Assembly (NCBI RefSeq): GCF_000708045.1
Contig: NZ_ANIE01000005.1
Coordinates: forward strand, 1-64,000
Direction: 5' to 3'
Length of the DNA stretch: 64,000 nt
From: Marinobacter nitratireducens
GTDB lineage: Bacteria > Pseudomonadota > Gammaproteobacteria > Pseudomonadales > Oleiphilaceae
The notes under the pieces are model-generated. The model saw nothing but the letters and a program-made list of their open reading frames with translations, was not told the origin of the DNA and did no database searches. A program made the position numbers and the translations under genes. This document shows positions 1 to 64,000 of the stretch, piece after piece (positions within the stretch are counted from its first letter, which is position 1; the number at the start of each line of letters is the position of its first letter).

Positions 1-353
1 GGGCCTCAATTTACCCAAAACACGGAAGGAATTGTCCATACAAGGTGGTCAACGGGATGCTGGACTTCCACGGATGTTTTGGACAATGGAGTAGAGGTTG
101 AGATATTGCGGGTCGGTGCTGGAAGTTAGATCACAATAGGGCTGTTCTTGGTAACCCCAATCGATCAATGTTTTCCCTTTAGATTTCGAATGGATGCTAT
201 GGAGACCCATAGAGGGGAGTAGCGTTTCCAGTAACCACGTTATAAATATTTTGCAGAATGACAAGCTGAGTTAGCATTGTAGCCAGAGTAATATGCACTA
301 CTCTGACCCTCATCGTTTGTCATACTAATAAACTAATTGGGAGGAAGTCTGGG
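1..353. other. Left-edge stretch with no supported gene
   Basis: No reading frame here resembles a known protein. Short frames run in from the left edge on the plus strand and stop at about 92-127, so the tail of a gene cut by the window edge is possible but not recognisable. A 71-codon minus-strand frame (49-264) has no convincing ribosome-binding site or family resemblance. The stretch is AT-rich compared with the rest of the window, like the gene that follows. A short inverted pair, TTGTCCA at 32-38 and TGGACAA at 80-86, was seen; it may be chance. Confidence 0.5.
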
Positions 354-1058
354 TTGGAGTTCGATATTGGGAAGTGGCTGGGAAAAATTATTGTCGAGCC
401 AGGGAACTATCAAGCTTTATTTGAATTTGCTGAGAGTGAAAAGTATCTCGAAGCGCATACTCAAGGCCGATCTGTTCTACCGAGCAATGGAACGGAAAGA
501 ACTGTTGCCGATTTAGATGAGCCGATCAGAGAGCAGGTGGTTGCTACCATCAGTGCGTCCGTCAAGCGAGCCCTTGATACCTATTCAAGTCAAATGATCG
601 TGTTAGCAATCGCCCTTGTAGAGGGGATGACTCAGGAATATGTCCAGTCCATTTTTAGGAAGCATCCAAGCAGAATGCATCGATTTTTAAATGGAGGTGG
701 GCAAAGTGGGCAGGTGAGCTTCAAACTCATAACAGAGTCAGAAGACAAGGAACAGATCCTGGCTTCTCTTGCCAGGGACTCGTCGAATACTCTAATGCAA
801 GGAAAATTTGATAAGTCTTTGGAGCGAGTTGAGTCTATATCCAAGGATCAAATCCCAGACGATTTAAAGGAAGAGTTGGTCCGTCTATCTAAAGTGAGAA
901 ATCAAATTGTGCATGAGGCTCACACTCCATCAATAGATAAACAAGACGTGAAAAGTGCTTTCGATAGGTTGCATGAACTACTCCGATGGTACGGGGCTGC
1001 CGCGGTAGCGCAATCAGTGCCAATCCATGATCCAACTGAGCTAGTAGCAAGCCGGTAA
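354..1058 (+). CDS. HEPN-domain protein, possible RNase
   Basis: A 234-residue protein starting at a TTG with a GGGAGGA Shine-Dalgarno sequence about 7 bases upstream. Near the C terminus (R182 to H187) it carries RNQIVH, the R-x4-H signature of HEPN ribonucleases, in a helical context typical of that superfamily. The N-terminal two thirds are helical and match no family I can name with certainty; a RiboL-PSP-HEPN-like fold is possible. HEPN proteins often act as RNA-cleaving toxins or abortive-infection effectors, but no antitoxin nucleotidyltransferase is visible beside it, and the left side is cut by the window edge. Sampled lines of the gene are about 43-48 percent GC against about 58 percent in the next gene, which suggests transfer. 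The domain call is fairly sure; the RNase role is inference. Confidence 0.72.
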   Translation: MEFDIGKWLGKIIVEPGNYQALFEFAESEKYLEAHTQGRSVLPSNGTERTVADLDEPIREQVVATISASVKRALDTYSSQMIVLAIALVEGMTQEYVQSIFRKHPSRMHRFLNGGGQSGQVSFKLITESEDKEQILASLARDSSNTLMQGKFDKSLERVESISKDQIPDDLKEELVRLSKVRNQIVHEAHTPSIDKQDVKSAFDRLHELLRWYGAAAVAQSVPIHDPTELVASR

Positions 1059-1070
1059 AAGGAACTCAAA

Positions 1071-1709
1071 ATGCAAAACACGAACGCAGTAGCCCTCGCG
1101 GCTGTTCTGGCAATGATAACCACCCCTCTGTTGGCCGAAGAGCAGAAAACCGCGAGCCTCGGCGAAAGCAACTTCTCTTACAGCTTCGTTGGCGGTTACC
1201 TGGGCCGGATAACCCTCGACGAGGAAATCAACTTTCTGGGTGAAGTCTATGAGGACTTCGGTACGGCAGGCCTGAATGGCGCGGTTCAACTGGCAGACAA
1301 CTTTGCCATTGGTGCCGGTTTCGGTGTGTTTGCCAATGAGGGCAACCGAACCGAAATTACCAACTCATCGCTGAACCTGAGCCTTTTCTTCCCGATCCCG
1401 ATTGTTGATCGTGTCGACCTCATTCCCCAGGTCGGGTTTGTCTACAACGAGGCGGAAGCCTGTTTCGACAACATCTGCGCCACCGAGGATGACAGCGCCC
1501 TGGCGTATGGCGTGGGAACCCGCATCTGGGTGGTCCCGGGAAGCTTCGAGTTCAATGCGGCCTATTCGGATTCCGATGAGGACAACTCAGAAAGCACCGT
1601 CTCACTCGGAGGGGCGCTCTGGTTCCGAGAGCATCACAGCATTGAGTTGAATGTGGACCGCAGTGACAGCTTTGATGCGGTTACGGTGGGGTACCGATAC
1701 AGTCTTTGA
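1071..1709 (+). CDS. Outer-membrane beta-barrel protein
   Basis: A 212-residue exported protein with a signal peptide ending near residue 22 (LLA before EEQ). The mature part shows alternating short amphipathic strands, Gly/Asn/Asp-rich turns and a C-terminal aromatic-x-aromatic ending in Leu (YRYSL), as in small OmpA/OmpW-like porin-fold barrels inserted by the Bam complex. A Cys pair (C-x5-C) in the middle could form a loop disulfide. It follows the HEPN gene by 12 bases, with an AAAGGAA ribosome site, but its base composition is that of the chromosome, so the two need not be functionally linked. Exact family and ligand are unknown. Confidence 0.7.
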   Translation: MQNTNAVALAAVLAMITTPLLAEEQKTASLGESNFSYSFVGGYLGRITLDEEINFLGEVYEDFGTAGLNGAVQLADNFAIGAGFGVFANEGNRTEITNSSLNLSLFFPIPIVDRVDLIPQVGFVYNEAEACFDNICATEDDSALAYGVGTRIWVVPGSFEFNAAYSDSDEDNSESTVSLGGALWFREHHSIELNVDRSDSFDAVTVGYRYSL

Positions 1710-1767
1710 AACGGTGACTGAGGGTGGCGGCGTTGGGCCGTTTGCTGAGTCGTGAATCGGGATCGGC

Positions 1768-2700
1768 TCAGATGAAGGTCCAGGCCAACACCCTCGTCAT
1801 CTTATTCCCCTGCTTCATGTCGATTTCCCGGCAATCAACGGCTCCAAGCTTACGAATCAACTTCTTTGCCGGCTTCACATTGTCGGCTTTTGAAACCAGG
1901 CTGGTAAACCAGCGGCATTGAGTGGAATACGCCTGGCTTTCTCTGATCAGTTTTTTCAGAAACAGCTGTTCACCGCCCTTACACCAAAGCTCGGCTCCCA
2001 GCCCGCCAAAATTCAGCGACGGGGATTCGTCTTTCGTCTTTCGTTCACCGCGACTGCGGGCAAGGTTATTGCGCTTAAGCCGGTTGCCCTTAATCGCGTC
2101 ATCGAGCGAGGCATGAAAGGGCGGGTTGCATACGCTGACGTCAAAGAATTCCCCAGGCTGAATGATCCCTTCAAACATGTGGTTTTTATCGTGTTGGGTG
2201 CGCAGCGTGAAGCGGTCTTTGAGTGTGGGGTTTTTGGCGATAATCGTGGCGACGTTCTCAAGCGACTGGGTGTTAATGTCACTGCCGACACACTGCCAGC
2301 CGTAAATCTGGCAGGCCAGCAGCGGGTAGATGCCATTGGCTCCCGTCCCTATATCGAGCAGCTTGATGCCCGGCTGTTCAAGGCCAGGTTGAAGCCCAAG
2401 CAGGTCGGCCACGTAATGGATATAGTCGGCTCGGCCCGGAATGGGAGGGCAAAGGGCACCGTCTGGGATATCCCAATCGACTATGTTGTAGTACCGGTTT
2501 AATAACGCGGCGTTGAGGGTTTTTACAGCCAGTGGGTCTGCGAAATCGATGGATAGGTTGCCATGCGCGTTCGGTTTTACATAGGGCGCGAGTGCCGGGT
2601 GGCTTTCTACCAGAGCCGGGAAGTCATAGCCCTGGTTGTGCAGATTCCGCGGGTGCAGGGACTTGCGAGCGGGCTTTTTAGAGCGATGGTTTGGGTTCAT
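1768..2700 (-). CDS. rlmF: 23S rRNA (adenine-1618-N6)-methyltransferase RlmF
   Basis: A 310-residue SAM-dependent methyltransferase that modifies A1618 of 23S rRNA. The N terminus has the basic family opening (NPNHRSKKP), followed by LHPRNLHNQGYDF, the SAM-binding LDIGTGANGIYPLL motif and the catalytic NPPF motif (in VCNPPFHAS), the NPPY-type signature of N6-adenine methyltransferases. Length fits the E. coli YbiN/RlmF family. I place the start at the ATG at 2700 rather than the in-frame TTG at 2706, because that ATG overlaps the TGA of the upstream DUF3010 reading frame (ATGA), indicating an operon with translational coupling. The upstream partner is frameshifted, which could weaken coupling. 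Confidence 0.93.
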   Translation of the reverse strand: MNPNHRSKKPARKSLHPRNLHNQGYDFPALVESHPALAPYVKPNAHGNLSIDFADPLAVKTLNAALLNRYYNIVDWDIPDGALCPPIPGRADYIHYVADLLGLQPGLEQPGIKLLDIGTGANGIYPLLACQIYGWQCVGSDINTQSLENVATIIAKNPTLKDRFTLRTQHDKNHMFEGIIQPGEFFDVSVCNPPFHASLDDAIKGNRLKRNNLARSRGERKTKDESPSLNFGGLGAELWCKGGEQLFLKKLIRESQAYSTQCRWFTSLVSKADNVKPAKKLIRKLGAVDCREIDMKQGNKMTRVLAWTFI

Positions 2701-3133
2701 CGGCAAGCCTGAAGCTGTCCTACATAGGCGGCGATGAAGGCCGTTTCCTGAAAGGCCTTCAAGCCCGTCTCGGAAAACGCAATTGGCAGCGGGTTGGAGG
2801 CCAGGGTGGACTTGATCAGTGCCGTGGGCAGCATGGTCACTGTTAATTCACTAGCGGTGATCAGTTGAATGGCCGCTTCCATTTTAAAGCTGATGGCCCC
2901 GCCGGCAAATTTGCCTTTGGCATCCGTTCTTTGATCGCAACGGTGGTGACTCCGTACTCGGCCATCAAGTCCGCAAAGGCCGCCTGGAATTGCTTCAGAT
3001 CCTCACGGCTGTGGTTTTTCGGCAGAGACAGTTTGCGCACCTTGCACTCCGGCAGGTTGAACAGCCCCCTGTCCATATTCAGCAAACACACCACCGCATC
3101 GCTGCCCGTAAGCTCAACCCCGCAAACAGTCAT
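2697..3133 (-). pseudogene. DUF3010 family gene broken by a one-base frameshift
   Basis: Two adjacent minus-strand frames together give one DUF3010-type protein of about 145 residues. The first frame starts at 3133 (MTVCGVEL; AGGAGG lies 8 bases upstream, whereas the ATG at 3139 is too close) and reads well to about VAIKERMPK. The continuation (GKFAGGAISFK, then MEAAIQL to the stop at 2697) is in a neighbouring frame. One missing base near 2911-2920, in an AAAGGC context where AAAGGGC would restore the family reading, explains the break. DUF3010 has no established function. Either a real recent mutation or a sequencing error could cause this; the intact remainder favours a very recent event or an error. 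Confidence 0.82.
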
Positions 3134-3162
3134 CGTCATTACCTCCTATTACCCGGCTTTCG

Positions 3163-3330
3163 TCAGCCGCAGCACTTCTTGAATTTGATGCCACTACCGC
3201 AGGGGCAGGCGTCGTTGCGGGAGGGCGATTTTACCGTGGTGACCGTCCCTCCTTTATTCAGGATAGCGGAGAGCTCGTTGATGGATTCAACGGCGCCCTG
3301 CCGACCCTTGTGTCAGAATTTATCTGACAT
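3163..3330 (-). pseudogene. Decayed SEC-C zinc-motif protein gene (internal deletion plus stop)
   Basis: The minus strand encodes MSDKF, a stop codon (TGA), then HKGRQGAVESINELSAIL and onward to a perfect SEC-C tail, DACPCGSGIKFKKCC, ending at TGA. The family it resembles (SEC-C proteins of the PBPRA1643 type) is roughly 110 residues and starts MSDKF..KGR, so this copy keeps both ends in the same frame but lacks about 60 central codons and has a nonsense codon at position 6. An AGGA ribosome site precedes the ATG. It lies 29 bases upstream of the DUF3010 frame in the same direction and was probably the first gene of an operon with rlmF. The SEC-C match is clear; the size of the deletion is inferred from memory of the family. 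Confidence 0.75.
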
Positions 3331-3334
3331 GCTG

Positions 3335-3513
3335 ATATCCTGATGGGAAAAATGCCCAGACTCTTGCCGGGGGGAGTCTTTTAGCATGCTTGCAGATACG
3401 GTGATATAGGGAAACCCGGGATAAATCTATTTTCAGGGCTTTTGATATGGAAAATCATCTCAAAGAGTTCACTGGCGCCGATGAGAATGAGACACCGATG
3501 CCCATCAGGATAT
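3335..3513. repeat. 13-bp inverted repeat at two divergent gene starts
   Basis: ATATCCTGATGGG at 3335-3347 is the exact reverse complement of CCCATCAGGATAT at 3501-3513. Each copy forms the ribosome-binding region of a divergent gene: the decayed SEC-C gene leftward and the thioredoxin-like gene rightward, with AGGA a few bases before each ATG. Similarity does not extend beyond 13 bases. Between the copies, AGACTC and GAGTCT (about 3357-3382) can form a weak hairpin followed by TTT. The repeat may be chance similarity of translation signals or a trace of rearrangement. Confidence 0.5.
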
Positions 3514-3517
3514 AACG

Positions 3518-3847
3518 ATGATCAACATTAGTTCAGAAGAGGCTTTGTCGGAACTGCTGCGCTCGAAGCCGGCGGTGCTGTTGCTCTTTGGTGGACCGCA
3601 CTGTGGTGTTTGCCAGGCCATTAAGCCCCAACTCGAAAAGCTCGCAAGTGACGAGTTCCCGAAACTGGAGACGGCCTACATTGATTGTCAGGAGGCGGCT
3701 GCACCGGTATGCGCCGCTCGCGGGATTTTTTCTCTGCCGGTTGTCCAGCTGTGGTTTGGCGGGCAGCGATTTGCGGAATTCGCGAGGGTGTTTTCCATCG
3801 GAGAGGTACGCACCGCGCTGGAGCGGCCTTACCGGCTTATGCTTTGA
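3518..3847 (+). CDS. Thioredoxin-family protein
   Basis: A 109-residue cytoplasmic thioredoxin-fold protein. The active site is HCGVC (C-x2-C, about residues 29-32) after a beta strand (AVLLLFGG), and a cis-proline motif (SLPVV) lies in the second half, as in thiol-disulfide oxidoreductases. There is no signal peptide. The C-G-V-C pair and W-less approach differ from canonical WCGPC thioredoxin, so it is better called thioredoxin-like; the substrate is unknown. It starts 8 bases after an AGGA site inside the 13-bp inverted repeat and is followed after 22 bases by the cold-shock/DUF1294 gene, so the two are probably cotranscribed. Confidence 0.82.
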   Translation: MINISSEEALSELLRSKPAVLLLFGGPHCGVCQAIKPQLEKLASDEFPKLETAYIDCQEAAAPVCAARGIFSLPVVQLWFGGQRFAEFARVFSIGEVRTALERPYRLML

Positions 3848-3869
3848 AACCTGTTAGGAGCAGAATGCA

Positions 3870-4511
3870 TTGAATCAGAAAGGAACTCTCGCCACATGGA
3901 ATGACGCCAAGGGTTTTGGTTTTATTACCCCGGAGAATGGTGGTGAACGGGTGTTTGCCCACATCAGCAGTTATGCGGGCCGTGGCCGTCCGGTTGCCAG
4001 TCGGAAGGTGACGTTCACCCTCACGAAGGACAACCAGGGCAGGCTGAGGGCAGGGCGTTTCCAATATGTCGGAACGGCAAAGGTTGGTGCCAGTATGGCC
4101 CCTGGATTCTGGGTGGCGGCTGTTGCGGTGATGGTGTTTTTCACCGCTCTGGCTGGCCTGCTGTATCAGGGTTATCTGCCGCTCGAGTTCTTGGCTGCCT
4201 ACGGCGGGGTGAGCCTGGTGGTGTTTGCCATGTACTGGATCGATAAGCGGGCAGCACAGCGAGGGGGCCAACGCGTGGCTGAGAAAACCCTGCATTTGTT
4301 TGAGGTTTGTTGTGGCTGGCCCGGTGCGCTGCTTGCTCAGCAGGCTCTCCGGCATAAGACGCGGAAGGGGAGCTATCGGTTTGTGTTCTGGCTCGCGGTT
4401 CTGGTGAATCTGGGCGCTTTGGGTTGGTTGTTGGTGGCTCCGGAGGCGATGAGTGTGCGCCAGCAGTTGGGCTTCGATTTGTCGAAGTCGTTGCGGCCGC
4501 TTATTTGGTAG
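3870..4511 (+). CDS. Cold-shock domain plus DUF1294 membrane protein
   Basis: A 213-residue fusion. Residues 1-70 are a cold-shock domain with RNP-type motifs KGFGFI and VFAHI, expected to bind single-stranded nucleic acid. From about residue 75 there are hydrophobic helices ending in a DUF1294 domain (YWIDKRAA, GWPGALLAQQ, RHKTRKGSYRFVFW), a small inner-membrane domain of unknown function. The start is a TTG preceded by AGGAG; no in-frame ATG is better placed, since the nearby ATG at 3866 is out of frame. This CSD-DUF1294 architecture is known in gammaproteobacteria and is thought to be stress-linked, but no biochemical role is established. It is followed by the first copy of the 110-bp repeat. 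Confidence 0.88.
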   Translation: MNQKGTLATWNDAKGFGFITPENGGERVFAHISSYAGRGRPVASRKVTFTLTKDNQGRLRAGRFQYVGTAKVGASMAPGFWVAAVAVMVFFTALAGLLYQGYLPLEFLAAYGGVSLVVFAMYWIDKRAAQRGGQRVAEKTLHLFEVCCGWPGALLAQQALRHKTRKGSYRFVFWLAVLVNLGALGWLLVAPEAMSVRQQLGFDLSKSLRPLIW

Positions 4512-4550
4512 GTTGAAGTGCGGGTCAACTCAGAAAAGAGATGAATGCAG

Positions 4551-4660
4551 GTTATAGCCCATTTATGCATCAAGTTTCTTGAACCCTTGTGGCACAATGC
4601 TCCCGGCTGGTTAACCCGAGGTTCCCAACAAAGTTATCCACAGCTTTTGTGAGTAACGTT
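4551..4660 (+). repeat. Dispersed 110-bp intergenic repeat with DnaA-box-like core, copy A
   Basis: This block aligns without gaps to 12121-12230 (86 of 110 bases identical by hand count). Conservation is strongest at its end, CAACAAAGTTATCCACA followed by CTTTTGTGAGTAACGT with one change. TTATCCACA (about 4634-4642) matches the DnaA-box consensus TTATNCACA. Both copies lie in the same orientation shortly after a stop codon. CAAAG and CTTTTG flanking the core can pair into a short hairpin. It may be a REP-like or MITE-like element, a terminator family or a DnaA-binding site; no transposase is present. Confidence 0.75.
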
Positions 4661-4782
4661 AGGGGCAATCCCCCGATTCAATTTGGGTATTGCTGAGCAT
4701 TTGCTTACCATGGGCGCGATAGGTGCCAGTGAAGGTACCCATAGAAAACGGATGATTCTTCAAGGACTGAAGGAACAAAGGA

Positions 4783-6258
4783 ATGAGCAAAAAAGTTGTA
4801 TTGCTGGGTGACTTGGGAACCGATCACCAAGGGTTCCCGCCCACGCCGGTTATTGCCGGCTCCCCCGATGTACTGATTGACGGCAAACCCGTTGCCCGCG
4901 TGGGTGACCCTCTCGCCCCTCACTCGAAACCCAAACATCCTCCCCACCCGCGAGCTATTGCTGCTGGTTCAGCAACCGTGCTTATCAATGGCATTCCTGC
5001 TGCTGTGACGGGGGGCGCTATTTCCTGCGGCGGTGTCACCATTGGCAGTAGTAGTGTTGTTATTGGTGATAGCCACTCTCCAGCGCCGTTTTCCGGTGTA
5101 TCGCCGGCAAGGCCCGTTTCAAAGGCGGAGCCGACTCGCACCTATCGTTCGGGAAACACAGCGTCGGATTCGTCAAATGGCAACGGAAGAAGCAGTCAGG
5201 CTGGTAGTTCAGTGGTAGGTGGGCCAGCTGCTTCGAGCCTGGTCGGGCAATCCCAGGTTTCCGTTGAGCCAAAGGCTTCAGTCGAGCCCGGTTACCACGT
5301 CGTCCAGCGCCCCATGAGTAAGACGGAGTTGTTGACGGCTCTCTATGGGGACGCGTCGGCAAAGCCCGATCATTTTGATCGCCTGAATCCTGACCTTGGC
5401 GGGCAGGTCTTGCCCGGTGAGATGATTGTGCTGGGTGACCCGGAAGGCATGGAATGCACTCGGGAAGAAGCGGATCTGATGGAGGTGGCGTCTGAAGTAA
5501 ACAAGAAGGTTAGGGCGCTGGATAAGGATGAGGCGCAGTTCCTCGTCAAGCATTACGACCTGTTAGAGGTAATAACGTCAACGGGTTCTGCGGGTTTGGG
5601 TGCCGGGGCAGTGATGGTCTCGAAACAAATCAAAAGTATTGAGATGACCCTGAAAGATATAGAGCACCTTCATCAGGACAGTTACCGGCAACATGGGCAT
5701 CTGAATCATTCGGAGTTTTTCGAGAAACGGCGCGCTTTGTTCAAAAAGCTGGACTTTGCTTTGGGCAGCTTGGCGAGGCAGGGCATGTCGCTGGATGATG
5801 ATAAGAAGCTGAAGCGGGCCCTGGGGTTGTCTTCTAAAAGCATGGTGAATCATTGGAAGACGGCTGGAGTGGGTGACATACCTGGGTATGCTACGCACTA
5901 TGAGCGGGTGGCTAAAGGGGCGAAGTATGTACGCAATGTGGGATATGTTGGGGTCGCCTTGGATGCATCTATGTCTGCGCTGAAAATTCGTGAGGCTTGC
6001 ACTGCGGGTGACGAGAAGGAGTGTCAGGTTGTTGCTTACCAGGAGGGGGGTAAATTGACTGGTTCAATGCTGGGGGGCGGTATTGGAGGTGGTTTAGCGG
6101 CGGCTACATGTCTAGCTTTCGGGGTTACAACAGCCGGAATAGGTGGTGTGGCCTGTGCGATTATTGCGGGTGGCCTCGGTTCAGCTGGCGGTGGATATGC
6201 AGGCGGAGTAGGTGGAGGGGCCTTAGGCGCCAAACTGAGAGAGGCTATCCATGAGTAA
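4783..6258 (+). CDS. PAAR-domain type VI secretion effector
   Basis: A 491-residue protein likely loaded on the tip of a type VI secretion spike. Residues 1-105 form a PAAR domain: repeated VLIDGKPVARVGD and VLINGIPAA strands, clustered His (H47, H52, H55) and C82 as candidate zinc ligands. Residues 105-168 are a Ser/Gly/Pro linker. Residues 170-220 look LysM-like (YHVVQ, then LNPDLGGQVLPGEMIVLG). The C-terminal region is helical, with hydrophobic segments at about 262-280 and a long Gly-rich zipper at 424-481, which suggests a membrane-inserting toxin. No secretion apparatus gene is in the window, so it is an orphan effector locus. Its TAA overlaps the ATG of the next gene. The PAAR call is sure; pore formation is inference. 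Confidence 0.85.
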   Translation: MSKKVVLLGDLGTDHQGFPPTPVIAGSPDVLIDGKPVARVGDPLAPHSKPKHPPHPRAIAAGSATVLINGIPAAVTGGAISCGGVTIGSSSVVIGDSHSPAPFSGVSPARPVSKAEPTRTYRSGNTASDSSNGNGRSSQAGSSVVGGPAASSLVGQSQVSVEPKASVEPGYHVVQRPMSKTELLTALYGDASAKPDHFDRLNPDLGGQVLPGEMIVLGDPEGMECTREEADLMEVASEVNKKVRALDKDEAQFLVKHYDLLEVITSTGSAGLGAGAVMVSKQIKSIEMTLKDIEHLHQDSYRQHGHLNHSEFFEKRRALFKKLDFALGSLARQGMSLDDDKKLKRALGLSSKSMVNHWKTAGVGDIPGYATHYERVAKGAKYVRNVGYVGVALDASMSALKIREACTAGDEKECQVVAYQEGGKLTGSMLGGGIGGGLAAATCLAFGVTTAGIGGVACAIIAGGLGSAGGGYAGGVGGGALGAKLREAIHE

Positions 6259-6646
6259 AGAGCAATTGCTTGAATTGGCGACAATCACAGGGGTGGCTTG
6301 TATGGCCCTTGGTGTTGTTCTGATGGTTCTTATGGTCACGCTGTTTTTTCGTAGAACTGAGGAAGTCGAGCGGAGAATTGCTACACCAGGCAAACAATTG
6401 GATGGTATTCGCAGTATATGGGGCAATGGCCCCATTGGTCGTTGGATGAGGGTTTCGCATGTATATGCTTTCTTTGTGTTCCGTAAGTTTCCGCGTATAG
6501 GGGCTCGTATAGAATCCCGAATGGGTGACGAGGAAGAGCCTTTACCTCGTTCGTTGAAGCTTTGGGTGATTGTGCCCTATACCACGTACGCGATTCTTGT
6601 GTTTCTGTTTTTTTTCTCTGCTTGGTATCTCGGAGCATACGATTAG
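6251..6646 (+). CDS. Two-helix membrane protein, probable immunity protein of the PAAR effector
   Basis: A 131-residue protein with two confident transmembrane helices (about residues 10-33 and 101-127) and a basic cytoplasmic-type loop between. It matches no family I know. Its ATG overlaps the last codons of the PAAR effector gene by 8 bases, the tight coupling typical of effector-immunity pairs, and inner-membrane immunity proteins are the usual partners of pore-forming toxins. Base composition drops and T-rich codons increase compared with flanking genes, as often seen in exchanged immunity genes. The immunity role is inferred from position and topology only. Confidence 0.65.
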   Translation: MSKEQLLELATITGVACMALGVVLMVLMVTLFFRRTEEVERRIATPGKQLDGIRSIWGNGPIGRWMRVSHVYAFFVFRKFPRIGARIESRMGDEEEPLPRSLKLWVIVPYTTYAILVFLFFFSAWYLGAYD

Positions 6647-6688
6647 CAAGTACTGCCAGTGATACAAAGCTCAAGGAGGAGCTGCCAA

Positions 6689-7309
6689 TTGATCAACTAT
6701 TTCTCCCGCCACAAGAAAAGAGTCACGCTCGCTGGCGGGATCCTGGTTATAGCCCTGACGTTATTCCCGATGATCTATCGCACCTGGGCATTCGGTTCTG
6801 ATGCCTGGGGGTTAACCGTTATCGCGCTTCTTGATCCTGAGGAAATGCCGTGGAACCCGCTCAACTCCGATAGTCTGCTGATCCGGCCAGCTGCTGCATA
6901 TTGGTTTCTGACGCATGCCGACTGGCCATATGAGCGGTGTGGGAGGGCGATAAGTGCGATGGATGGTTGTTCGCAACCCCTCGTCAGTTTTGTGGGCGCA
7001 TCCCTGGATTTGCATGATGACGATTCCATCATGCGCCGGCGTGGTTACGCCTTGCTCAAATATTTTGCGGCAAGGGGAGAGCCTGTTAACGCATACTACA
7101 AGGGGTTAGCGCCGGTGCATGAGGCAGTACTTTACGCCAATGTTGAGTACCTTCGCGCTTTGCTGCAGCTGGGTGCAGACCCCCACTTGCCCATGGATAG
7201 CCCTGAAAAGGACGTTCACGGTTTTGATGCTTTTGAGTTTGCAACATTCCTGGAGTCCCGGAATCAGTCTGTGTATCAGGAAATCCGGGCAGCTCTTGCC
7301 GGCCTGTGA
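6689..7309 (+). CDS. Ankyrin-type membrane-anchored protein next to the effector pair
   Basis: A 206-residue protein with an N-terminal membrane anchor (about residues 12-28 after RHKKR) and a C-terminal half carrying one to two ankyrin-like units (APVHEAVLYANVEYLRALLQ, then LGADPHLP). I prefer the TTG at 6689 because AAGGAGG sits about 9 bases before it; an in-frame GTG at 6659 is possible. Ankyrin proteins are frequent companions of type VI effectors, sometimes as immunity proteins, so this may be a second or alternative immunity gene. A paired-Cys segment (C-x10-C) lies before the repeats. It is 12 to 42 bases behind the two-helix gene and in the same operon. Confidence 0.65.
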   Translation: MINYFSRHKKRVTLAGGILVIALTLFPMIYRTWAFGSDAWGLTVIALLDPEEMPWNPLNSDSLLIRPAAAYWFLTHADWPYERCGRAISAMDGCSQPLVSFVGASLDLHDDDSIMRRRGYALLKYFAARGEPVNAYYKGLAPVHEAVLYANVEYLRALLQLGADPHLPMDSPEKDVHGFDAFEFATFLESRNQSVYQEIRAALAGL

Positions 7310-7340
7310 ACAAGTCACTGCTGATCGACTCAACCAACTC

Positions 7341-7844
7341 TCAGCCCACGCCATGCTCCGTCACACTCTTCATGCTCAATACCTGCCCTTCCTTCACTGT
7401 CTCCATCACGATGTAGCTCCGGGAGTCGTTCACCCCTGGCAGTGCCAGGATGGTTGCTCCCAGGAGTGAGCGGTAGTGTTCGACATCCGCTACCCGGGCC
7501 TTGATCAGGTAATCGAAGTTGCCGGAAACCAGATGGCACTCCTGCACTTCCGGAACGTCGATGGCCGCCTCCTTGAACTGCGCGAACACGTCCGGGCCGG
7601 TTCGGGTCAGGCTGATCTCAACAAAAACCGTGAGGCCGATGCCCAATTTTCGGGCGTTGAGGATGGCGCGGTAGTTCTTTATATAGCCGTCCCGTTCAAG
7701 CTTCCGGACTCTTTCCAGACAGGGGGTCGGGCTCAGGCTCACCCGGTTGGACAACTCGTGATTGGTGATTTTGGAATTGTTTTGCAGTTCATCCAGGATG
7801 GCCAGGTCTATACGGTCCAGTTTCCGCAATGCGTTGCTCCTCAT
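7341..7844 (-). CDS. Lrp/AsnC-family transcriptional regulator
   Basis: A 167-residue regulator starting at MRSNALRKLDRID (7844); the longer frame to 7889 lacks family similarity. Residues 8-60 form the AsnC-type helix-turn-helix (DRIDLAILDELQNNSKIT, then LSNRVSLSPTPCLERVRKLE), and the rest is the RAM ligand-sensing domain (GNFDYLIKARV, LPGVNDSRSYIVME). It is divergent from alanine dehydrogenase, so it most likely senses an amino acid, perhaps alanine, and controls ald and the symporter. In this family PTPCLERVR is typical of Lrp itself. Regulation of the neighbours is inferred from the divergent layout. Confidence 0.9.
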   Translation of the reverse strand: MRSNALRKLDRIDLAILDELQNNSKITNHELSNRVSLSPTPCLERVRKLERDGYIKNYRAILNARKLGIGLTVFVEISLTRTGPDVFAQFKEAAIDVPEVQECHLVSGNFDYLIKARVADVEHYRSLLGATILALPGVNDSRSYIVMETVKEGQVLSMKSVTEHGVG

Positions 7845-8018
7845 GCCGTGAATGTTTGATGATCCAGTGGAAAATACTTTAGATGACAAAATAAAAGAGT
7901 TAAATGATGAATTTGTAGGAAAGTTCGGGATTTTATCCTGTCGGCGCTGTTTAGACTTTGAAACGTCAGCGTAACCAGTCGGTTGCGTTCATTCACTGCC
8001 CGACAGGAGCAAAACCCT
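7845..8018. promoter_or_regulatory. Divergent lrp-type / ald control region
   Basis: The 174 bases between the regulator and alanine dehydrogenase start codons contain an AT-rich tract (about 7857-7935) unlike the surrounding coding DNA, as expected for promoters bound by an Lrp-type protein. An ACAGGAGC ribosome site (about 8001-8008) precedes the ald ATG at 8019. I could not define unique -35/-10 boxes or a clear operator palindrome. Confidence 0.5.
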
Positions 8019-9143
8019 ATGATTGTGGGTGTACCCAAAGAGATCAAAAACAATGAATTCCGGGTTGGATTAACGCCAGAGGCGGTCCATGAGCTGGTTA
8101 CACAAGGCCACTCGGTGGTGGTGCAGGCCGGTGCCGGTGCGGGTATCGATCTTACTGATGAGCAATACGAGTCAGCAGGCGCCAGGCTTGCGTCTTCGGC
8201 GGAAGCGGTCTTCGAGCAGGCGGAGATGATCGTTAAGGTCAAGGAGCCGCAGGCTATCGAGCGGGCCTTGCTACGGCCTCACCATACGCTGTTTACCTAT
8301 CTGCACCTGGCACCGGATGTGCCGCAAACCAAGGATCTCCTGGCCAGCGGCGCCACCTGTATCGCCTATGAGACCGTCACTGACAGCAGCGGTGCGTTGC
8401 CGCTATTGGCGCCGATGTCGGAAGTGGCAGGGCGTATGAGTATCCAGGCTGGCGCTCATTGCCTGGAGAGTTCGCGAGAGGGGCGTGGTTTGTTGCTGGG
8501 CGGCGTGCCTGGTGTGAACACGGCCACCGTTGTGGTTATTGGTGGCGGGGTCGTGGGTTTCAATGCCACCCAGATGGCGGTTGGGATGGGTGCCCGTGTC
8601 ATTGTGTTGGATACCTCAATTAGCGTGCTGCGTCGATTTGATGCGGTATTTGGCAACCGGGTCCAGACGCTGTTCTCTTCCGGGAAGGCGGTTGAAGAGG
8701 CCGTTACACAGGCGGACCTGGTCATCGGTGGCGTGCTGATTCCAGGGGCGGCTGCGCCCAAGCTGGTCAGTCGCGAATTGATATCCCACATGAAGCCCGG
8801 GGCGGCGGTGGTGGATGTCGCCATCGATCAGGGCGGCTGCTTTGAAACCTCAACCCCGACGACGCACGCCGAGCCGACCTTCATGGTTGATGGTGTCGTT
8901 CACTATTGCGTGGCCAACATGCCCGGAGCGGTGGCCCGGACCTCCAGCTACGCCCTCAACAATGCCACGTTGCCCTATGTCCTTCAGATCGCCAATAAAG
9001 GCGCGGCCAGGGCATTGTCGGAAAGTTCGGGGCTGCTGAACGGGTTAAATGTCGTCAACGGTGTGCTGACCTGCCCATCGGTGGGCTCGGCCCAGGGTAT
9101 CGAATCCATTACGCCCGAACAGGGGCTCGCGATGATGCACTGA
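8019..9143 (+). CDS. ald: Alanine dehydrogenase
   Basis: A 374-residue NAD-dependent enzyme converting L-alanine to pyruvate and ammonia. The N terminus MIVGVPKEIKNNEFRVGLTP is the family hallmark; the substrate-binding lysine lies in MIVKVKEPQ, and the Rossmann motif GGGVVGFNATQMAVGMGA binds NAD. The VDVAIDQGGCFETS segment is also characteristic. I chose the ATG at 8019 because of the ACAGGAGC site and because family members begin exactly there. It is divergent from an Lrp-type regulator and 118 bases upstream of an alanine symporter, forming a compact alanine uptake and catabolism locus. Confidence 0.97.
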   Translation: MIVGVPKEIKNNEFRVGLTPEAVHELVTQGHSVVVQAGAGAGIDLTDEQYESAGARLASSAEAVFEQAEMIVKVKEPQAIERALLRPHHTLFTYLHLAPDVPQTKDLLASGATCIAYETVTDSSGALPLLAPMSEVAGRMSIQAGAHCLESSREGRGLLLGGVPGVNTATVVVIGGGVVGFNATQMAVGMGARVIVLDTSISVLRRFDAVFGNRVQTLFSSGKAVEEAVTQADLVIGGVLIPGAAAPKLVSRELISHMKPGAAVVDVAIDQGGCFETSTPTTHAEPTFMVDGVVHYCVANMPGAVARTSSYALNNATLPYVLQIANKGAARALSESSGLLNGLNVVNGVLTCPSVGSAQGIESITPEQGLAMMH

Positions 9144-9261
9144 TCTGTCCCGATTCTGTGGGTGTGTGTATCGCTCGCAGAATCACCTCTCCATCGTTTG
9201 TTATCTGCAGTTTTGATAACGCTCTACGCACCATACGACAACAACAAGAGGTATTGATTCA

Positions 9262-10650
9262 ATGGAATTTTTGAGTTCTGTATTAGGGGGTATCAACGGC
9301 ATTGTCTGGGGTTGGCCCATGCTCATTCTCATACTGGGCGTGGGCTTTTTTATGAGCCTTGGCCTGAAACTGATGCCGATACTGCGCATTGGCACGGGGT
9401 TTAAATTGCTCGCCAGTGGCGTGAAGGTTGGTAAGGATGAAGACCCGACCGGTGAGGTGTCGCCTTTCGAGGCACTGATGACCGCCATGGCTGCCACGGT
9501 TGGCACTGGAAACATTGCGGGTGTAGCCACGGCGGTGTTTCTGGGTGGTCCGGGAGCGCTGTTCTGGATGTGGGTGACAGCCCTGGTGGGCATGGCAACC
9601 AAGTATTCCGAAGCGGTGTTGGCTGTGCGGTTCCGCGAAGTGGATGACGAGGGCAACCATGTTGGCGGGCCGATGTATTACCTGAAGAACGGCCTTGGTC
9701 GCCGGTGGGCCTGGCTTGGATCAGCATTTGCGATCTTTGGTGCCGTGGCTGGATTTGGCATCGGTAACACGGTTCAGTCCAACTCCATTGCCCAGGTCAT
9801 CGAAACCAACTTCGGTGTGCCGGTACTGGTGACAGGCCTGGTGGCGATGGTTCTGGTTGGGGCCGTCCTGATGGGCGGCATTCGGAGAATCGGCTCCGTG
9901 GCGGGGAAGCTCGTACCGTTCATGGCGGTCGCCTACATTCTGGCCGGGCTCATGGTGCTTGCCATTAATGCCGAACAAATTGGACCGGCCATGGCCCTTA
10001 TCCTAGAGAGTGCTTTTTCGGGCCACGCCGCGCAGGGTGGTTTTGCGGGCGCCGCTGTTTGGGCGGCCATTCGTTTCGGTGTAGCCCGTGGTGTGTTTTC
10101 CAATGAGGCCGGGCTGGGTTCGGCGCCCATCGCTCATGCGGCCGCCAAGACCCGGGATCCCGTTCGCCAGGGTCTGATTGCCATGCTGGGAACCTTGCTG
10201 GACACGCTTGTCGTTTGCTCGGTCACCGGCCTGGTGATTGTGACTTCCGGTGCCTGGGATTCAGGTGAGTCGGGAGCAGCATTGACGTCGGCGGCTTTCG
10301 GTCTTGCCCTGCCGGGGGTAGGGAACTATCTGGTCGCCATCGCGTTGGCGTTGTTCGCCTTCAGTACGATCCTGGGTTGGTCGTTCTATGGTGAGAAATG
10401 CGTGGAATTCCTGTTTGGTACCCGGGCCACCATACCGTTTCGGGTATTGTGGGTTCTGGCGGTTCCCCTCGGTGCGGTGCTCAGTCTGGATTTTGTCTGG
10501 TTGGTGGCCGATACGCTTAATGCCTTGATGGCCTTGCCCAATCTGATCGCCATCATTGCCCTCAGCCCGGTGGTGTTCAGGCTGACCCGTGAGTACTTCG
10601 AGCGGCAGGTGCCGGGAATACCCGCTGAATCCTCGGGCGCTGGTTCCTGA
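9262..10650 (+). CDS. Sodium:alanine/glycine symporter (AGCS family)
   Basis: A 462-residue inner-membrane transporter with about eleven hydrophobic helices. Family signatures include GVGFFMSLGLKLMPI at the start, MAATVGTGNIAGVATAVFLG, GPMYYLKNGLG and ARGVFSNEAGLGSAPIAHAAA, all typical of AGCS (DagA/AlsT) amino-acid carriers that couple alanine or glycine uptake to Na+. It follows alanine dehydrogenase on the same strand, so imported alanine is presumably its substrate. In the gap between them GATTCTG and CAGAATC (about 9153-9185) can pair, a possible attenuator or weak terminator. A strong hairpin follows the stop codon. Confidence 0.94.
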   Translation: MEFLSSVLGGINGIVWGWPMLILILGVGFFMSLGLKLMPILRIGTGFKLLASGVKVGKDEDPTGEVSPFEALMTAMAATVGTGNIAGVATAVFLGGPGALFWMWVTALVGMATKYSEAVLAVRFREVDDEGNHVGGPMYYLKNGLGRRWAWLGSAFAIFGAVAGFGIGNTVQSNSIAQVIETNFGVPVLVTGLVAMVLVGAVLMGGIRRIGSVAGKLVPFMAVAYILAGLMVLAINAEQIGPAMALILESAFSGHAAQGGFAGAAVWAAIRFGVARGVFSNEAGLGSAPIAHAAAKTRDPVRQGLIAMLGTLLDTLVVCSVTGLVIVTSGAWDSGESGAALTSAAFGLALPGVGNYLVAIALALFAFSTILGWSFYGEKCVEFLFGTRATIPFRVLWVLAVPLGAVLSLDFVWLVADTLNALMALPNLIAIIALSPVVFRLTREYFERQVPGIPAESSGAGS

Positions 10651-10680
10651 GGTTGTAGGAGAGCCCCAGGCTTGCAGGCC

Positions 10681-10715
10681 CTGAGAGCGGGCTGATTCGA
10701 TCCGCCCGCCCTCAG
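10681..10715. terminator. Hairpin between convergent genes
   Basis: CTGAGAGCGGGC (10681-10692) pairs with GCCCGCCCTCAG (10704-10715) with a single mismatch and an 11-base loop. It sits between the symporter and the convergent secreted-protein gene, as a bidirectional terminator would. There is no good T tract on either side, so termination efficiency is uncertain. Confidence 0.6.
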
Positions 10716-10722
10716 CCTCGCT

Positions 10723-11172
10723 TTACTTCACAGGCAACAACGGGCACTGGAAGTACACCGGCGGGCCATCCGGGAAGGAACCCGGAGTAATAACCAGGTG
10801 GCCCAGTGCTTCGTGGTACTGGATGTCCTCATAGGAGGTCAGAACCGGCACGATGCCGTGATACATGAACCCGGCTCCGGTCCATTCCACCGTATGGGTA
10901 AACCAGCGCCCACCGTTGTAGTCCGGATTGCCGGGTGCCGCTTCAGACACCGGCAACTGACCTTCCGGGTTATTGGTGTTGGTCACCACGTAGAGTGCAT
11001 CAAAGGATTGGGCGTTGTTGGCCGTGGGCGCAGGTAAGCTCGTGGTTCCCTTGGTGCCCCAGACTTCGCCATCACCCCAGAGGGCTGGCATGAAGTTAGG
11101 CTGACCAGGGTTGGCGTGAGCAAGGCCGGCCATCAGAAAACTTCCCAGTAAAAGCAGAGCGATACGTGACAT
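10723..11172 (-). CDS. Secreted protein of unknown function
   Basis: A 149-residue protein beginning MSRIALLLLGSFLMAGLAHA, a signal peptide with cleavage expected at AHA before NPG. AAGGAGG lies 6 bases upstream of the ATG at 11172, so the longer frame to 11343 is rejected. The mature part of about 126 residues is rich in Gly, Pro, Tyr and Trp, with a segment YNGGRWFTHTVEWTG and a C-terminal PVYFQCPLLPVK containing a single Cys. I recognise no family. It is expected in the periplasm or outside the cell. Confidence 0.75.
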   Translation of the reverse strand: MSRIALLLLGSFLMAGLAHANPGQPNFMPALWGDGEVWGTKGTTSLPAPTANNAQSFDALYVVTNTNNPEGQLPVSEAAPGNPDYNGGRWFTHTVEWTGAGFMYHGIVPVLTSYEDIQYHEALGHLVITPGSFPDGPPVYFQCPLLPVK

Positions 11173-11391
11173 GTTGGACCTCCTTGGCGGTAGTGTTATC
11201 GCGTCTTGTATTTCCGCCCGCATTACTTCCAACGGGACAGGTATAGCTTCTGCCTGGCTCGCGGTACGTTCCTCACACAACGGTAAAGATATAGTCGCCA
11301 TTCCATAACGATTCGCTAAACCCCTAGCGCCACCGGGCCGCAATATGCGTTAGACTCCGGCAAAACCACTAACGCAGCACTGGAGCCATTC

Positions 11392-11778
11392 ATGAGCGAT
11401 AACGCCTTACAACAGATTCTCGAACTGGATGGCGAAGGGCGGTATGACCACTTCCTGGACGCCGTTGTGGATGAACGGGACATCTGGATTCTGGTGAATG
11501 CAGACAACCAGTTCCTCAAGATCGTTGCCGAGGAAGACGGCGTGGCCTACCTGCCCGTCTGGCCCACCCAAGCGTTTGCAGAGCAATATGCGGCCGGGGC
11601 CGACGGCCTTACGCCGAAGGCGATTTCAATGCCGGATTTCTTCCGGAAATGGGTGTCGGGTTTAACCCGTGATGGCATCGAGGTGGGCGTGTTCCCGGGC
11701 GCAGATGAGGAACTCTGGATTACCTCCCCGGAGGAGCTCAAGCACGATCTCCAGGAACTGATGTCCAGCGCCTGGTGA
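11392..11778 (+). CDS. DUF2750 family protein
   Basis: A 128-residue acidic cytoplasmic protein that fits DUF2750 (LDGEGRYDHFLDAVVD, then IWILVNADNQF, LPVWPTQAFAEQYA, GVFPGADEELWITSPEEL). Proteins of this family are small, single-domain and of unknown function; related SseB-like or immunity-type folds have been suggested for similar architectures, which is not shown here. The stop codon at 11778 overlaps the first codons of the truncated DsbA-like frame, an arrangement probably created by a deletion rather than by operon design. Confidence 0.8.
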   Translation: MSDNALQQILELDGEGRYDHFLDAVVDERDIWILVNADNQFLKIVAEEDGVAYLPVWPTQAFAEQYAAGADGLTPKAISMPDFFRKWVSGLTRDGIEVGVFPGADEELWITSPEELKHDLQELMSSAW

Positions 11779-12113
11779 AGTGGGCGGCTGGCTCCGGCAA
11801 GCAGACAGAACTGAAAAAGGCGTTGTTTGAAGCCTATTTCGGCAACGCTGCGAATGTGTCCGACCCGGGCGTGCTGGCACAGTGCGTTGAGGCGACCGGG
11901 CTGGAGGTGTCTGAAGCCCGCGAAGTCCTGGCCAGCGACCAATACGCCAGGGAAGTCCGGGAGGATGAGGCCACCTATCAGCAGGCGGGTGTGTCGGCGG
12001 TACCGGCGTTTATTATCAATAACCGCTACCTGATCTCCGGGGCGCAGGAGCCTGAAACGCTGGTTAACGCGTTCCGGGAGATTGCTAGCGAGTCGGAGCC
12101 TTCACGCTCTTGA
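11775..12113 (+). pseudogene. 5'-truncated DsbA-family (FrnE-like) oxidoreductase remnant
   Basis: The 112 residues match only the C-terminal half of FrnE-like DsbA proteins: WAAGSGKQTELKKALFEAYF (helical insertion), DPGVLAQCVEATG, AREVLAS..YAREVREDE and the cis-Pro strand GVSAVPAFIINNRYLISGAQ. Complete members are about 210-220 residues and carry an N-terminal thioredoxin half with the CxxC or equivalent catalytic site, which is absent. The frame begins exactly at the end of DUF2750, so the missing half was probably lost in a deletion whose junction is near 11775. It could still be translated by coupling at the ATGA-like overlap but should not be an active oxidoreductase. Confidence 0.75.
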
Positions 12114-12120
12114 AGCGCTT

Positions 12121-12230
12121 CACATAGTCCATTTTTGCATCAGATTTCCCGATCCCTTGCGGGACAAGGGATTCGGGTGGTTGACCCCGGGTTTCCAACA
12201 AAGTTATCCACAACTTTTGTGAGTAACGTG
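12121..12230 (+). repeat. Dispersed 110-bp intergenic repeat with DnaA-box-like core, copy B
   Basis: This is the second copy of the element at 4551-4660, again in plus orientation and starting 8 bases after a stop codon. Besides the TTATCCACA core (about 12204-12212) it contains a perfect hairpin, ATCCCTTG (12152-12159) with CAAGGGAT (12165-12172), only partly kept in copy A. It separates the DsbA remnant from the convergent L,D-transpeptidase gene, whose stop codon lies directly beyond it. Confidence 0.75.
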
Positions 12231-12231
12231 C

Positions 12232-12960
12232 TTACCCCCCGGAAGATTCCTCTTCGCTCACCAGCCCCGCCACCTGAGCCCCGGCATCGCAGTTGAGGAA
12301 GGTGGAGGACGACAGCCACTGCTGGTCCGGGTAATAGCTGAATACCAGTTGGCCGCCTTTGAGGCTGTCCACCACTTCCTTGATCGTGCCCTGGCTCACC
12401 GCCGGGCAGCCGTGGCTGCGGCCGATGCGGCCGTATTCCGCCACCCAGGAGGGATCAACGTAATCTGCGCCGTGGATCACGATGGCGCGCTTGCGGGCCA
12501 GGTCGTTCACCCCTGGTTCCAACCCGTCCAGCCGCAGGGAATAGCCGTGGCGACCCCGATAACTCTCACTGGCCCGGAAAAGCCCTATGCTGGACTGGTA
12601 ACTGCCGTTATTGTTGGAAAACGCAGTGGCGGTTTTCATGCCGGAGTTTTTGCCATGGGCCACCAGGTCGCGAAGGATCAAATTGCCCTGGGCCAGGTCA
12701 AACAGCCAGAGGCGGCGCTCACTGGAGGGCAGGGAGAAATCGATGACTGCCAGTCGCTCCGGGCTTGCTACTCCATGGGCAACGGCACAGCTTGAGGCCG
12801 CCAGGGCTTTCTCGAGTACCGCCGGGTTGAGATTCGGTGCCGCTTCCGAGAGTTGGTTGTACAGAGTGGTATGGCTATTTGCCATACAGGTGCCCGCCAC
12901 AAGTGTTAGCCATATACTGGCCAGCAGCGAAGGTAGGCGGGAGGAGCGGGTGTGTAACAT
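12232..12960 (-). CDS. Murein L,D-transpeptidase catalytic-domain protein (YkuD_2 type)
   Basis: A 242-residue exported protein with a signal peptide (to about residue 27, CMA before NSH). The YkuD_2 catalytic region has IVIHGADYVDP (H163) and GRIGRSHGCPAVSQ (catalytic C185), the HxxD/E and SHGCPAV signatures of this family. Such enzymes are thought to make or edit 3-3 cross-links or lipoprotein links in peptidoglycan in the periplasm. It is divergent from a second, unrelated-length L,D-transpeptidase, so the two may share a control region at 12961-13112. Its stop codon is adjacent to the repeat copy B. Confidence 0.9.
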   Translation of the reverse strand: MLHTRSSRLPSLLASIWLTLVAGTCMANSHTTLYNQLSEAAPNLNPAVLEKALAASSCAVAHGVASPERLAVIDFSLPSSERRLWLFDLAQGNLILRDLVAHGKNSGMKTATAFSNNNGSYQSSIGLFRASESYRGRHGYSLRLDGLEPGVNDLARKRAIVIHGADYVDPSWVAEYGRIGRSHGCPAVSQGTIKEVVDSLKGGQLVFSYYPDQQWLSSSTFLNCDAGAQVAGLVSEEESSGG

Positions 12961-13112
12961 TGATTCTGTCTCGTTGGAGTAACGTGGTGCATTGGCGCGT
13001 GGGTGACTTCAACGGACCGGGGAATGGCGGTACGAACAGCGAGCGGGAACCCAATTACGATGCCGGTAAAATTTGCCGGATTCTAACAGAGAATTCCGAG
13101 ACGGCCATCAGG

Positions 13113-14693
13113 ATGTACGTTTTTTATACAAAACATCACGTTCGTTCTCTGCTGAAGGCATTGCTCCTGCTGGCCTGTCTGCTTCCAGCGGCGGTGTCTG
13201 CCAGCTTCCGTATGGAGCCCGAAGACTGTGTGGCTCTGCCGAAAGATACCGGCGCGCTCGGTGAGGCCGTGTCCGGTTTTGGCAAAACCATGGGCGACGA
13301 TTTCTGGAATTCCGAGCCGCGCCTGAGTGCGCTGATCGCGCAGCTACAAACTCTGGAGGACGATGGCCTGGCACCCGCCGATTACTATGTGCCGGTGTTG
13401 AAGGACATTCGCGACTTTCAGGGCACCTGGGGCGTGGTACTCGCCTGCGACGCCGAGTTGGCCAGCTATGCCTACCTCAGCGCTCTGGCGGACTTGCGCT
13501 TTGGTCGCCAGGAAGCCCAAACAACGGATGAGATCTGGTACGCCCCGATGCTGGGCGAACGGCGCAAGCTAAGCGCATTGAATGCCCTGGCGACACTGGG
13601 CCGGGATAGCCTGGCGCAGGCGTTTGATGAGGCCCGCCCGGACTCAACCCGCTATACCAACCTGCGAGAGGCCTATCTGAGCGCCCGGGAAAACCTGCCG
13701 GAGAGCTGGCCCCGGATTCCCGCCGGTGCCACTCTGGAGCAAGGGCAGGACTCTCCCAGAGTCAGTGCTCTCAAACAGCGGCTGTTGGCGGAGCAGTATC
13801 TTGAAGGCTCTGATGCCTCCGGCAGCCTGTTCGACGAATCCGTGACCCGCGCTATCGAGGCGTTCCAGCGCCGGCACTATCTGGATGTGGATGGCAAAGT
13901 CGGCGCCCAGACCCTGGCGCAGCTTAACGTTCAGCCTGCAGAACGGCTGTCGCAGATTCGTTCCAATCTGGAACGGCTACGGCGCCTGGCGGCGGATATG
14001 GATGACACCCTGTTATTGGTGGACATTGCCGCGGCCAGGCTCGAGTTCTACGACAAGGGTGAGCTGGCCTGGTCCGGCCGGGCTCAGGTTGGCCGGCCAC
14101 TGAGGCAGACACCAAAACTGAAGTCGGTGATTACTCACATCACGGTGAACCCCAGCTGGACCATACCCACGTCGATTTTTGTGCGTGATCAGCTCCCGCG
14201 CATCCGCCGCAACCCGGACTATCTCGATCAGCGCAATATCCATATCTACAACTTCCAGGGTGAGGAACTCTCGGTTTCAGACGTTAACTGGAACAACCCC
14301 CGGGGGATCCGTTTGCGACAGGCACCGGGCCCCAACAATGCCCTGGGTGAGGTGGTGATCCGTTTCTCCAATCCGTTTGCGGTGTACCTCCACGACACGC
14401 CCAGCGACTGGCTGTTCAACACCAATGACCGCTTCTACAGCTCCGGTTGTGTTCGTGTGGAAGATGCCATGACCCTCGCCCAAACGTTGTTTGAGGTCTC
14501 TTCTCCCAAGGCCTGGCAGGAAGTGGAGCGGGTGCGCGCCAGCGGGGCCTCGGAGAACGTCCACCTGCCACGGGGGATTCCCGTATTAATGGCCTACTGG
14601 ACGGCGGAAGCCGACGCTAATGGCGTGCTGAGCTATCGTCCCGACCCCTACCGCGATGATCCGGCGATGCTTGCGAACCTGATGGATGAGTGA
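13113..14693 (+). CDS. L,D-transpeptidase with peptidoglycan-binding domain (YcbB/LdtD type)
   Basis: A 526-residue periplasmic enzyme. The ATG at 13113 is followed by a basic segment and hydrophobic core (LLKALLLLACLLPAAVSA), a clear signal peptide or anchor; the longer upstream frame crosses the divergent gene and is rejected. It has a substrate-binding scaffold domain, a PG_binding_1 domain near residues 210-275 (ESVTRAIEAFQRRH, VDGKVGAQTLAQLN) and a YkuD catalytic domain with FYSSGCVRVED (C446). This order is that of YcbB/LdtD, which forms 3-3 cross-links in peptidoglycan and can give beta-lactam tolerance. It is divergent from another L,D-transpeptidase. Confidence 0.93.
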   Translation: MYVFYTKHHVRSLLKALLLLACLLPAAVSASFRMEPEDCVALPKDTGALGEAVSGFGKTMGDDFWNSEPRLSALIAQLQTLEDDGLAPADYYVPVLKDIRDFQGTWGVVLACDAELASYAYLSALADLRFGRQEAQTTDEIWYAPMLGERRKLSALNALATLGRDSLAQAFDEARPDSTRYTNLREAYLSARENLPESWPRIPAGATLEQGQDSPRVSALKQRLLAEQYLEGSDASGSLFDESVTRAIEAFQRRHYLDVDGKVGAQTLAQLNVQPAERLSQIRSNLERLRRLAADMDDTLLLVDIAAARLEFYDKGELAWSGRAQVGRPLRQTPKLKSVITHITVNPSWTIPTSIFVRDQLPRIRRNPDYLDQRNIHIYNFQGEELSVSDVNWNNPRGIRLRQAPGPNNALGEVVIRFSNPFAVYLHDTPSDWLFNTNDRFYSSGCVRVEDAMTLAQTLFEVSSPKAWQEVERVRASGASENVHLPRGIPVLMAYWTAEADANGVLSYRPDPYRDDPAMLANLMDE

Positions 14694-14771
14694 GAATGGT
14701 CCGCCGTATTCGGCCCTTCGTATTGCCGTAGGCTAGACTGAATGAAGACGAGCAAACGAGGAGGAACCATC

Positions 14772-15014
14772 ATGCGTTATCTTGTGGCAGTTTTATTTAC
14801 CGTGTTTTTTGCAGGCAGTGCGCTTGCCGGCCAGTGCCCAACGCTGGTTCATGAAATTGATCAACAACTGCAGTCGGCCCAACTCGACGCTGACACCAAG
14901 GCCAGAATTCAGGAGCTCCGGGATCAGGGGCAATCGCTGCACAGTCAGGGCAAGCATGGCCAGTCCGTGAAGGTGCTCAAGCAGGCGATGAGCGAACTGG
15001 ACGCTGCCTCGTAA
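14772..15014 (+). CDS. Small periplasmic protein
   Basis: An 80-residue exported protein starting at the ATG at 14772 behind GAGGAGG; an ATG at 14742 is in frame but has no comparable site. The signal peptide (LVAVLFTVFFAGSALA) ends near residue 18 before GQCP. The mature 60 residues are an alpha-helical hairpin-like stretch rich in Gln, Leu and Ala (IDQQLQSAQLDADTKARIQE, then VKVLKQAMSELDAAS). No named family is certain. It may be a small envelope helper; nothing in the context fixes its function. Confidence 0.75.
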   Translation: MRYLVAVLFTVFFAGSALAGQCPTLVHEIDQQLQSAQLDADTKARIQELRDQGQSLHSQGKHGQSVKVLKQAMSELDAAS

Positions 15015-15072
15015 CAGCCATTTGGCTGGACTACACTTTGAGGGCCCACACCGGTTAAGGGAGGCTCTCAAA

Positions 15073-15741
15073 ATGGCTGTCCGACCGAACGTCGTTTTCT
15101 TCGATGTCCTCGAGACATTGATTGATCTGAACCCCCTGGCTGCCCGGCTGGAAGAAGTTGGTCAGCCGGGGATCCTTCTGGAGCCTTGGTTCCTGCGCTT
15201 TCAGCGCGACGCCATGGCGCTCACACTTGCCGGCGACGCGGCTCCCTTTGAGGCCGTTGCCCGGGAATCCCTCCGAACGGAAACCAGGCTGACCCTCAGT
15301 GAACGGGATGTTGAATACGTGGTGGAGGGGTTCGCCACATTGCCCACGTTTAGTGATGTTGCCCCGGCACTGAAGAAAATTTCTGACGCCGGCGTTTCGG
15401 TGGGGTGCCTGACCGTCAACAGCCCTGACAAAACCCGACGTTTCCTCGAGGGGGCAGGGCTGATGGGCTACGTGGACCACATCGTCACTGCTCAGGACGC
15501 CGGTGTCTGGAAACCGCACCCGGATATCTACCGCTTTGCCGCACAACGGATGAATACGCCGATTGACCGCCTGGCCCTCGTGGCTGTGCATGCCTGGGAT
15601 TGTCATGGGGCGAAAAAGGCGGGTGCCCTGGCGGGCTGGTGTGCTCGCCTTGAGTACGAGCCGGGCGATGTGTTCCTTCCCGCTGATGTCCGAGGGGACA
15701 GTCTGATTGAAGTTGCAGACAAGCTGATGTCATTGCACTGA
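15073..15741 (+). CDS. HAD-superfamily hydrolase, haloacid dehalogenase type II-like
   Basis: A 222-residue cytoplasmic protein. Motif I is FFDVLETLIDL (nucleophile Asp in DVLET, as in the FDVNETL of type II dehalogenases), motif II is the TVNS segment, the lysine of motif III is in GVWKPHPDIY, and VAVHAWDCHGAKKAG matches the VASHAWD signature of the family. The ATG at 15073 follows GGGAGG by 8 bases. It could cleave short 2-haloacids or act as a small phosphatase; substrate cannot be read from sequence. A hairpin follows the gene. With the haloalkane dehalogenase at 49 kb this gives two dehalogenase-type genes in the window, not linked. Confidence 0.82.
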   Translation: MAVRPNVVFFDVLETLIDLNPLAARLEEVGQPGILLEPWFLRFQRDAMALTLAGDAAPFEAVARESLRTETRLTLSERDVEYVVEGFATLPTFSDVAPALKKISDAGVSVGCLTVNSPDKTRRFLEGAGLMGYVDHIVTAQDAGVWKPHPDIYRFAAQRMNTPIDRLALVAVHAWDCHGAKKAGALAGWCARLEYEPGDVFLPADVRGDSLIEVADKLMSLH

Positions 15742-15752
15742 CTCATGGACAA

Positions 15753-15785
15753 AGTCACCACGTCGGGAAGGCCGGTGTGGTGACT
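15753..15785 (+). terminator. Hairpin downstream of the HAD gene
   Basis: AGTCACCAC (15753-15761) pairs perfectly with GTGGTGACT (15777-15785) over a 15-base loop, 11 bases after the HAD stop codon. The T tract after it (CCTTTAAT) is weak and offset. Confidence 0.55.
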
Positions 15786-15866
15786 GTAGTAGCCCTTTAA
15801 TACCCGCCCGACGACCACCGCTGCTACTGTTTCCTGACCTGACAAAACAAGCACAAGGAGACAGCC

Positions 15867-16436
15867 ATGAGCGGGAAGAAGATTCTGATGATTACCGGTG
15901 ATTTCACCGAGGATTACGAAACCATGGTGCCGTTCCAGGCACTGCTCGCGGTGGGCCATACGGTGCATGCCGTGTGCCCCGACAAGAAAGCGGGCGACAC
16001 CGTGGCGACTGCCATCCACGATTTCGAAGGCGACCAGACCTACACCGAAAAACCGGGCCACCGCTTTGCACTGAATGCGGACTTTGATGGGCTGAACCCG
16101 GCCGATTACGATGCGTTGGTGGTGCCTGGAGGCCGTGCTCCCGAGTACCTTCGTCTGAACGAGGATGTGCAGGCGATGGTTCGCCATTTTTTCGAGACCA
16201 ACAAGCCGGTGGCGGCAATCTGTCATGGTGCCCAGTTGCTGGCTGCGGCTGGCGTTCTGGAAGGTCGCAAGTGTTCGGCCTATCCGGCTTGCCAGCCAGA
16301 GGTGGAGCTGGCCGGTGGAACCTTCGCCGGTATCGAGGTTGATCAGGCAGTCACTGATGCTAATCTGGTAACAGCGCCTGCGTGGCCCGCGCACCCCGCC
16401 TGGCTCGCGCAGTTCTTCACGCTGCTGGATCAGTAA
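15867..16436 (+). CDS. DJ-1/PfpI family protein
   Basis: A 189-residue DJ-1/PfpI-type protein with the flavodoxin-like fold ([15 protein letters not shown] at the start), PGG in [11 protein letters not shown] and the nucleophile elbow [10 protein letters not shown] with C119. E16-region acid (DYE) and H120 complete the expected site. Members include glyoxalase III or deglycase-type and stress-protective proteins as well as amidotransferase-like enzymes; the reaction cannot be set. An AAGGAG site lies 8 bases before the ATG and a textbook terminator follows the stop, so it appears to be a single-gene unit. Confidence 0.9.
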
Positions 16437-16443
16437 CGCCGCA

Positions 16444-16468
16444 GGGGCCGGTTCGCTGGCCCCCTTTT
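16444..16468 (+). terminator. Rho-independent terminator after the DJ-1/PfpI gene
   Basis: GGGGCCGG and CTGGCCCC form an 8-bp stem closed by a stable TTCG loop, followed by TTTT. It begins 8 bases after the stop codon at 16436. Confidence 0.85.
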
Positions 16469-16487
16469 CGTTGTCAGGGAGGTCATC

Positions 16488-16868
16488 ATGTGCAAGCTCT
16501 TCATTAACGCGGATCCGGAGCTCTGGGTCAGCCGGACCCACTCCCTGCGTATTGATGGCATGGTGACCAGTGTGCGGATGGAAAACGCCTTCTGGCAGGT
16601 GCTGGCAGAACTGGCCGAGCGGGATGATATGAACCTGCCGCAGATGATCACCCGCCTTTACCACGAGTCCATTGATGCCGGGCATGACCTCGGCAACTTC
16701 ACATCCTTCCTTCGAGTGTGCGCGCTTCGCTATCTGGAACTGCAACTGAGTGGCGATGTGCCCAGGGATACCCGGGTACCGATTGCCTCACTGGATGCCG
16801 ACCGCATTCTAGCCAGTAATCCCAGTGAGTCCGCCATGCCCGATGTGGTGACAGAATCAAAGCACTGA
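16488..16868 (+). CDS. Ribbon-helix-helix domain protein
   Basis: A 126-residue protein of the RHH_4 type. After a short lead (MCKLFINADPELW) comes the family pattern TRSLRI-like strand (THSLRIDGMVTSVRME), a helix (AFWQVLAELAERDDM) and a second helix (LPQMITRLYHES), then a conserved tail (NFTSFLRVCALRYLEL). Such proteins are probably DNA-binding dimers; targets are unknown. An AGGGAGG ribosome site precedes the ATG. It lies between the DJ-1/PfpI terminator and ovoA, and cotranscription with ovoA is unlikely given the 137-base gap. Confidence 0.85.
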   Translation: MCKLFINADPELWVSRTHSLRIDGMVTSVRMENAFWQVLAELAERDDMNLPQMITRLYHESIDAGHDLGNFTSFLRVCALRYLELQLSGDVPRDTRVPIASLDADRILASNPSESAMPDVVTESKH

Positions 16869-17005
16869 CGTCAACGTAACCGGATCCGGTCTGTAACAAT
16901 TCTGATGCAAGGATGGTCAATCTGTTTTTAGTGGAGGGGAGTTGAACCAACTCTCGGGCTAAAGACGTAATAGATCAGACCACACAGCAAAGGACGTGTT
17001 CAAAA

Positions 17006-19159
17006 ATGATAACCCCAACAACGGAAATGAAGTCCCTGGCCAGAACTCCGGGTCTTGGAGTCGGCCTTCTCAGAACGCCAGACCTGAAAACCGGAACCGA
17101 AGAGGACAAGCGCGACGAAATCGCGTTGTATTTTACAAACACGTTCGATATTTACACCGGGCTGTTCGACTGCCTGGCCGATGATGCCGGCTACTTCCAG
17201 AAGTCGATCCCGCTGAGGCACCCGCTGATTTTCTACCTTGGGCACACCGCAACGTTCTTCATCAACAAACTGGTGCTCGCCAAACTCCTGCCCGAGCGAA
17301 TTGACCCGCGCATGGAGTCGATTTTTGCAGTTGGTGTGGATGAGATGAGTTGGGATGATCTGGACGAGGATCATTACGACTGGCCGACCGTCTCTGAAGT
17401 GCTGGATTACCGGGCCAAGGTTCGCGCCACGGTGCTGCATCTTATAGAGACACTCCCCCTGACCTTGCCGATCAACTGGGCAAGCCCCTGGTGGCCGATT
17501 GTGATGGGCGTCGAGCATGAGCGTATTCACCTTGAGACGTCGTCGGTTCTGATTCGACAACATGAGTTGGAGCGGGTGCGCCCTCAGCCAGAGTGGGAGC
17601 CGATTCGTGAGACTGGTGAAGCGCCGGAAAATGAACTGATCACCGTGCCGGCTGGCACAGTGTCGATCGGCAAGCCCTACGACGATGCCTACTACGGCTG
17701 GGATAACGAGTACGGTGAACACGAAGCCCAGGTCGATGAGTTCAGGGCAAGCCAGTATCTGGTCAGTAACCAGGAATTCCTCGGGTTTGTCGAGGCCGGC
17801 GGCTACCAGGAGGACCGATTCTGGAGTGAGGAGGGGTGTGCCTGGCGGCGATTCGCCAAGGCACGGCACCCGACCTTCTGGCGTTGGCAGAATGGATGGC
17901 AGCTGCGCCTTATGACCGAAGAAGTCGAGATGCCCTGGGACTGGCCGGTGGAAGTGAACTATCACGAAGCCAAAGCCTTCTGCGAGTGGAAGGGGGAGCA
18001 AACGGGCCAGCACATCCGCCTGCCCACGGAGGACGAGTGGTACCGGCTGTGTTCCGAGGCCGGCATTGACGAGGTAGGCGACGAACAAGCCGACGCCAAT
18101 CTGCACCTGGATCATGGCGCCTCTTCGTGCCCGGTGACCCGCTTCCGCCACGGCGAGTGGTTTGATGTGGTTGGCAATGTCTGGCAGTGGACAGAAACAC
18201 CCACCTATCCGTTCGACAACTTCAAGGTACACCCACTCTACGACGACTTCACAACGCCGACGTTCGATGGGCAACACAACCTGATCAAAGGTGGCTCGTG
18301 GATTTCCTGTGGCAACGAGGCCCGATTATCGGCTCGCTACGCCTTCCGACGGCATTTCTTCCAGCACGCTGGTTTCCGCTACATCGCCGCTGAGAGCGAG
18401 GCCGTACAACCAAACGCCTACTATGAAAGCGACCGGCTGCTGACTGAGTACGCGGAGTTCCACTTCGGTGATACCTGGTTTGGTGTGGACAACTTCCCGA
18501 AAGCCCTGGCGGATCTTGCTCTGGGTGCCATGAAGGGCAAGTCATTCGGAAAAGCACTTGATCTGGGCTGCGCCTGTGGCCGTTCCAGCTTTGAGTTGGC
18601 AAGAGCGTTCAACGAAGTGGAAGGTGTCGACTTCTCCGCCAACTTCATCCGTTTGGGTGTTGAAATGGCCGAGCAGGGTTCCATCCGATATGCGCTGGCA
18701 GAGGAAGGCGAGCTGGTGAGTTACCACACTCGCACCCTCAAAGAGCTCGGCCTTGAGGCATGTTCAGAAAGAGTCAGCTTCCACCAGGGCGACGCCTGCA
18801 ACCTGAAACCGCATTTCTCCGGCTACGACCTTGTTCTGGCGGCGAACCTGATAGACCGTCTCTACCGGCCAAGGCGCTTCCTGGACAGTATTCACGAGCG
18901 AATTAATGACGGTGGCTTATTGGTCATTGCTTCGCCGTACACCTGGCTGGAGGAACACACGCCGAAAGAGGAGTGGATTGGTGGTTTCAAGAAAGACGGT
19001 GAGAATCACACCACTCTGGATGGCCTGAAAGAACACCTTTCACGGCATTTCCGGTTAGTCAGTGAGCCGAGAAAGGTGCCTTTCGTGATCCGCGAAACCC
19101 AGCATAAATTCCAACACACGCTGTCGGAAGTGACGGTCTGGGAACGGTTGCCTCGCTGA
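17006..19159 (+). CDS. ovoA: Ovothiol synthase OvoA (5-histidylcysteine sulfoxide synthase / methyltransferase)
   Basis: A 717-residue three-part enzyme. The N-terminal DinB-like domain carries the iron motif HERIHLE (H171, H175, E177; HxxxHxE). The middle formylglycine-generating-enzyme-like domain (GTVSIGKPYDDAYYGWDNE, later GNVWQWTETP and GGSWISCGNEARLSARYAF) joins cysteine and histidine oxidatively. The C-terminal Rossmann methyltransferase (LDLGCACGRSSFELARAF from about residue 517) methylates the imidazole. Together with a separate C-S lyase, not seen here, this gives ovothiol A, a thiol antioxidant. All three domains are intact. The start at 17006 has an AAAGGA about 13 bases upstream; M8 is an alternative. 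A hairpin terminator follows. Confidence 0.95.
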   Translation: MITPTTEMKSLARTPGLGVGLLRTPDLKTGTEEDKRDEIALYFTNTFDIYTGLFDCLADDAGYFQKSIPLRHPLIFYLGHTATFFINKLVLAKLLPERIDPRMESIFAVGVDEMSWDDLDEDHYDWPTVSEVLDYRAKVRATVLHLIETLPLTLPINWASPWWPIVMGVEHERIHLETSSVLIRQHELERVRPQPEWEPIRETGEAPENELITVPAGTVSIGKPYDDAYYGWDNEYGEHEAQVDEFRASQYLVSNQEFLGFVEAGGYQEDRFWSEEGCAWRRFAKARHPTFWRWQNGWQLRLMTEEVEMPWDWPVEVNYHEAKAFCEWKGEQTGQHIRLPTEDEWYRLCSEAGIDEVGDEQADANLHLDHGASSCPVTRFRHGEWFDVVGNVWQWTETPTYPFDNFKVHPLYDDFTTPTFDGQHNLIKGGSWISCGNEARLSARYAFRRHFFQHAGFRYIAAESEAVQPNAYYESDRLLTEYAEFHFGDTWFGVDNFPKALADLALGAMKGKSFGKALDLGCACGRSSFELARAFNEVEGVDFSANFIRLGVEMAEQGSIRYALAEEGELVSYHTRTLKELGLEACSERVSFHQGDACNLKPHFSGYDLVLAANLIDRLYRPRRFLDSIHERINDGGLLVIASPYTWLEEHTPKEEWIGGFKKDGENHTTLDGLKEHLSRHFRLVSEPRKVPFVIRETQHKFQHTLSEVTVWERLPR

Positions 19160-19190
19160 CAAGCGGGCATCATGGAGGAGCGCTTTAGAA

Positions 19191-19222
19191 AAAGGGGGGC
19201 AGATATCGTCTCTGTCCCCTTT
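19191..19222 (+). terminator. Hairpin terminator after ovoA
   Basis: AAAGGGG and CAGA on the left (19191-19204) pair with TCTG and CCCCTTT (19211-19222) with a small bulge. The stem ends in TTT and lies 32 bases past the ovoA stop. Confidence 0.65.
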
Positions 19223-19289
19223 AGCTCTTACGGCTTTGGAATACCCGCCCTTATGATGATGGAATAGACACCATCCCGCGGGGCTCAGA

Positions 19290-20183
19290 ATGATTGCGAA
19301 AACAATAAAGGCCAGTGTTCACCCGATCTCAGTGCGCGCTCGCGCTCGATTTGCTACACCCAAAGGCAGCATTCCAGAAGTGCGGCAGCCGGATTTCGAT
19401 CTGGCCGGTGACGTGCCCAAGTACTGGTGGGACAACGATCCCGCCAAAACACTTCTGCTGGCGGCACTGTCGGCCAGTTTTCCCCCCGGTGAGCGATTTT
19501 TTATCGATTCGGTGCGCCACTACCAGAAGCAGATCACGGATCCTGAGCTGAAGGCGGCCGTTCGTGGCTTTATTGGCCAGGAGGCGCATCATTCGAGGGA
19601 GCATGAAGCGCTTAATGGCTATCTGCAGGATCGGGGTATCAATGTCGATCGACTGGAAGGAGAGATTCAGGCTTTCATGAACTGGCTGCGCAAGCACCTC
19701 AGCCCCGAGCGCCAGCTGGCCCATACGGTGGCTGTGGAGCATTTCACTGCCTTGATGGCCGAGGAATTTCTCCTCAAATATGATGCCCTGGAGGAAATGG
19801 ACCCGCGCATGGCCCCCATCTGGGCCTGGCATGCGATTGAGGAGTCTGAACACAAGGCCGTGGCGTTCGATGTTTACAAGACCGTTGGCGGCAGCGAGTT
19901 TGTTCGGCTGACCGAAATGATGGCAGTGAGCGTGTTTTTCCCGCTCTTCGCCGGGATTCATCTGGTTCAATTGATGAAAGAAGACGGCCAGCTGTTCAAT
20001 CTTAAATCCTGGGCCGATGGTCTCAATTACATGTGGGGCAAGCCCGGAGTGTTCCGCAAGCTCTTGCCGTTCTACTTCAAGTACTATCGCCCGGATTTCC
20101 ACCCCTGGAATCACGATGCCCGAGATCTGGTGGAGAAGGCCAAGCGCAAATGGTTGGCACCGGTGATGAAAAAGGCCTCGTGA
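19290..20183 (+). CDS. Predicted metal-dependent hydrolase (PF10118 / COG3687), copy 1
   Basis: A 297-residue helical protein of the COG3687 family, whose helices carry ferritin-like acidic and His clusters: ERFFIDSVRHY, GQEAHHSREHEAL, EHFTALMAEEFL and IEESEHKAVAFDVY. These look like a two-metal (diiron or dimanganese) site in a four-helix bundle. Biochemistry is poorly established; members often sit with lipid, alkane or steroid-type oxidation genes. There is no signal peptide, though a hydrophobic helix near residues 210-230 may touch the membrane. It precedes an AraC regulator and a hydrolase/amine-oxidase pair. A paralogue is at 54942-55880. Confidence 0.85.
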   Translation: MIAKTIKASVHPISVRARARFATPKGSIPEVRQPDFDLAGDVPKYWWDNDPAKTLLLAALSASFPPGERFFIDSVRHYQKQITDPELKAAVRGFIGQEAHHSREHEALNGYLQDRGINVDRLEGEIQAFMNWLRKHLSPERQLAHTVAVEHFTALMAEEFLLKYDALEEMDPRMAPIWAWHAIEESEHKAVAFDVYKTVGGSEFVRLTEMMAVSVFFPLFAGIHLVQLMKEDGQLFNLKSWADGLNYMWGKPGVFRKLLPFYFKYYRPDFHPWNHDARDLVEKAKRKWLAPVMKKAS

Positions 20184-20251
20184 CAGGTCCCCAGCTCGAA
20201 TTTCCAGCGGGATAACAGGCTGAAGCGTCATAGCCATGGGAGGTCACTGGT

Positions 20252-20992
20252 TTGAAGCGAAAAAACTGGGAAGGCGACATTGTGTTTTCCCACAGCACGG
20301 CCATATTCAGAGGCCATGTCGGTGATAACAAATTGCACAGTCACTGGGCATCTCAGCTCACTATCTCGCTGGATGACGAGCTGGCCTTTGAAACCTCGTC
20401 AGGGGCGCAGAGCGCGAAAGCGGTCTATTTCCCGTCCAACACTCCGCATCGATTGGAATCAGGGTTCGTCTGTTCCATTTATTTTGATCCTTTGGCGGAC
20501 TCCTTCTGTAGAGCTTTGAACAAGAGTGCAGCTGATGGCTGGACCGCTATATCCCTGAATGACCTTCCGCGGGCCCTGGCTCAAATCGACGCCTCAACGG
20601 ACCTCAGGGCTTTGCTGAATTCAGAATTACTCAGTTTGCCCGATATGGTTTCCCCTGATCCCCGGTTGGAGGCTGTCATTCGAGAGATCAAGGCCAGGCT
20701 TGCTGAGGGTGACGATATTGACCGGGACTCCCTCGCAGACATCGCTCACTTGTCCCCAACACGTTTCTCTCACTGGTTCGTTGAACGCACGGGCGTGCCA
20801 CTGAGGAGCTATAGAAAGTGGCTCAAGCTCAGAGTTGCTGTCGACGCTGTGCTCGAGGGCAGGAACCCGATGGAAGCCGCAACTTTGGCTGGTTTTAGTG
20901 ACCTGGCACACATGAGCCGGGTTTTCTCCGAGTCCTTTGGCTTTACCTACATGGACGCTATGAGAGCTTGGGAACGGTCAAACAAACTCTAG
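20252..20992 (+). CDS. AraC-family transcriptional regulator
   Basis: A 246-residue regulator. The start is a TTG 8 bases after GGGAGG. The N-terminal cupin-like half has an HSHW segment near residue 30 and probably binds a small ligand; the C-terminal half has two helix-turn-helix units (SLADIAHLSPTRFSHWFVER and ATLAGFSDLAHMSRVFSESF), the AraC/XylS pattern. It lies between a diiron-type hydrolase and an alpha/beta hydrolase on the same strand and is a good candidate activator of the hydrolase/amine-oxidase/ferredoxin-reductase genes downstream. No operator was identified. Confidence 0.9.
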   Translation: MKRKNWEGDIVFSHSTAIFRGHVGDNKLHSHWASQLTISLDDELAFETSSGAQSAKAVYFPSNTPHRLESGFVCSIYFDPLADSFCRALNKSAADGWTAISLNDLPRALAQIDASTDLRALLNSELLSLPDMVSPDPRLEAVIREIKARLAEGDDIDRDSLADIAHLSPTRFSHWFVERTGVPLRSYRKWLKLRVAVDAVLEGRNPMEAATLAGFSDLAHMSRVFSESFGFTYMDAMRAWERSNKL

Positions 20993-21087
20993 CTCTTTCG
21001 TTCAATACGATGCAGACACCAGCGGATAGACTGCAATCTTCTTTATTCATTCGAATGCCCCAAACAGAATGATAATGGGAGCAGTGC

Positions 21088-22038
21088 ATGAACATCAGGA
21101 AGGGCCGCGTTGAATCCGAAGGCCACCACATAGCCTATCTGGCCGTCAATGAGCACCTTGTTTGTGATGAGAGGCCCGCCATCGTATTCATCCATGGCGT
21201 ACTGGCGTCGGTCAATTTCTGGCGTGAGTGTGTGCCGCCTGCCTTCAAGAAAGACAGGGCCTGGTATTCCCTGAGCTTACCCGCTCATCATCCCTCGACC
21301 GTGCCGACGGACTTTGCTCCCGAACACGTCAATGAACAATGGTTCTACGACGTGATGTATGGCGCGCTCAAAGATTTGCTGGGTGATCGCAAAGCCATCA
21401 TTGTCGGGCACTCGACCGGCGGTTTCAGCGCACTCAATCTTGCCATTCACCAAGCGCCCAACGTGGTCGGCATCGTCAGTATTGCCGGTTTCCACAGTGG
21501 AAACTGGGGCGGAGTCGAAGGCCTGCTGGTGAAACTGGCAGGACTCGGCAGGTGGGCTGAGGGCCTGTTTGCCTCCAATATAAGGCTCGCCAGTAAAAGT
21601 CCATTCATTCAGCGTGTATTCGCAAGTCTCCTGGCGAATAACCACCGCGCCTATCGGGCGAACCCGATCAGCCGGCGCATGCTAGAGACCATCAGGCCCG
21701 ATGTCCGTGCACAGAATCCGGCGGCCTTGTTTCCTTTGTTCAATGGTATCAGTCGTCTGGAGATCGCGGAGCAGCTCTGCCACATCAACGTACCCTGTTA
21801 TCTGTTCGCCGGCACACATGATCCGGTCGTGCCTGCCAGGCAGTCTCTGCTATTGGCGGGCAACATTGAGCGGGCCAAGACCGTAGTTTTCCGTAACGTG
21901 GGCCATATGCCCTTTATGGAGGACACCGAGGCTTACACGGCAGCCTTGGAGCAGGCATTGGATAACATCGAAGCGCAGTATCCCATTCCTCAACACGGCC
22001 GCCAGGGAACCTTGCTAGAAAGGAGCGCCTCGCCATGA
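21088..22038 (+). CDS. Alpha/beta hydrolase
   Basis: A 316-residue alpha/beta-hydrolase-fold enzyme with the oxyanion segment FIHGVLASVNFW, nucleophile elbow VGHSTGG (Ser), an acid in AGTHDPVVPARQ and the catalytic His in NVGHMPFMED. It is cytoplasmic. Its last codons overlap the ATG of the flavin amine oxidase (ATGA at 22035-22038), so the two products are coupled and likely work on the same compound, for example an ester or amide whose amine is then oxidised. Exact substrate is unknown. Confidence 0.85.
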   Translation: MNIRKGRVESEGHHIAYLAVNEHLVCDERPAIVFIHGVLASVNFWRECVPPAFKKDRAWYSLSLPAHHPSTVPTDFAPEHVNEQWFYDVMYGALKDLLGDRKAIIVGHSTGGFSALNLAIHQAPNVVGIVSIAGFHSGNWGGVEGLLVKLAGLGRWAEGLFASNIRLASKSPFIQRVFASLLANNHRAYRANPISRRMLETIRPDVRAQNPAALFPLFNGISRLEIAEQLCHINVPCYLFAGTHDPVVPARQSLLLAGNIERAKTVVFRNVGHMPFMEDTEAYTAALEQALDNIEAQYPIPQHGRQGTLLERSASP

Positions 22039-23405
22039 ATTCAAACAAGGTGATTGTCATCGGTGCTGGCTTTTCCGGGCTCGCAGCCGCGGAAAAGCTC
22101 AACGCGGCAGGCATGCAGGTAACCGTGCTGGAGGCGCGAGACCGCGTCGGTGGCCGTGCCCGTACCGAGCAACAGGCGGATAGTATCTGGCTGGATTACG
22201 GCGGCCAGTGGTTGGGGCCGGGACAGAATGAGATGTACGCCCTGGCGAAGCGCCTGGGGCACAGTACCTGGCCCATGTACGTGGCCGGTAAGAACCGCAC
22301 TTTGTTTTCCGGTCGGCTTGGTGCCTACCGCGGTAGTATTCCCTTCAACCTGCCGCTGCCAGCCCTGCGCAGCCTGGCCTACGCCTTTGTGCGCCTGTCA
22401 TGGCTGATACGCCGCATCAACAAGGAAAGCCCATGGCTGTCCCCTCGAGCTGAGGAACTGGACAGCCAGACGATGGGCGACTGGATGCGTGAGCATGTGC
22501 GTCATCCGGATGCATTCAGCTTGCTCAGTATCTCGGTTAAAAGTGTGTTTGCAGCCGATCCCGACGATATCAGCCTGTTGCATGCACTGTTTTATTTTCG
22601 CAGCGGCGGCGGGTTCTTCTCCCTGGTGGAGTCCGAAGGTGGTGCTCAGCAGGACCGGTTGGAGCGGGGCGTTCAGCCACTGGCCGAATCCTACGCAAAG
22701 CTGCTGGAGGAGCGAGGCGTAAACATTCTCCTGAACCACCCCGTAAGCAAGATTGAGCAGCAGACCGATGCCGTCAAGGTGTTCATGAGTGCGGCTGAAT
22801 GGGAATGTGGCTCCGTGATTTGTGCAGCTCCACCTGCGTTGGCGAGTGAAATAGAGTTCGAACCGCCACTCGCCGATAAAAAGCAGAGCCTGTTGAGTAA
22901 TCTGCAGCCTGGCTGCGCGATCAAATGCTTCGCTGTGTACCCAACGCCTTTCTGGCGCGAGCGGGGCTGGTCGGGATCAGCGGTATCTGATGAGCCGCCC
23001 GTGCATGTCTGTTTTGATGTTACCCCGCCGGATGAAAATCGTGGAATTCTCATGGGTTTTATCGAAGGCCGGGACGGGGTCGCATACAGCGAACGGTCCC
23101 CAGAAAAGCGGAAGGCGGAATTCTTGCGTGCACTGGAATCCTGGTTCGGTGCAGAAGCTGCCCGCCCCATCGCCTATTACGACCACAGCTGGCGACAGGA
23201 CGAATGGGCACGCGGCTGTTATGCCGGTGTTGCCGCGCCTGGCCACTGGACCTCTGTCGGGCATGCTATACGTGAGCCCAGCGGGCGGATTTTCTGGGCC
23301 GGCACGGAAACGTCGACCGAATGGAACGGGTACTTCGAGGGTGCTGTGCGTGCAGGCATACGAGCGGCGGAGGAAGTGATTGAGGGCTTGATCCCGGCCG
23401 GCTGA
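22035..23405 (+). CDS. Flavin amine oxidase family protein
   Basis: A 456-residue FAD enzyme of the monoamine-oxidase/putrescine-oxidase superfamily. It begins with the dinucleotide motif VIVIGAGFSGLAAAEKL and the second FAD contact LEARDRVGGRARTE, and ends with the FAD C-terminal motif FWAGTETSTEWNGYFEGAVRAG. No signal peptide is present. Translation is coupled to the upstream hydrolase by a 4-base overlap. Substrates may be amines, amino acids or cyclic compounds; the class also contains desaturase-like enzymes, so amine oxidation is not proven. Confidence 0.87.
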   Translation: MNSNKVIVIGAGFSGLAAAEKLNAAGMQVTVLEARDRVGGRARTEQQADSIWLDYGGQWLGPGQNEMYALAKRLGHSTWPMYVAGKNRTLFSGRLGAYRGSIPFNLPLPALRSLAYAFVRLSWLIRRINKESPWLSPRAEELDSQTMGDWMREHVRHPDAFSLLSISVKSVFAADPDDISLLHALFYFRSGGGFFSLVESEGGAQQDRLERGVQPLAESYAKLLEERGVNILLNHPVSKIEQQTDAVKVFMSAAEWECGSVICAAPPALASEIEFEPPLADKKQSLLSNLQPGCAIKCFAVYPTPFWRERGWSGSAVSDEPPVHVCFDVTPPDENRGILMGFIEGRDGVAYSERSPEKRKAEFLRALESWFGAEAARPIAYYDHSWRQDEWARGCYAGVAAPGHWTSVGHAIREPSGRIFWAGTETSTEWNGYFEGAVRAGIRAAEEVIEGLIPAG

Positions 23406-23457
23406 TGAGGCGGCTTTTGGCTAGAAAGACGAACTTACTGCGTGCGTGGTAGATGTG

Positions 23458-25506
23458 ATGCAAATAGGAACAATCAAGGAAATCTGGCGCTTCCCGGTCA
23501 AATCGATGTTTGGCGAGCGAGTCAGTGCTGCACAAATCGAATCTGCAGGCTTTGCCGACGACCGCACCTGGGCGATTCGTGATGATGAAACCGGTGAAAT
23601 CGCAACCGGCAGAAGAATTCCCAGCCTGATGATGCTGAAAGCCCGCTATCTCTCCGAACCCCGAACAGGCTTTGGACCCGCGGCGCAGTCGCGGATAGAA
23701 ATCGAGTTTCCGGATGGTCGTTGCATCAGCTCAGACGACCCTTACGCCTCAGCGATACTGTCAATGTACACCGGAAAGCGTGTCAGTCTTATCCAGCGCC
23801 CGGCCGCGCGTGACAAGAAGCCCTATCGTCTGGCCCAGCCGATGAGTCCGAGCGAAGTTCGCTATGTACTGGGTATGAAAGCGGATGACCCTGATCCGGA
23901 TTTCTCCTCGTTTTCGCTCAAGGTGCTTGCCACCCTGTCCAGATACGCCACGCCACCGGGCGCGTTCTACGATGTTTATCCGCTGCATTTCATCACCACC
24001 GCAGCACTGGACACCATGAACGCGATCTACCCGGAAGGTAATTTCTGTCCTGAGCGCTATCGCCCGAGCTTTGTGATCGAAACTCATCCGGACCTCAACG
24101 GCATCGTCGAAAATGAATGGCGTGGTCGAGACCTGCGTATTGGTGATGCCATCATTCGCTGTAACCATCCGACTATCCGCTGCTCAATGCCGGGCACTGC
24201 GCAGCCCGGCATCCACAAAGACCTGAAGGTGCCACTAACGGTTATGGAGCACGCTGGCCAGCACCTCGGAGCCTATGCGACGCCCCGTAACGAGGCACAG
24301 ATTCGGGTCGGCGACAGCGTTGAATTGGTACCCCAGGTTGGTGGCAAGCTCTACCTGTGGTTCGACGAGGTGGGGCGCCGTGCTAAATCGAAGATCATAG
24401 GCGTTGGCAACCGCATCGCTGAGTTTGAAGAGAAACAAACCAAGCGATCACCCGCCGTGAAAGCGGCTCATCCCAGGGGCTTTCGATCTTTCACGGTGGT
24501 GAAACGCGAGCAGGAATCCAATGACATCGTCTCATTATGGTTCAAAGACCCTGAGCGCACTGAGTTGCCACGGTTCGTGCCCGGCCAGCACATCGTACTG
24601 GCTATACCACAGTCCGATGGCGGTCATGTCTATCGGCCATATTCGTTGTCCAGCCCTGGACACCAGCAAGACACCTACCGCATATCCGTGAAACGCGAAA
24701 CAGCCACCGTCGATGGCAAAACCGTTGTGGGAAGGGGATCAGGCTGGCTCCATGACCAACTGGCCGTTGGCGACAGCCTGGCCGTCAAAGATCCCGGCGG
24801 CCAATTTGCCGCCGTACCGTCTGACAATACCCCACTCGCGCTCATCAGCGCAGGCATCGGAATCACACCTTTCATGTCGATCTTGCAGAGCCTGGCTGCA
24901 CATAACCCTGAGCGTGAGGTTCATCTTTTTCACGGCATTCGGCATCCGCAAGACTTCGCCTTCCGGCAATCCTTCACAGCACTGCAGGAGCGGTTGCCGA
25001 ATTTCCGTTTTCACCTGTTTGTCAGCCAGCCCGATGCAGACTTGCCTGAGGGTAGTGTTGCCGGTCGCATGACTCCCGAACAGATAAGCAGCACCCTTGA
25101 GCCCAACGATCACTATGAATTTCTGATCTGTGGTAAACCAGCATTCAGCAAAGCCTTTCATGATGGTCTTGTTGCCCAGGGAATTAACGCCGGGCAGCTG
25201 CACTTCGAGAGCTTCGGTGCCAGTGTCGCGGCCGATGATGGCGACCAGACCGCCTACCGCATCCGCTTTACCGACAGTCGTCAGACCCTGAACTGGGACC
25301 CGAAACAGGAAAGCCTGCTCAGTTTTGCTGAGGCTCAGGGAATCGACGCCGCGTCTGGTTGTCGCTATGGGGCGTGTCAGGCTTGTGAGGCCACTCTGCT
25401 CTCAGGGGAGGTCAGCTACCCAGAGGATATTCAGCCTCCAGGAGGCAAAAACAAAGTGCTGCTGTGTTCGGCAAGGCCGAAATCAGATCTGGAGATCGAG
25501 CTGTAG
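23458..25506 (+). CDS. MOSC domain fused to ferredoxin-NADP reductase and 2Fe-2S ferredoxin domains
   Basis: A 682-residue multidomain oxidoreductase. Residues 1-320 are MOSC_N plus MOSC (PVKSMFGERVSAAQI; the putative molybdenum-ligand Cys in NHPTIRCSMPGTAQ). Residues 345-590 are an FAD/NAD(P)-binding reductase (RPYSLSSPG for FAD; SAGIGITPFMSIL and FLICGKPAF for NAD(P)). The C terminus is a 2Fe-2S ferredoxin (GCRYGACQACEATL and a last Cys in LLCSARP). So electrons could run from NAD(P)H through FAD and the cluster to a sulfurated Mo cofactor, as in N-hydroxylated-base reductases of the mARC/YcbX type. I prefer the ATG at 23458 to the GTG at 23446. Confidence 0.87.
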   Translation: MQIGTIKEIWRFPVKSMFGERVSAAQIESAGFADDRTWAIRDDETGEIATGRRIPSLMMLKARYLSEPRTGFGPAAQSRIEIEFPDGRCISSDDPYASAILSMYTGKRVSLIQRPAARDKKPYRLAQPMSPSEVRYVLGMKADDPDPDFSSFSLKVLATLSRYATPPGAFYDVYPLHFITTAALDTMNAIYPEGNFCPERYRPSFVIETHPDLNGIVENEWRGRDLRIGDAIIRCNHPTIRCSMPGTAQPGIHKDLKVPLTVMEHAGQHLGAYATPRNEAQIRVGDSVELVPQVGGKLYLWFDEVGRRAKSKIIGVGNRIAEFEEKQTKRSPAVKAAHPRGFRSFTVVKREQESNDIVSLWFKDPERTELPRFVPGQHIVLAIPQSDGGHVYRPYSLSSPGHQQDTYRISVKRETATVDGKTVVGRGSGWLHDQLAVGDSLAVKDPGGQFAAVPSDNTPLALISAGIGITPFMSILQSLAAHNPEREVHLFHGIRHPQDFAFRQSFTALQERLPNFRFHLFVSQPDADLPEGSVAGRMTPEQISSTLEPNDHYEFLICGKPAFSKAFHDGLVAQGINAGQLHFESFGASVAADDGDQTAYRIRFTDSRQTLNWDPKQESLLSFAEAQGIDAASGCRYGACQACEATLLSGEVSYPEDIQPPGGKNKVLLCSARPKSDLEIEL

Positions 25507-25544
25507 GGGCGTTGAAAGCAAAAAAACAAAAAAGGTAAAAAATC

Positions 25545-27563
25545 ATGTCACTTCGTAAATGCCTGCTTTTTCTGGCTGGGGTATCGGTTCTGTCGATGCT
25601 CTCCGCCTGTGGCGGAGGAGAGTCGAGTTCGCCATCAGAGAATCAAGAACTGGTCAACGGCTCGACTGCGTCAAAGCCCTGGCCGTCCTTGGCTTGCGAC
25701 CCACCGGCACCGAACTCGCAGCGCAATGCCTATTTTGGAGAGCTGCATTTGCACACCGAGTATTCGCTGGATGCCGTGGCGACCCGGCTCAAGCCTGAAG
25801 ATGCCTATCGTTTTGCCTTGGGCGAGGCAGTTGCCGCACCACCATACGATGAGGCGGGCAACTCCCTGGTGCCGCCCCATCAGATAGACCGGCCGTTGGA
25901 TTTTGCCGCGATTACCGATCATGGCGAATGGTTGGGTGAGCGCCAGTTGTGCACCGATCCGACAATCGACCAGGTGGCTTACTACTCGCCTGAATGCACA
26001 CTTTTCCGTGAGGACAAAGAACTGGGATTCCTTCTGTTTGGCGGGGGGGCGGCTGCTTTTAGCCCAGATATCTTCCCGAAGTTGGAGTCCGGTAGCCTTG
26101 ATTCCCTGACTGAAACAGGAAAACAGCGAGCGCCCTTTTGTGGCGCGCTGGGTGAAAAGTGCGAGGCTGCCGCTCGTGGCCCCTGGATGGATACTCAGCT
26201 TCAGGCCGAACGGTTCAACCAGCCGGGTTGTTTCACCACCTTCAACGCTTATGAATACACCTTGTCGCCGCAAAGTGACAATCTGCATCGGAACGTGATT
26301 TTCCGTGGTACGGAGGTTCCGACGATCCCGGTCAGTGCCAATGAAGCGCCCACGCCCACCGACCTTTGGCGAGAATTGGACGAGGCCTGCACCGGTGACT
26401 GCGAGTACCTTACAATTCCGCACAACTCCAACCTGTCTAACGGGCGCATGTTTGCATCACCCAACGATGTGGACGCCAGTGACAGCTACGACGTGGATGA
26501 GAGACGGAAGGCTGAACCTCTGATCGAGATCTTCCAGGTCAAGGGGTCGTCGGAGTGCAGTCAGTCAGAGGGTGCGAGCGAGGATGACCCATTATGTGAT
26601 TTTGAACAGCTGGCGTCGACGAACTTTGTGCAGTTCTTTTTGGGTGTTAATCCTCTTCCTGTAGCCCCGGCATACACCAACACCGTTCGTTACGGCCTGA
26701 AACAGGGGTTATTGCTTGAGCGTCAGTTCGGCGCGAATCCATTTCAGTACGGGTTTGTAGCCAGTACTGACTCCCATTTTGGCCTTCCCGGATCGGTGGA
26801 TGAGCAGAATTTTCCCGGCCATCGGGACGTTCCGCCGGTGAACGGTGTCAAGGATGATGCCTACAACAACCCCGGAGGACTGGCGGTGGCATGGGCCGAG
26901 GAAAATACGCGCGATGCGCTTTTCGATGCCTTCAAGCGAAAGGAAACCTACGCGACAAGCGGCCCGCGGTTGCAACTGAGGGTGTTTGGAGGAAACCAAA
27001 GCGGCCTGCCGGAGAATATGTGTCAGGGCAGTGGGGAGAGTTTTGTGCGCCAGGGCGATGCCGGCGGCGTGCCCATGGGAGGCGAACTCCATGTGGGGCA
27101 GGGGCGTCCCCGTCTGGCTATCTGGGCCGCTGCCGATGCCTGGCCTCGTGAGAATGGCCGGACTAAAGCGGTGCCTCTGGCGCGGATGCAAGTAATCAAG
27201 GGCTGGCTTGAGCTGGATGAGTCGGGTAACCCCGTGACCAAGCACAAGGTTTATGATGTAGCCGGAGCGGAACAGAGCGATTGGCAGGTTGATACGGCGG
27301 ACTGCTCGGTTTCCGGTAGCGGGCCGGCTCAGCTTTGCGGTGTCTGGGATGATCCGGATTTTGAGCCTTCTCAGAGTGCGTTTTATTACGCTCGAGTGGT
27401 TGAACAACCCACCTGCCGCTGGCTGACGCGGCAGTGCTTGGCGGCCCCGGAGAACCTGGATTGTGACAATCCGCCGGAAGAGTGGGCCGGATGCTGTGCG
27501 GTTGATACGCCGCCTACCGTGCAGGAAAGGGCTTGGGCATCTCCGATCTGGTACAAGCAATGA
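25545..27563 (+). CDS. DUF3604 lipoprotein (PHP-like hydrolase)
   Basis: A 672-residue exported lipoprotein; lipobox LSAC puts the lipidated Cys at residue 22. The body is DUF3604, a relative of PHP metal hydrolases: YFGELHLHTEYSLDA near the start, AAITDHGEWLGERQLC, TIPHNSNLSNGR, and FVASTDSHFGLPGS supply His and Asp ligands for a multi-metal site. Many Cys in the last 80 residues suggest disulfides. The catalytic activity of DUF3604 is not established. Its TGA overlaps the ATG of a membrane peptidylprolyl isomerase, and a HupE/UreJ-type membrane protein follows, a grouping seen repeatedly in marine proteobacteria as far as I recall. Confidence 0.88.
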   Translation: MSLRKCLLFLAGVSVLSMLSACGGGESSSPSENQELVNGSTASKPWPSLACDPPAPNSQRNAYFGELHLHTEYSLDAVATRLKPEDAYRFALGEAVAAPPYDEAGNSLVPPHQIDRPLDFAAITDHGEWLGERQLCTDPTIDQVAYYSPECTLFREDKELGFLLFGGGAAAFSPDIFPKLESGSLDSLTETGKQRAPFCGALGEKCEAAARGPWMDTQLQAERFNQPGCFTTFNAYEYTLSPQSDNLHRNVIFRGTEVPTIPVSANEAPTPTDLWRELDEACTGDCEYLTIPHNSNLSNGRMFASPNDVDASDSYDVDERRKAEPLIEIFQVKGSSECSQSEGASEDDPLCDFEQLASTNFVQFFLGVNPLPVAPAYTNTVRYGLKQGLLLERQFGANPFQYGFVASTDSHFGLPGSVDEQNFPGHRDVPPVNGVKDDAYNNPGGLAVAWAEENTRDALFDAFKRKETYATSGPRLQLRVFGGNQSGLPENMCQGSGESFVRQGDAGGVPMGGELHVGQGRPRLAIWAAADAWPRENGRTKAVPLARMQVIKGWLELDESGNPVTKHKVYDVAGAEQSDWQVDTADCSVSGSGPAQLCGVWDDPDFEPSQSAFYYARVVEQPTCRWLTRQCLAAPENLDCDNPPEEWAGCCAVDTPPTVQERAWASPIWYKQ

Positions 27564-28480
27564 ATTGCCTTCGATTCTCGTGGTTCGGGCGGCTGGGTAA
27601 GGTGCTTGCGCGCCAGCCTTTGCTGACGTTCCTGTTGCTTGGCGGGTTGCTTTATGTGACGGAGGCGAGGTGGTTCATTCCGTTGCAGGCGCAAACGCCG
27701 ATCGTTATTGAGGCTGAAAAGGTAGAGCGACTGCGTCAGCAATGGACACAGAAACTGGGGCGCGCCCCAGAACACAATGAGATGTTGGCAGTGCTTGAAG
27801 GGGTGGCATTGGAGGAAATGCTGATCGCAGAGGCGGTGGCCCGTGGCGTACATCGTAACGATCCGGTAGTCCTGCTCCGACTTCGGCAAAACCTCGAATT
27901 CCTCGGCATGGAGGTCAGCCCGGGTGCGTTGGAGCACGCCTACGATCTCGACATGCATCGCCACGACCCTGTGGTTCGCAAACGCTTGCGGTTGTTGATG
28001 GAGTCTGAATTGCTTGCCGGTGCAAGGCCAGCCCCAACGCCTTTGGATTCAGAGCCGCCGACCCCGGAGCCGTTGCATAAGTTCAGTTTCAGTCAGATCT
28101 TTCGTGAACAGCGGATTGGCCCGGATGAGTTGAATCGTCTGCAGGATGCTCGCCCGGAGAGTGCGGCCGAACTGTCTGATCCATTCCTGTTGGCGCACCG
28201 CTTTCATCAGGTCAGCGAGGTTCAGATCGCCCGGGAACTCGGCCCGGACCTGGCGCGTGCAGTGAGCTCCGCACCGATTGGCCGTTGGGTGGGGCCGATA
28301 CAGTCGGTCTACGGTGACCATTTGATATGGCTCGAGGGGCGAGAGCGAGTGACGCCCAATCTGGACATTGATCGAGTGCGGATTGAGCGTCAGATTCAGG
28401 CAGAAAAACAAAATCTGGAGCTGGCACTGGCGGACTTGCGGGCTCGTTATCGCTGGCACGTTGAGCCGGGTGAGGAGTAG
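27560..28480 (+). CDS. Membrane-anchored peptidylprolyl isomerase (parvulin/SurA-like)
   Basis: A 306-residue protein with an N-terminal transmembrane anchor (PLLTFLLLGGLLYV, about residues 23-37) and a periplasmic region. The C-terminal half is parvulin-like: KFSFSQIFR, DPFLLAHRFHQVSEVQIAREL, APIGRWVGPIQSVYGDHLIWL resemble PpiC/SurA rotamases. The ATG at 27560 overlaps the DUF3604 stop (ATGA), and the stop overlaps the next start (TAGTG). It probably folds the DUF3604 lipoprotein or the HupE-type partner in the periplasm. Isomerase activity is inferred from the fold only. Confidence 0.8.
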   Translation: MNCLRFSWFGRLGKVLARQPLLTFLLLGGLLYVTEARWFIPLQAQTPIVIEAEKVERLRQQWTQKLGRAPEHNEMLAVLEGVALEEMLIAEAVARGVHRNDPVVLLRLRQNLEFLGMEVSPGALEHAYDLDMHRHDPVVRKRLRLLMESELLAGARPAPTPLDSEPPTPEPLHKFSFSQIFREQRIGPDELNRLQDARPESAAELSDPFLLAHRFHQVSEVQIARELGPDLARAVSSAPIGRWVGPIQSVYGDHLIWLEGRERVTPNLDIDRVRIERQIQAEKQNLELALADLRARYRWHVEPGEE

Positions 28481-29472
28481 TGACCGTGAGAAGCCGCATC
28501 GGTTTGCTGGTGATACTGGCCATTGTTTGGTCGGGAACGGCGGTTGCGCACTCGAAGGCGCCGGCGTTGCTTGAACTCAGGTTGGGTTCCGATGGCTTGG
28601 TGATTGCCCGCCTTAAGCAAAACCTGGCTATGGAAGTGCCAGAACCGGATTTCCCTCCAATGTGTCGGGTGTCTCAGAGCGTTCCGTCGCAGCGTGAAAG
28701 TGACGGCGTCTGGAGTGAGTGGCAGCTGGACTGTGGTGGGGGACTGCCTGAAGGAGCGATTGGCTGGTCGGAGCTGTCGGCGGAGGTTAACGTCGTGCTG
28801 CGCCTGATTGCAGGCGACGGACAAAACCGCACCATACTTTTGCACCACAACAACCCCTTTCACCTGCTCTCTGGTGAGCCGGCGGCGATCGAGCAGTTTC
28901 GACAGGCTGTTGGTTCAGGCGTGAGTCACCTGTTTGCCGGGTTTGACCATCTGTTATTTATCATCGGTCTTGTGCTTTATCTGGGACGAACGCGCGCACT
29001 GATAGCCGCTGCTAGCCTGTTCACGGTTGGACACAGTCTTACCCTCGCGCTTGTGACGCTGGGGACCCTCTCTGTGCCTGTTGCGCTGGCAGAACTTGCA
29101 ATAGCCGGAAGCATTCTCTATCTGGCAACCAGTCTGTTCAGAACCCGGCGCCGGCAAGTGGAGCGGGGTTGGAAGGACATTCTGTTGATGCCTCTTGGCT
29201 TCGGCCTGCTTCATGGCTTGGGTTTTGCCAACGTACTGGAGAGTGCGGGTTTGCGTTCCGGTGACTTGCTCATCAATTTATTGGGCTTCAACCTGGGGAT
29301 TGAACTGGGGCAACTGGTTTTCATCGGTAGCATTCTGATGCTTTATGGGGCTTCACGATGGTTTGGAGTGGAGCCGAAGTGGCGAGCTACCGTGGCTACT
29401 GCCCTGATTTTCGTGATGGGCAATGCTGCTGCCTACTGGTGGTGGGAGCGCATGCTGGCGTTGATTGTTTAG
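28480..29472 (+). CDS. HupE/UreJ-family membrane protein
   Basis: A 330-residue protein starting at a GTG that shares one base with the previous stop. It has a signal peptide (ending AVA before HSK), a periplasmic beta-rich region of about 130 residues and then six to seven membrane helices of the HupE/UreJ_2 type, with GFDHLLFIIGLVLYL, TVGHSLTLALVTLG and FGLLHGLGFANVLE carrying the conserved His residues of nickel/cobalt permease-like proteins. Classical HupE moves nickel for hydrogenase; no hydrogenase or urease gene is here. In this trio a role in metal supply to the DUF3604 enzyme is an attractive guess. Confidence 0.85.
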   Translation: MTVRSRIGLLVILAIVWSGTAVAHSKAPALLELRLGSDGLVIARLKQNLAMEVPEPDFPPMCRVSQSVPSQRESDGVWSEWQLDCGGGLPEGAIGWSELSAEVNVVLRLIAGDGQNRTILLHHNNPFHLLSGEPAAIEQFRQAVGSGVSHLFAGFDHLLFIIGLVLYLGRTRALIAAASLFTVGHSLTLALVTLGTLSVPVALAELAIAGSILYLATSLFRTRRRQVERGWKDILLMPLGFGLLHGLGFANVLESAGLRSGDLLINLLGFNLGIELGQLVFIGSILMLYGASRWFGVEPKWRATVATALIFVMGNAAAYWWWERMLALIV

Positions 29473-29571
29473 GGCAATGAGTTGAGCGCAGCGGCTGCCA
29501 TAGACACCGGCCGTCGCTCCGTCATAAAGTCTCTGATCGACCGGTCATCCCCCTAACGATAAAGCACTGCC

Positions 29572-31350
29572 ATGAATGCTCCTTTCCAACTGCGGCCCTA
29601 CCAACAGGAAGCCGTTGATGCCACGTTGAGTCATTTTCGAAAATCTGATGAGTCCGCCGTCATCGTGTTGCCAACGGGCGCTGGGAAGAGTCTTGTCATT
29701 GCCGAGTTGGCTCGCTTGGCCCGTCGTAAAATTCTGGTGCTGACGCATGTAAAAGAACTGGTGGAGCAGAATCACGCCAAGTACCAGAGTTATGGGCTAA
29801 CCGGCGGCATCTTCTCGGCCGGGCTCAAGCGCAAGGAAAATGAGCATCAGGTCACCTTCGCCAGCGTGCAGTCGGTCTCCGCCAATCTGGAGGCGTTTCG
29901 GGATGAGTACTCGCTGGTCATCATTGATGAGTGCCACCGGGTTAGCGGCGATCAAACCAGTCAGTATCAGCGAATCATTGAACTGCTCAAACAACAGAAT
30001 GACGCCCTGAAGGTGCTCGGGCTGACCGCGACTCCCTATCGTCTGGGCATGGGCTGGATCTACCGCTACCACTACCGCGGGTTTGTTCGTGGCTCAGGCA
30101 AAGACCAGGACAAGCCTTTCCTGCATTGCATATACGAATTGCCACTGAGTTTTATGATCAGCCGAGGCTATCTCACCCGACCTGAGTTGGTGAACGCGGC
30201 GGTGGCGCAGTACGACTTCTCGGCGCTGGCTCGGGACCCCTTTGGTGAATACGCCGAGCGGGACGTCAATCAACTGCTGAGCAAGCATAAGCGGGTAACC
30301 CGCGCCATCATCGATCAGGTGACCGAACTTGCCGCTGAGCGCCAGGGGGTGATGATCTTTGCCGCCACGGTGGACCATGCACGGGAGATTACCGGTTATC
30401 TGCCGGAGCACGAAACCGCCCTGGTAACCGGAGACACGGACCTCAAAGATCGGGATCTGCTGATCCAGCGCTTCAAGCAACGGGAACTGAAGTACCTGGT
30501 CAACGTGTCTGTGCTCACCACGGGGTTTGATGCGCCCCATGTGGACTTCATTGCCATCCTCCGGCCAACCCAGTCTGTGAGCCTGTATCAGCAGATTGTG
30601 GGGCGTGGTCTTCGGCTCGATGACGGCAAGCAGGATTGCCTGGTGATTGATTACGCGGGCAATAGCGTAAACCTGCATCACCCGGAGGTGGGCGAGCCGA
30701 AGCCAAATCCGGACAGCGAGCCGGTTCAGGTGTTTTGCCCGGGTTGCGGGTTTGCCAACATCTTCTGGGGAAAAACCGACAGCGATGGCCGGGTGATCGA
30801 GCATTACGGGCGCCGGTGCCAGGGCTTGCTGGAGCCTGCCGAAGCCGACGACCCCGCGGGGCAGAGAACGCGCCCGGAGCAATGCGATTACCGCTTTCGA
30901 TTCAAGGAATGTCCTCACTGCGGGGGTGAGAACGACATAGCCGCCCGCAATTGCCATCAGTGCCGGAAGGCGATTATTGATCCGGACGATCAGCTAAGAG
31001 ATGCCCTCAAACTCAAGGACGCGATGGTCATCCGTTGTGCCGGTATAGCGCTCACTGTTGATGGCAGAAAACTGAAGATGACCTATCACGGGGAGGATGG
31101 GGAAGAACTCACCGAATCATTTGATTTCGGTAAACCCGGTCAGCGTGCCGTTTTTAACCGGCTGTTCGGACGCCGTTTCGCGAATGGGCAGGCGCCGAAA
31201 ACATTCCACAAGGCCGATGAGGTGCTAGAGCTTCAGGCCTTGTTACCGGCTCCGGATTTTGTGATTGCCCGCAAGCAGAAGCACTATTGGCAGGTGCAGG
31301 AGCGGATTTTTGATTATCGGGGCAGCTACCGTAAGGCGAATGAGGTCTAG
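29572..31350 (+). CDS. radD: DNA repair helicase-like protein RadD (YejH)
   Basis: A 592-residue superfamily 2 helicase-like ATPase. The Q-like opening [11 protein letters not shown] is followed by Walker A PTGAGKS, DECH in VIIDECHR, motif [14 protein letters not shown], and the C-terminal helicase lobe ([31 protein letters not shown]). Two zinc-ribbon-like Cys clusters follow ([14 protein letters not shown] with NCHQCR). Length and order match E. coli RadD/YejH, which helps repair double-strand breaks and suppresses strand-exchange intermediates with RecA and SSB. It is cytoplasmic and appears to be a single gene. Confidence 0.93.
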
Positions 31351-31399
31351 CGGATAGTCCATACAGCAGCAAGGGCGGCCAGACGTTCACGGTTCAGAG

Positions 31400-32008
31400 T
31401 CATAAGTTGGGCTCGCAGATGAAAACCAGCAGTTGGTTATTGGCCGGCATCGCATGTTTTTCCTTAAGAGTCAGGTTTGCCGATTGTGCCAGTGCAGACA
31501 GATCTTCCAGATCCCGGATACCCATGTGGGGTGCCCGAGCCCTGAGGTGCTGATCAAACTGTTGGTTGCTCTCACTGGAATACTGCCCGTCCTGGTTGAA
31601 GGGCCCGTAGAGGCAAAAGGCTCCTTCTGTTGGCAGGCTCTCGCCTATGTGTCGGAACATCTGTTCAACTTGCTCCCATGCCATGATATGGGCCGTGTTA
31701 GCTGAGAACACCCATCTGAAGTCCTCGACTGGCCAATGCTCTGTGGCTACGTCCAGTTCGATAATGGGCAGGACGTTCGGCAGTGCGGCCTGTTCAAGTC
31801 GGGGGCGAGCGAGATGTGCCGCATTGGGGTGGTCTGTTGGCTGCCACTGCAGGTGCGGCATAGCGGCGGCAAAGTGTTCGGCGTGCTGACCGGTACCCGC
31901 CCCGATTTCCAGCACTTTGCCCGGCGCTGTAAAAACCTCACGGAGTCGTTCCAGTATTGGGGCTTTATTGTTCTCACAGGCTTGAGAAAAGGGCAGGTCG
32001 GTCATCAT
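31400..32008 (-). CDS. DUF938 class I SAM-dependent methyltransferase
   Basis: A 202-residue protein of the DUF938 family. It opens LPFSQACENNKAPIL, then the SAM-binding motif VLEIGAGTGQHAEHFA, the acidic strand LQWQPTDHP and FSANTAHIMAWEQVEQMF, all typical. FCLYGPFNQDGQYSSESNQQ is the family's highly conserved middle block. The natural substrate is unknown; small metabolites are more likely than nucleic acid. It is convergent with radD and divergent from the epoxide-hydrolase-like gene. Confidence 0.92.
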   Translation of the reverse strand: MMTDLPFSQACENNKAPILERLREVFTAPGKVLEIGAGTGQHAEHFAAAMPHLQWQPTDHPNAAHLARPRLEQAALPNVLPIIELDVATEHWPVEDFRWVFSANTAHIMAWEQVEQMFRHIGESLPTEGAFCLYGPFNQDGQYSSESNQQFDQHLRARAPHMGIRDLEDLSALAQSANLTLKEKHAMPANNQLLVFICEPNL

Positions 32009-32105
32009 CGGGCTATGCTCTCCTTCTTTGGCTGCACGTTATCACAAACCAGCGCGACTTCCGTTAGCATTGGATGTCAACAGGCTATGCCGCAGGAAAA
32101 GAAGT

Positions 32106-32969
32106 ATGGATATCGTTCGTAGCGTTTTCGAGCACCGCGGATTTGAGCTTTCCTATCTGGATTCAGCCCCCGGTGATGGCCACCGGCCCGTCGTTCTGTT
32201 ATTGCACGGTTTTCCCGATACGGGCGATATGTGGCAACTCCAGATCGAGGCATTGCATGGTGCGGGTTACCGTTGTCTTGCTCCGGATACGCTGGGGTGT
32301 GGGCATTCTGAGATTGCACCACGGGTTCGAGACTACAACGCTGTCAAAATCGCCGGTGACCACGTGGCGCTGCTTGATCATCTGGATATCACCAGAGCCC
32401 ATGTGGTCGGTCATGACTGGGGCGGGATGATAGCCTGGTTCTTTGCTGCCTACTTCCCGCAAAGAATCAACCGATTGGTGCTGTTGTCCATGGGCCACCC
32501 GACGGCTTATGCGCGGGCAGGGTTCCGCCAGAAACAACTGGGTTGGTACACCTTTTTCTTTCAGGTTCGCGGGCTGGCTGAATGGATGCTCGGTGGTGAT
32601 GGCCCGATCTCTCTGCGCCATGTATTTGCGAGCCACCCCAATATGGATGAGGTGATGGCGCGACTTCGTCAGCCGGGTCGGCTCAAAGCGGCACTGAACA
32701 TCTATCGGGCTGCGGTAGTTCCGGTCTTGCTGAGCAAACAGCCGAGTGTATACGCGAACACACTGGCGATCTGGAGCGATGCGGATCGATTCCTCACAGA
32801 AGACCAGTTAACCAATTCCAGAAGGTTCGTAGAAGCGGACTGGGTCTACAAACGCCTTGAGGGTGGGCATTGGATGTCGCTGGAGCAGCCGGAGAGGATC
32901 AATGAGTTGATAATTGGGCATTTGAAAGGAGAGCACTCGAGCGGTCCGGCAGATGCATTTCGGGATTGA
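32106..32969 (+). CDS. Alpha/beta hydrolase, epoxide hydrolase-like
   Basis: A 287-residue hydrolase starting at the ATG at 32106 (AGGAAAAGA upstream). It has the HGFPDTGDMW oxyanion loop and the nucleophile elbow GHDWGGMIAW with Asp as nucleophile, the pattern of epoxide hydrolases and haloalkane dehalogenases, a cap region rich in aromatics and the C-terminal GGHWMSLEQPE with the catalytic His. The oxyanion loop and DWGG favour epoxide hydrolase over dehalogenase. Substrate unknown; it may act on lipid epoxides or aromatic epoxides. Confidence 0.85.
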   Translation: MDIVRSVFEHRGFELSYLDSAPGDGHRPVVLLLHGFPDTGDMWQLQIEALHGAGYRCLAPDTLGCGHSEIAPRVRDYNAVKIAGDHVALLDHLDITRAHVVGHDWGGMIAWFFAAYFPQRINRLVLLSMGHPTAYARAGFRQKQLGWYTFFFQVRGLAEWMLGGDGPISLRHVFASHPNMDEVMARLRQPGRLKAALNIYRAAVVPVLLSKQPSVYANTLAIWSDADRFLTEDQLTNSRRFVEADWVYKRLEGGHWMSLEQPERINELIIGHLKGEHSSGPADAFRD

Positions 32970-33039
32970 GGTTTGTTCTTCGGTCAAAGGATGAGAGAAT
33001 TCTGGTCCTTCAATCAATAAGTTGCATGGATGCATTGCG

Positions 33040-33480
33040 ATGAAAAAGCCAAGGCTGCTGATGACCCTGTTGCCGCTGGTGCTTTCGGGCTGCACCAACG
33101 TTGCGGGCGATATCACCCGAACCATCCACGCTTTACCCGCTTCAACCTTGAACAACGATACGCTGTTCTCTGCCGCCAGCGAGTTTTTTAGCCGCGAGGG
33201 GTATCAGTGTACCCCGGAGCGTGACGCAAACCGTTTTCGTTGCTCGCGGGAGATGCGTGATCTCTATATCCATCAGACACGTGCGGTCGTTCAGATCTTT
33301 CCGGACGGCGATGAAGGGGTCGCGTACGCGCTGGTGACGACCCGCTGGGATGAAGGGCTGATTCCGGGGGAGTTAATCTCAAGTGACTTCACGAACCCGG
33401 ATGTTGCGGCATTTTGCACCTACTTGCAGGAGCAGGAGGTGGGGCAGTGTCGGTCTGAAATGATGCACAAAAGGAGTTGA
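33040..33480 (+). CDS. Small lipoprotein of unknown function
   Basis: A 146-residue protein beginning MKKPRLLMTLLPLVLSGC, a lipoprotein signal with lipobox LSGC. The mature part (about 128 residues) contains a LFSAASEFFSREGYQCTPE segment and four further Cys, consistent with two disulfides, and a predicted alpha/beta layout. I recognise no family. The ATG at 33040 is preferred to 33022 because the signal begins there. It is followed 3 bases later by a membrane protein gene, so the two form an operon, perhaps with the next small gene. Confidence 0.72.
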   Translation: MKKPRLLMTLLPLVLSGCTNVAGDITRTIHALPASTLNNDTLFSAASEFFSREGYQCTPERDANRFRCSREMRDLYIHQTRAVVQIFPDGDEGVAYALVTTRWDEGLIPGELISSDFTNPDVAAFCTYLQEQEVGQCRSEMMHKRS

Positions 33481-33483
33481 GCT

Positions 33484-34116
33484 TTGTCTAATATCTCGTT
33501 CGAGTTTACTTTCGACGTGCCCCGGTCGCCCGTTAAGCGGTTTCTGTTGAAGCAGCTGATCAAATACGCAGGGTTCTTCATAACATCGGTATTTCTGGCG
33601 GTTTGGGCGGCCGCGATTTTGATGATCGTTTCTCTATACTCGCAGAACGCAACCATCATGGTTCTGGATCTTCTTGTAACGTGGGGAGGCGATTTTTTTG
33701 CGCCGTTGACAGAGGGCGGTAAGTTGGTTTTCTCAACTGACAGCACTGACATGGGGCCAAATGATATCAGTGGAGTCGATGCTGTCATGTATTTGTCTGG
33801 CTGGGTATCGTTAGGGTTGTACGCTCTGGGTGCCCTGTACGACGCTATTGGCTGGAAAAAGATTTCGATAACCAGGGAAGCAAAAACCAGGTTCGTGCGT
33901 CGCTTCTCGCTCGCCGGTTTTATCATTGTTCTGTTGAGCGGCTTTTTTCGGTTTGAATCAGGCATGGCATCGGATTCGTTTTTTGCTTCGCTCATTTTAG
34001 GTATTTTTGTCGCCCCGGGTCTGCTAATCAGCGGTTATGGCTGGGTTATCGGAAATGCTCAGGTGGGTAAAGCGCTGGATCACGTGGATAATGCTGCCAG
34101 TGAGTTTGGCACCTGA
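33484..34116 (+). CDS. Four-helix inner-membrane protein of unknown function
   Basis: A 210-residue protein starting at a TTG 5 bases after AAAGGAG. It has about four hydrophobic helices (residues about 28-52, 100-122, 140-155, 165-190) and an extracytoplasmic loop rich in Asp, Ser and Gly between the first two. There is no known domain. It lies 3 bases behind a lipoprotein gene and 47 bases before another small membrane-anchored gene; the trio may form an envelope unit. Coding is supported by length, ribosome site and reading-frame composition rather than by homology. Confidence 0.68.
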   Translation: MSNISFEFTFDVPRSPVKRFLLKQLIKYAGFFITSVFLAVWAAAILMIVSLYSQNATIMVLDLLVTWGGDFFAPLTEGGKLVFSTDSTDMGPNDISGVDAVMYLSGWVSLGLYALGALYDAIGWKKISITREAKTRFVRRFSLAGFIIVLLSGFFRFESGMASDSFFASLILGIFVAPGLLISGYGWVIGNAQVGKALDHVDNAASEFGT

Positions 34117-34163
34117 GAAACGTCGGAAAGATGTGTTTTTTGAAGAACGAACGTGAGTGAGCC

Positions 34164-34475
34164 ATGAAATTTCTGATTATTGGTGTTTTTGTCATCATCG
34201 CCGGCGCTCTGATCCTGCGTAGCATGAAGAATACGGACCCCGTGCAGCAGGCCTGCGCCCGGGAGATCGGTGCTTTGTTCAGGTCAGCGAAGGATGTAAA
34301 GCCGCAAGCCATTGCCGATGTTTTCATCAAGCATGGCATTCCCCGGTCGCAATGCCCAAGCGTGGGGAAAATGGTGATCGGGCAATTGCATAAGCATGGC
34401 CTTGAGCCAGACGACTCGCGGATTGCGATGATTACCGTCAGGGAAGCTTATTCCCTGGTGCCTGAGGGTAAGTAG
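34164..34475 (+). CDS. Small membrane-anchored protein of unknown function
   Basis: A 103-residue protein with a single N-terminal helix (FLIIGVFVIIAGALIL) that could be a membrane anchor or uncleaved signal, followed by about 85 soluble residues with two Cys (QQACAREI and SQCPSVG) and a helical pattern. The GAGTGAGCC before the ATG is a modest ribosome site. It is the third gene of the run starting at 33040. No family was recognised. Confidence 0.65.
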   Translation: MKFLIIGVFVIIAGALILRSMKNTDPVQQACAREIGALFRSAKDVKPQAIADVFIKHGIPRSQCPSVGKMVIGQLHKHGLEPDDSRIAMITVREAYSLVPEGK

Positions 34476-34638
34476 CCGTTCCTTCGTCACCCACTACCAC
34501 AGCTCACCGCCCTCAACGACTCAGGCAGTGATCCCGCCATAGTCTTTTGCTTAACCTTTAAAAGTAACGCTTGAATAGTGGGATCGTCTGCATAAGGATA
34601 GGCTACTACCTTAATCCAACAACAAGAAAGGATGCGTT

Positions 34639-35424
34639 ATGGCTTTTGCAGATGTAAACGGTCAGCGGTTGTACTACGAAGATACGGGTGGCAGCGGCCC
34701 GGTGGTGGTGTTTTCCCATGGTCTTTTGATGGACCACACCATGTTTGCCCCTCAGGTAGAGGCCCTGCGCGATCAGTATCGTTGCATCACATGGGACGAG
34801 CGGGGGCATGGGCAGACCGCCGTCGACGAGCCGGAACCGTTCAGTTATTACGATTCAGCCGACGATCTTGCGGCACTGCTGACTCATCTCGGGGTTGAGA
34901 GCGCAGTACTGGTGGGTATGTCCCAGGGCGGTTTTCTGTCTCTACGCTGTGCGCTGACGCATCCTGACCGGGTTCGTGGGCTGGTTATGCTTGATAGCCA
35001 GGCAGGCACAGAGCTGGAAGAGAAGATTCCAGTTTACCAGCAGTTGATCAGTACCTTCATGACGCAGGGACTGACGCCTGAAATCGGTGCGACCATTACT
35101 CAGATTATCCTCGGTAATGACTATTCCGGGGCAGAGTATTGGAAAGAAAAATGGGCCGCGATGTTTCCGGCCAATATAGGCAACAATTTCCAGACTCTGG
35201 CCGCTCGTGACGACCTGACTGAGCGCCTTCCCGAGATTTCGCAGCCGACACTGGTTGTTCACGGCGACGCCGATATCGCCATACCGTTAGAGCGGGCAAA
35301 GGCGATGGCAGACCGGATTCCTGATGCTGAGTTGGTGGTGGTTCCAGGCGGCGGCCACGCGGCAAATTTGTCACATCCGGAGCCTGTTAATCGTGCTCTT
35401 GCGGATTTTCTGGAGCGTTTTTAA
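34639..35424 (+). CDS. Alpha/beta hydrolase
   Basis: A 261-residue cytoplasmic hydrolase. It has the oxyanion strand VVFSHGLLMDHTMF, DERGHGQT, nucleophile elbow VGMSQGGFLSLR (Ser), the acid in HGDADIAIP and the catalytic His in GGGHAANLSHPE. This is the general esterase / enol-lactonase / cofactor-free haloperoxidase group. The AAGAAAGGA site lies 6 bases before the ATG. It is a stand-alone gene ended by two hairpins. Substrate cannot be assigned. Confidence 0.87.
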   Translation: MAFADVNGQRLYYEDTGGSGPVVVFSHGLLMDHTMFAPQVEALRDQYRCITWDERGHGQTAVDEPEPFSYYDSADDLAALLTHLGVESAVLVGMSQGGFLSLRCALTHPDRVRGLVMLDSQAGTELEEKIPVYQQLISTFMTQGLTPEIGATITQIILGNDYSGAEYWKEKWAAMFPANIGNNFQTLAARDDLTERLPEISQPTLVVHGDADIAIPLERAKAMADRIPDAELVVVPGGGHAANLSHPEPVNRALADFLERF

Positions 35425-35426
35425 GT

Positions 35427-35487
35427 CTGGCCGTTGAGCGGCCAGTATAAGAGAGCCCCCACATCGCCTTATGGGTTGGTGGGGGCT
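35427..35487. terminator. Two tandem hairpins between convergent genes
   Basis: CTGGCCG (35427-35433) pairs with CGGCCAG (35439-35445) over a 5-base loop, and AGCCCCCAC (35454-35462) pairs with GTGGGGGCT (35479-35487). They lie between the convergent hydrolase and lipoprotein genes. On the minus strand the second stem is followed by TCTCTTAT. They probably stop transcription from both sides, though neither has a strong T tract. Confidence 0.65.
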
Positions 35488-35519
35488 TGGTCCAAGTCTT
35501 AGCTGTCCGGCTTTGCCCG

Positions 35520-36134
35520 TTACTTGACGCCGTAGATCTCAATGATCGTGCTGGCTAGCTCAAGATCATTCTCATTGGCGAGTGCGAGTTGGTTCAGCGC
35601 TCTGATGGTCGTTTCTTTCTCATCGTCGCCGATACTCAGCAGTTGCAGGATCGCATCTACCTTTTCCCCGCCGCCGCTGGCCAATTGGTGGCGAAATTCT
35701 CCACTGAAGGCGATGATGATTTCCTTGATCTGCCTCGGTTTGGAGGTTGGAATGCCGGTTGGCGTCTCGGGCTTTAGTGTGACGAAATATTGGTCGGGAG
35801 AAAACTCATGAATCGCACCTGAAACACCGTCTGTGGTGGAACCAATCAGCCCTCCGATTACGATGTTGCCGAAGAACCAGGGGTTGGTGGTTGTAGACAG
35901 CTGAGCAGTGTATGTTTCATAGCCATCCTTCTCAAAGGTGATCGATTGATTTGAGGCCCGGTCGACTGGCACGGTGAGAGGTGTCTTACCGAGTACTCGC
36001 CCGGATACGGTAACGGTGGCTTCGTCGGGCTCACTGTTGAATGTCAGTTTCTGGTCGGTTCCGGATACGACGGATGCGCAACCCGAAGACCAAAGTGCTG
36101 TAATAGCCAGCATTACTAGAAGCGGGAGCTTCAT
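35520..36134 (-). CDS. Lipoprotein with PEGA-like domain
   Basis: A 204-residue lipoprotein; signal MKLPLLVMLAITALW and lipobox SSGC give the lipidated Cys near residue 19. Residues 30-75 resemble a PEGA surface domain (LTFNSEPDEATVTVSGRVLGKTPLTV pattern, then ITFEKDGYETYTAQL). A Gly-rich segment (NIVIGGLIGSTTDGVSGA) resembles those of related outer-membrane lipoproteins. The last 85 residues form a helical extension with EIIIAFSGEFRHQLASGGG that I do not recognise. It follows another lipoprotein gene by 34 bases on the same strand, so they are probably an operon. Confidence 0.78.
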   Translation of the reverse strand: MKLPLLVMLAITALWSSGCASVVSGTDQKLTFNSEPDEATVTVSGRVLGKTPLTVPVDRASNQSITFEKDGYETYTAQLSTTTNPWFFGNIVIGGLIGSTTDGVSGAIHEFSPDQYFVTLKPETPTGIPTSKPRQIKEIIIAFSGEFRHQLASGGGEKVDAILQLLSIGDDEKETTIRALNQLALANENDLELASTIIEIYGVK

Positions 36135-36168
36135 GATTATTCCTTATCGTCTTGAGTGATGCTCAGGC

Positions 36169-36720
36169 TCATTGCTCGAGAGTGACATCACCGGGCTGTA
36201 TTTTTAGCTCAGATAGCTTCTCCAGCAATCCCTCGATATTGGCCTTACCGGAACCCTCGTTCGCAAGCCTTAGCCGCTTGATCGCAGCAAATGCGTCACC
36301 GATAGTCGCGGTATATGGGGCGACGATTGTTTCGTTCAGTACCACCGCGCCGTTGTTATCGCGGTCAGTCAGGACGTACTTGACGTGCGTGGTCACCTCA
36401 AAGTCGAGGCCAAAAACAGGCTGGTCGACCTCCAGAAGAAGCGCTTCGAGTTTATATCGGCCATTGCCTGACAGCAGCCCCTGTTTCCTGAGGCTTTGTT
36501 TTAGAGCGCCGGAGAATGCTTCATTGGAGATTTCTGACGTCCAGGCAGGGTTTGTTTCCTCACCACCGGAGACGTTGGTGACGTTCACACTGTTTTTCAC
36601 AGCTGTGTCGTAGGTCTTTACCGGTCCGTTGTAGACCATGTTGCCCATCTGCGCCCCAGACGCGCAGCCAGTGAGATAGATCAGTGCAGAGAGTACTGCC
36701 AAAGTCCTTGCAATTCGCAC
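36169..36720 (-). CDS. Lipoprotein of unknown function
   Basis: A 183-residue lipoprotein with signal MRIARTLAVLSALIYL and lipobox LTGC. After a short linker (NGPVKTYDTAVKNSVNVTNV) it has an alpha/beta region with a family-like pattern FSGALKQSLRKQGLL, then YKLEALLLEVDQPVFG and FEVTTHVKYVLTDRDN, seen in periplasmic proteins of unknown role. It is the first gene of a pair with the PEGA-like lipoprotein. Function unknown; outer-membrane attachment is likely. Confidence 0.75.
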   Translation of the reverse strand: MRIARTLAVLSALIYLTGCASGAQMGNMVYNGPVKTYDTAVKNSVNVTNVSGGEETNPAWTSEISNEAFSGALKQSLRKQGLLSGNGRYKLEALLLEVDQPVFGLDFEVTTHVKYVLTDRDNNGAVVLNETIVAPYTATIGDAFAAIKRLRLANEGSGKANIEGLLEKLSELKIQPGDVTLEQ

Positions 36721-36947
36721 AGAAGATTCCTTCTTACCTATTTGATTATTTTGGAATATTTTTCGCCAATGAGGCCAAACTCATAGCGGCGCGAATGATA
36801 ACTGAGTGATTGGTGAGCTTGCTATGAACTGATGTGGAAACAACGTAAAAATTCGTGAAATAGTTGGGGGAAGTGAACCGAATGCACTGGTTCCCAAACG
36901 AAATTAGGTAAAAGGATAGAAGCGGTGAATAAGAAAGGATTTCGCAG

Positions 36948-37898
36948 TTACTTTTGTGGCACTGCGCCGAGTCTGCCCGCCAGAGCTTCCTGCGAAATGA
37001 TGCAGTTCCGTCCGGCAGCCTTCCCGGCGTAGAGGAGCTTGTCCGCTCTTTTCATCAGCGAGTCATACGACTGGTCTGAGGGTGTAAACGACGCGACACC
37101 CATGGTTACGGTAATATGGCAGGTACTGTCATCCAGCCTGAATTCCGTTTTCTCGATCCGGTCGCGGATCCTCTCAGCCAGCGTTACAGCGTCTCGCAGC
37201 TGTGTGTTGGGGAGGATGATTGCGAACTCTTCTCCCCCAATTCGACACCCTATGTCCAATGGGCGAAGCTCTCCCTGGACGACTTTTGCAGCCTTGATAA
37301 GTACGGTATCGCCGGCGGCGTGGCCATATTCATCATTGATATTCTTGAAGTGATCAAAATCGAACAGGATGAGGGACGATGGCAGCGCTGAGCGAATGAA
37401 GCCGGAGTGCTGGGCTTCTAGCTGAGCCTTGAAGTGTTTGCGGTTATAAAGACCGGTCATCTCGTCTGTCAGTGATTCCTGAATCAGCCGGTCTTCCAGT
37501 TCTCTCTGATAGCTGACATCCCTCACAACGGCCATGGCAGCGGTAGCCCCATCGAGCACGATGGTATTTAGCATGATTTCCACCGGAATCTCTGTTCCGT
37601 CCGCACGTAGCCCCGAGAAGCGTTTTTGAACACTCATCGCTTTAGTGTTTGGTGACCGGAAATACTGATCGACCCTTTTTTTATGGGCGTGACGATGCGT
37701 CGCCGGGATGATTGCCTGCAGGTCCAGTCCTTCCAGAGAATCCGTGGGGTAACCAAACATGTCTGAGGCATGGGTGTTGACCAGTACAATCTTGTGTTCG
37801 GGGTCGACGATGATCACAGCATCGGGCAGAGATTCAATAAACGGCAGTAAATCCCTGGAGGTTGTATTCAGTTTTTGGGTGCTGGTCTGGCTGTGCAT
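36948..37898 (-). CDS. PAS-GGDEF diguanylate cyclase
   Basis: A 316-residue cytoplasmic protein. Residues about 17-130 form a PAS sensor (ESLPDAVIIVDPEHKIVLVN; VVRDVSYQRELE at its end), residues about 138-305 a GGDEF domain with LTDEMTGLYNRKHF, active loop GGEEF (221-225) and an upstream RxxD inhibitory site (R212-D215, RPLD). It should make cyclic di-GMP from GTP and be product-inhibited. The PAS signal is unknown. No membrane helix is present. It is transcribed alone. Confidence 0.93.
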   Translation of the reverse strand: MHSQTSTQKLNTTSRDLLPFIESLPDAVIIVDPEHKIVLVNTHASDMFGYPTDSLEGLDLQAIIPATHRHAHKKRVDQYFRSPNTKAMSVQKRFSGLRADGTEIPVEIMLNTIVLDGATAAMAVVRDVSYQRELEDRLIQESLTDEMTGLYNRKHFKAQLEAQHSGFIRSALPSSLILFDFDHFKNINDEYGHAAGDTVLIKAAKVVQGELRPLDIGCRIGGEEFAIILPNTQLRDAVTLAERIRDRIEKTEFRLDDSTCHITVTMGVASFTPSDQSYDSLMKRADKLLYAGKAAGRNCIISQEALAGRLGAVPQK

Positions 37899-38023
37899 CG
37901 TCGAAAAGGCCGAGAGTTCAAAATATTGAATATATGTTCACTTAATATACTCGTTAACCCCTGAAACACCACCATAAGTCGTGTGAAAGATTGTTAGACC
38001 AGGTAGGTTTTCAAGCCTGCTAC

Positions 38024-38986
38024 CTACAGTAAGCCCGACCTGATTAAGTCATAAGCATCCAGTATCCGAGCCACAAACTGGTCTTTTGGGCGGAAACTGC
38101 TTTGAGTGCTCAGCTTTACATCGGACTCCAGATGGTTGAGTAGCTTGTTCAAGCGTCGGCGATGCAGGCCTATTGCGGCTTGAATGGGATCGAAAAGCAC
38201 CCCGGACAAGGCCGCGAAAGCGGAGAGGGATGCCATGACGGCAACCATCACGCCAGCGGTGGTTGCGAGGGAGGGCTCCGGTGGAAAGAGGCTGTAGTAC
38301 CAGCCACCGATGGTTTCGCCGAGGATAAAATCCCTGGCGGCCAGGTTTTTTGCCAGCACGGAAGCGAGTACAACGCCAAGCCCGATCCCGCCGGGAGTGA
38401 ACTTTTGAAAGGCAAAAGCGCCCAGCACGGTGCAGGAAATGCTGTTTGTAATATCGGCTGAAGCCGTTCGGGTGACCCGGTATTGGCTCAGTGCTTCGGT
38501 CACCAGCGGCTCGATTGCCCGAGTGAACTGTCGATGATCGACCGGTTCGGAGGTTTGGCTGGCGTATGTCTCCTCAAGCGTTTTCACCAGATAGCGCTCC
38601 AGTAGTGGCCCTGGTTCGCCGTTGTTCAGCAATTCCTGCTGAATGAGGTCCGAGATGTGCTGTTGCACCTTGGTGGTAAAGCCGGCGGGTACCCGACCAA
38701 GCAGGTTGCGCAGCCAGAGCAGCCCTGTTTTTTCCGGAATCAGCAGTCGGAGCAAGCATGCGAGGGCGTATACCGGTGCCCAGAGCAGGTTGGCGGGTGC
38801 CCGCAGCATGTCCCAGCCCAATGCCACTCGATTGGTCGCTATGGCGCCGGGATAGTGGAAATGTCGGTCAATGAATGCCGGCACCCGTTCCCGGCAGTCA
38901 TCGAAGTATCGTGCGATGCCTGTTCGTATCGCCAGTTCTATCTGGGCTTCGGAAACGGGGCGGGACAGCGGCGAGGCTGTGGCCAT
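38024..38986 (-). CDS. Uncharacterised membrane protein (possibly DUF6635)
   Basis: A 320-residue protein with a soluble N-terminal part that has DCRERVPAFIDRHFHYPGA, a hydrophobic pair around residues 58-90, a central helical region and two further hydrophobic stretches (GIGLGVVLASVLA; TTAGVMVAVMASLSAFAALSGVLF) before a C-terminal tail with LHRRRLNKLLNHLE. It may be a DUF6635-type protein; that name is from memory and unsure. The gene is followed after 34 bases by the small DUF3185 gene downstream on the same strand. Function unknown. Confidence 0.7.
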   Translation of the reverse strand: MATASPLSRPVSEAQIELAIRTGIARYFDDCRERVPAFIDRHFHYPGAIATNRVALGWDMLRAPANLLWAPVYALACLLRLLIPEKTGLLWLRNLLGRVPAGFTTKVQQHISDLIQQELLNNGEPGPLLERYLVKTLEETYASQTSEPVDHRQFTRAIEPLVTEALSQYRVTRTASADITNSISCTVLGAFAFQKFTPGGIGLGVVLASVLAKNLAARDFILGETIGGWYYSLFPPEPSLATTAGVMVAVMASLSAFAALSGVLFDPIQAAIGLHRRRLNKLLNHLESDVKLSTQSSFRPKDQFVARILDAYDLIRSGLL

Positions 38987-39027
38987 GATAAAACCCGAGG
39001 GCTACGTGGTCTGACGAAGTAAGCGGG

Positions 39028-39231
39028 TTATTTCTTCACGAAGGTCAGGAAGGCGCCTGCCGCCGCTGCGGCTGCACCACCAATCAGGTACCACATGGTT
39101 TCGTCCGTAAAGCGACCGGTCAGTGTTTCAGTGAGTTGGTTTCCGACTGACTGGGTGGACTGATAGCCGAAGTAAAGCAGGCCGATGCCAACCACGAGTA
39201 GTACGATCCCGATCAGCTTGGAGCTTCCCAT
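39028..39231 (-). CDS. DUF3185 family small membrane protein
   Basis: A 67-residue protein with two hydrophobic helices (IGIVLLVVGIGLLYFGY and MWYLIGGAAAAAAGAFLTFV) separated by QSTQSVGNQLTETLTGRFTD, the DUF3185 pattern found in many gammaproteobacteria. It is an inner-membrane protein of unknown function. Its ATG lies 41 bases upstream of no other gene on the same strand other than the uncharacterised membrane protein downstream. Confidence 0.85.
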   Translation of the reverse strand: MGSSKLIGIVLLVVGIGLLYFGYQSTQSVGNQLTETLTGRFTDETMWYLIGGAAAAAAGAFLTFVKK

Positions 39232-39347
39232 TGCAGGTTCCTTAAATGTTAACGGTTGGATGGTTATACCAGTTGCCGGGGTAGAGTGACATTTGCGATG
39301 TTCGGCGGCAAGGCGAGAATTCTTTCCACTGAGCTCAGTACGGAAAC

Positions 39348-39373
39348 AAAAAAGGCAGCCCGTAGGCTGCCTT
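39348..39373 (-). terminator. Rho-independent terminator of the cold-shock gene
   Basis: Read on the minus strand, AAGGCAGCC, loop TACG, GGCTGCCTT form a 9-bp perfect stem followed by a run of T. It begins about 20 bases past the cold-shock stop codon. Read on the plus strand it also ends in TTTT, so it may work both ways. Confidence 0.9.
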
Positions 39374-39392
39374 TTCTCGTTGAGCCTGTTAT

Positions 39393-39599
39393 TTACAGGG
39401 CAACAACATTCTCTGCTTGAGGACCTTTTTGGCCCTGAGTCACGGTGAACTCAACTTCCTGGCCTTCTGCCAGAGTCTTGAAACCGCCACCCTGAATAGC
39501 GCTGTAGTGAACAAAGACGTCCGGGCCGCCTTCACGAGTAATGAATCCAAAACCTTTTGCTTCGTTGAAGAACTTAACGTTACCAGTAACAGTAGACAT
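39393..39599 (-). CDS. CspA-family cold-shock protein
   Basis: A 68-residue single cold-shock domain with [14 protein letters not shown] (RNP1 KGFGFI) and DVFVHYSAI (RNP2), a single-stranded RNA/DNA chaperone. The gene is preceded by about 210 bases without coding sequence, consistent with the long structured 5' leader of cold-inducible csp mRNAs; a 7-bp inverted repeat (39767-39773 with 39784-39790) lies at its distal end. An AGGATAT site precedes the ATG, and a strong terminator follows. Temperature control is inferred from family habits. Confidence 0.95.
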
Positions 39600-39809
39600 A
39601 GATATATCCTGAAATTAATCATTAAATTGCCGTCAAAAACCGTTGTGATCTTTGATCAGCGGTGTGCGGGAAACAGAAAACGTGCAGGATCAAAAACAGG
39701 ACTAAATGCGAGAAAACTCAAAAGGTCTTATTCGTGAAGTGCTTTTCTAAATCGTTCCAACGAAGACGACTCTACGCTATTCCAGAGTCGGTGTATAGCA
39801 AAGTTTCAT

Positions 39810-40415
39810 TTATTTACTCTGTTTCAGTAGTTCCTGAAGCATGCTGTAGCTGAGCCCCCAAATGCAGTAGCCCTGATATCGGCAACACGGCAGATGCAGT
39901 GCCCCAAGAGGTGTGCTCCACGTTAGCGTGCCCTGGTTCTCGCTGGCGGCAAGGTAATCCATGGGTACCCAGACTGTATTCTCTACTTCATGGTTCAGTG
40001 TCATGGTCTGTGGGCCTGACCACTCATAAACGTAAGGGGTGACGATCATCGGACGCCATCGGCTGTGATGCCGGGTGATCAGGTCAGACAGGCGGGCCCT
40101 GAAGCGGCCGTGGCGGGCCAGATCAATGCCGGTTTCTTCCAGCGTCTCCCGTTCGGCTGCGGCCCGTGGGCTACTATCGTCCGGCTGCATGCGGCCGCCC
40201 GGAAAGGCCATGTCACCAGACCACGGATCCCCAGCGCGATGGGCCCGCTGAATGAACAGCAAATCCTGACGGCCATCCTCTCTCTGCCTGTATATCAGAG
40301 CGACGGAGGCGCGGGTCAGGTGTCGCCGTAACGGTATCTTTTGAGGTCGTAAAGAGAATCGCCGCTTGTGCGGTGTACCAGCAGGTCGGGCCGTGAGTTT
40401 TGGGAGGGAGCGCAT
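39810..40415 (-). CDS. Nudix hydrolase, CoA pyrophosphatase-like
   Basis: A 201-residue Nudix protein. The Nudix box lies at about residues 70-95 (MAFPGGRMQPDDSS then AAAERETLEETGIDL); the glutamate that usually follows G-x5 is Asp here, but the REtlEET core is intact. The lead MAFPGGR and the sequence SDLITRHHSRW resemble NudL/CoA-type hydrolases that cleave CoA or acyl-CoA to phosphopantetheine. It has no signal peptide. It is divergent from the D-aminoacylase-type gene; no clear ribosome site was found at 40415, so the exact start is less sure. Confidence 0.88.
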   Translation of the reverse strand: MRSLPKLTARPAGTPHKRRFSLRPQKIPLRRHLTRASVALIYRQREDGRQDLLFIQRAHRAGDPWSGDMAFPGGRMQPDDSSPRAAAERETLEETGIDLARHGRFRARLSDLITRHHSRWRPMIVTPYVYEWSGPQTMTLNHEVENTVWVPMDYLAASENQGTLTWSTPLGALHLPCCRYQGYCIWGLSYSMLQELLKQSK

Positions 40416-40507
40416 TGTCTGGCATTGCCTGCGTTGAGTCAGTGTTTAATATGTTGCATCGTAGACCGATCAGAATTCGAACAATAACACTGAAAGGATA
40501 TCAGGCA

Positions 40508-42247
40508 ATGGCTCAGTATGACGTGCTCATCAAGGGTGGGCGGTACTTCGACGGGACGGGTGCACCCTCCCACATCTGCAATCTGGCCGTTAAAGATGGC
40601 CGTGTCGCCCGGGTCACTGAGGAATCCATTCCCGACAGTGAGGCCGCTCGGGTCATTGATGCCGGGGGACTTTGGGTGACGCCGGGGTTTCTGGATACCC
40701 ACACCCACTACGATGCGGAATTGCTGGTGAGTCCAAGCCTGTCTGAGTCCGTCAGGCATGGTGTAACCACAGTACTGGTCGGCAGTTGCTCCCTGAGCAT
40801 GGTCTGTAGCGATTACGAGGATGCCTCGGATATCTTCACCCGCGTGGAAACGGTACCCCGTGAACGGGTCCTGCCAATCCTGAAGGCGCATAAAACCTGG
40901 TCCACGCCGAGACAGTGGGTTGACCATGTGAAACAAATACCGCTTGGGCCGAATGTCATCAGCTTCCTGGGGCACAGTGATTTGCGTGTGGGTGTCATGG
41001 GCCTTTCCCGGGCGACCGACCTCAGGGTGAGGCCTGGCGAGGACGAAATACAGGCCATGGAAGGGTTGATGAAGGAGGCTCTGGATGAAGGGTTTCTGGG
41101 GTTATCCACCATGTGTCTGAAATGGGACAAGGTCGACGGTGACCGGGAATGGTCCAAGAGTTTGCCCAGCACCTATGCCCATTGGAGTGAGATTGCCAGA
41201 CTGAACCGCTTGGTGCGCCAATATGGGCGTGCCCATCAGGGGGCGCCCAACGCCGCCACACCGCTTCAGATTCTGCAGTACGTGCGTGAATGTCTGGGTT
41301 GGCTGCGGCGCCCTCTCAAGACCACGTTGATCAGCCAGATGGATTTGAAAGGAAGTGCCTATCTCACCAACCTGACCAAGCTGACTTCCCGTATCACCAA
41401 TGCTCTGCGCGGCGATTTCCGTTGGCAGGTGTTGCCGACCCCTTTCACGGTGTATGCCGATGGCATCGATGTGGTGTTTTTCGAAGAGTTCGGGGCGGGT
41501 GAAATGGCGTTGGATCTCAAGAATGCCGTTGAACGCAATGAGCTGCTGAGAGATGAGCAGTATCGCCGGGAATTCCGGCGGTTCTATGGTGAAAAGCTGA
41601 GCCCGCGAGTGTGGCAGAGGGATTTTGGCGATGCCATGATCATCGATTGCCCGGATGCTTCCCTGATCGGGAAGAACTTCGAGGAAGTTGCCAGGGCCCG
41701 TGGCGTTCACGTCGTGGATCTGTTTCTGGACCTGGTGGTGGAGTTCGGTAAGCAAATCCGCTGGTATACCACGGTTGGCAACCACCGCAAGCAGGTGTTG
41801 AAACGGATGGTGAAAGACCCTCGCGCTTTAATCACCTTCAGCGATGCCGGGGCGCATATTCGTAACATGGCGTTCTATAACTTGCCCCTTCGCATGCTCA
41901 AACTCGTCCAGGAGTCTATTGATGAGGGGGATCCTGTGATGACCATGGAGCAGGCTGTTCACCGGCTGACTGGTGATCAGGCCGACTGGTTTGGCGTCGA
42001 CGCCGGGACCATCCGTGAGGGCGATCGCGCTGATGTCGTGGTGCTGGATCCGAGCGGATTTGATCAGAATCTGGAAGAGGTAAGCTGGGCTGAGATGGAA
42101 AACTTCGATCTCAAGCGTCTGGTGAATCGCAACCCGGGAATCGTGAAGCATGTGCTCATCAACGGGCAAGTCGCTGTGGAGGAGGAACAGTTATCTCCAG
42201 CACTGGGGCGCGATATGGGCTTCGGTGCATTTCTCCCTGCCCGGTAG
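40508..42247 (+). CDS. Amidohydrolase, N-acyl-D-amino-acid deacylase family
   Basis: A 579-residue enzyme starting at the ATG at 40508; the longer frame lacks similarity. It has the amidohydrolase opening DVLIKGGRYFDGTG, metal motif DTHTHYD (H65, H67), the C94 (GSCSLS) that in D-aminoacylases is a metal ligand, TFSDAGAHIR and the late EGDRADVVVLDP barrel-closing segment. It should cut N-acyl groups from D-amino acids or act on a related amide in the cytoplasm. Length is larger than D-aminoacylase (about 480) because of a central insertion. It lies 75 bases before the ClC gene. Confidence 0.85.
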   Translation: MAQYDVLIKGGRYFDGTGAPSHICNLAVKDGRVARVTEESIPDSEAARVIDAGGLWVTPGFLDTHTHYDAELLVSPSLSESVRHGVTTVLVGSCSLSMVCSDYEDASDIFTRVETVPRERVLPILKAHKTWSTPRQWVDHVKQIPLGPNVISFLGHSDLRVGVMGLSRATDLRVRPGEDEIQAMEGLMKEALDEGFLGLSTMCLKWDKVDGDREWSKSLPSTYAHWSEIARLNRLVRQYGRAHQGAPNAATPLQILQYVRECLGWLRRPLKTTLISQMDLKGSAYLTNLTKLTSRITNALRGDFRWQVLPTPFTVYADGIDVVFFEEFGAGEMALDLKNAVERNELLRDEQYRREFRRFYGEKLSPRVWQRDFGDAMIIDCPDASLIGKNFEEVARARGVHVVDLFLDLVVEFGKQIRWYTTVGNHRKQVLKRMVKDPRALITFSDAGAHIRNMAFYNLPLRMLKLVQESIDEGDPVMTMEQAVHRLTGDQADWFGVDAGTIREGDRADVVVLDPSGFDQNLEEVSWAEMENFDLKRLVNRNPGIVKHVLINGQVAVEEEQLSPALGRDMGFGAFLPAR

Positions 42248-42322
42248 AGCAGAGGTACAGAAACCTGCTGACGCATGACCTGAGCATTTGAGCTAAGAGC
42301 CAATCGGACCTTTACTTGTTCT

Positions 42323-44053
42323 ATGGACAGGAAAGGTCTCGCGCAGATTATCTATCAGATATGCACGGTGACTCTGGTGGCCATTGTGGTCGGAGCTGCC
42401 GCGTCGCTGGCGGCCATTGGTTTTGTCGAGTCAGTGCATTATCTCAATGGGCAGCTTCTGATCTCACCCTATGCCCGGGTGCTTGCAGAGGGGCGGCCAT
42501 TGCTGGTGGCAGCGGCGACTCTGTTAGTGCCGGCCGCCGGTGGTCTGGTGGTCGGCCTGATTGTTCATTTTCTGATACCGGAACGCCGCGGCCTTGCGCC
42601 CCCGGATGCCATCCTGGCGGCCCAGACGAGCGGGCCCGCGCCGGGGTTCAGAAGTGGACTGGCGTCCAGCTTTGCCGCTCTGGTGTCCCTTGGCAGCGGG
42701 GCGTCAGTGGGACAGTACGGGCCGCTGGTCTACCTTGGGGCCATGTTTGGCAGCCTCGCCGGGCGCTTGCGGCTGAACCTTCGCCACCAGCGTTCCATTG
42801 CCATTGCCTGCGGTGTTGCAGCGGCTATCTCCACGGCGTTCAATGCGCCCATAGCCGGTCTGGTATTCGCCCATGAAGTCATCCTGCGCCACTACTCCCT
42901 TCGCGCCTTTGCGCCAGTGACCGTTGCCGCCGCCACCGGTTACATCGTTGCCAATGTCATTTTCGATCGCCCGGCGTTGTTTCTGGTGAGCTTCGACAGA
43001 GTGGAGCACAGCTACGAGTTCCTGTTCTTTGCCGTGGAGGGGGTGCTGTGCGCGGGATTGGCCTGGGCATTCATGCGGTTACTACGAGCAAGCACTGGTG
43101 CCGCAAGGCACTACATCGCCTGGCCCTGGGCCCGTCCAGCGGTTGCCGGGTTGGCGGTGGGGCTGGTAGCCCTGTGGATACCAGAGGTGATGGGGATCGG
43201 CCAGGAGACGCTCCGCTTTGCCACCATTGAGGGCGCGTTTGGTATCGGTGAGCTGGGGCTGATCATCATCGCCAAACTGGCCGTCACAGCCCTTTGCGTG
43301 GGCTTTGGCTTTGTGGGCGGGGTGTTCAGCCCCGCCTTGCTGATCGGCATTCTCTTTGGTGCATTCTACGGTCTGGTGTTGCCTTACCTGATTCCCGTGC
43401 CACATTCCGGGCTGGTGGTGTATGCCATCTGCGGAATGATGGCCCTGGCCAGCTCTGTAATTGGTGCTCCGCTCACCACCATTCTGATCGTGTTCGAACT
43501 GACGCGCAGCTATGACCTGACCATTGCGGCCATGGTCGCCGTGGTATTTTCCAACCTGATTTCTTATCGCGTGGTCGGGCGTTCGCTGTTTGATCTGCAG
43601 CTCCGGGCCTGGGGCTTTGATCTCTCGTTGGGCCGGGACAAAGCCATTCTGGAGAACCACCGGATTCGGGATTATCTCTCAAGGGAGTTCACGGCGGTTG
43701 ATGAGTCGGAATCCGTTGGAGGGGTTCGTCAGCGCCTGGTGGATGACCATCGAGCCGAAGCCATGGTATTGGAAGAGACGGGGGCGTTGCTGGGGGTGAT
43801 CCGGGTACAGGGGGTTCTGAACAGCCCGGCGGCAATGCCGGCCAGGGACGCCATGATCACGTCCTTCACCACCTTTGATGAGGATACGTCGGTTTGGGAT
43901 TCCATGGACATGTTGCGAGGGTTTCTGGGCGAGGCCGTTCCTCTGGTAAGCCACAGCGGCCGGCTCTTGGGAGTGGTTCCTGAGGAGGCGGTGATACGGG
44001 CATACCTGGAAATCGTGCACGATCTGCGTGAGGAAGAAAATGAAGCGGCTTAG
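42323..44053 (+). CDS. ClC-type chloride channel/transporter protein lacking both gating glutamates
   Basis: A 576-residue protein with the ClC fold (about residues 10-430) and a C-terminal CBS-pair-like region. Signature GSGASVGQYGP replaces the usual G-x-x-x-GREGP, so the external gating Glu is Tyr (Y132), and FNAPIAGLVFAHEVI aligns with FNAPLAGILFIIEEM so that the inner proton Glu is Val. GFVGGVFSPALLIG (GxFxP) and the late helices are intact. Family ClC antiporters need both glutamates; without them, channel-like or uncoupled Cl- (or other anion) flow is likely, by inference. Its 3' end overlaps the next gene by 14 bases. Confidence 0.88.
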   Translation: MDRKGLAQIIYQICTVTLVAIVVGAAASLAAIGFVESVHYLNGQLLISPYARVLAEGRPLLVAAATLLVPAAGGLVVGLIVHFLIPERRGLAPPDAILAAQTSGPAPGFRSGLASSFAALVSLGSGASVGQYGPLVYLGAMFGSLAGRLRLNLRHQRSIAIACGVAAAISTAFNAPIAGLVFAHEVILRHYSLRAFAPVTVAAATGYIVANVIFDRPALFLVSFDRVEHSYEFLFFAVEGVLCAGLAWAFMRLLRASTGAARHYIAWPWARPAVAGLAVGLVALWIPEVMGIGQETLRFATIEGAFGIGELGLIIIAKLAVTALCVGFGFVGGVFSPALLIGILFGAFYGLVLPYLIPVPHSGLVVYAICGMMALASSVIGAPLTTILIVFELTRSYDLTIAAMVAVVFSNLISYRVVGRSLFDLQLRAWGFDLSLGRDKAILENHRIRDYLSREFTAVDESESVGGVRQRLVDDHRAEAMVLEETGALLGVIRVQGVLNSPAAMPARDAMITSFTTFDEDTSVWDSMDMLRGFLGEAVPLVSHSGRLLGVVPEEAVIRAYLEIVHDLREEENEAA

Positions 44054-45167
44054 CGCGTTCTCCGTTGTCTTCACCGTTGCCGGGTTATTGTCCTTGCCGG
44101 CTTCGCTGCATGCTCAAGCGGGGCGGGATGACGCTGACGTGCTGACGGTGGCAACCTGGGGAGGTGCTTATGAGGAAAGTCAGCGCCGAGCTTATTTTGA
44201 GCCGTTCACCGAGGCAACGGGTATTGCCATTAAAACGGTCCATTACGACGGCGGTCTGAGAGAGCTCCGGGAGCAGGCCGCCAATAACAGGCCTGAGTGG
44301 GATGTCATCGACATGATCCAGTCCGATGCCAGCGCTGCCTGCCAGGAGGGATTGCTGGCAACGATTGATCCACGGATTCTTACACCGGCCCCTGATGGCA
44401 CACCGGCGGTCGAGGATTTTATGGCTGACGCGATCCAGCCATGTTTCATCACCCAGATTGTCTTTTCCACGGTGATCGCGTTTGATAACCGGGCGTTTCC
44501 GGGGATGAAGCCGGACAGCGTTGAGGACTTTTTTGATTTGGAGACCTTTCCCGGGAAACGCGCTCTGCGCAAATCCCCTGCCGGCCTGCTCGAATGGGCG
44601 CTGCTCTCGCTGTCTGTGCCCCGGGAGCAACTCTACGACCTGCTCAGTACCCGAAGAGGCCTGGAATTAGCGGCCCGACGCCTGGATGGCATTCGGGGTT
44701 CGATCCTCTGGTGGACCAGTGGTGAGGAGCCCGTGGAACTGCTCACCAGCGGGCAGGCAGCCATGGCCACCGGATACAACGGTCGCTTTTTTCATGCCCG
44801 GGCGATGGAAGGGGCGCCGATTTCGGTGATTTGGGATGGGCAGTTGATCGGATTTAACAGCTGGACCATTGCCCGGGCATCGAAGCGGGCAGAGCTTGCT
44901 ACTGAATTCATCGCCTTTGCGACGCAGCCGGCCAGAATGGCAGCCCAGGCCAGCCTGATCAGCTATGGGCCCACCCGGAAATCCGCTCAGCAGATGGTGG
45001 GACTGCACCGCGATACGGGCGTGCCAATGCGCCCCTACATGCCCACGGCCCCAGCTCACATGGGGCGTGCTGTTATCCGCGATCACCGCTGGTACTCCCA
45101 GACCGTGGATCTCCGGGAACAGTGGTTTCTTGACTGGCTTGGCCAGGTAGACCAGAAACCTCAGTGA
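44040..45167 (+). CDS. ABC-type substrate-binding protein, PotD-like
   Basis: A 375-residue periplasmic protein with signal peptide (ending LHA before QAG). It has the VLTVATWGGAYEESQRRAYFEPFTEATG opening pattern of spermidine/putrescine-type (PotD/PotF) binding proteins, then WDVIDMIQSDA and a late FIAFATQPARMAAQAS. Start 44040 is preferred because GAGGAAG lies just upstream; it overlaps the ClC gene by 14 bases. No permease or ATPase gene follows, so the binding protein is an orphan here and must share a permease encoded elsewhere or act in sensing. Confidence 0.87.
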   Translation: MKRLSAFSVVFTVAGLLSLPASLHAQAGRDDADVLTVATWGGAYEESQRRAYFEPFTEATGIAIKTVHYDGGLRELREQAANNRPEWDVIDMIQSDASAACQEGLLATIDPRILTPAPDGTPAVEDFMADAIQPCFITQIVFSTVIAFDNRAFPGMKPDSVEDFFDLETFPGKRALRKSPAGLLEWALLSLSVPREQLYDLLSTRRGLELAARRLDGIRGSILWWTSGEEPVELLTSGQAAMATGYNGRFFHARAMEGAPISVIWDGQLIGFNSWTIARASKRAELATEFIAFATQPARMAAQASLISYGPTRKSAQQMVGLHRDTGVPMRPYMPTAPAHMGRAVIRDHRWYSQTVDLREQWFLDWLGQVDQKPQ

Positions 45168-45346
45168 CGCGGATTATTGCTGTCGGGTGAGGATTCGTCT
45201 TCAGAGACGTTGTCGTCCGAGGTCAGGTAGAAGTCTTTGTCTTCGTAGGTTTTCAGCTCGGGGTCCTCAATCGTGTTCTTGCGTTTGCCCTGAAACAGCC
45301 AGTAGGCAATGATTCCAATGATCACTGCCAGGATGATCCATTTCAT
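45161..45346 (-). CDS. Small single-pass membrane protein
   Basis: A 61-residue protein with one N-terminal helix (WIILAVIIGIIAYWLF), a positive stop-transfer patch (GKRKN) and an acidic Asp/Ser/Glu-rich tail. Family unknown. An AGGGTAACC-type weak site lies upstream of the ATG. It is convergent with the binding-protein gene and overlaps its stop by 7 bases. Function unknown; the compact gene looks real because of its topology and start site. Confidence 0.6.
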   Translation of the reverse strand: MKWIILAVIIGIIAYWLFQGKRKNTIEDPELKTYEDKDFYLTSDDNVSEDESSPDSNNPRH

Positions 45347-45502
45347 TTGCGGTTACCCTCCTGCGGTTTCCTATCTATGATTCAGGACTCTTCGGCGCTA
45401 TTCGTCAATGTGGAAAGTCCACTCTTTCCCGTAAGGTTTAGACAACACGCACGTAAGAGAGTTTGTTAGGGTTATGGTCAGGCCGTTGAAGGGAGGGCGT
45501 TT

Positions 45503-45682
45503 ATGGGCACTCTGCTGACGATTCTCGCAGTACTGTTCATCGCGTTGATCATTATTATTCCGTTGGTCGAAAAGTATGCGCCCAAGGGGGAACCCCGTGA
45601 TTACGGGAACATTGCGCGGTGGATTATCCCGCTGATGATGGTGATCCTGGTGCTTCAGTTGGTGCGTTACTATTTTTTCTGA
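45503..45682 (+). CDS. Small two-helix membrane protein
   Basis: A 59-residue protein with two hydrophobic helices (LLTILAVLFIALIIIIPLV and WIIPLMMVILVLQLVRYYFF) joined by EKYAPKGEPRDYGNIA, below the usual size cut-off. GGGAGGG lies 6 bases before the ATG at 45503, a strong ribosome site. Its stop codon overlaps the convergent deoxyribosyltransferase gene by 13 bases. Family unknown; the topology resembles small stress-linked inner-membrane proteins, but nothing confirms this. Confidence 0.65.
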   Translation: MGTLLTILAVLFIALIIIIPLVEKYAPKGEPRDYGNIARWIIPLMMVILVLQLVRYYFF

Positions 45683-46221
45683 GTTGAAAGGGCTTCCACG
45701 CAGCGCTCGAAGAGAACCGTTGAAAAGAAGGGATGATCGCCGGGGCGCTCAGCCACGAATAGCTTCCCCCCTGACGCTTCAATGCCGCCTTCGATCATCA
45801 GGTTGTCGCTGAGCTCAAAGTCTTCAATGGTATGGCCAAGATCGTCCAGTACGGTGTCGCCGGCCCGCTCCTGATAGGGGCGATTGTCCAGAGTGAAGCC
45901 GAACGCCGGTTTGCCCTGACCGATCATATAGCCCACTTCAAAGACGGTACCCGGGTCAGCGCTGATGCCACGAAACGGCGTCAGGTTGGCGATGATGGCA
46001 TCGCAGCCGTCCATCAGTTCGCGATTCGCCCGGTAAATGCGATGGCCACGATCAGCCTTCGCCTCATCCTCTGGAAATTCCATTTCGACGTCGAGTGGGT
46101 CTACGCCCTCAAGCTCGAACTGCTCGAGAATTCGTTTCTTCTCCGCGACTATGCTCCGGTGTTCTTTCCGGGGAAAGAAAACTTCCGGGCCGGCGAGATA
46201 GATGCGTTTGAGGTGTGACAT
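45670..46221 (-). CDS. Nucleoside 2-deoxyribosyltransferase family protein
   Basis: A 183-residue protein starting at 46221 (MSHLKRIYLAGPEVFFPR). The family opening YLAGPEVF, the segment GCDAIIANLTPFRGISADPGTVFEVGYM with the conserved Asp and catalytic-type Glu, and the Gly-rich GQGKPAFGF fit nucleoside 2-deoxyribosyltransferases, which swap bases on deoxyribose; many bacterial relatives are instead hydrolases or have regulatory roles. The longer frame to 46269 is rejected for lack of similarity. It lies 7 bases downstream of the universal stress protein gene and is probably in the same operon. Confidence 0.85.
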   Translation of the reverse strand: MSHLKRIYLAGPEVFFPRKEHRSIVAEKKRILEQFELEGVDPLDVEMEFPEDEAKADRGHRIYRANRELMDGCDAIIANLTPFRGISADPGTVFEVGYMIGQGKPAFGFTLDNRPYQERAGDTVLDDLGHTIEDFELSDNLMIEGGIEASGGKLFVAERPGDHPFFSTVLFERCVEALSTQKK

Positions 46222-46228
46222 GGGGTGG

Positions 46229-46666
46229 TTAGTCCTGCTGATCAAGGGCGGGTAATACGAGCACGGCACAGGGAGCGTTTACGGAAACATACTCGACGGT
46301 CGCCCGTCGCAGAGGCCAGTGCCCGCTGCTCCCCCTCGACACAAGTATCATCAGGTCCACGCACAACTGCCCCGCCAGGGCGACGAGTGTCTCTCCGGGC
46401 GACCCGGCAACCACGTGCAGTGCCGCCCGCTGGTTAAGGGGGAGGTATTTCCGAGCGAGTAAATCCAGGTGGTTCTGGACTTCAGACTCTTTCTCCTCCG
46501 GCGAATGTTCCTCGACATGGGGGAAAAAGCCCCCGCCGTCGGGGTTGTAGACGCTGGCCAGGTGGAGTTCACCGTCTTCGCTGAGCAGCTCAAGAGAAGC
46601 CTCCAGCGCCCGTTTACCCTCGCCGTCGTCTTCGGGATCAATGGCGATCAGCAGCTTGTGGTACAT
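46229..46666 (-). CDS. Universal stress protein (UspA family)
   Basis: A 145-residue USP with MYHKLLIAIDPEDDG at the start, the ATP-type loop G-x2-G-x9-G region VSRGSSGHWPLRRATVEYVS and the final NAPCAVLVLP. The ATG at 46666 is chosen because AGGAGG lies 6 bases before it; the alternative at 46672 is too close. Its start lies 29 bases inside the end of the BCCT gene, so the two are translationally coupled. Many BCCT genes are followed by such USP genes, thought to regulate the transporter. It is cytoplasmic. Confidence 0.92.
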   Translation of the reverse strand: MYHKLLIAIDPEDDGEGKRALEASLELLSEDGELHLASVYNPDGGGFFPHVEEHSPEEKESEVQNHLDLLARKYLPLNQRAALHVVAGSPGETLVALAGQLCVDLMILVSRGSSGHWPLRRATVEYVSVNAPCAVLVLPALDQQD

Positions 46667-48257
46667 ACTCATCCTCCTCAATCGGTGCGGCATCGGCTTC
46701 CACCTCAGGGAATGCGCGCCCATGTACAAGTTCACCCACGCTGTATCCACGGTAGTCTGCATGAAGCGCTCGGTACAACGATATGGCCATGAAGAGCAAC
46801 AGGACGCAGAAGGGTAATCCCAGAGACGTAATGACGTTCTGGAGTGCGTCCAGCCCTCCGGAGAGCAAAAGAGTGGCTGCAATCACGCCTTGCGCGGCCG
46901 CCCAGAAAATGCGCTGCCGAATCAATGATGGTTGGTCTTCCCGGCGGGTCAGCATATCAATCACCAGCGACGCCGAGTCCGAGGAGGTGGTAAAGAAAAT
47001 GACGATAATCACCACGCTGAGCACGGATGCGGCTTCGGCCCACGGGAACGCCTCAAGGAAGGCGAAAATGGCGACCGATGGATCCTGTTGTACCTGCTCC
47101 GCCAAGGCGATCTGGCCATTCATTTCCACATTGATCGCGGATAGCCCGAAGATGCCAAACCAGACGAGTGTGAATGCCGTGGGCGCAAACAGGACACCGG
47201 CCACAAACTCCCGGATGGTTCTGCCTCGTGAAATGCGGGCAATAAAAATGCCCACGTAGGGTGCCCAGGAGATCGTCCAGGCCCAATAGAATAGTGTCCA
47301 GTTTCTCTGCCAGTCGGATTCGCGGAACGTCTCGGTCCAGAAGGCCAGCCAGGGCAGGGCGTCCAGATAATTGCCAACGCTTTGTACCATTCCCTCGGCA
47401 ATAAACACCGTCGGCCCGACCGCTAATACGAACAGCAACAGGAAAATCGCCAATAGAATATTGAGTTGGGAGAGCCGGCGGACGCCCTTGTCGAGACCCA
47501 AGGCGACAGAAGTTGCAGCAATGCCTGCAATAACCGTTATAAGACCCACTTGAACAGGCCCGCTGACCGGCACGCCAAAGAGGTAGTTCAGGCCACTGTT
47601 CAGCTGCAGAGTGCCCAAGCCCAGGGATGTGGCCACGCCAAAGAGTGTGCCCAATACGGCAACCACGTCGATGGTCCATCCCCAGGGCCCAAAAGCTCGT
47701 TCACCAAGGATGGGGTAGAACAGGCTACTGATGCGCATAGGAAGTTTGTGTCGGTAAGCAAAGTACCCGATCGCCAGCCCAGGCATGGCAAATATGGTCC
47801 AGGTGTGAAGCCCGAAGTGGTATAGCGAAATGGTCATAGCATCGCTTGCCGCTCGCTCAGAGCCGCTTGCCACTCCGTAGAATGGTGGGTTGGCAAAGTG
47901 GGATACGGGTTCGGCGACCCCCCAGAACATCAGAATGGTGCCAATGCCGGCAGCAAACAGCATGGTGAACCAGGTGAGATTGGAGTAGTCGGGTCGGCTG
48001 TCATCCCCACCCAGGCGAATGGTGCCATATCGACTGAAGGCGAGGCCGAGGAGAAAGACGAACAACGACGAAACGGACAGTATGTAGAACCAGCCCAGAT
48101 TATGGGCGACCCAACCGGTTAAGTAGCCAAAACTGTCGGCGACGGTCTGATCAAACGGGATAGCGAGGCATACAAACAACACCGCGATCCCGGCCGAGGA
48201 AAAAAAGACCGCGGGAATGGTTTCGAGCCCTAACCAGCGTTGAATCCGTTCAAACAC
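46638..48257 (-). CDS. BCCT-family osmolyte transporter (choline/betaine/carnitine type)
   Basis: A 539-residue protein with about twelve membrane helices. Signatures are AAGIGTILMFWGVAEPVSHF, GPWGWTIDVVAVLGTLFGVATSLGLG and FYWAWTISWAPYVGIFIARISRGRTIREF. These are the BCCT substrate and sodium regions; the Trp-rich box in FWGVAEP and YWAWTISWAP is typical for betaine-like ligands. Gly-Met in the usual MGMGIG motif is replaced (FAAGIG), which may shift coupling or substrate choice. It is followed by an overlapping USP gene. It is likely used to take up compatible solutes under salt stress, consistent with a marine organism. Confidence 0.93.
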   Translation of the reverse strand: MFERIQRWLGLETIPAVFFSSAGIAVLFVCLAIPFDQTVADSFGYLTGWVAHNLGWFYILSVSSLFVFLLGLAFSRYGTIRLGGDDSRPDYSNLTWFTMLFAAGIGTILMFWGVAEPVSHFANPPFYGVASGSERAASDAMTISLYHFGLHTWTIFAMPGLAIGYFAYRHKLPMRISSLFYPILGERAFGPWGWTIDVVAVLGTLFGVATSLGLGTLQLNSGLNYLFGVPVSGPVQVGLITVIAGIAATSVALGLDKGVRRLSQLNILLAIFLLLFVLAVGPTVFIAEGMVQSVGNYLDALPWLAFWTETFRESDWQRNWTLFYWAWTISWAPYVGIFIARISRGRTIREFVAGVLFAPTAFTLVWFGIFGLSAINVEMNGQIALAEQVQQDPSVAIFAFLEAFPWAEAASVLSVVIIVIFFTTSSDSASLVIDMLTRREDQPSLIRQRIFWAAAQGVIAATLLLSGGLDALQNVITSLGLPFCVLLLFMAISLYRALHADYRGYSVGELVHGRAFPEVEADAAPIEEDEYVPQAADRH

Positions 48258-48325
48258 CCTGTTTTACTCCTCCCAGTTATCCGAACACGGGCCACGACAG
48301 CCCTAGCATAAAAGAGGAAACGCAG

Positions 48326-48781
48326 ATGTCCAAACCCAGCGAAGCAAAACAGAGGGCGATCCTCAAGCGTCTGGATAAATTCAGCCGTTTTACAGACAGT
48401 AGCATTGGCATACCGTTTACAAAGTTCCAGATCGGTGCTGAGGCGATCATAGGGTTGTTGCCCGTTATCGGGGATATGGCCGGTCTTGTGCTGTCATGCT
48501 ATGTCCTGTTGGAGGCCCAGAGGGCGGGTGCCAGCAGGGCGGTCAAGTTGAGAATGCTGCGGAACATGGGGATTGATTTCCTGGGAGGTCTCCTGCCCGT
48601 ATTTGGCGATGCATTTGATGCCATTTACAAAGCAAATACCCGGAATACCCGCCTGTTAAGAAACTATCTTGAGGAGCAGCTGGAGGTTGAACCGCCGGCG
48701 CCACCTTTTCCATGGAAGGCTCTGATCTGGCTATCGGTTCTGTTTGCTGTCCTGACGGGAGGCTTAACCCTGCTTCTTTGA
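48326..48781 (+). CDS. DUF4112 membrane protein
   Basis: A 151-residue protein of DUF4112 with two hydrophobic segments around residues 35-60 (AEAIIGLLPVIGDMAGLVLSCYVL pattern) and 85-100 (FLGGLLPVFGDAFDAIY), each with the family's PxxGD turn, and a third helix at the C terminus (WLSVLFAVLTGGLTLLL). Function is unknown. It is divergent from BCCT and 64 bases upstream of the PilZ gene, with AGAGGAAA before the ATG. Cotranscription with the PilZ gene is plausible. Confidence 0.85.
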   Translation: MSKPSEAKQRAILKRLDKFSRFTDSSIGIPFTKFQIGAEAIIGLLPVIGDMAGLVLSCYVLLEAQRAGASRAVKLRMLRNMGIDFLGGLLPVFGDAFDAIYKANTRNTRLLRNYLEEQLEVEPPAPPFPWKALIWLSVLFAVLTGGLTLLL

Positions 48782-48844
48782 CTACTCTAGGATAAGACGC
48801 TGAGATGAGTTCGTCGTGCCACTGCCCTTGCCAAGGGGAATCAG

Positions 48845-49261
48845 ATGAGACGCTTTATTCGCCACCCCACGGAGTTTCCGATCCTGATTTTTGCCGGGGA
48901 TTGCGCCTCAGGGGATGAGGCCAGCATGTGTGACATCAGCCAGGGTGGGTTGGCCTGTCGTCTTACAAGGAAGCTCAGGGTGGGAGAGACCGTGGCACTG
49001 GGAATTCCGTCTATTCAGCAGGACTATCGAATCGCGGGTCAGATAGTGCGTTGCCGGCGGTGTAGGGCGGGATACAGGATCGCCGTCCAGTTTTCTGATG
49101 AGGCCGAATCGTTCAAAACCAAAATGGTTGAGCAAGTCTGCCAGATTGAACATTTTCGCCGCGAACTCTGCCGGGAAGGGTGTGAGCTGGATAGCGAAGC
49201 CGCAGCGCGAGAATGGATCTCGCGCTTCGGTGGTCAGTTTGCCGATATTTTCTCGGGGTAG
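48845..49261 (+). CDS. PilZ-domain protein
   Basis: A 138-residue protein with a PilZ domain over residues about 1-90: the RRFIRHP opening (RxxxR-like basic patch), CDISQGGLACRL (D-x-S-x-G-G) and a barrel strand YRIAVQFSD. PilZ domains bind cyclic di-GMP through these residues. The tail of about 45 residues is Cys- and Arg-rich and unassigned. With the diguanylate cyclase at 37 kb and the EAL gene at the right edge it indicates c-di-GMP signalling in this organism. The target is unknown. An AAGGGGA site precedes the ATG. Confidence 0.87.
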   Translation: MRRFIRHPTEFPILIFAGDCASGDEASMCDISQGGLACRLTRKLRVGETVALGIPSIQQDYRIAGQIVRCRRCRAGYRIAVQFSDEAESFKTKMVEQVCQIEHFRRELCREGCELDSEAAAREWISRFGGQFADIFSG

Positions 49262-49286
49262 CCGAAAGACTGCGTTTACGCCACGA

Positions 49287-50177
49287 TCATGACAGTGTCG
49301 CCAGCAGGCTGTTGATGGCCTGGGCAAAGGGTACCGGGGAATCCTCCTGCAGAAAATGGCCGCCTTTGAGAGTGATGTGGTTCTGGTCTTTTGCCCCTGG
49401 AATACGCTTTTGCATGAACGCGTCTCCGCCACGGGTAATCGGGTCACCATTACTGAAGGTGGTCAGGAAAGGCTTCTCCCAGCGCTCTAGAACCTGCCAG
49501 GCGTTGCGGTTGGCTTCGCTCGCCGGATCGTCCGGGCGCACCGGAACAAGTCGCGGGAAAGCCCGGGCGCCGGCTTTGAATTTCTTGCCCGGGAAGGGGG
49601 CGTCGTAGGCTCTTAGTTCGTCCGGACCGAGCTTACGGAACGAGCCGGCGTTGATGATTCTACCAATGGGAAACCAGGGGCTGTGCAGGGCAAAGTTCTT
49701 CCAGAGGTTGAACGCTGGCGGGACCTTCTGGTCACCGGTTGGCAGCATGCCGTTGCCCACGACGATGGCCCGGAAGCGATCCGGGTTCTCTGCTGCGAGC
49801 CTCAGGCCCAACAGTGATCCCCAGTCCTGACACACCAGCGTGATGTTGTTCAGGCCGAGCCTGTCGATGAACCGCTGCATCCAGTCCATATGCTGTTGGT
49901 AACTGTAGTCGTCGATGGATGTCGGTTTGTCGGATTTACCAAAGCCGATCAGATCCGGGGCGATGACTCTGTGACCTGCGGCGGCACAGACAGGGATCAT
50001 GTGCCGGTAGAGGTAGGACCAGGAGGGTTCTCCATGCATCATCAGGATCGGGTTGGCATCAGATGGCCCTTCGTCGACGTAGTGCATTCGTAGCCCGTCG
50101 AGATCAACGTAGTTGGGCTCAAAAGGGTAATCGAGCAGACGGGCAAAGCGTGCTTCCGGGGTCCGGACGAAATCCAT
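49287..50177 (-). CDS. Haloalkane dehalogenase
   Basis: A 296-residue alpha/beta hydrolase starting at 50177 (MDFVRTPEARF). It has the haloalkane-dehalogenase set: MMHGEPSWSYLYRHM, nucleophile elbow VCQDWGSLLGLRLA (nucleophile D118, halide-binding W119), and catalytic His in GGHFLQEDSP. This enzyme class cleaves carbon-halogen bonds hydrolytically to an alcohol. The cap region has the second Trp expected for halide binding. Marine bacteria often carry such genes. It is a single gene, convergent with the PilZ gene. An AGGAGAGG-type site lies just before the ATG. Confidence 0.92.
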   Translation of the reverse strand: MDFVRTPEARFARLLDYPFEPNYVDLDGLRMHYVDEGPSDANPILMMHGEPSWSYLYRHMIPVCAAAGHRVIAPDLIGFGKSDKPTSIDDYSYQQHMDWMQRFIDRLGLNNITLVCQDWGSLLGLRLAAENPDRFRAIVVGNGMLPTGDQKVPPAFNLWKNFALHSPWFPIGRIINAGSFRKLGPDELRAYDAPFPGKKFKAGARAFPRLVPVRPDDPASEANRNAWQVLERWEKPFLTTFSNGDPITRGGDAFMQKRIPGAKDQNHITLKGGHFLQEDSPVPFAQAINSLLATLS

Positions 50178-50253
50178 GGTCCTCTCCTTATCCACTGTTT
50201 TTATAGGTTTGTGGACGAAGAGTATAGCGAGTTGTACGCGGCCTGTGGCGCTG

Positions 50254-51135
50254 TTACTCGCGCCAATGCTCAAAATGAGAAAGCAGATGGTTGATGGCGA
50301 GCCTTGCCCGAAGCGGCAGGAATCGGCGATTCTGGTACACAATCCAGCTACTGGCATGTCTGCTCCAGTAGGGCTGCAATACCGGCACTACATCACCTTG
50401 CTCTAAAGCATCCAGGAAGCTGCTTTTGGGCATATAGGCGATCCCAAGCCCTTGTTTACAAGCCTCGGCAATAGCGTGGGCGTTATTGCTCCGCCAACGG
50501 CCGGAAATCCGGATGTTATAAGGCTTGCCGTCCATCTCAAACTGCCAGCTGTTGTTATTGGTGACCAGGCAGCTGTGGTGCTTCAGATGATCCGGATGAT
50601 TGGGGATACCGTGTTGCTCCAGATATTCGGGGCTTGCCGCGGCCATCAGCGGACGGTCCAGCAACTTGCGGGCCACGAGTCCGGAATCCGCCAATTGACC
50701 ATACCGGATGGCAAAGTCGATCCCGTCTTCAATGAAGTTGGTCATCCGGGTATCGAAATCCATTTCAATGGACAGTTCCGGATGGTTTCCAGCGAACTCA
50801 ATCAGCGCGGGTGCAACGAATTGCTCTGCAAAAGCGCCGGCAGCACTGATGCGCAACGTGCCATTGAGTGTGACCTGCTCGGTGGCGACCTGTTCATTGG
50901 CTTGTTGCAAACCCGTGACCAGCTCCTTGCATTGCTGGTAATACAGTTGGCCCGCGTCCGTCAGGTTCACAGAGCGGGTCGATCTTGCGAATAAGGCGGC
51001 CCCCAGCCGATCCTCCAGCCGCGATACCTGGCGGCTGACGTGACTGGCGCTGATATCCAACTGTCTGGCTGCCGCGGTGAAGCCCTGGCACTCCGCAACG
51101 GTGACGAATTCGATGATGCCTTCGAAGCTGTCCAT
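50254..51135 (-). CDS. LysR-family transcriptional regulator
   Basis: A 293-residue LysR protein starting at 51135 (MDSFEGIIEFVTVAECQGF); the longer frame to 51234 is rejected. The N terminus has the winged helix-turn-helix (AAARQLDISASHVSRQVSRLEDRLGA) and the rest the type-II periplasmic-binding ligand domain. It is divergent from a DJ-1/Hsp31-like gene, which it likely regulates; a partial palindrome ATTC-N14-GAAT lies at about 51233-51254 near that gene's start. Ligand unknown. Confidence 0.93.
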   Translation of the reverse strand: MDSFEGIIEFVTVAECQGFTAAARQLDISASHVSRQVSRLEDRLGAALFARSTRSVNLTDAGQLYYQQCKELVTGLQQANEQVATEQVTLNGTLRISAAGAFAEQFVAPALIEFAGNHPELSIEMDFDTRMTNFIEDGIDFAIRYGQLADSGLVARKLLDRPLMAAASPEYLEQHGIPNHPDHLKHHSCLVTNNNSWQFEMDGKPYNIRISGRWRSNNAHAIAEACKQGLGIAYMPKSSFLDALEQGDVVPVLQPYWSRHASSWIVYQNRRFLPLRARLAINHLLSHFEHWRE

Positions 51136-51271
51136 GGGGCCCTTGTTTTTGCCGTATTGTTGCTGTGTAGCAATAGTGATTTGGTATTTTATGGGATTAT
51201 CATTCAAGCGAGGCATTATTACCATGGTGGTCATTCGTAGTCATACCCATGAATGTTAACGGGAGGACCCC

Positions 51272-51946
51272 ATGAAGAAGATTCTGATTTTCGTTACCAA
51301 CCACGGCACCCTGGGTGAAACCAATGAGGCAAATGGGACGTTTGCACCGGAGTTAACACACGCATTGCACCAGCTCCTGGAAGCCGGATTTGATTATGAT
51401 CTGGTATCCATTAACGGCGGGAAGGCCCCGCTGTATGGCACAGATATAGAGGGCGATACGGTGAACAGCGAGCTGTTGGCCAGCGAGGATTTTCAGAATC
51501 GTATCAACAACACCATTCCCGTTGCGGATATTTCAGTGGAAGGCTACGACGCCATTTTCTATCCCGGCGGTTTTGGTCTCTTGTCGGATCTCGCAGACAA
51601 CAAGAGTGTTGCCGCCCTGAGCGCGCGCCACTACGAATCGGGTGGCATCCTGGCAGCCGTGTGTCACGGCCCCGCCGGTCTGTTGCCTGTAACCCTCAGC
51701 AACGGTGAAAAGCTTTTGGCATCCCGATCGGTCACCGGCTTCACCCGTGAAGAGGAAGTCGATTACGGTACCATTGACAAGATTCCGTTTCTGCTTGAAG
51801 AGGCGTTGGCAAGAACGGCTCGCCAGTACAGCAAGGTACAGCCATGGCAGGAGTTCGTGGTTGAAGATGATCGCGTGATCACCGGGCAGAACCCTGCAAG
51901 CGCAGCCGCTGTCGGGGCGGCGATGGTTAAGCTTCTCTCCCGCTGA
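51272..51946 (+). CDS. DJ-1/PfpI-type amidotransferase-domain protein (Hsp31-like)
   Basis: A 224-residue protein of the DJ-1/PfpI class with the opening KKILIFVTNHGTLG, IFYPGGFGLLSDL and elbow AAVCHGPAGL (C131). It is longer than the PfpI copy at 15867 and fits the Hsp31/YhbO-like group with glyoxalase III or deglycase-type activity. It has a strong GGGAGGA site before the ATG and is divergent from a LysR gene. A hairpin terminator follows the stop. Activity is inferred from family. Confidence 0.9.
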   Translation: MKKILIFVTNHGTLGETNEANGTFAPELTHALHQLLEAGFDYDLVSINGGKAPLYGTDIEGDTVNSELLASEDFQNRINNTIPVADISVEGYDAIFYPGGFGLLSDLADNKSVAALSARHYESGGILAAVCHGPAGLLPVTLSNGEKLLASRSVTGFTREEEVDYGTIDKIPFLLEEALARTARQYSKVQPWQEFVVEDDRVITGQNPASAAAVGAAMVKLLSR

Positions 51947-51983
51947 TGTGAGGGCATGACCAGAGGCCTGGCCTGATCCAGGT

Positions 51984-52015
51984 TAGAGCTTTGTGTCCGG
52001 CGACACGAAGCTCTA
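51984..52015 (+). terminator. Hairpin terminator after the Hsp31-like gene
   Basis: TAGAGCTTTGTGTC (51984-51997) pairs with GACACGAAGCTCTA (52002-52015) with one mismatch over a CGGC loop. It lies 38 bases after the stop codon. It is followed by TCATCCCC, not a T tract. Confidence 0.7.
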
Positions 52016-52054
52016 TCATCCCCTGCTTTGAACCACCAAAGGCTTGCTCCCCAA

Positions 52055-52432
52055 ATGAAGTTTCCAACCGTCACCGTTGTTCTTGTTTCCGCGGCTCTTC
52101 TTGTTGTGCTCTGGGAACAGACGCAGGAAAAGCCGGGCCCGGTTGAGGCCAGTCGGTTTTCTGATTTGCGGGCGAACCCGGCAGAGCGGAGCGTGGCCAT
52201 GGATTGGGTTGTGCAGCAGATTCCTCAGCTATGCGAGGACAGGCTGGATGAGGGAAACAGTGGGCAGGCAGCGAGCGAATGCGTGGAAGAGGCGCAGGCA
52301 CGCACGTCGGCGTGCCGTCGCGAGATATACGATCGATTCCCCAGCATTATTGCGTCAGATACCGTATTCCGGGATCTGACGCTGACCGCTATGGAGTGCC
52401 TGGTTCCTCACCCGTCTCTCGTGCGTCCGTAG
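52055..52432 (+). CDS. Small exported protein of unknown function
   Basis: A 125-residue protein; the start MKFPTVTVVLVSAALLVVLW is a membrane anchor or signal. The rest is helical, with Cys in IPQLCEDR, ASECVEEA, SACRREI and MECLVPH, suggesting two disulfides in the periplasm. No family is recognised. The ATG at 52055 is preferred over the TTG at 52028 because the hydrophobic segment begins right after it. It lies tail to tail with the monooxygenase operon; only 8 bases separate their stop codons. Confidence 0.62.
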   Translation: MKFPTVTVVLVSAALLVVLWEQTQEKPGPVEASRFSDLRANPAERSVAMDWVVQQIPQLCEDRLDEGNSGQAASECVEEAQARTSACRREIYDRFPSIIASDTVFRDLTLTAMECLVPHPSLVRP

Positions 52433-52440
52433 CAGAGGGT

Positions 52441-54027
52441 TTAACTCAGGGCTGTTTCCTTCCTGGCATTTGTTCGTTTTGATCTCTTGGGCGTCTTGCG
52501 CGCGGGTTTCCCGGCGTAAACCGTCTCGTAGTCCTTCAGCTCGAAGCGGTTCAGGCGCTTTTTGAGCGTTGCCAGCGACCAGGGCCAGGCGGCAAAGTTG
52601 CGGCCATTCTGGTCCAGATAGTAACTGCTGCACCCACCCGCATTGAAAACCGTGGTTTTCAGGTGTTTTTGAACCTTTTCGTTGTGCTCTTTAAGCACGT
52701 TCGGCTTGATGCTCAGTTTACTGATCGCTTTCCCTTTTATCTTCCACAGACCATCGATGATGTAGTCCAACTGAGCTTCTGCCAACTGGATGAACGAGTC
52801 GTATACCAGCACGTTGGGTCCGAGAATCAGGAAGGCGTTGGGGGTGTTTTCAATCGCCGTGCCGAGGTAAGCCTCGGGAGAGCTGTTCTTCCAGAGATCG
52901 GCAAGGCGTTCGCCCTTGTCATTGAAAACCTTTTGGCCAATTGGCGGATGGGAAACATCAAACCCGGTGCCCCAGATAATCACGTCCACTTCGCGGCGCT
53001 CGCCATTGGCGGCAATGACTGTGTTGCCTTCCACTTTCACCAGGCCGCTGGCAATGACCGACGTATTATCGGCCTGCAGTGCCGGGTAGTAATTGTTGGC
53101 AAACAGGATGCGTTTGCACCCGATGTCGAAGTTCGGTGTCAGCGCCTTGCGAAGCTCCGGATCTTTGACTTGAAGTCTGAGCAGCTGCTTTGCAGCCACG
53201 TTGACGGGTTTGAGAAAGGCCGGGTTGCGCAAGCCAAAGTTGATGACGTTCAGCGATCCCGCTACGGCTTTGCGCCAGGTGTTCTGAATGATTGGAAAGC
53301 GTTCAATGACCTCTTTGCTGACGTCTCCCAGTTCCATATCCGGTTTCGGGAGTACCCAGGGCGCCGTGCGCTGGAATACCGTCAGCTCCCCCGCTTTGGG
53401 TTGAATCTGCGGCACAAATTGAATCGCCGAAGCGCCAGTGCCAATGACGGCGATTCGCTTGCCGGTCAGGTCGTAGTCGTGGTTCCAGCGGGCAGAATGG
53501 AACATTTCGCCCTCAAAGGACTCGAGTCCCGGAATATTGGGGATCTGAGATTCCGTAATCGGCCCTGTGGCGAATACGACGGTTCTCGACAGGTAACGAC
53601 CCTTGGTCGTGTCCAGCTCCCAAAGATGGTGATGGTCGTCCCAGACGGCACGTTCAAGCTCGTTATTAAACTCAATCAGTGGGTGGATGCCGAAATCGTC
53701 GCTGACCTCTTCGAGATAGCTGAGGATTTCCGGCTGTCTGGCAAACAGGTTGCTCCATTTGCTGCTCGGAGCGAAGGAGTAGGAGTAGAGCGATGACGGC
53801 ACGTCACAACCGCACCCCGGGTAGGTGTTCTCACGCCAGGTTCCCCCGACGCGGCCGGCCTTTTCGATAATCTTGAAGTTGTGATAACCGCTCTTTTTCA
53901 GCTTGATCGCCGTAGCCAGGCCGGAAATGCCTGCGCCCACGATAAAGGTGTCAAAGATTTGAGTGTCCGCCAGTTTCTCGCTGTCGGTACGCTCGTTTGT
54001 TGTCTTTTGACGCTTGGATGAAGCCAT
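52441..54027 (-). CDS. Flavin-containing monooxygenase, Baeyer-Villiger type
   Basis: A 528-residue FAD/NADPH enzyme. It has the FAD motif FIVGAGISGLATAIKL, the Baeyer-Villiger fingerprint FEGEMFHSARW (F-x-G-x3-H-x3-W) and NADPH motif VIGTGASAIQFVPQI, and ends in a YLDQNGRNFAAWPW region. Such enzymes insert oxygen next to a ketone to give an ester; relatives act on cyclic ketones, steroids or alkyl chains. It is the last gene of an operon with an SDR and a diiron-type hydrolase, so it could work after ketone formation by the SDR. The N terminus has a short basic and polar lead before the first strand. Confidence 0.9.
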   Translation of the reverse strand: MASSKRQKTTNERTDSEKLADTQIFDTFIVGAGISGLATAIKLKKSGYHNFKIIEKAGRVGGTWRENTYPGCGCDVPSSLYSYSFAPSSKWSNLFARQPEILSYLEEVSDDFGIHPLIEFNNELERAVWDDHHHLWELDTTKGRYLSRTVVFATGPITESQIPNIPGLESFEGEMFHSARWNHDYDLTGKRIAVIGTGASAIQFVPQIQPKAGELTVFQRTAPWVLPKPDMELGDVSKEVIERFPIIQNTWRKAVAGSLNVINFGLRNPAFLKPVNVAAKQLLRLQVKDPELRKALTPNFDIGCKRILFANNYYPALQADNTSVIASGLVKVEGNTVIAANGERREVDVIIWGTGFDVSHPPIGQKVFNDKGERLADLWKNSSPEAYLGTAIENTPNAFLILGPNVLVYDSFIQLAEAQLDYIIDGLWKIKGKAISKLSIKPNVLKEHNEKVQKHLKTTVFNAGGCSSYYLDQNGRNFAAWPWSLATLKKRLNRFELKDYETVYAGKPARKTPKRSKRTNARKETALS

Positions 54028-54050
54028 GTTTGCTAACCGTGATTGCTGAA

Positions 54051-54887
54051 TTATTTAACAAAGCCGTAGGACAGGCCGAGGAACTTGGCGTAAAGGCTCG
54101 GAGAGAACCGCTTCATGACCCAGAACAGTTTGGCGTCGAGTTGAGGCGTGGTGTAGAGGTGGCCTTTGTCCAGTCGATTCAGGGTGAGCCTGGCGACATC
54201 ATCGCTTGTGGTCATGGCGTAGTTCATCAGAGCGTGATCGGCGAGCTTGGAATAGCGACCGGGAATTCGCCCGTTCTTGATGATGTTGGTGGGAACCAGG
54301 GTGGGACAAAGCACGTTGACCTTCACGCCGTGTTTTTTCAGTTCTGCGGAGAGCGTCTCCGACAAGGCGAGAACACCGGCCTTGGTCACGTTGTAGGCGC
54401 TCATTTCCGGCGCCGCCGTGTAGGACGCTGCGGAAGCCACGTTGATGATGGCTCCCTGGCCTGCACGCTTGAACTGGGGCACAAAGTAATGGCAGCCGTG
54501 TATAACGCCCCATAGGTTGACATCGGCACACCACTTCCAGTCATCGAGAGTGAGTTCATCGAACTTACCACCGAGACCCACGCCTGCATTGTTGATGACG
54601 AGTGTCGCGGGCTGGCTGAAAAACGTTTCGGCTTTCTCGGCCAGGTTCTCGACTTCCTCGGCTTTGCCGACATCGCATTGCACGGCATGACCGCTGGCAC
54701 CCGCCTTTTTGACCAGTTCCAGTGTTTCCTGAGCGGCGGCCAGATTGATGTCGGCGCACACCACCGATCCATGGCGGCGTGCCAGTTCCAGCGCGAAGCT
54801 ACGACCAATACCGCTGCCAGCGCCCGTGACTACGGCGCAGGCGTTGTAGCTCGGGCCGGTTGGTTTTCGGGAAAAGAGTGATTTCAT
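54051..54887 (-). CDS. Short-chain dehydrogenase/reductase
   Basis: A 278-residue SDR starting at 54887. It has the cofactor motif VTGAGSGIGRSFALEL, NNAGVG, and the active-site pattern NVASAASYTAAPEMSAYNVTKAGV (Ser, Tyr, Lys; YNVTK). It is likely NAD(P)-dependent and acts on an alcohol or ketone. It is the middle gene of the operon: 54 bases after the metal-dependent hydrolase and 23 bases before the monooxygenase. A C-terminal extension after about residue 240 (LDAKLFWVMKRFSPSLYAKFLGL) is typical of membrane-peripheral acyl-chain SDRs. Confidence 0.9.
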   Translation of the reverse strand: MKSLFSRKPTGPSYNACAVVTGAGSGIGRSFALELARRHGSVVCADINLAAAQETLELVKKAGASGHAVQCDVGKAEEVENLAEKAETFFSQPATLVINNAGVGLGGKFDELTLDDWKWCADVNLWGVIHGCHYFVPQFKRAGQGAIINVASAASYTAAPEMSAYNVTKAGVLALSETLSAELKKHGVKVNVLCPTLVPTNIIKNGRIPGRYSKLADHALMNYAMTTSDDVARLTLNRLDKGHLYTTPQLDAKLFWVMKRFSPSLYAKFLGLSYGFVK

Positions 54888-54941
54888 AGTCGGTAAATTC
54901 TCAAGCAAAAAGAGTCTGTGTATCTCGGCAACCTCGGATCA

Positions 54942-55880
54942 TCACGCGCGAACCGGCGGGATCACTTCCTTGACGAAGTACGGTGTCAGCAGGCCAGTCT
55001 CCGGGTTCAGTAGCCGTTCTTTGTAGTAGGCCAGGTACTCGGAGGTGTCATGGTCGTTGGGGTGGAAGCCGGGGCGGAGATAGTCGAATACGTGGCCGAG
55101 GGTGCTGCCATATACGCCGTCTTTACGGCCAACCAAGAGGCCAAGGCTGCGTCCCGCGTCCTTCCAGAAGCTGCGACTGATAAGTTTCCTCGGGTTGCGC
55201 AGGAATGGAATGGCGACGCCGCCTATCGGGACCAGAAACCAGATGGTGAACAACGCCAGGGCAAAGCCGGTGATGCGCAGGGGGTAGTTGCCGGAGAGTT
55301 GCTGGAATACATCGTAGGCGATGTCCTTGTGTTCGGACTCCTCCAGCATGTGCCACATCCACAGGCCACGCTGCTTCTCATCCTCACTGTGAAAGAAGTT
55401 GTCCTCGTGCTTCATCATGAATTCGGCAAGCACGGCGGTGAAGTGCTCGATGCCTGCCATCAGTGAGAGTTGAAGTGGTTGCGGGAATCGTTTGAAACCG
55501 TAGTTGAAAACATTCTCCGCCAGAAAGCGGTAAAGCGGCACCGGGAAACGGTGCTCTTTGAGGATTTCGTTCCACTCTTCGTGCACTTTTGAGTGCAGCG
55601 CTTCCTGGCCGATCAGTGCGGTGACCCGCTGCTTCAGTTCGGGATCGTCAAGCAGGTCTCGATGATAGCGCGCGGTGTCGATGACCAGTTCCTCGCCATA
55701 GGTCAGGAAGATCGACAGGGCCTCGAAGTAGGCCGAGGCCAGTTCCGCATTCAGATAGAAATTGGTGTCGGCATCCTCGACGTTGAAGTCAAACTTCATG
55801 TGGCGAATGGGCACTTTGGGCTTTTGAGCCACATAATCTTTGGCGCCTGATGTGGCTTTGGCTGCGGTAGCGGTTGTCAT
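54942..55880 (-). CDS. Predicted metal-dependent hydrolase (PF10118 / COG3687), copy 2
   Basis: A 312-residue relative of the protein at 19290-20183, starting at 55880 (MTTATAAKATSGAKD). It keeps the same metal-binding helices: GEELVIDTARYHRDLLDD, GQEALHSKVHEEWNE, GIEHFTAVLAEFMMKHED and EESEHKDIAYDVFQQ. Two hydrophobic helices near residues 190-225 suggest membrane contact. It is the first gene of an operon with an SDR and a Baeyer-Villiger-type monooxygenase, so it may prepare or release the substrate. Function is not established for the family. Confidence 0.88.
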   Translation of the reverse strand: MTTATAAKATSGAKDYVAQKPKVPIRHMKFDFNVEDADTNFYLNAELASAYFEALSIFLTYGEELVIDTARYHRDLLDDPELKQRVTALIGQEALHSKVHEEWNEILKEHRFPVPLYRFLAENVFNYGFKRFPQPLQLSLMAGIEHFTAVLAEFMMKHEDNFFHSEDEKQRGLWMWHMLEESEHKDIAYDVFQQLSGNYPLRITGFALALFTIWFLVPIGGVAIPFLRNPRKLISRSFWKDAGRSLGLLVGRKDGVYGSTLGHVFDYLRPGFHPNDHDTSEYLAYYKERLLNPETGLLTPYFVKEVIPPVRA

Positions 55881-55962
55881 TGCAGATACCTCTGGAGGAC
55901 GTCGGATGATCACTGGGCTGGAATAGATGGCAGCCTGAAGCGTGCTGCATTAAAGCCAGCGT

Positions 55963-55984
55963 AATCCGACATTTTGTTCGGATT
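55963..55984. promoter_or_regulatory. Inverted repeat upstream of the monooxygenase operon
   Basis: AATCCGA (55963-55969) and TCGGATT (55978-55984) form a perfect 7-bp inverted repeat with an 8-base spacer, about 80 bases upstream of the hydrolase start and downstream of a tetR gene transcribed the same way. It may be an operator of this operon; the binding protein is unknown. TTCGGA recurs at about 55989. Confidence 0.45.
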
Positions 55985-56105
55985 CAATTCGGAACCGGGA
56001 AGAGGCAAAAGGCTTGCAGTGACTGAGTTTCAGGGGAGATTGGGTGGTTTATCGAGCGCTTGTTCGGGTTTTTGTTTCGAGTGTTTTGTGGAGGTCAGAT
56101 TCCAT

Positions 56106-56711
56106 TCAGTCCGCTGGTGCTCTGGTGAGCAGGTCTACCACCGTTTCAGCGATTTCTTCGAGATCTTCACGCTCGATGTAGATGCCATCGATCAGTAAGC
56201 GGGCCATGCCATGCAAGGCGGCCCAGCTTGCTTGTCCAGTGCGAAGCGCAGAGTGGCGGTCAGGCAGAACACCATGCGCCTGCATCTTTGCGACAAGTTC
56301 GACCCAGAGGCGAAAACTGGCTTTTGATATCTGCTGGAGCGAAGGAGTGGGGGTGCCGCCTTTCCATATCTCCCGACCGTACATCAGATCATAGGTTTCC
56401 GGGTTTTCATGGGCGAACCGGATATAAGCGCGGACCCAACGGTTGAATACCGCCTGACTGTTACCATTCTCGGGATCGTCCAGTATTTCCCGGGTCATGC
56501 TGTTCTGCTCTTTGAACCCCATTTCGGCAATGGCACAAAGCAGGGCGTTCTTGTCCTTGAAATGATGATACGGGGCCGTGCGGGAGACCCCTACCTGATC
56601 GGCCAGGCGCCGCATGGACAGACCCTCAATCCCGCTTTCACGAATGATGGCGTTGGCGGCGTTGACGAGTGCGGGGCGCAGTTCGCCGTGGTGGTAGGGT
56701 TTGGTTGTCAT
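56106..56711 (-). CDS. TetR/AcrR-family transcriptional regulator
   Basis: A 201-residue repressor-type protein. The N-terminal helix-turn-helix (LSMRRLADQVGVSRTAPYHHFKDKNALLCAI) is typical; the C-terminal domain contains a MYGREIW motif seen in TetR proteins of the TetR_C_33 type, with a WVELVAKM helix. It is divergent from fadH, with 116 bases between start codons containing two copies of one palindrome, and in tandem above the monooxygenase operon. It likely represses itself and fadH, perhaps with acyl-CoA or a lipid as inducer; this is inference. Confidence 0.92.
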   Translation of the reverse strand: MTTKPYHHGELRPALVNAANAIIRESGIEGLSMRRLADQVGVSRTAPYHHFKDKNALLCAIAEMGFKEQNSMTREILDDPENGNSQAVFNRWVRAYIRFAHENPETYDLMYGREIWKGGTPTPSLQQISKASFRLWVELVAKMQAHGVLPDRHSALRTGQASWAALHGMARLLIDGIYIEREDLEEIAETVVDLLTRAPAD

Positions 56712-56730
56712 GGGTGGACAATAAATTTAC

Positions 56731-58858
<2,128 letters not shown>

Positions 58859-58870
58859 CAGGTTTGGAAA

Positions 58871-60597
<1,727 letters not shown>

Positions 60598-60604
60598 TGT
60601 TCCC

Positions 60605-61366
60605 TTAAGCCTGTAGCCAGCCGGCCAGGCGACGTGTCATGAGTCGAGGTGAAAGTTTGCCGAACCATACCGTCAACTTGTTGGTCAGTCCAGGGATGAC
60701 GATGGCTTTACGCCGTTTGGCGAGAGAAGCCCGAACAACGGCTTGGGTGGTCATCGCGCCGGCCTTGAAGAGTTTTGTTTCCGCAATGTTGGCTTCGGTG
60801 GCGAACTCGGACGCTGTGGGGCCGGGGCAAAGCGTGCTCACCTTGATATTAGTATCGCGAAGCTCTTCATGAAGTGCTTCCGTAAAAGACAGGACGAAGG
60901 CTTTGCTGGCATAGTAAACCGCCATGTTGGGGCCGCCTTGGAAAGCCGCAGTAGACGCGACATTGATGATAAAGCCCTCCTGAGACGCCTTAAGATTACC
61001 CATCAGCTTCCAGGTCAGTGCGACCAGCGACGTCACGTTCACCTGGATCATGTTGAGCTGGCGTTCCAGTGACAGCTCTGTGAAGGCGCCACGGTCGCCG
61101 AAGCCGGCATTATTCACCAACCCTTTCAGTGTCCAGCCTGAAGCCTCAACAGCTTTGGCGATCTGGTCGGTACCGTCCGCTGTTGCCAGATCGGCGGCCA
61201 GAACTTCGACCGTTATACCGTGAGCGCCGGAGAGTTCACGGGCGAGTGCAGACAGGCGCTCTTCCCGCCGAGCGACAAGGATCAGGTTCTGTTTTTCAGC
61301 CGCGAGTGCGCGCGCAAACTCTTCACCAATGCCGGCGCTGGCTCCTGTGATCATTACATAGTTCAT
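60605..61366 (-). CDS. Short-chain dehydrogenase/reductase
   Basis: A 253-residue SDR starting at 61366 (MNYVMITGASAGIGEEFARALA). It has the cofactor motif TGASAGIGEE, NNAGFGDRG, and the catalytic triad region NVASTAAFQGGPNMAVYYASKAF (Ser, Tyr, Lys; YYASK). The VARREERL segment suggests NADPH preference. It resembles the DltE/YdfG-like or acyl-CoA-linked SDR group. It is the first gene of an operon with tetR and is preceded by an 11-bp inverted repeat. A likely role is lipid or aldehyde reduction; not proven. Confidence 0.9.
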   Translation of the reverse strand: MNYVMITGASAGIGEEFARALAAEKQNLILVARREERLSALARELSGAHGITVEVLAADLATADGTDQIAKAVEASGWTLKGLVNNAGFGDRGAFTELSLERQLNMIQVNVTSLVALTWKLMGNLKASQEGFIINVASTAAFQGGPNMAVYYASKAFVLSFTEALHEELRDTNIKVSTLCPGPTASEFATEANIAETKLFKAGAMTTQAVVRASLAKRRKAIVIPGLTNKLTVWFGKLSPRLMTRRLAGWLQA

Positions 61367-61390
61367 GGTGCTCTCCAAGTTAAGTGAACG

Positions 61391-61436
61391 TAGGTTATTT
61401 AATATACGTACCGCTGCCTCTCGTGTAAATAACCTA
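61391..61436. promoter_or_regulatory. Long inverted repeat upstream of the SDR-tetR operon
   Basis: TAGGTTATTTA (61391-61401) and TAAATAACCTA (61426-61436) are exact reverse complements separated by 24 bases, and they sit 25-70 bases upstream of the SDR start codon and 103-148 bases before mtgA. The similarity continues more loosely on the outside (GTGAACG against GTAACCA read in reverse). It looks like two operator half-sites or operators for the cotranscribed TetR protein. Confidence 0.7.
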
Positions 61437-61538
61437 TGGTTACTTATTTTTAGTTCTCCGTTTCGTAACCGACGAAACCTGGCATCTTCGGTAACATGCT
61501 CGCCAATACACCATGTCCCTTTCAGAGTTGAAAAAATA

Positions 61539-62222
61539 ATGGCTAAGAAGTCATTCCCCCAAAAAATATTGCGCCTTATGACGCGGTTGGTGGCCGCCGT
61601 GATCGCGTTTATGCTGCTGATCGTTCTCCTGTTTCGATTCGTGAACCCGCCGACCTCAGCGTTTATGCTGGCTCACCAGGTTGAGTATCCTGATCAGCGA
61701 TTACAGCAGAGCTGGGTGGCTCTGGATGAGGTATCCCCGTGGATGCCGTTGGCGGTGATGGCCAGCGAGGATCAGCGCTTTCCCGAGCACTGGGGCGTGG
61801 ACTTTGTGGCGATTCGCAAGGCGCTTTCCGAGTACTCGGCCGGTGACGGGCTTCGCGGGGCCAGCACCATCACTCAGCAAACCGCGAAGAATCTGTTTCT
61901 CTGGAACGGGCGGAGTTTCATTCGCAAGTTGATTGAGGCCGCCCTGGCGCTTGGAATGGAGCTTTTGTGGCCAAAGGAGCGGATACTGGAGGTTTACCTT
62001 AATATCGCCGAATTCGGTCCGGGGATTTATGGTGTCGAGGCGGCCAGTCAGGCGTTTTTTGGTCGGTCGGCCCGGCTTCTGAATGACTATCAGTCTGCCC
62101 TTCTGGCAGCTGTTCTGCCCAACCCCAAGGTGCTGGACGCGGGCATGCCCTCTGCCTACGTTCAGCAAAGAGTGTCCTGGATACGCAATCAGATGCCGAG
62201 GTTGCCGCAGCAAATAAAGTGA
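61539..62222 (+). CDS. mtgA: Monofunctional biosynthetic peptidoglycan transglycosylase
   Basis: A 227-residue enzyme with an N-terminal membrane helix (LVAAVIAFMLLIVLLFRFV, about residues 18-36) and a glycosyltransferase-51 domain: SEDQRFPEHWGVD (catalytic Glu), RGASTITQQTAKNLFLW, and ERILEVYLNIAEFGPGIYG. It polymerises lipid II glycan chains in the periplasm. The start at 61539 is chosen because the helix begins there; the longer frame overlaps the divergent SDR. No transpeptidase domain is present. The L,D-transpeptidases at 12-14 kb would act on its product. Confidence 0.95.
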   Translation: MAKKSFPQKILRLMTRLVAAVIAFMLLIVLLFRFVNPPTSAFMLAHQVEYPDQRLQQSWVALDEVSPWMPLAVMASEDQRFPEHWGVDFVAIRKALSEYSAGDGLRGASTITQQTAKNLFLWNGRSFIRKLIEAALALGMELLWPKERILEVYLNIAEFGPGIYGVEAASQAFFGRSARLLNDYQSALLAAVLPNPKVLDAGMPSAYVQQRVSWIRNQMPRLPQQIK

Positions 62223-62290
62223 ATCCGGTTTCTGCCGATAGACTAATCTGGAAACAGACTAAGTACGTTGGCCATTGAAGGATCGCTTTC

Positions 62291-63607
62291 ATGTTCGGGA
62301 ATAAACTGCGCCAGGAAAATGCTCATCTGAAAGAAGAACTCTACATGGTTCAGCAGTTCCTCGAGGACGTGGGGCTGGAACTGATGGAGATGGATCTGGA
62401 TAGCGCAGGTATCATCACTGCCTGCAACAAAGTCTGTATCTCCGAGTTTGAATGCAATGAGCAGGACCTGGTCGGTAAGCACGTCCGTGATCTGCTCCCC
62501 CCCCAGCTTCAAAGCGGGGCAAGAACAGAACCCATGACATCTGCCCTTCGCGAGGAGCGGTTTTGGATCGGGCACTGGGAGATTCAGGATCTGAAGGGCG
62601 AAACCATGTGGCTTCGAGGCGCGGTCTGCCCGATCAGAAATATTCACGGCGATCTGGACCATTTCACAATCTATGCCAACAATCTTACCGAGATTATCGA
62701 GACCGCAAAGGAACATGAGAACCAGATAGCGGCAATGCAACGATCCATGGCGGTTATCGAATTTGATCTTCAGGGCAACGTTCTTCAGGCGAATGAGTTG
62801 TTCCTGAATTCCATGGGCTATTCCCTGGATGAAATCAAAGGAAAACACCACCGGATGTTTTGCCCGCCGGATATCGCCAACTCACCGGATTATGAACGCT
62901 TCTGGGATCGATTGAGAGGGGGCGATTTCGTAGCTGATCGTTTTCGCCGCGTTGACAAAAATGGGAACGAGGTATGGCTCGAAGCCTCCTACAATCCGCT
63001 GAAGAACACCCACGATGAATTATACAAGGTCGTGAAATTTGCCACCGTGATCACCGATCAGGTCAAGCAGGAGCAGGATGTCGCAAACGCCGCCAGGGTT
63101 GCCTATGAAACCTCAACAGCGACCGATGCCAGCGCCAAGCGCGGTATAGCCGTGATGGATAATACGGCTGAGGTTATGCACCAGTTGGCGGCTCAGATGA
63201 CGGAGGCGGTGGCCAGCATTGGCAACCTGGACCAGCAGTCGCAGACGATCAACACGATCATCGAGAGCATTAGCGGTATCGCGGAACAAACCAACCTGCT
63301 GGCGCTCAATGCGGCCATCGAGGCTGCTCGCGCGGGCGAACAGGGGCGAGGGTTCGCTGTCGTCGCAGATGAGGTCCGTCAGCTCGCATCGCGCACGTCG
63401 GAAGCCACCGATGAAATTGTGGGTGTTGTCAGTAAAAACCAGGAACTGACCAAGGCTGCTGTCGATATTATCGAATCCGGCAAGGCTAGAGCGGAGGAAG
63501 TGACCGGGCTGGTCAACGAATCACGGGGCGTGATCAATGAGATACAGGATGCCGCCCGTCAGGTGGTTGATGCGGTATCGCAGTTTGCTAATAGGTTGGT
63601 GAAGTGA
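62291..63607 (+). CDS. Soluble PAS-PAS methyl-accepting chemotaxis-type protein
   Basis: A 438-residue cytoplasmic receptor with no membrane helix. Two PAS modules (about residues 22-135 and 145-265, the second with [34 protein letters not shown], an Aer-like flavin PAS pattern) are followed by a short MCP signalling region that contains the conserved hairpin tip [35 protein letters not shown]. It likely senses redox or a cytosolic signal and controls a CheA kinase; no che genes are in the window. The signalling region is short, with few helical heptads, so it belongs to a short-helix MCP class. Confidence 0.92.
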
Positions 63608-63615
63608 CGTAGCGT

Positions 63616-63642
63616 GGATTGGCTAACCGGCTCGGCCAATCC
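63616..63642. terminator. Hairpin between convergent genes at the right edge
   Basis: GGATTGGC (63616-63623) pairs with GCCAATCC (63635-63642) over an 11-base loop, between the chemoreceptor stop and the stop of the convergent EAL gene. No T tract is present. Confidence 0.55.
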
Positions 63643-64000
63643 TAGTTGGCGCTGAGCTCCTGTGCCCAGGCACAGAATGCCTCGAGCGGCATGGGTTTCG
63701 CAAACAGGTAGCCTTGCAGGCGGTCACAGCCCAGGTCGTTGAGTGCTTCCATGGTTTGCCGATCTTCAACGCCTTCCGCGACCGTTTCGAGGCTGAGGCT
63801 CTCGGCAAGTTTCAGAGTGCTTTGTACGATGCCCAGATCGTTGCGGCTGGAGCACATCTGGCTGATAAAACAGCGGTCGATTTTCAGCTCGTGGATGGGC
63901 AGACGGCTCAGATAGGCGAGTGAAGAATAACCGGTGCCGAAGTCATCAAGGGCGATCTTGCAGCCACTGTCGGCGATTCTGAGCAGTGAACCAATAACCG
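63642..64000 (-). CDS. EAL-domain phosphodiesterase, 3' part (runs off the right edge)
   Basis: Only the last 119 codons are in the window; the gene enters from beyond 64000. The reading includes KIALDDFGTGYSSLAYL, LKIDRCFISQM, VAEGVEDRQTMEAL and LQGYLFAKPMPLEAF, the conserved C-terminal half of an EAL domain (DDFGTGYSS with two metal Asp; the VAEGVE motif; QGY and KP-type end). It therefore hydrolyses or is related to hydrolases of cyclic di-GMP. N-terminal sensor or GGDEF domains are outside the window. It is convergent with the chemoreceptor gene. Confidence 0.93.
   Translation of the reverse strand, partial: VIGSLLRIADSGCKIALDDFGTGYSSLAYLSRLPIHELKIDRCFISQMCSSRNDLGIVQSTLKLAESLSLETVAEGVEDRQTMEALNDLGCDRLQGYLFAKPMPLEAFCAWAQELSAN

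Follow-up and report, generated by a model that had tools for sequence, protein, structure and literature searches.

A DUF3604 lipoprotein gene linked to genes for a parvulin-type foldase and a HupE/UreJ-type membrane protein: a candidate periplasmic maturation cassette

Introduction

How do enzymes that are exported by the Sec route acquire the right metal outside the cytoplasm? Three overlapping genes of Marinobacter nitratireducens bear on this question. They lie in the window, by which we mean the whole stretch of 64,000 nucleotides that was analysed, and a first-pass annotation of its sequence had proposed that they encode a periplasmic metalloenzyme with its own foldase and metal supply. 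The enzyme belongs to the uncharacterised DUF3604 family, which has at least 14 matches in some genomes and is tied to two helper proteins. The literature searched contains no description of the trio, including HupE or UreJ combined with a PPIase. In that literature, DUF3604 appears in one paper, in a table row of a Chlamydia study, and accessions of the PF12228/PF13795 type appear in PMC12537917 only, the main text of which has no occurrence of DUF3604, PPIase or peptidyl.

Results

Three overlapping genes form the conserved unit

The locus comprises the following genes and junctions.

25545..27563, + strand: DUF3604 (PF12228) lipoprotein, predicted PHP-fold metallohydrolase, 672 aa
27560..28480, + strand: membrane-anchored, PPIase-like foldase of the parvulin type (SurA/PrsA/PEB4-like, by profile match; N-terminal hydrophobic anchor in the alignment)
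28480..29472, + strand: HupE/UreJ_2 (PF13795) membrane protein with a short periplasmic ectodomain
27560..27563, + strand: ATGA overlap, in which the foldase ATG starts at 27560 and TGA is the DUF3604 stop
28480..28480, + strand: one-base overlap between the foldase TAG stop (28478-28480) and the GTG start of the HupE-type gene

Direct reading of the open reading frames and junctions shows that both overlaps are exactly as first annotated; an alternative, in-frame GTG start of the HupE-type gene is found at 28486. A promoter scan was uninformative (4 found, 4.5 expected). The co-directional upstream genes (19290-25506) gave just three weak matches (25-36% identity) in DUF3604 loci elsewhere. 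We therefore regard the trio as the conserved unit and rejected a larger operon that includes these genes.

The exported protein is predicted to adopt a PHP fold

The first protein is matched by PF12228 with 517 bits (curated cut-off 20.4) over profile positions 2-590 of 591. It carries a signal peptide and four motifs, which were named after the His/Asp four-motif pattern of PHP enzymes.

25545..25610, + strand: Sec lipoprotein signal peptide with lipobox LSAC (Cys codon 25608-25610), as read from the sequence
25746..25754, + strand: PHP motif I, H68-x-H70 (both His in 50/50 aligned sequences)
25917..25922, + strand: PHP motif II, D125-H126 (H126 in 50/50, D125 in 48/50)
26421..26423, + strand: PHP motif III, H293 of HNxN (50/50)
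26769..26777, + strand: PHP motif IV, D409-x-H411 (50/50)

The residues of the HxH, H, H, DxH series are thus invariant among the 50 sequences. An AlphaFold2 model (pLDDT 86, pTM 0.89) resembles the PHP proteins BVU_3505 (3e38_B; Z 16.2, rmsd 3.7, 240 residues aligned) and TM0559 (2anu_D; Z 15.0, rmsd 3.6, 212 of 220 aligned), and from rank 6 downward the structure matches have Z values of 3.9 or less. The fold is accordingly predicted to be that of the PHP superfamily of metallohydrolases, and the protein would be expected to use a divalent metal and to act as a hydrolase. Together with the lipobox, the modelled fold and the invariant metal-ligand-type residues bear out the earlier assignment as a PHP-like lipoprotein. 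Sequence searches of the PDB gave no match to E 1, and none to E 10 with 50 sequences. DUF3604 differs from the PHP superfamily in its predicted export, its length of about 670 aa and its additional conserved residues D76, E237, H248, E328, D348 and E354 (all 50/50) and E337 (48/50). Since the leader is of the Sec type, the enzyme should fold and gain its metal outside the cytoplasm; a crude scan picked up strings resembling a lipobox in 54 of 150 members of the family. Residues 447-547 show weak sequence similarity to the CehA/McbA metallohydrolases (NF038032), membership of which was rejected (20.2 bits, curated cut-off 80).

The second protein belongs with the parvulin-type foldases

In Pfam, the second protein matches just Rotamase_2 (PF13145), with 17.4 bits, which is under the curated cut-off of 27.

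28202..28351, + strand: parvulin-like segment of the foldase (Rotamase_2 match, residues 215-264)

The isomerase label gains firmness only once homologues are aligned. Built from 25 of them, a profile matches in the PDB 3rfw (PEB4, E 5.7e-11), 5ez1 (2e-8) and SurA (5.7e-8), as well as HP_0175 and PrsA, and so establishes homology to solved parvulin foldases. Unlike SurA, PrsA and PEB4, the trio foldase is anchored in the membrane at its N-terminus, has a narrow occurrence tied to DUF3604 and often has Gln at the first of two catalytic-type His positions, which correspond to those of Pin1. The first position is His in 23 and Gln in 21 of 45 homologues and is Gln in the window, which makes proline isomerase activity doubtful; the second is His in 42 of 45. 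The earlier description as a PPIase and chaperone hence holds for the class of the protein.

The third protein combines a HupE/UreJ_2 membrane domain with a His-tipped ectodomain

PF13795 (HupE_UreJ_2) matches the third protein with 135 bits (curated cut-off 24.5), and its AlphaFold2 model has a pLDDT of 89 and a pTM of 0.82.

28549..28551, + strand: His24, the apparent N-terminus once signal peptidase has cut (AVA|H, site judged by eye)
28549..28869, + strand: predicted beta-sandwich ectodomain, residues 24-130, whose model resembles ZrgA, PA4063 and Ang-1
28927..28950, + strand: HX5DH motif, H150-D156-H157 (42/42 homologues)
29032..29034, + strand: H185 of FTxxHS (42/42)
29212..29214, + strand: H245 of FGLxHGxGF (42/42)

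The column of His24 holds His in 37 and Asp in the other 5 of 42 homologues; these counts are from alignment columns, a count by regular expression having been discarded as unreliable. HX5DH is also the motif of HupE in hydrogenase clusters, which would share a metallocentre context with the trio protein, whereas the presumed client of the latter is extracytoplasmic. In a tree of HupE-type proteins, the 40 trio members cluster with a support of 0.06 and two proteins of diverged trios fall outside, so that we do not claim monophyly.

The modelled ectodomain matches 8f1b (Z 10.8), 7aly (Z 10.6) and 9gce, which is Ang-1 (rmsd 2.8, 102 residues aligned), the last with a Z of 8.7 that is barely above the values of up to 7.5 for the unrelated ELIC. 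A PDB sequence search with the protein found nothing and the profile misses 9GCE even at E 10; a homologue in another genome does match 9GCE (E 1.2e-8). The whole model had no Foldseek match in the PDB at E 0.001. For the membrane domain, a chain of the TOC-TIC supercomplex (7vcf_A, Z 10.9, VIA-align) was set aside as a resemblance between helical bundles. The anglerase Ang-1-HupE/UreJ-2 (PMC12537917) shares with the trio protein a signal peptide followed by His and the HupE/UreJ-2 membrane domain. Its beta-sandwich ectodomain, which that of the trio protein may resemble as modelled, is longer (about 170 versus about 110 residues). Ang-1 is the nearest relative with measurements, and its affinity is higher for Cu (Kd 74 nM) than for Ni (220 nM) (PMC12537917, section 8). 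The His motifs that had been noted as those of nickel permeases are present, but the metal may be one other than nickel.

The three genes travel together, and the helpers appear to be shared

All three genes are found in 24 of the 61 DUF3604 loci scanned, window included. Among 80 named DUF3604 loci, several of them on short contigs, a foldase gene is nearby in 22 and a HupE-type gene in 18; many DUF3604 copies are not adjacent to the pair, which is a point against a cassette. The gene order is permuted while the linkage persists: of 47 foldase loci, 28 read DUF3604-foldase-HupE, 5 foldase-HupE-DUF3604 and the rest are arrayed or divergent. A pSymA record of Sinorhizobium meliloti (L200) has the order DUF3604-DUF3604-foldase-HupE, and a further locus (L201) is from Pseudoalteromonas. 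DUF3604 and foldase stand without a nearby HupE-type gene at L132 and L138, as far as the retrieved sequence extends, and at L124 and L192, where the contigs end; at L074 the HupE-type gene is on another contig of the genome. Two loci carry a diverged version of the trio that belongs to a far-diverged DUF3604 clade.

Co-occurrence was surveyed in 369 genomes of the class, with cut-offs placed at gaps in the scores (DUF3604 >150 bits, foldase >170, HupE type >290). Strong matches to DUF3604 are present in 23 genomes, to the foldase type in 20, to the HupE type in 22 and to all three in 18. The pairwise overlaps are 18 for DUF3604 and foldase (Fisher p 4e-24), 20 for DUF3604 and HupE type (8e-28) and 20 for foldase and HupE type (4e-31), figures that are partly circular since genes next to DUF3604 went into the profiles. 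Two tests escape this circularity. Without the 13 genomes whose foldases entered the profile, the HupE type is found in 7 of 10 DUF3604 genomes versus 2 of 346 others (p 3e-11) and the foldase in 5 of 10 versus 2 of 346 (p 1e-7). Moreover, in a phylum sample of 115 genomes, which overlaps the earlier samples, the 6 genomes with DUF3604 are also those with the foldase (>220 bits) and the HupE type (>300 bits); 4 of these are outside the class and contributed nothing to the profiles (p 1.6e-7 when G000 and G387 are excluded). Thus, the genes do travel together, much more often than chance would allow, and the prospect that they rarely do so, which would have undone the first-pass reading, did not materialize. 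Among the class genomes with DUF3604, G011, G093 (a fragment) and G178 lack a full HupE-type match and G186 lacks a foldase match, and two class genomes (G264, G361) have the foldase-HupE pair without DUF3604. Of the 80 DUF3604 genomes of the order, 5 show no match to either helper at the limits applied, which counts against a cassette, and 2 more have no foldase, including G398 with its 9 DUF3604 matches.

These 80 genomes of the order have a mean of at least 4.3 DUF3604 matches (up to 14 were scored per genome), compared to a HupE-type mean of 1.19 and maximum of 3, and the two copy numbers are not correlated (rho -0.03). The 18 genomes with at least 7 DUF3604 matches have 1-2 HupE-type matches each. 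Because DUF3604-rich genomes keep so few, the pair has the look of maturation equipment that a whole class of enzymes shares.

Discussion

In the sampled genomes the helpers occur almost only with the DUF3604 family, and therefore they probably fold and metal-load its members. We place it just on the probable side that the three genes form such a maturation cassette for the periplasm. The DUF3604 enzyme would leave the cytoplasm unfolded via Sec as a lipoprotein, and the membrane-anchored SurA/PrsA-like protein would catch the emerging chain and aid its folding. HupE/UreJ_2 may bind a transition metal through its N-terminal His and ectodomain, either translocate it by way of the HX5DH membrane domain or retain it at the membrane, and hand it to the folding enzyme; a single pair would serve all DUF3604 copies of a genome. 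Gene structure, co-occurrence, copy numbers and conserved residues are observed and the folds are predicted; the export route, hydrolase activity, the identity of the metal, its direct hand-over and the direction of transport are what we infer. Of the metalloenzyme with foldase and metal supply proposed at the outset, the linkage, the PHP fold, the foldase class and the HupE-type His residues have stood, while the metal may not be nickel, isomerase activity is doubtful and "own" should give way to a shared pair of helpers.

If the pair matures DUF3604, co-expression with it would open the family to assays, and foldase-coupled metal loading in the periplasm would gain a model that can be tested. 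More tentatively, and with somewhat less than an even chance in our view, there may be a general metal-insertion system, in which a foldase and a His-tipped HupE donor mature multi-copy, Sec-exported PHP hydrolases as an extracytoplasmic counterpart of urease and hydrogenase maturation. DUF3604 would then represent an extensive and unexplored group of envelope hydrolases, the proper study of which requires the pair.

Other explanations account for parts of these data. An ordinary envelope cluster, linked by lateral transfer of the block without joint function, would explain why trios are found on plasmids too and why, in the 11 relatives where the flanking gene RadD was found, no trio lies within about 1.5 kb of it. 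It is very improbable in view of the permuted order, of four genomes (G005, G244, G285, G340) that keep DUF3604 and the pair on separate contigs or far apart, and of the correlated distance matrices of 40 trios (r 0.53-0.61, 0/2000 permutations), a signal that may include species phylogeny. We also consider it quite improbable that the HupE-type protein moves whatever DUF3604 releases by hydrolysis or serves some other purpose, the trio sharing regulation only: His24, H150, D156, H157, H185 and H245 are typical of metal handling and the ectodomain model is like three metal-binding proteins, even if the whole model is without a structural match and we know of no transport substrate for this HupE-type branch.

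The remaining two readings concern the direction of metal flow. An exporter that supplies cytoplasmic metal to periplasmic DUF3604, i.e. the same cassette with reverse flow, would suit a client that is extracytoplasmic to judge by its leader, and the His and Asp residues conserved in the membrane domain are compatible with both directions. Nevertheless export is distinctly unlikely, as PMC12537917 (section 8, citing Brito 2010) describes HupE relatives as systems for nickel uptake and the ectodomain with its N-terminal His resembles a capture device. Alternatively, DUF3604 might hydrolyse metal-binding organic ligands outside the membrane, with the HupE-type protein importing the freed metal, the foldase merely helping the enzymes to fold and many DUF3604 specificities feeding one transporter. 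Such scavenging fits the many DUF3604 enzymes per single HupE-type gene and agrees with the proposal that Ang-1 permeases act in uptake (PMC12537917, section 8). Still, it is unlikely, because it leaves unexplained a foldase linkage as tight as that of the permease (20/20 foldase genomes carry the HupE type).

The surroundings of the trios were scanned for neighbour families in 110 of 233 and 108 of 161 neighbour proteins, nearest first, with most short proteins, two near-duplicates and the tails of the lists omitted by hand. The families are mixed and neither scan gives a consistent substrate hint. No metallophore gene is prominent among the 25 families shown by either scan, which argues weakly against scavenging, and the Plug domain of TonB receptors, in 3 of the 108 proteins, is in its favour. 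As a separate lead, 5 of the 108 proteins near trios are sulfatases.

Gene order and flanks of the trio

We read the open reading frames and their junctions directly in the sequence, and the three genes and two overlaps described in the first-pass annotation proved exactly right. The trio and its immediate neighbours are:

23446-25506, same direction as the trio: fusion gene with MOSC, flavin/NAD reductase and 2Fe-2S ferredoxin domains (family search)
25545-27563, + strand: DUF3604 (PF12228) lipoprotein gene (read directly)
27560-28480, + strand: isomerase-like (foldase) gene, overlapping the DUF3604 end (read directly)
28480-29472, + strand: HupE-type membrane protein gene, overlapping the isomerase end (read directly)
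from 29572, after the trio: RadD (family search)

The fusion gene ends at 25506, 38 bases before the trio. Genes 5' of the trio, including this one, gave only three weak matches across DUF3604 loci elsewhere. Since these upstream genes rarely recur around DUF3604, the trio itself is the conserved unit. RadD is present in 11 of 12 relatives, where no trio lies within about 1.5 kb of it. Two relatives also carry short partial RadD copies a few kb from the full gene (G485:C11:341179-341259 and G554:C13:468606-468788), which are perhaps traces of insertions. Positions 17006-19159 encode 717 aa in which a DinB/FGE-type domain seems to be joined to a methyltransferase, as in the ovothiol synthase OvoA.

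Co-occurrence of the three genes across genomes

The individual parts are members of known families. We placed cut-offs at gaps in the score distributions (DUF3604 >150, foldase >170 and HupE type >290 bits). PF12228 at E 1e-3 matched 35 of 369 class genomes, 23 of them above 150 bits and the remaining 12 at 62 bits or less, and none of 14 control genomes. The foldase profile at E 1e-6 matched 302 class genomes, ordinary PPIases included. Its scores split into two groups, above 170 bits in 20 genomes and 99 bits or below in the rest; the 99-bit match is a gene piece in genome G229 that adjoins a HupE-type gene. The HupE profile at E 1e-6 matched 101 class genomes, 22 of them above 290 bits, with the next best at 223. 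All three types occur together in 18 of the 369 genomes, and no genome above the foldase gap lacks the HupE type. The exceptions are DUF3604 without a full HupE-type match (G011, G178 and G093, which has a fragment of 152 bits), the HupE type without an above-gap foldase (G186, G229), and the pair without DUF3604 (G264 and G361, the latter pair close to a contig end).

Because the foldase and HupE profiles had been built from DUF3604 neighbours, we removed the 13 genomes that supplied foldase rows, 12 of which had also supplied HupE rows. The HupE type was then found in 7/10 DUF3604 genomes versus 2/346 others, and the foldase in 5/10 versus 2/346. In a phylum sample of 115 genomes, strong DUF3604 matches (E 1e-40) were observed in six, and the identical six contain the foldase (>220 bits) and the HupE type (>300 bits). 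Where DUF3604 was lacking, the foldase profile reached 79-82 bits in three genomes and the HupE profile at most 216 bits in ten. Four of these genomes, from other classes and absent from the profiles, constitute the new evidence (p 1.6e-7), since the phylum sample overlaps in part with those used before. The proposed linkage of the three genes held in this survey.

The 47 foldase-bearing loci (L073 and L190 being one place) comprise 28 with the order DUF-PPI-HUP (DUF3604, foldase, HupE type), five PPI-HUP-DUF, four DUF-PPI, three DUF-DUF-PPI-HUP and seven other arrangements found once each. All three genes are kept in G005, G244, G285 and G340 despite separate contigs or large distance. Against linkage, 80 named DUF3604 loci contained the foldase in 22 cases and the HupE type in 18. 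The trio is found on annotated plasmid records of Pseudoalteromonas, Roseibium and Rhizobium, where the adjoining annotations are already publicly visible, and the unannotated S. meliloti pSymA record has DUF-DUF-PPI-HUP.

Two loci of a distant DUF3604 clade, scoring 74 and 102 bits against the DUF3604 profile, each have a diverged trio of their own:

L221, 3524-7898, and L222, 5215-9408: diverged trios with DUF3604 ORFs of about 770-780 codons

Both the foldases and the HupE-type partners are strongly diverged; the L222 foldase scores only 23 bits, and the HupE-type proteins again have His following the apparent signal peptide. One ORF of G012 (L228 4040-5038, - strand) joins DUF3604 profile positions 2-58, the lipoprotein N-terminus, to the last 94 HupE profile positions, the C-terminus, and is probably what a deletion left of a DUF-PPI-HUP operon. 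For the proteins from 40 trios the distance matrices are correlated (r 0.53-0.61, 0/2000 permutations), species phylogeny not being removed.

A proposed helper pair shared by many enzymes

The order set comprised 80 of the 90 DUF3604 genomes found, with foldase matches (E 1e-20) in 73 and HupE-type matches (E 1e-60) in 75. DUF3604 matches (E 1e-60) average at least 4.3 per genome and reach at least 14; some matches may represent only part of a split gene, and G628 lies slightly below the limit. HupE-type matches average 1.19, with a maximum of 3, and do not correlate with DUF3604 number. Seven or more DUF3604 matches occur in 18 genomes, each of which has one or two HupE-type matches and from none (G398) to two foldase matches, some of the latter being two pieces of one gene. 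A locus from a Vicinamibacteria MAG (L176 6162-20216) carries six DUF3604 genes, two before and four after a single foldase-HupE pair. The match counts per genome shift the earlier picture of a private supply for a single enzyme towards a helper pair shared by the enzyme class. The combination, as a putative shared periplasmic maturation kit, was not found in the literature searched, which includes few subscription journals.

Features of the three proteins

The AlphaFold2 model of DUF3604 (50 sequences; pLDDT 86, pTM 0.89) has a predicted fold matching the PHP metallohydrolase structures 3e38 (Z 16.2; Foldseek E 2.7e-4) and 2anu (Z 15.0), and H68, H70, H126, H293, D409 and H411 are invariant in 50/50 sequences. 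By a crude scan of 150 members the leaders look Sec-type: 140 had a hydrophobic stretch, 54 carried a lipobox-like string, and only four showed a twin-arginine-like string, none of these four being a convincing Tat leader by eye. An enzyme exported unfolded would have to gain its fold and metal beyond the cytoplasm.

The foldase has a hydrophobic N-terminal anchor with an EPLLHFL motif in the alignment, and profile searches place it near PEB4, SurA and PrsA. Its first catalytic-type position is His in 23/45 and Gln in 21/45 sequences, so that many members are more likely to act as chaperones than as isomerases.

In the HupE type, H150, D156, H157, H185 and H245 are invariant (42/42), and two ectodomain Cys are each present in 33/42. 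The residue right after the apparent signal peptide is His in 37/42 and Asp in 5/42. This His is broader than the trio type, since two further HupE/UreJ_2 proteins of the genome that contains the window (L216, G000:C9:120925-121728; L217, G000:C3:852806-853318) also show it. The predicted ectodomain fold resembles zinc-binding ZrgA (Z 10.8), PA4063 (Z 10.6) and the copper-bound anglerase domain Ang-1 (9GCE; Z 8.7), the last alignment beginning at model residue 24 and Ang-1 chain residue 1. By itself the Ang-1 match is weak, since unrelated ELIC rows reach Z 7.5. On sequence the ectodomain is not Ang-1, whereas a homologue in another genome is. The reported Kd of Ang-1 is 74 nM for Cu and 220 nM for Ni, and the domain is reported to be located on HupE/UreJ-2 permeases (PMC12537917); the main text of that paper does not mention DUF3604 or PPIase. 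The predicted membrane domain (model residues 133-330) resembles chain A of the chloroplast TOC-TIC supercomplex (7vcf_A Z 10.9; 8z9y_A Z 8.1), a likeness of limited weight because helical bundles easily give high scores.

A working model

The trio probably works by Sec export, anchored folding and metal supply: the DUF3604 enzyme would cross the membrane via Sec, the membrane-anchored foldase would hold and fold its chain, and the HupE type would capture metal with its N-terminal His and pass it to the enzyme. The leading alternative is metal scavenging, with DUF3604 releasing metal that the HupE-type protein would then take in. The sulfatase family is the commonest neighbour family near trios, with five of 108 proteins scanned (alignment A8, e.g. 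L067 11247-12404), and is a possible lead to the DUF3604 substrate.
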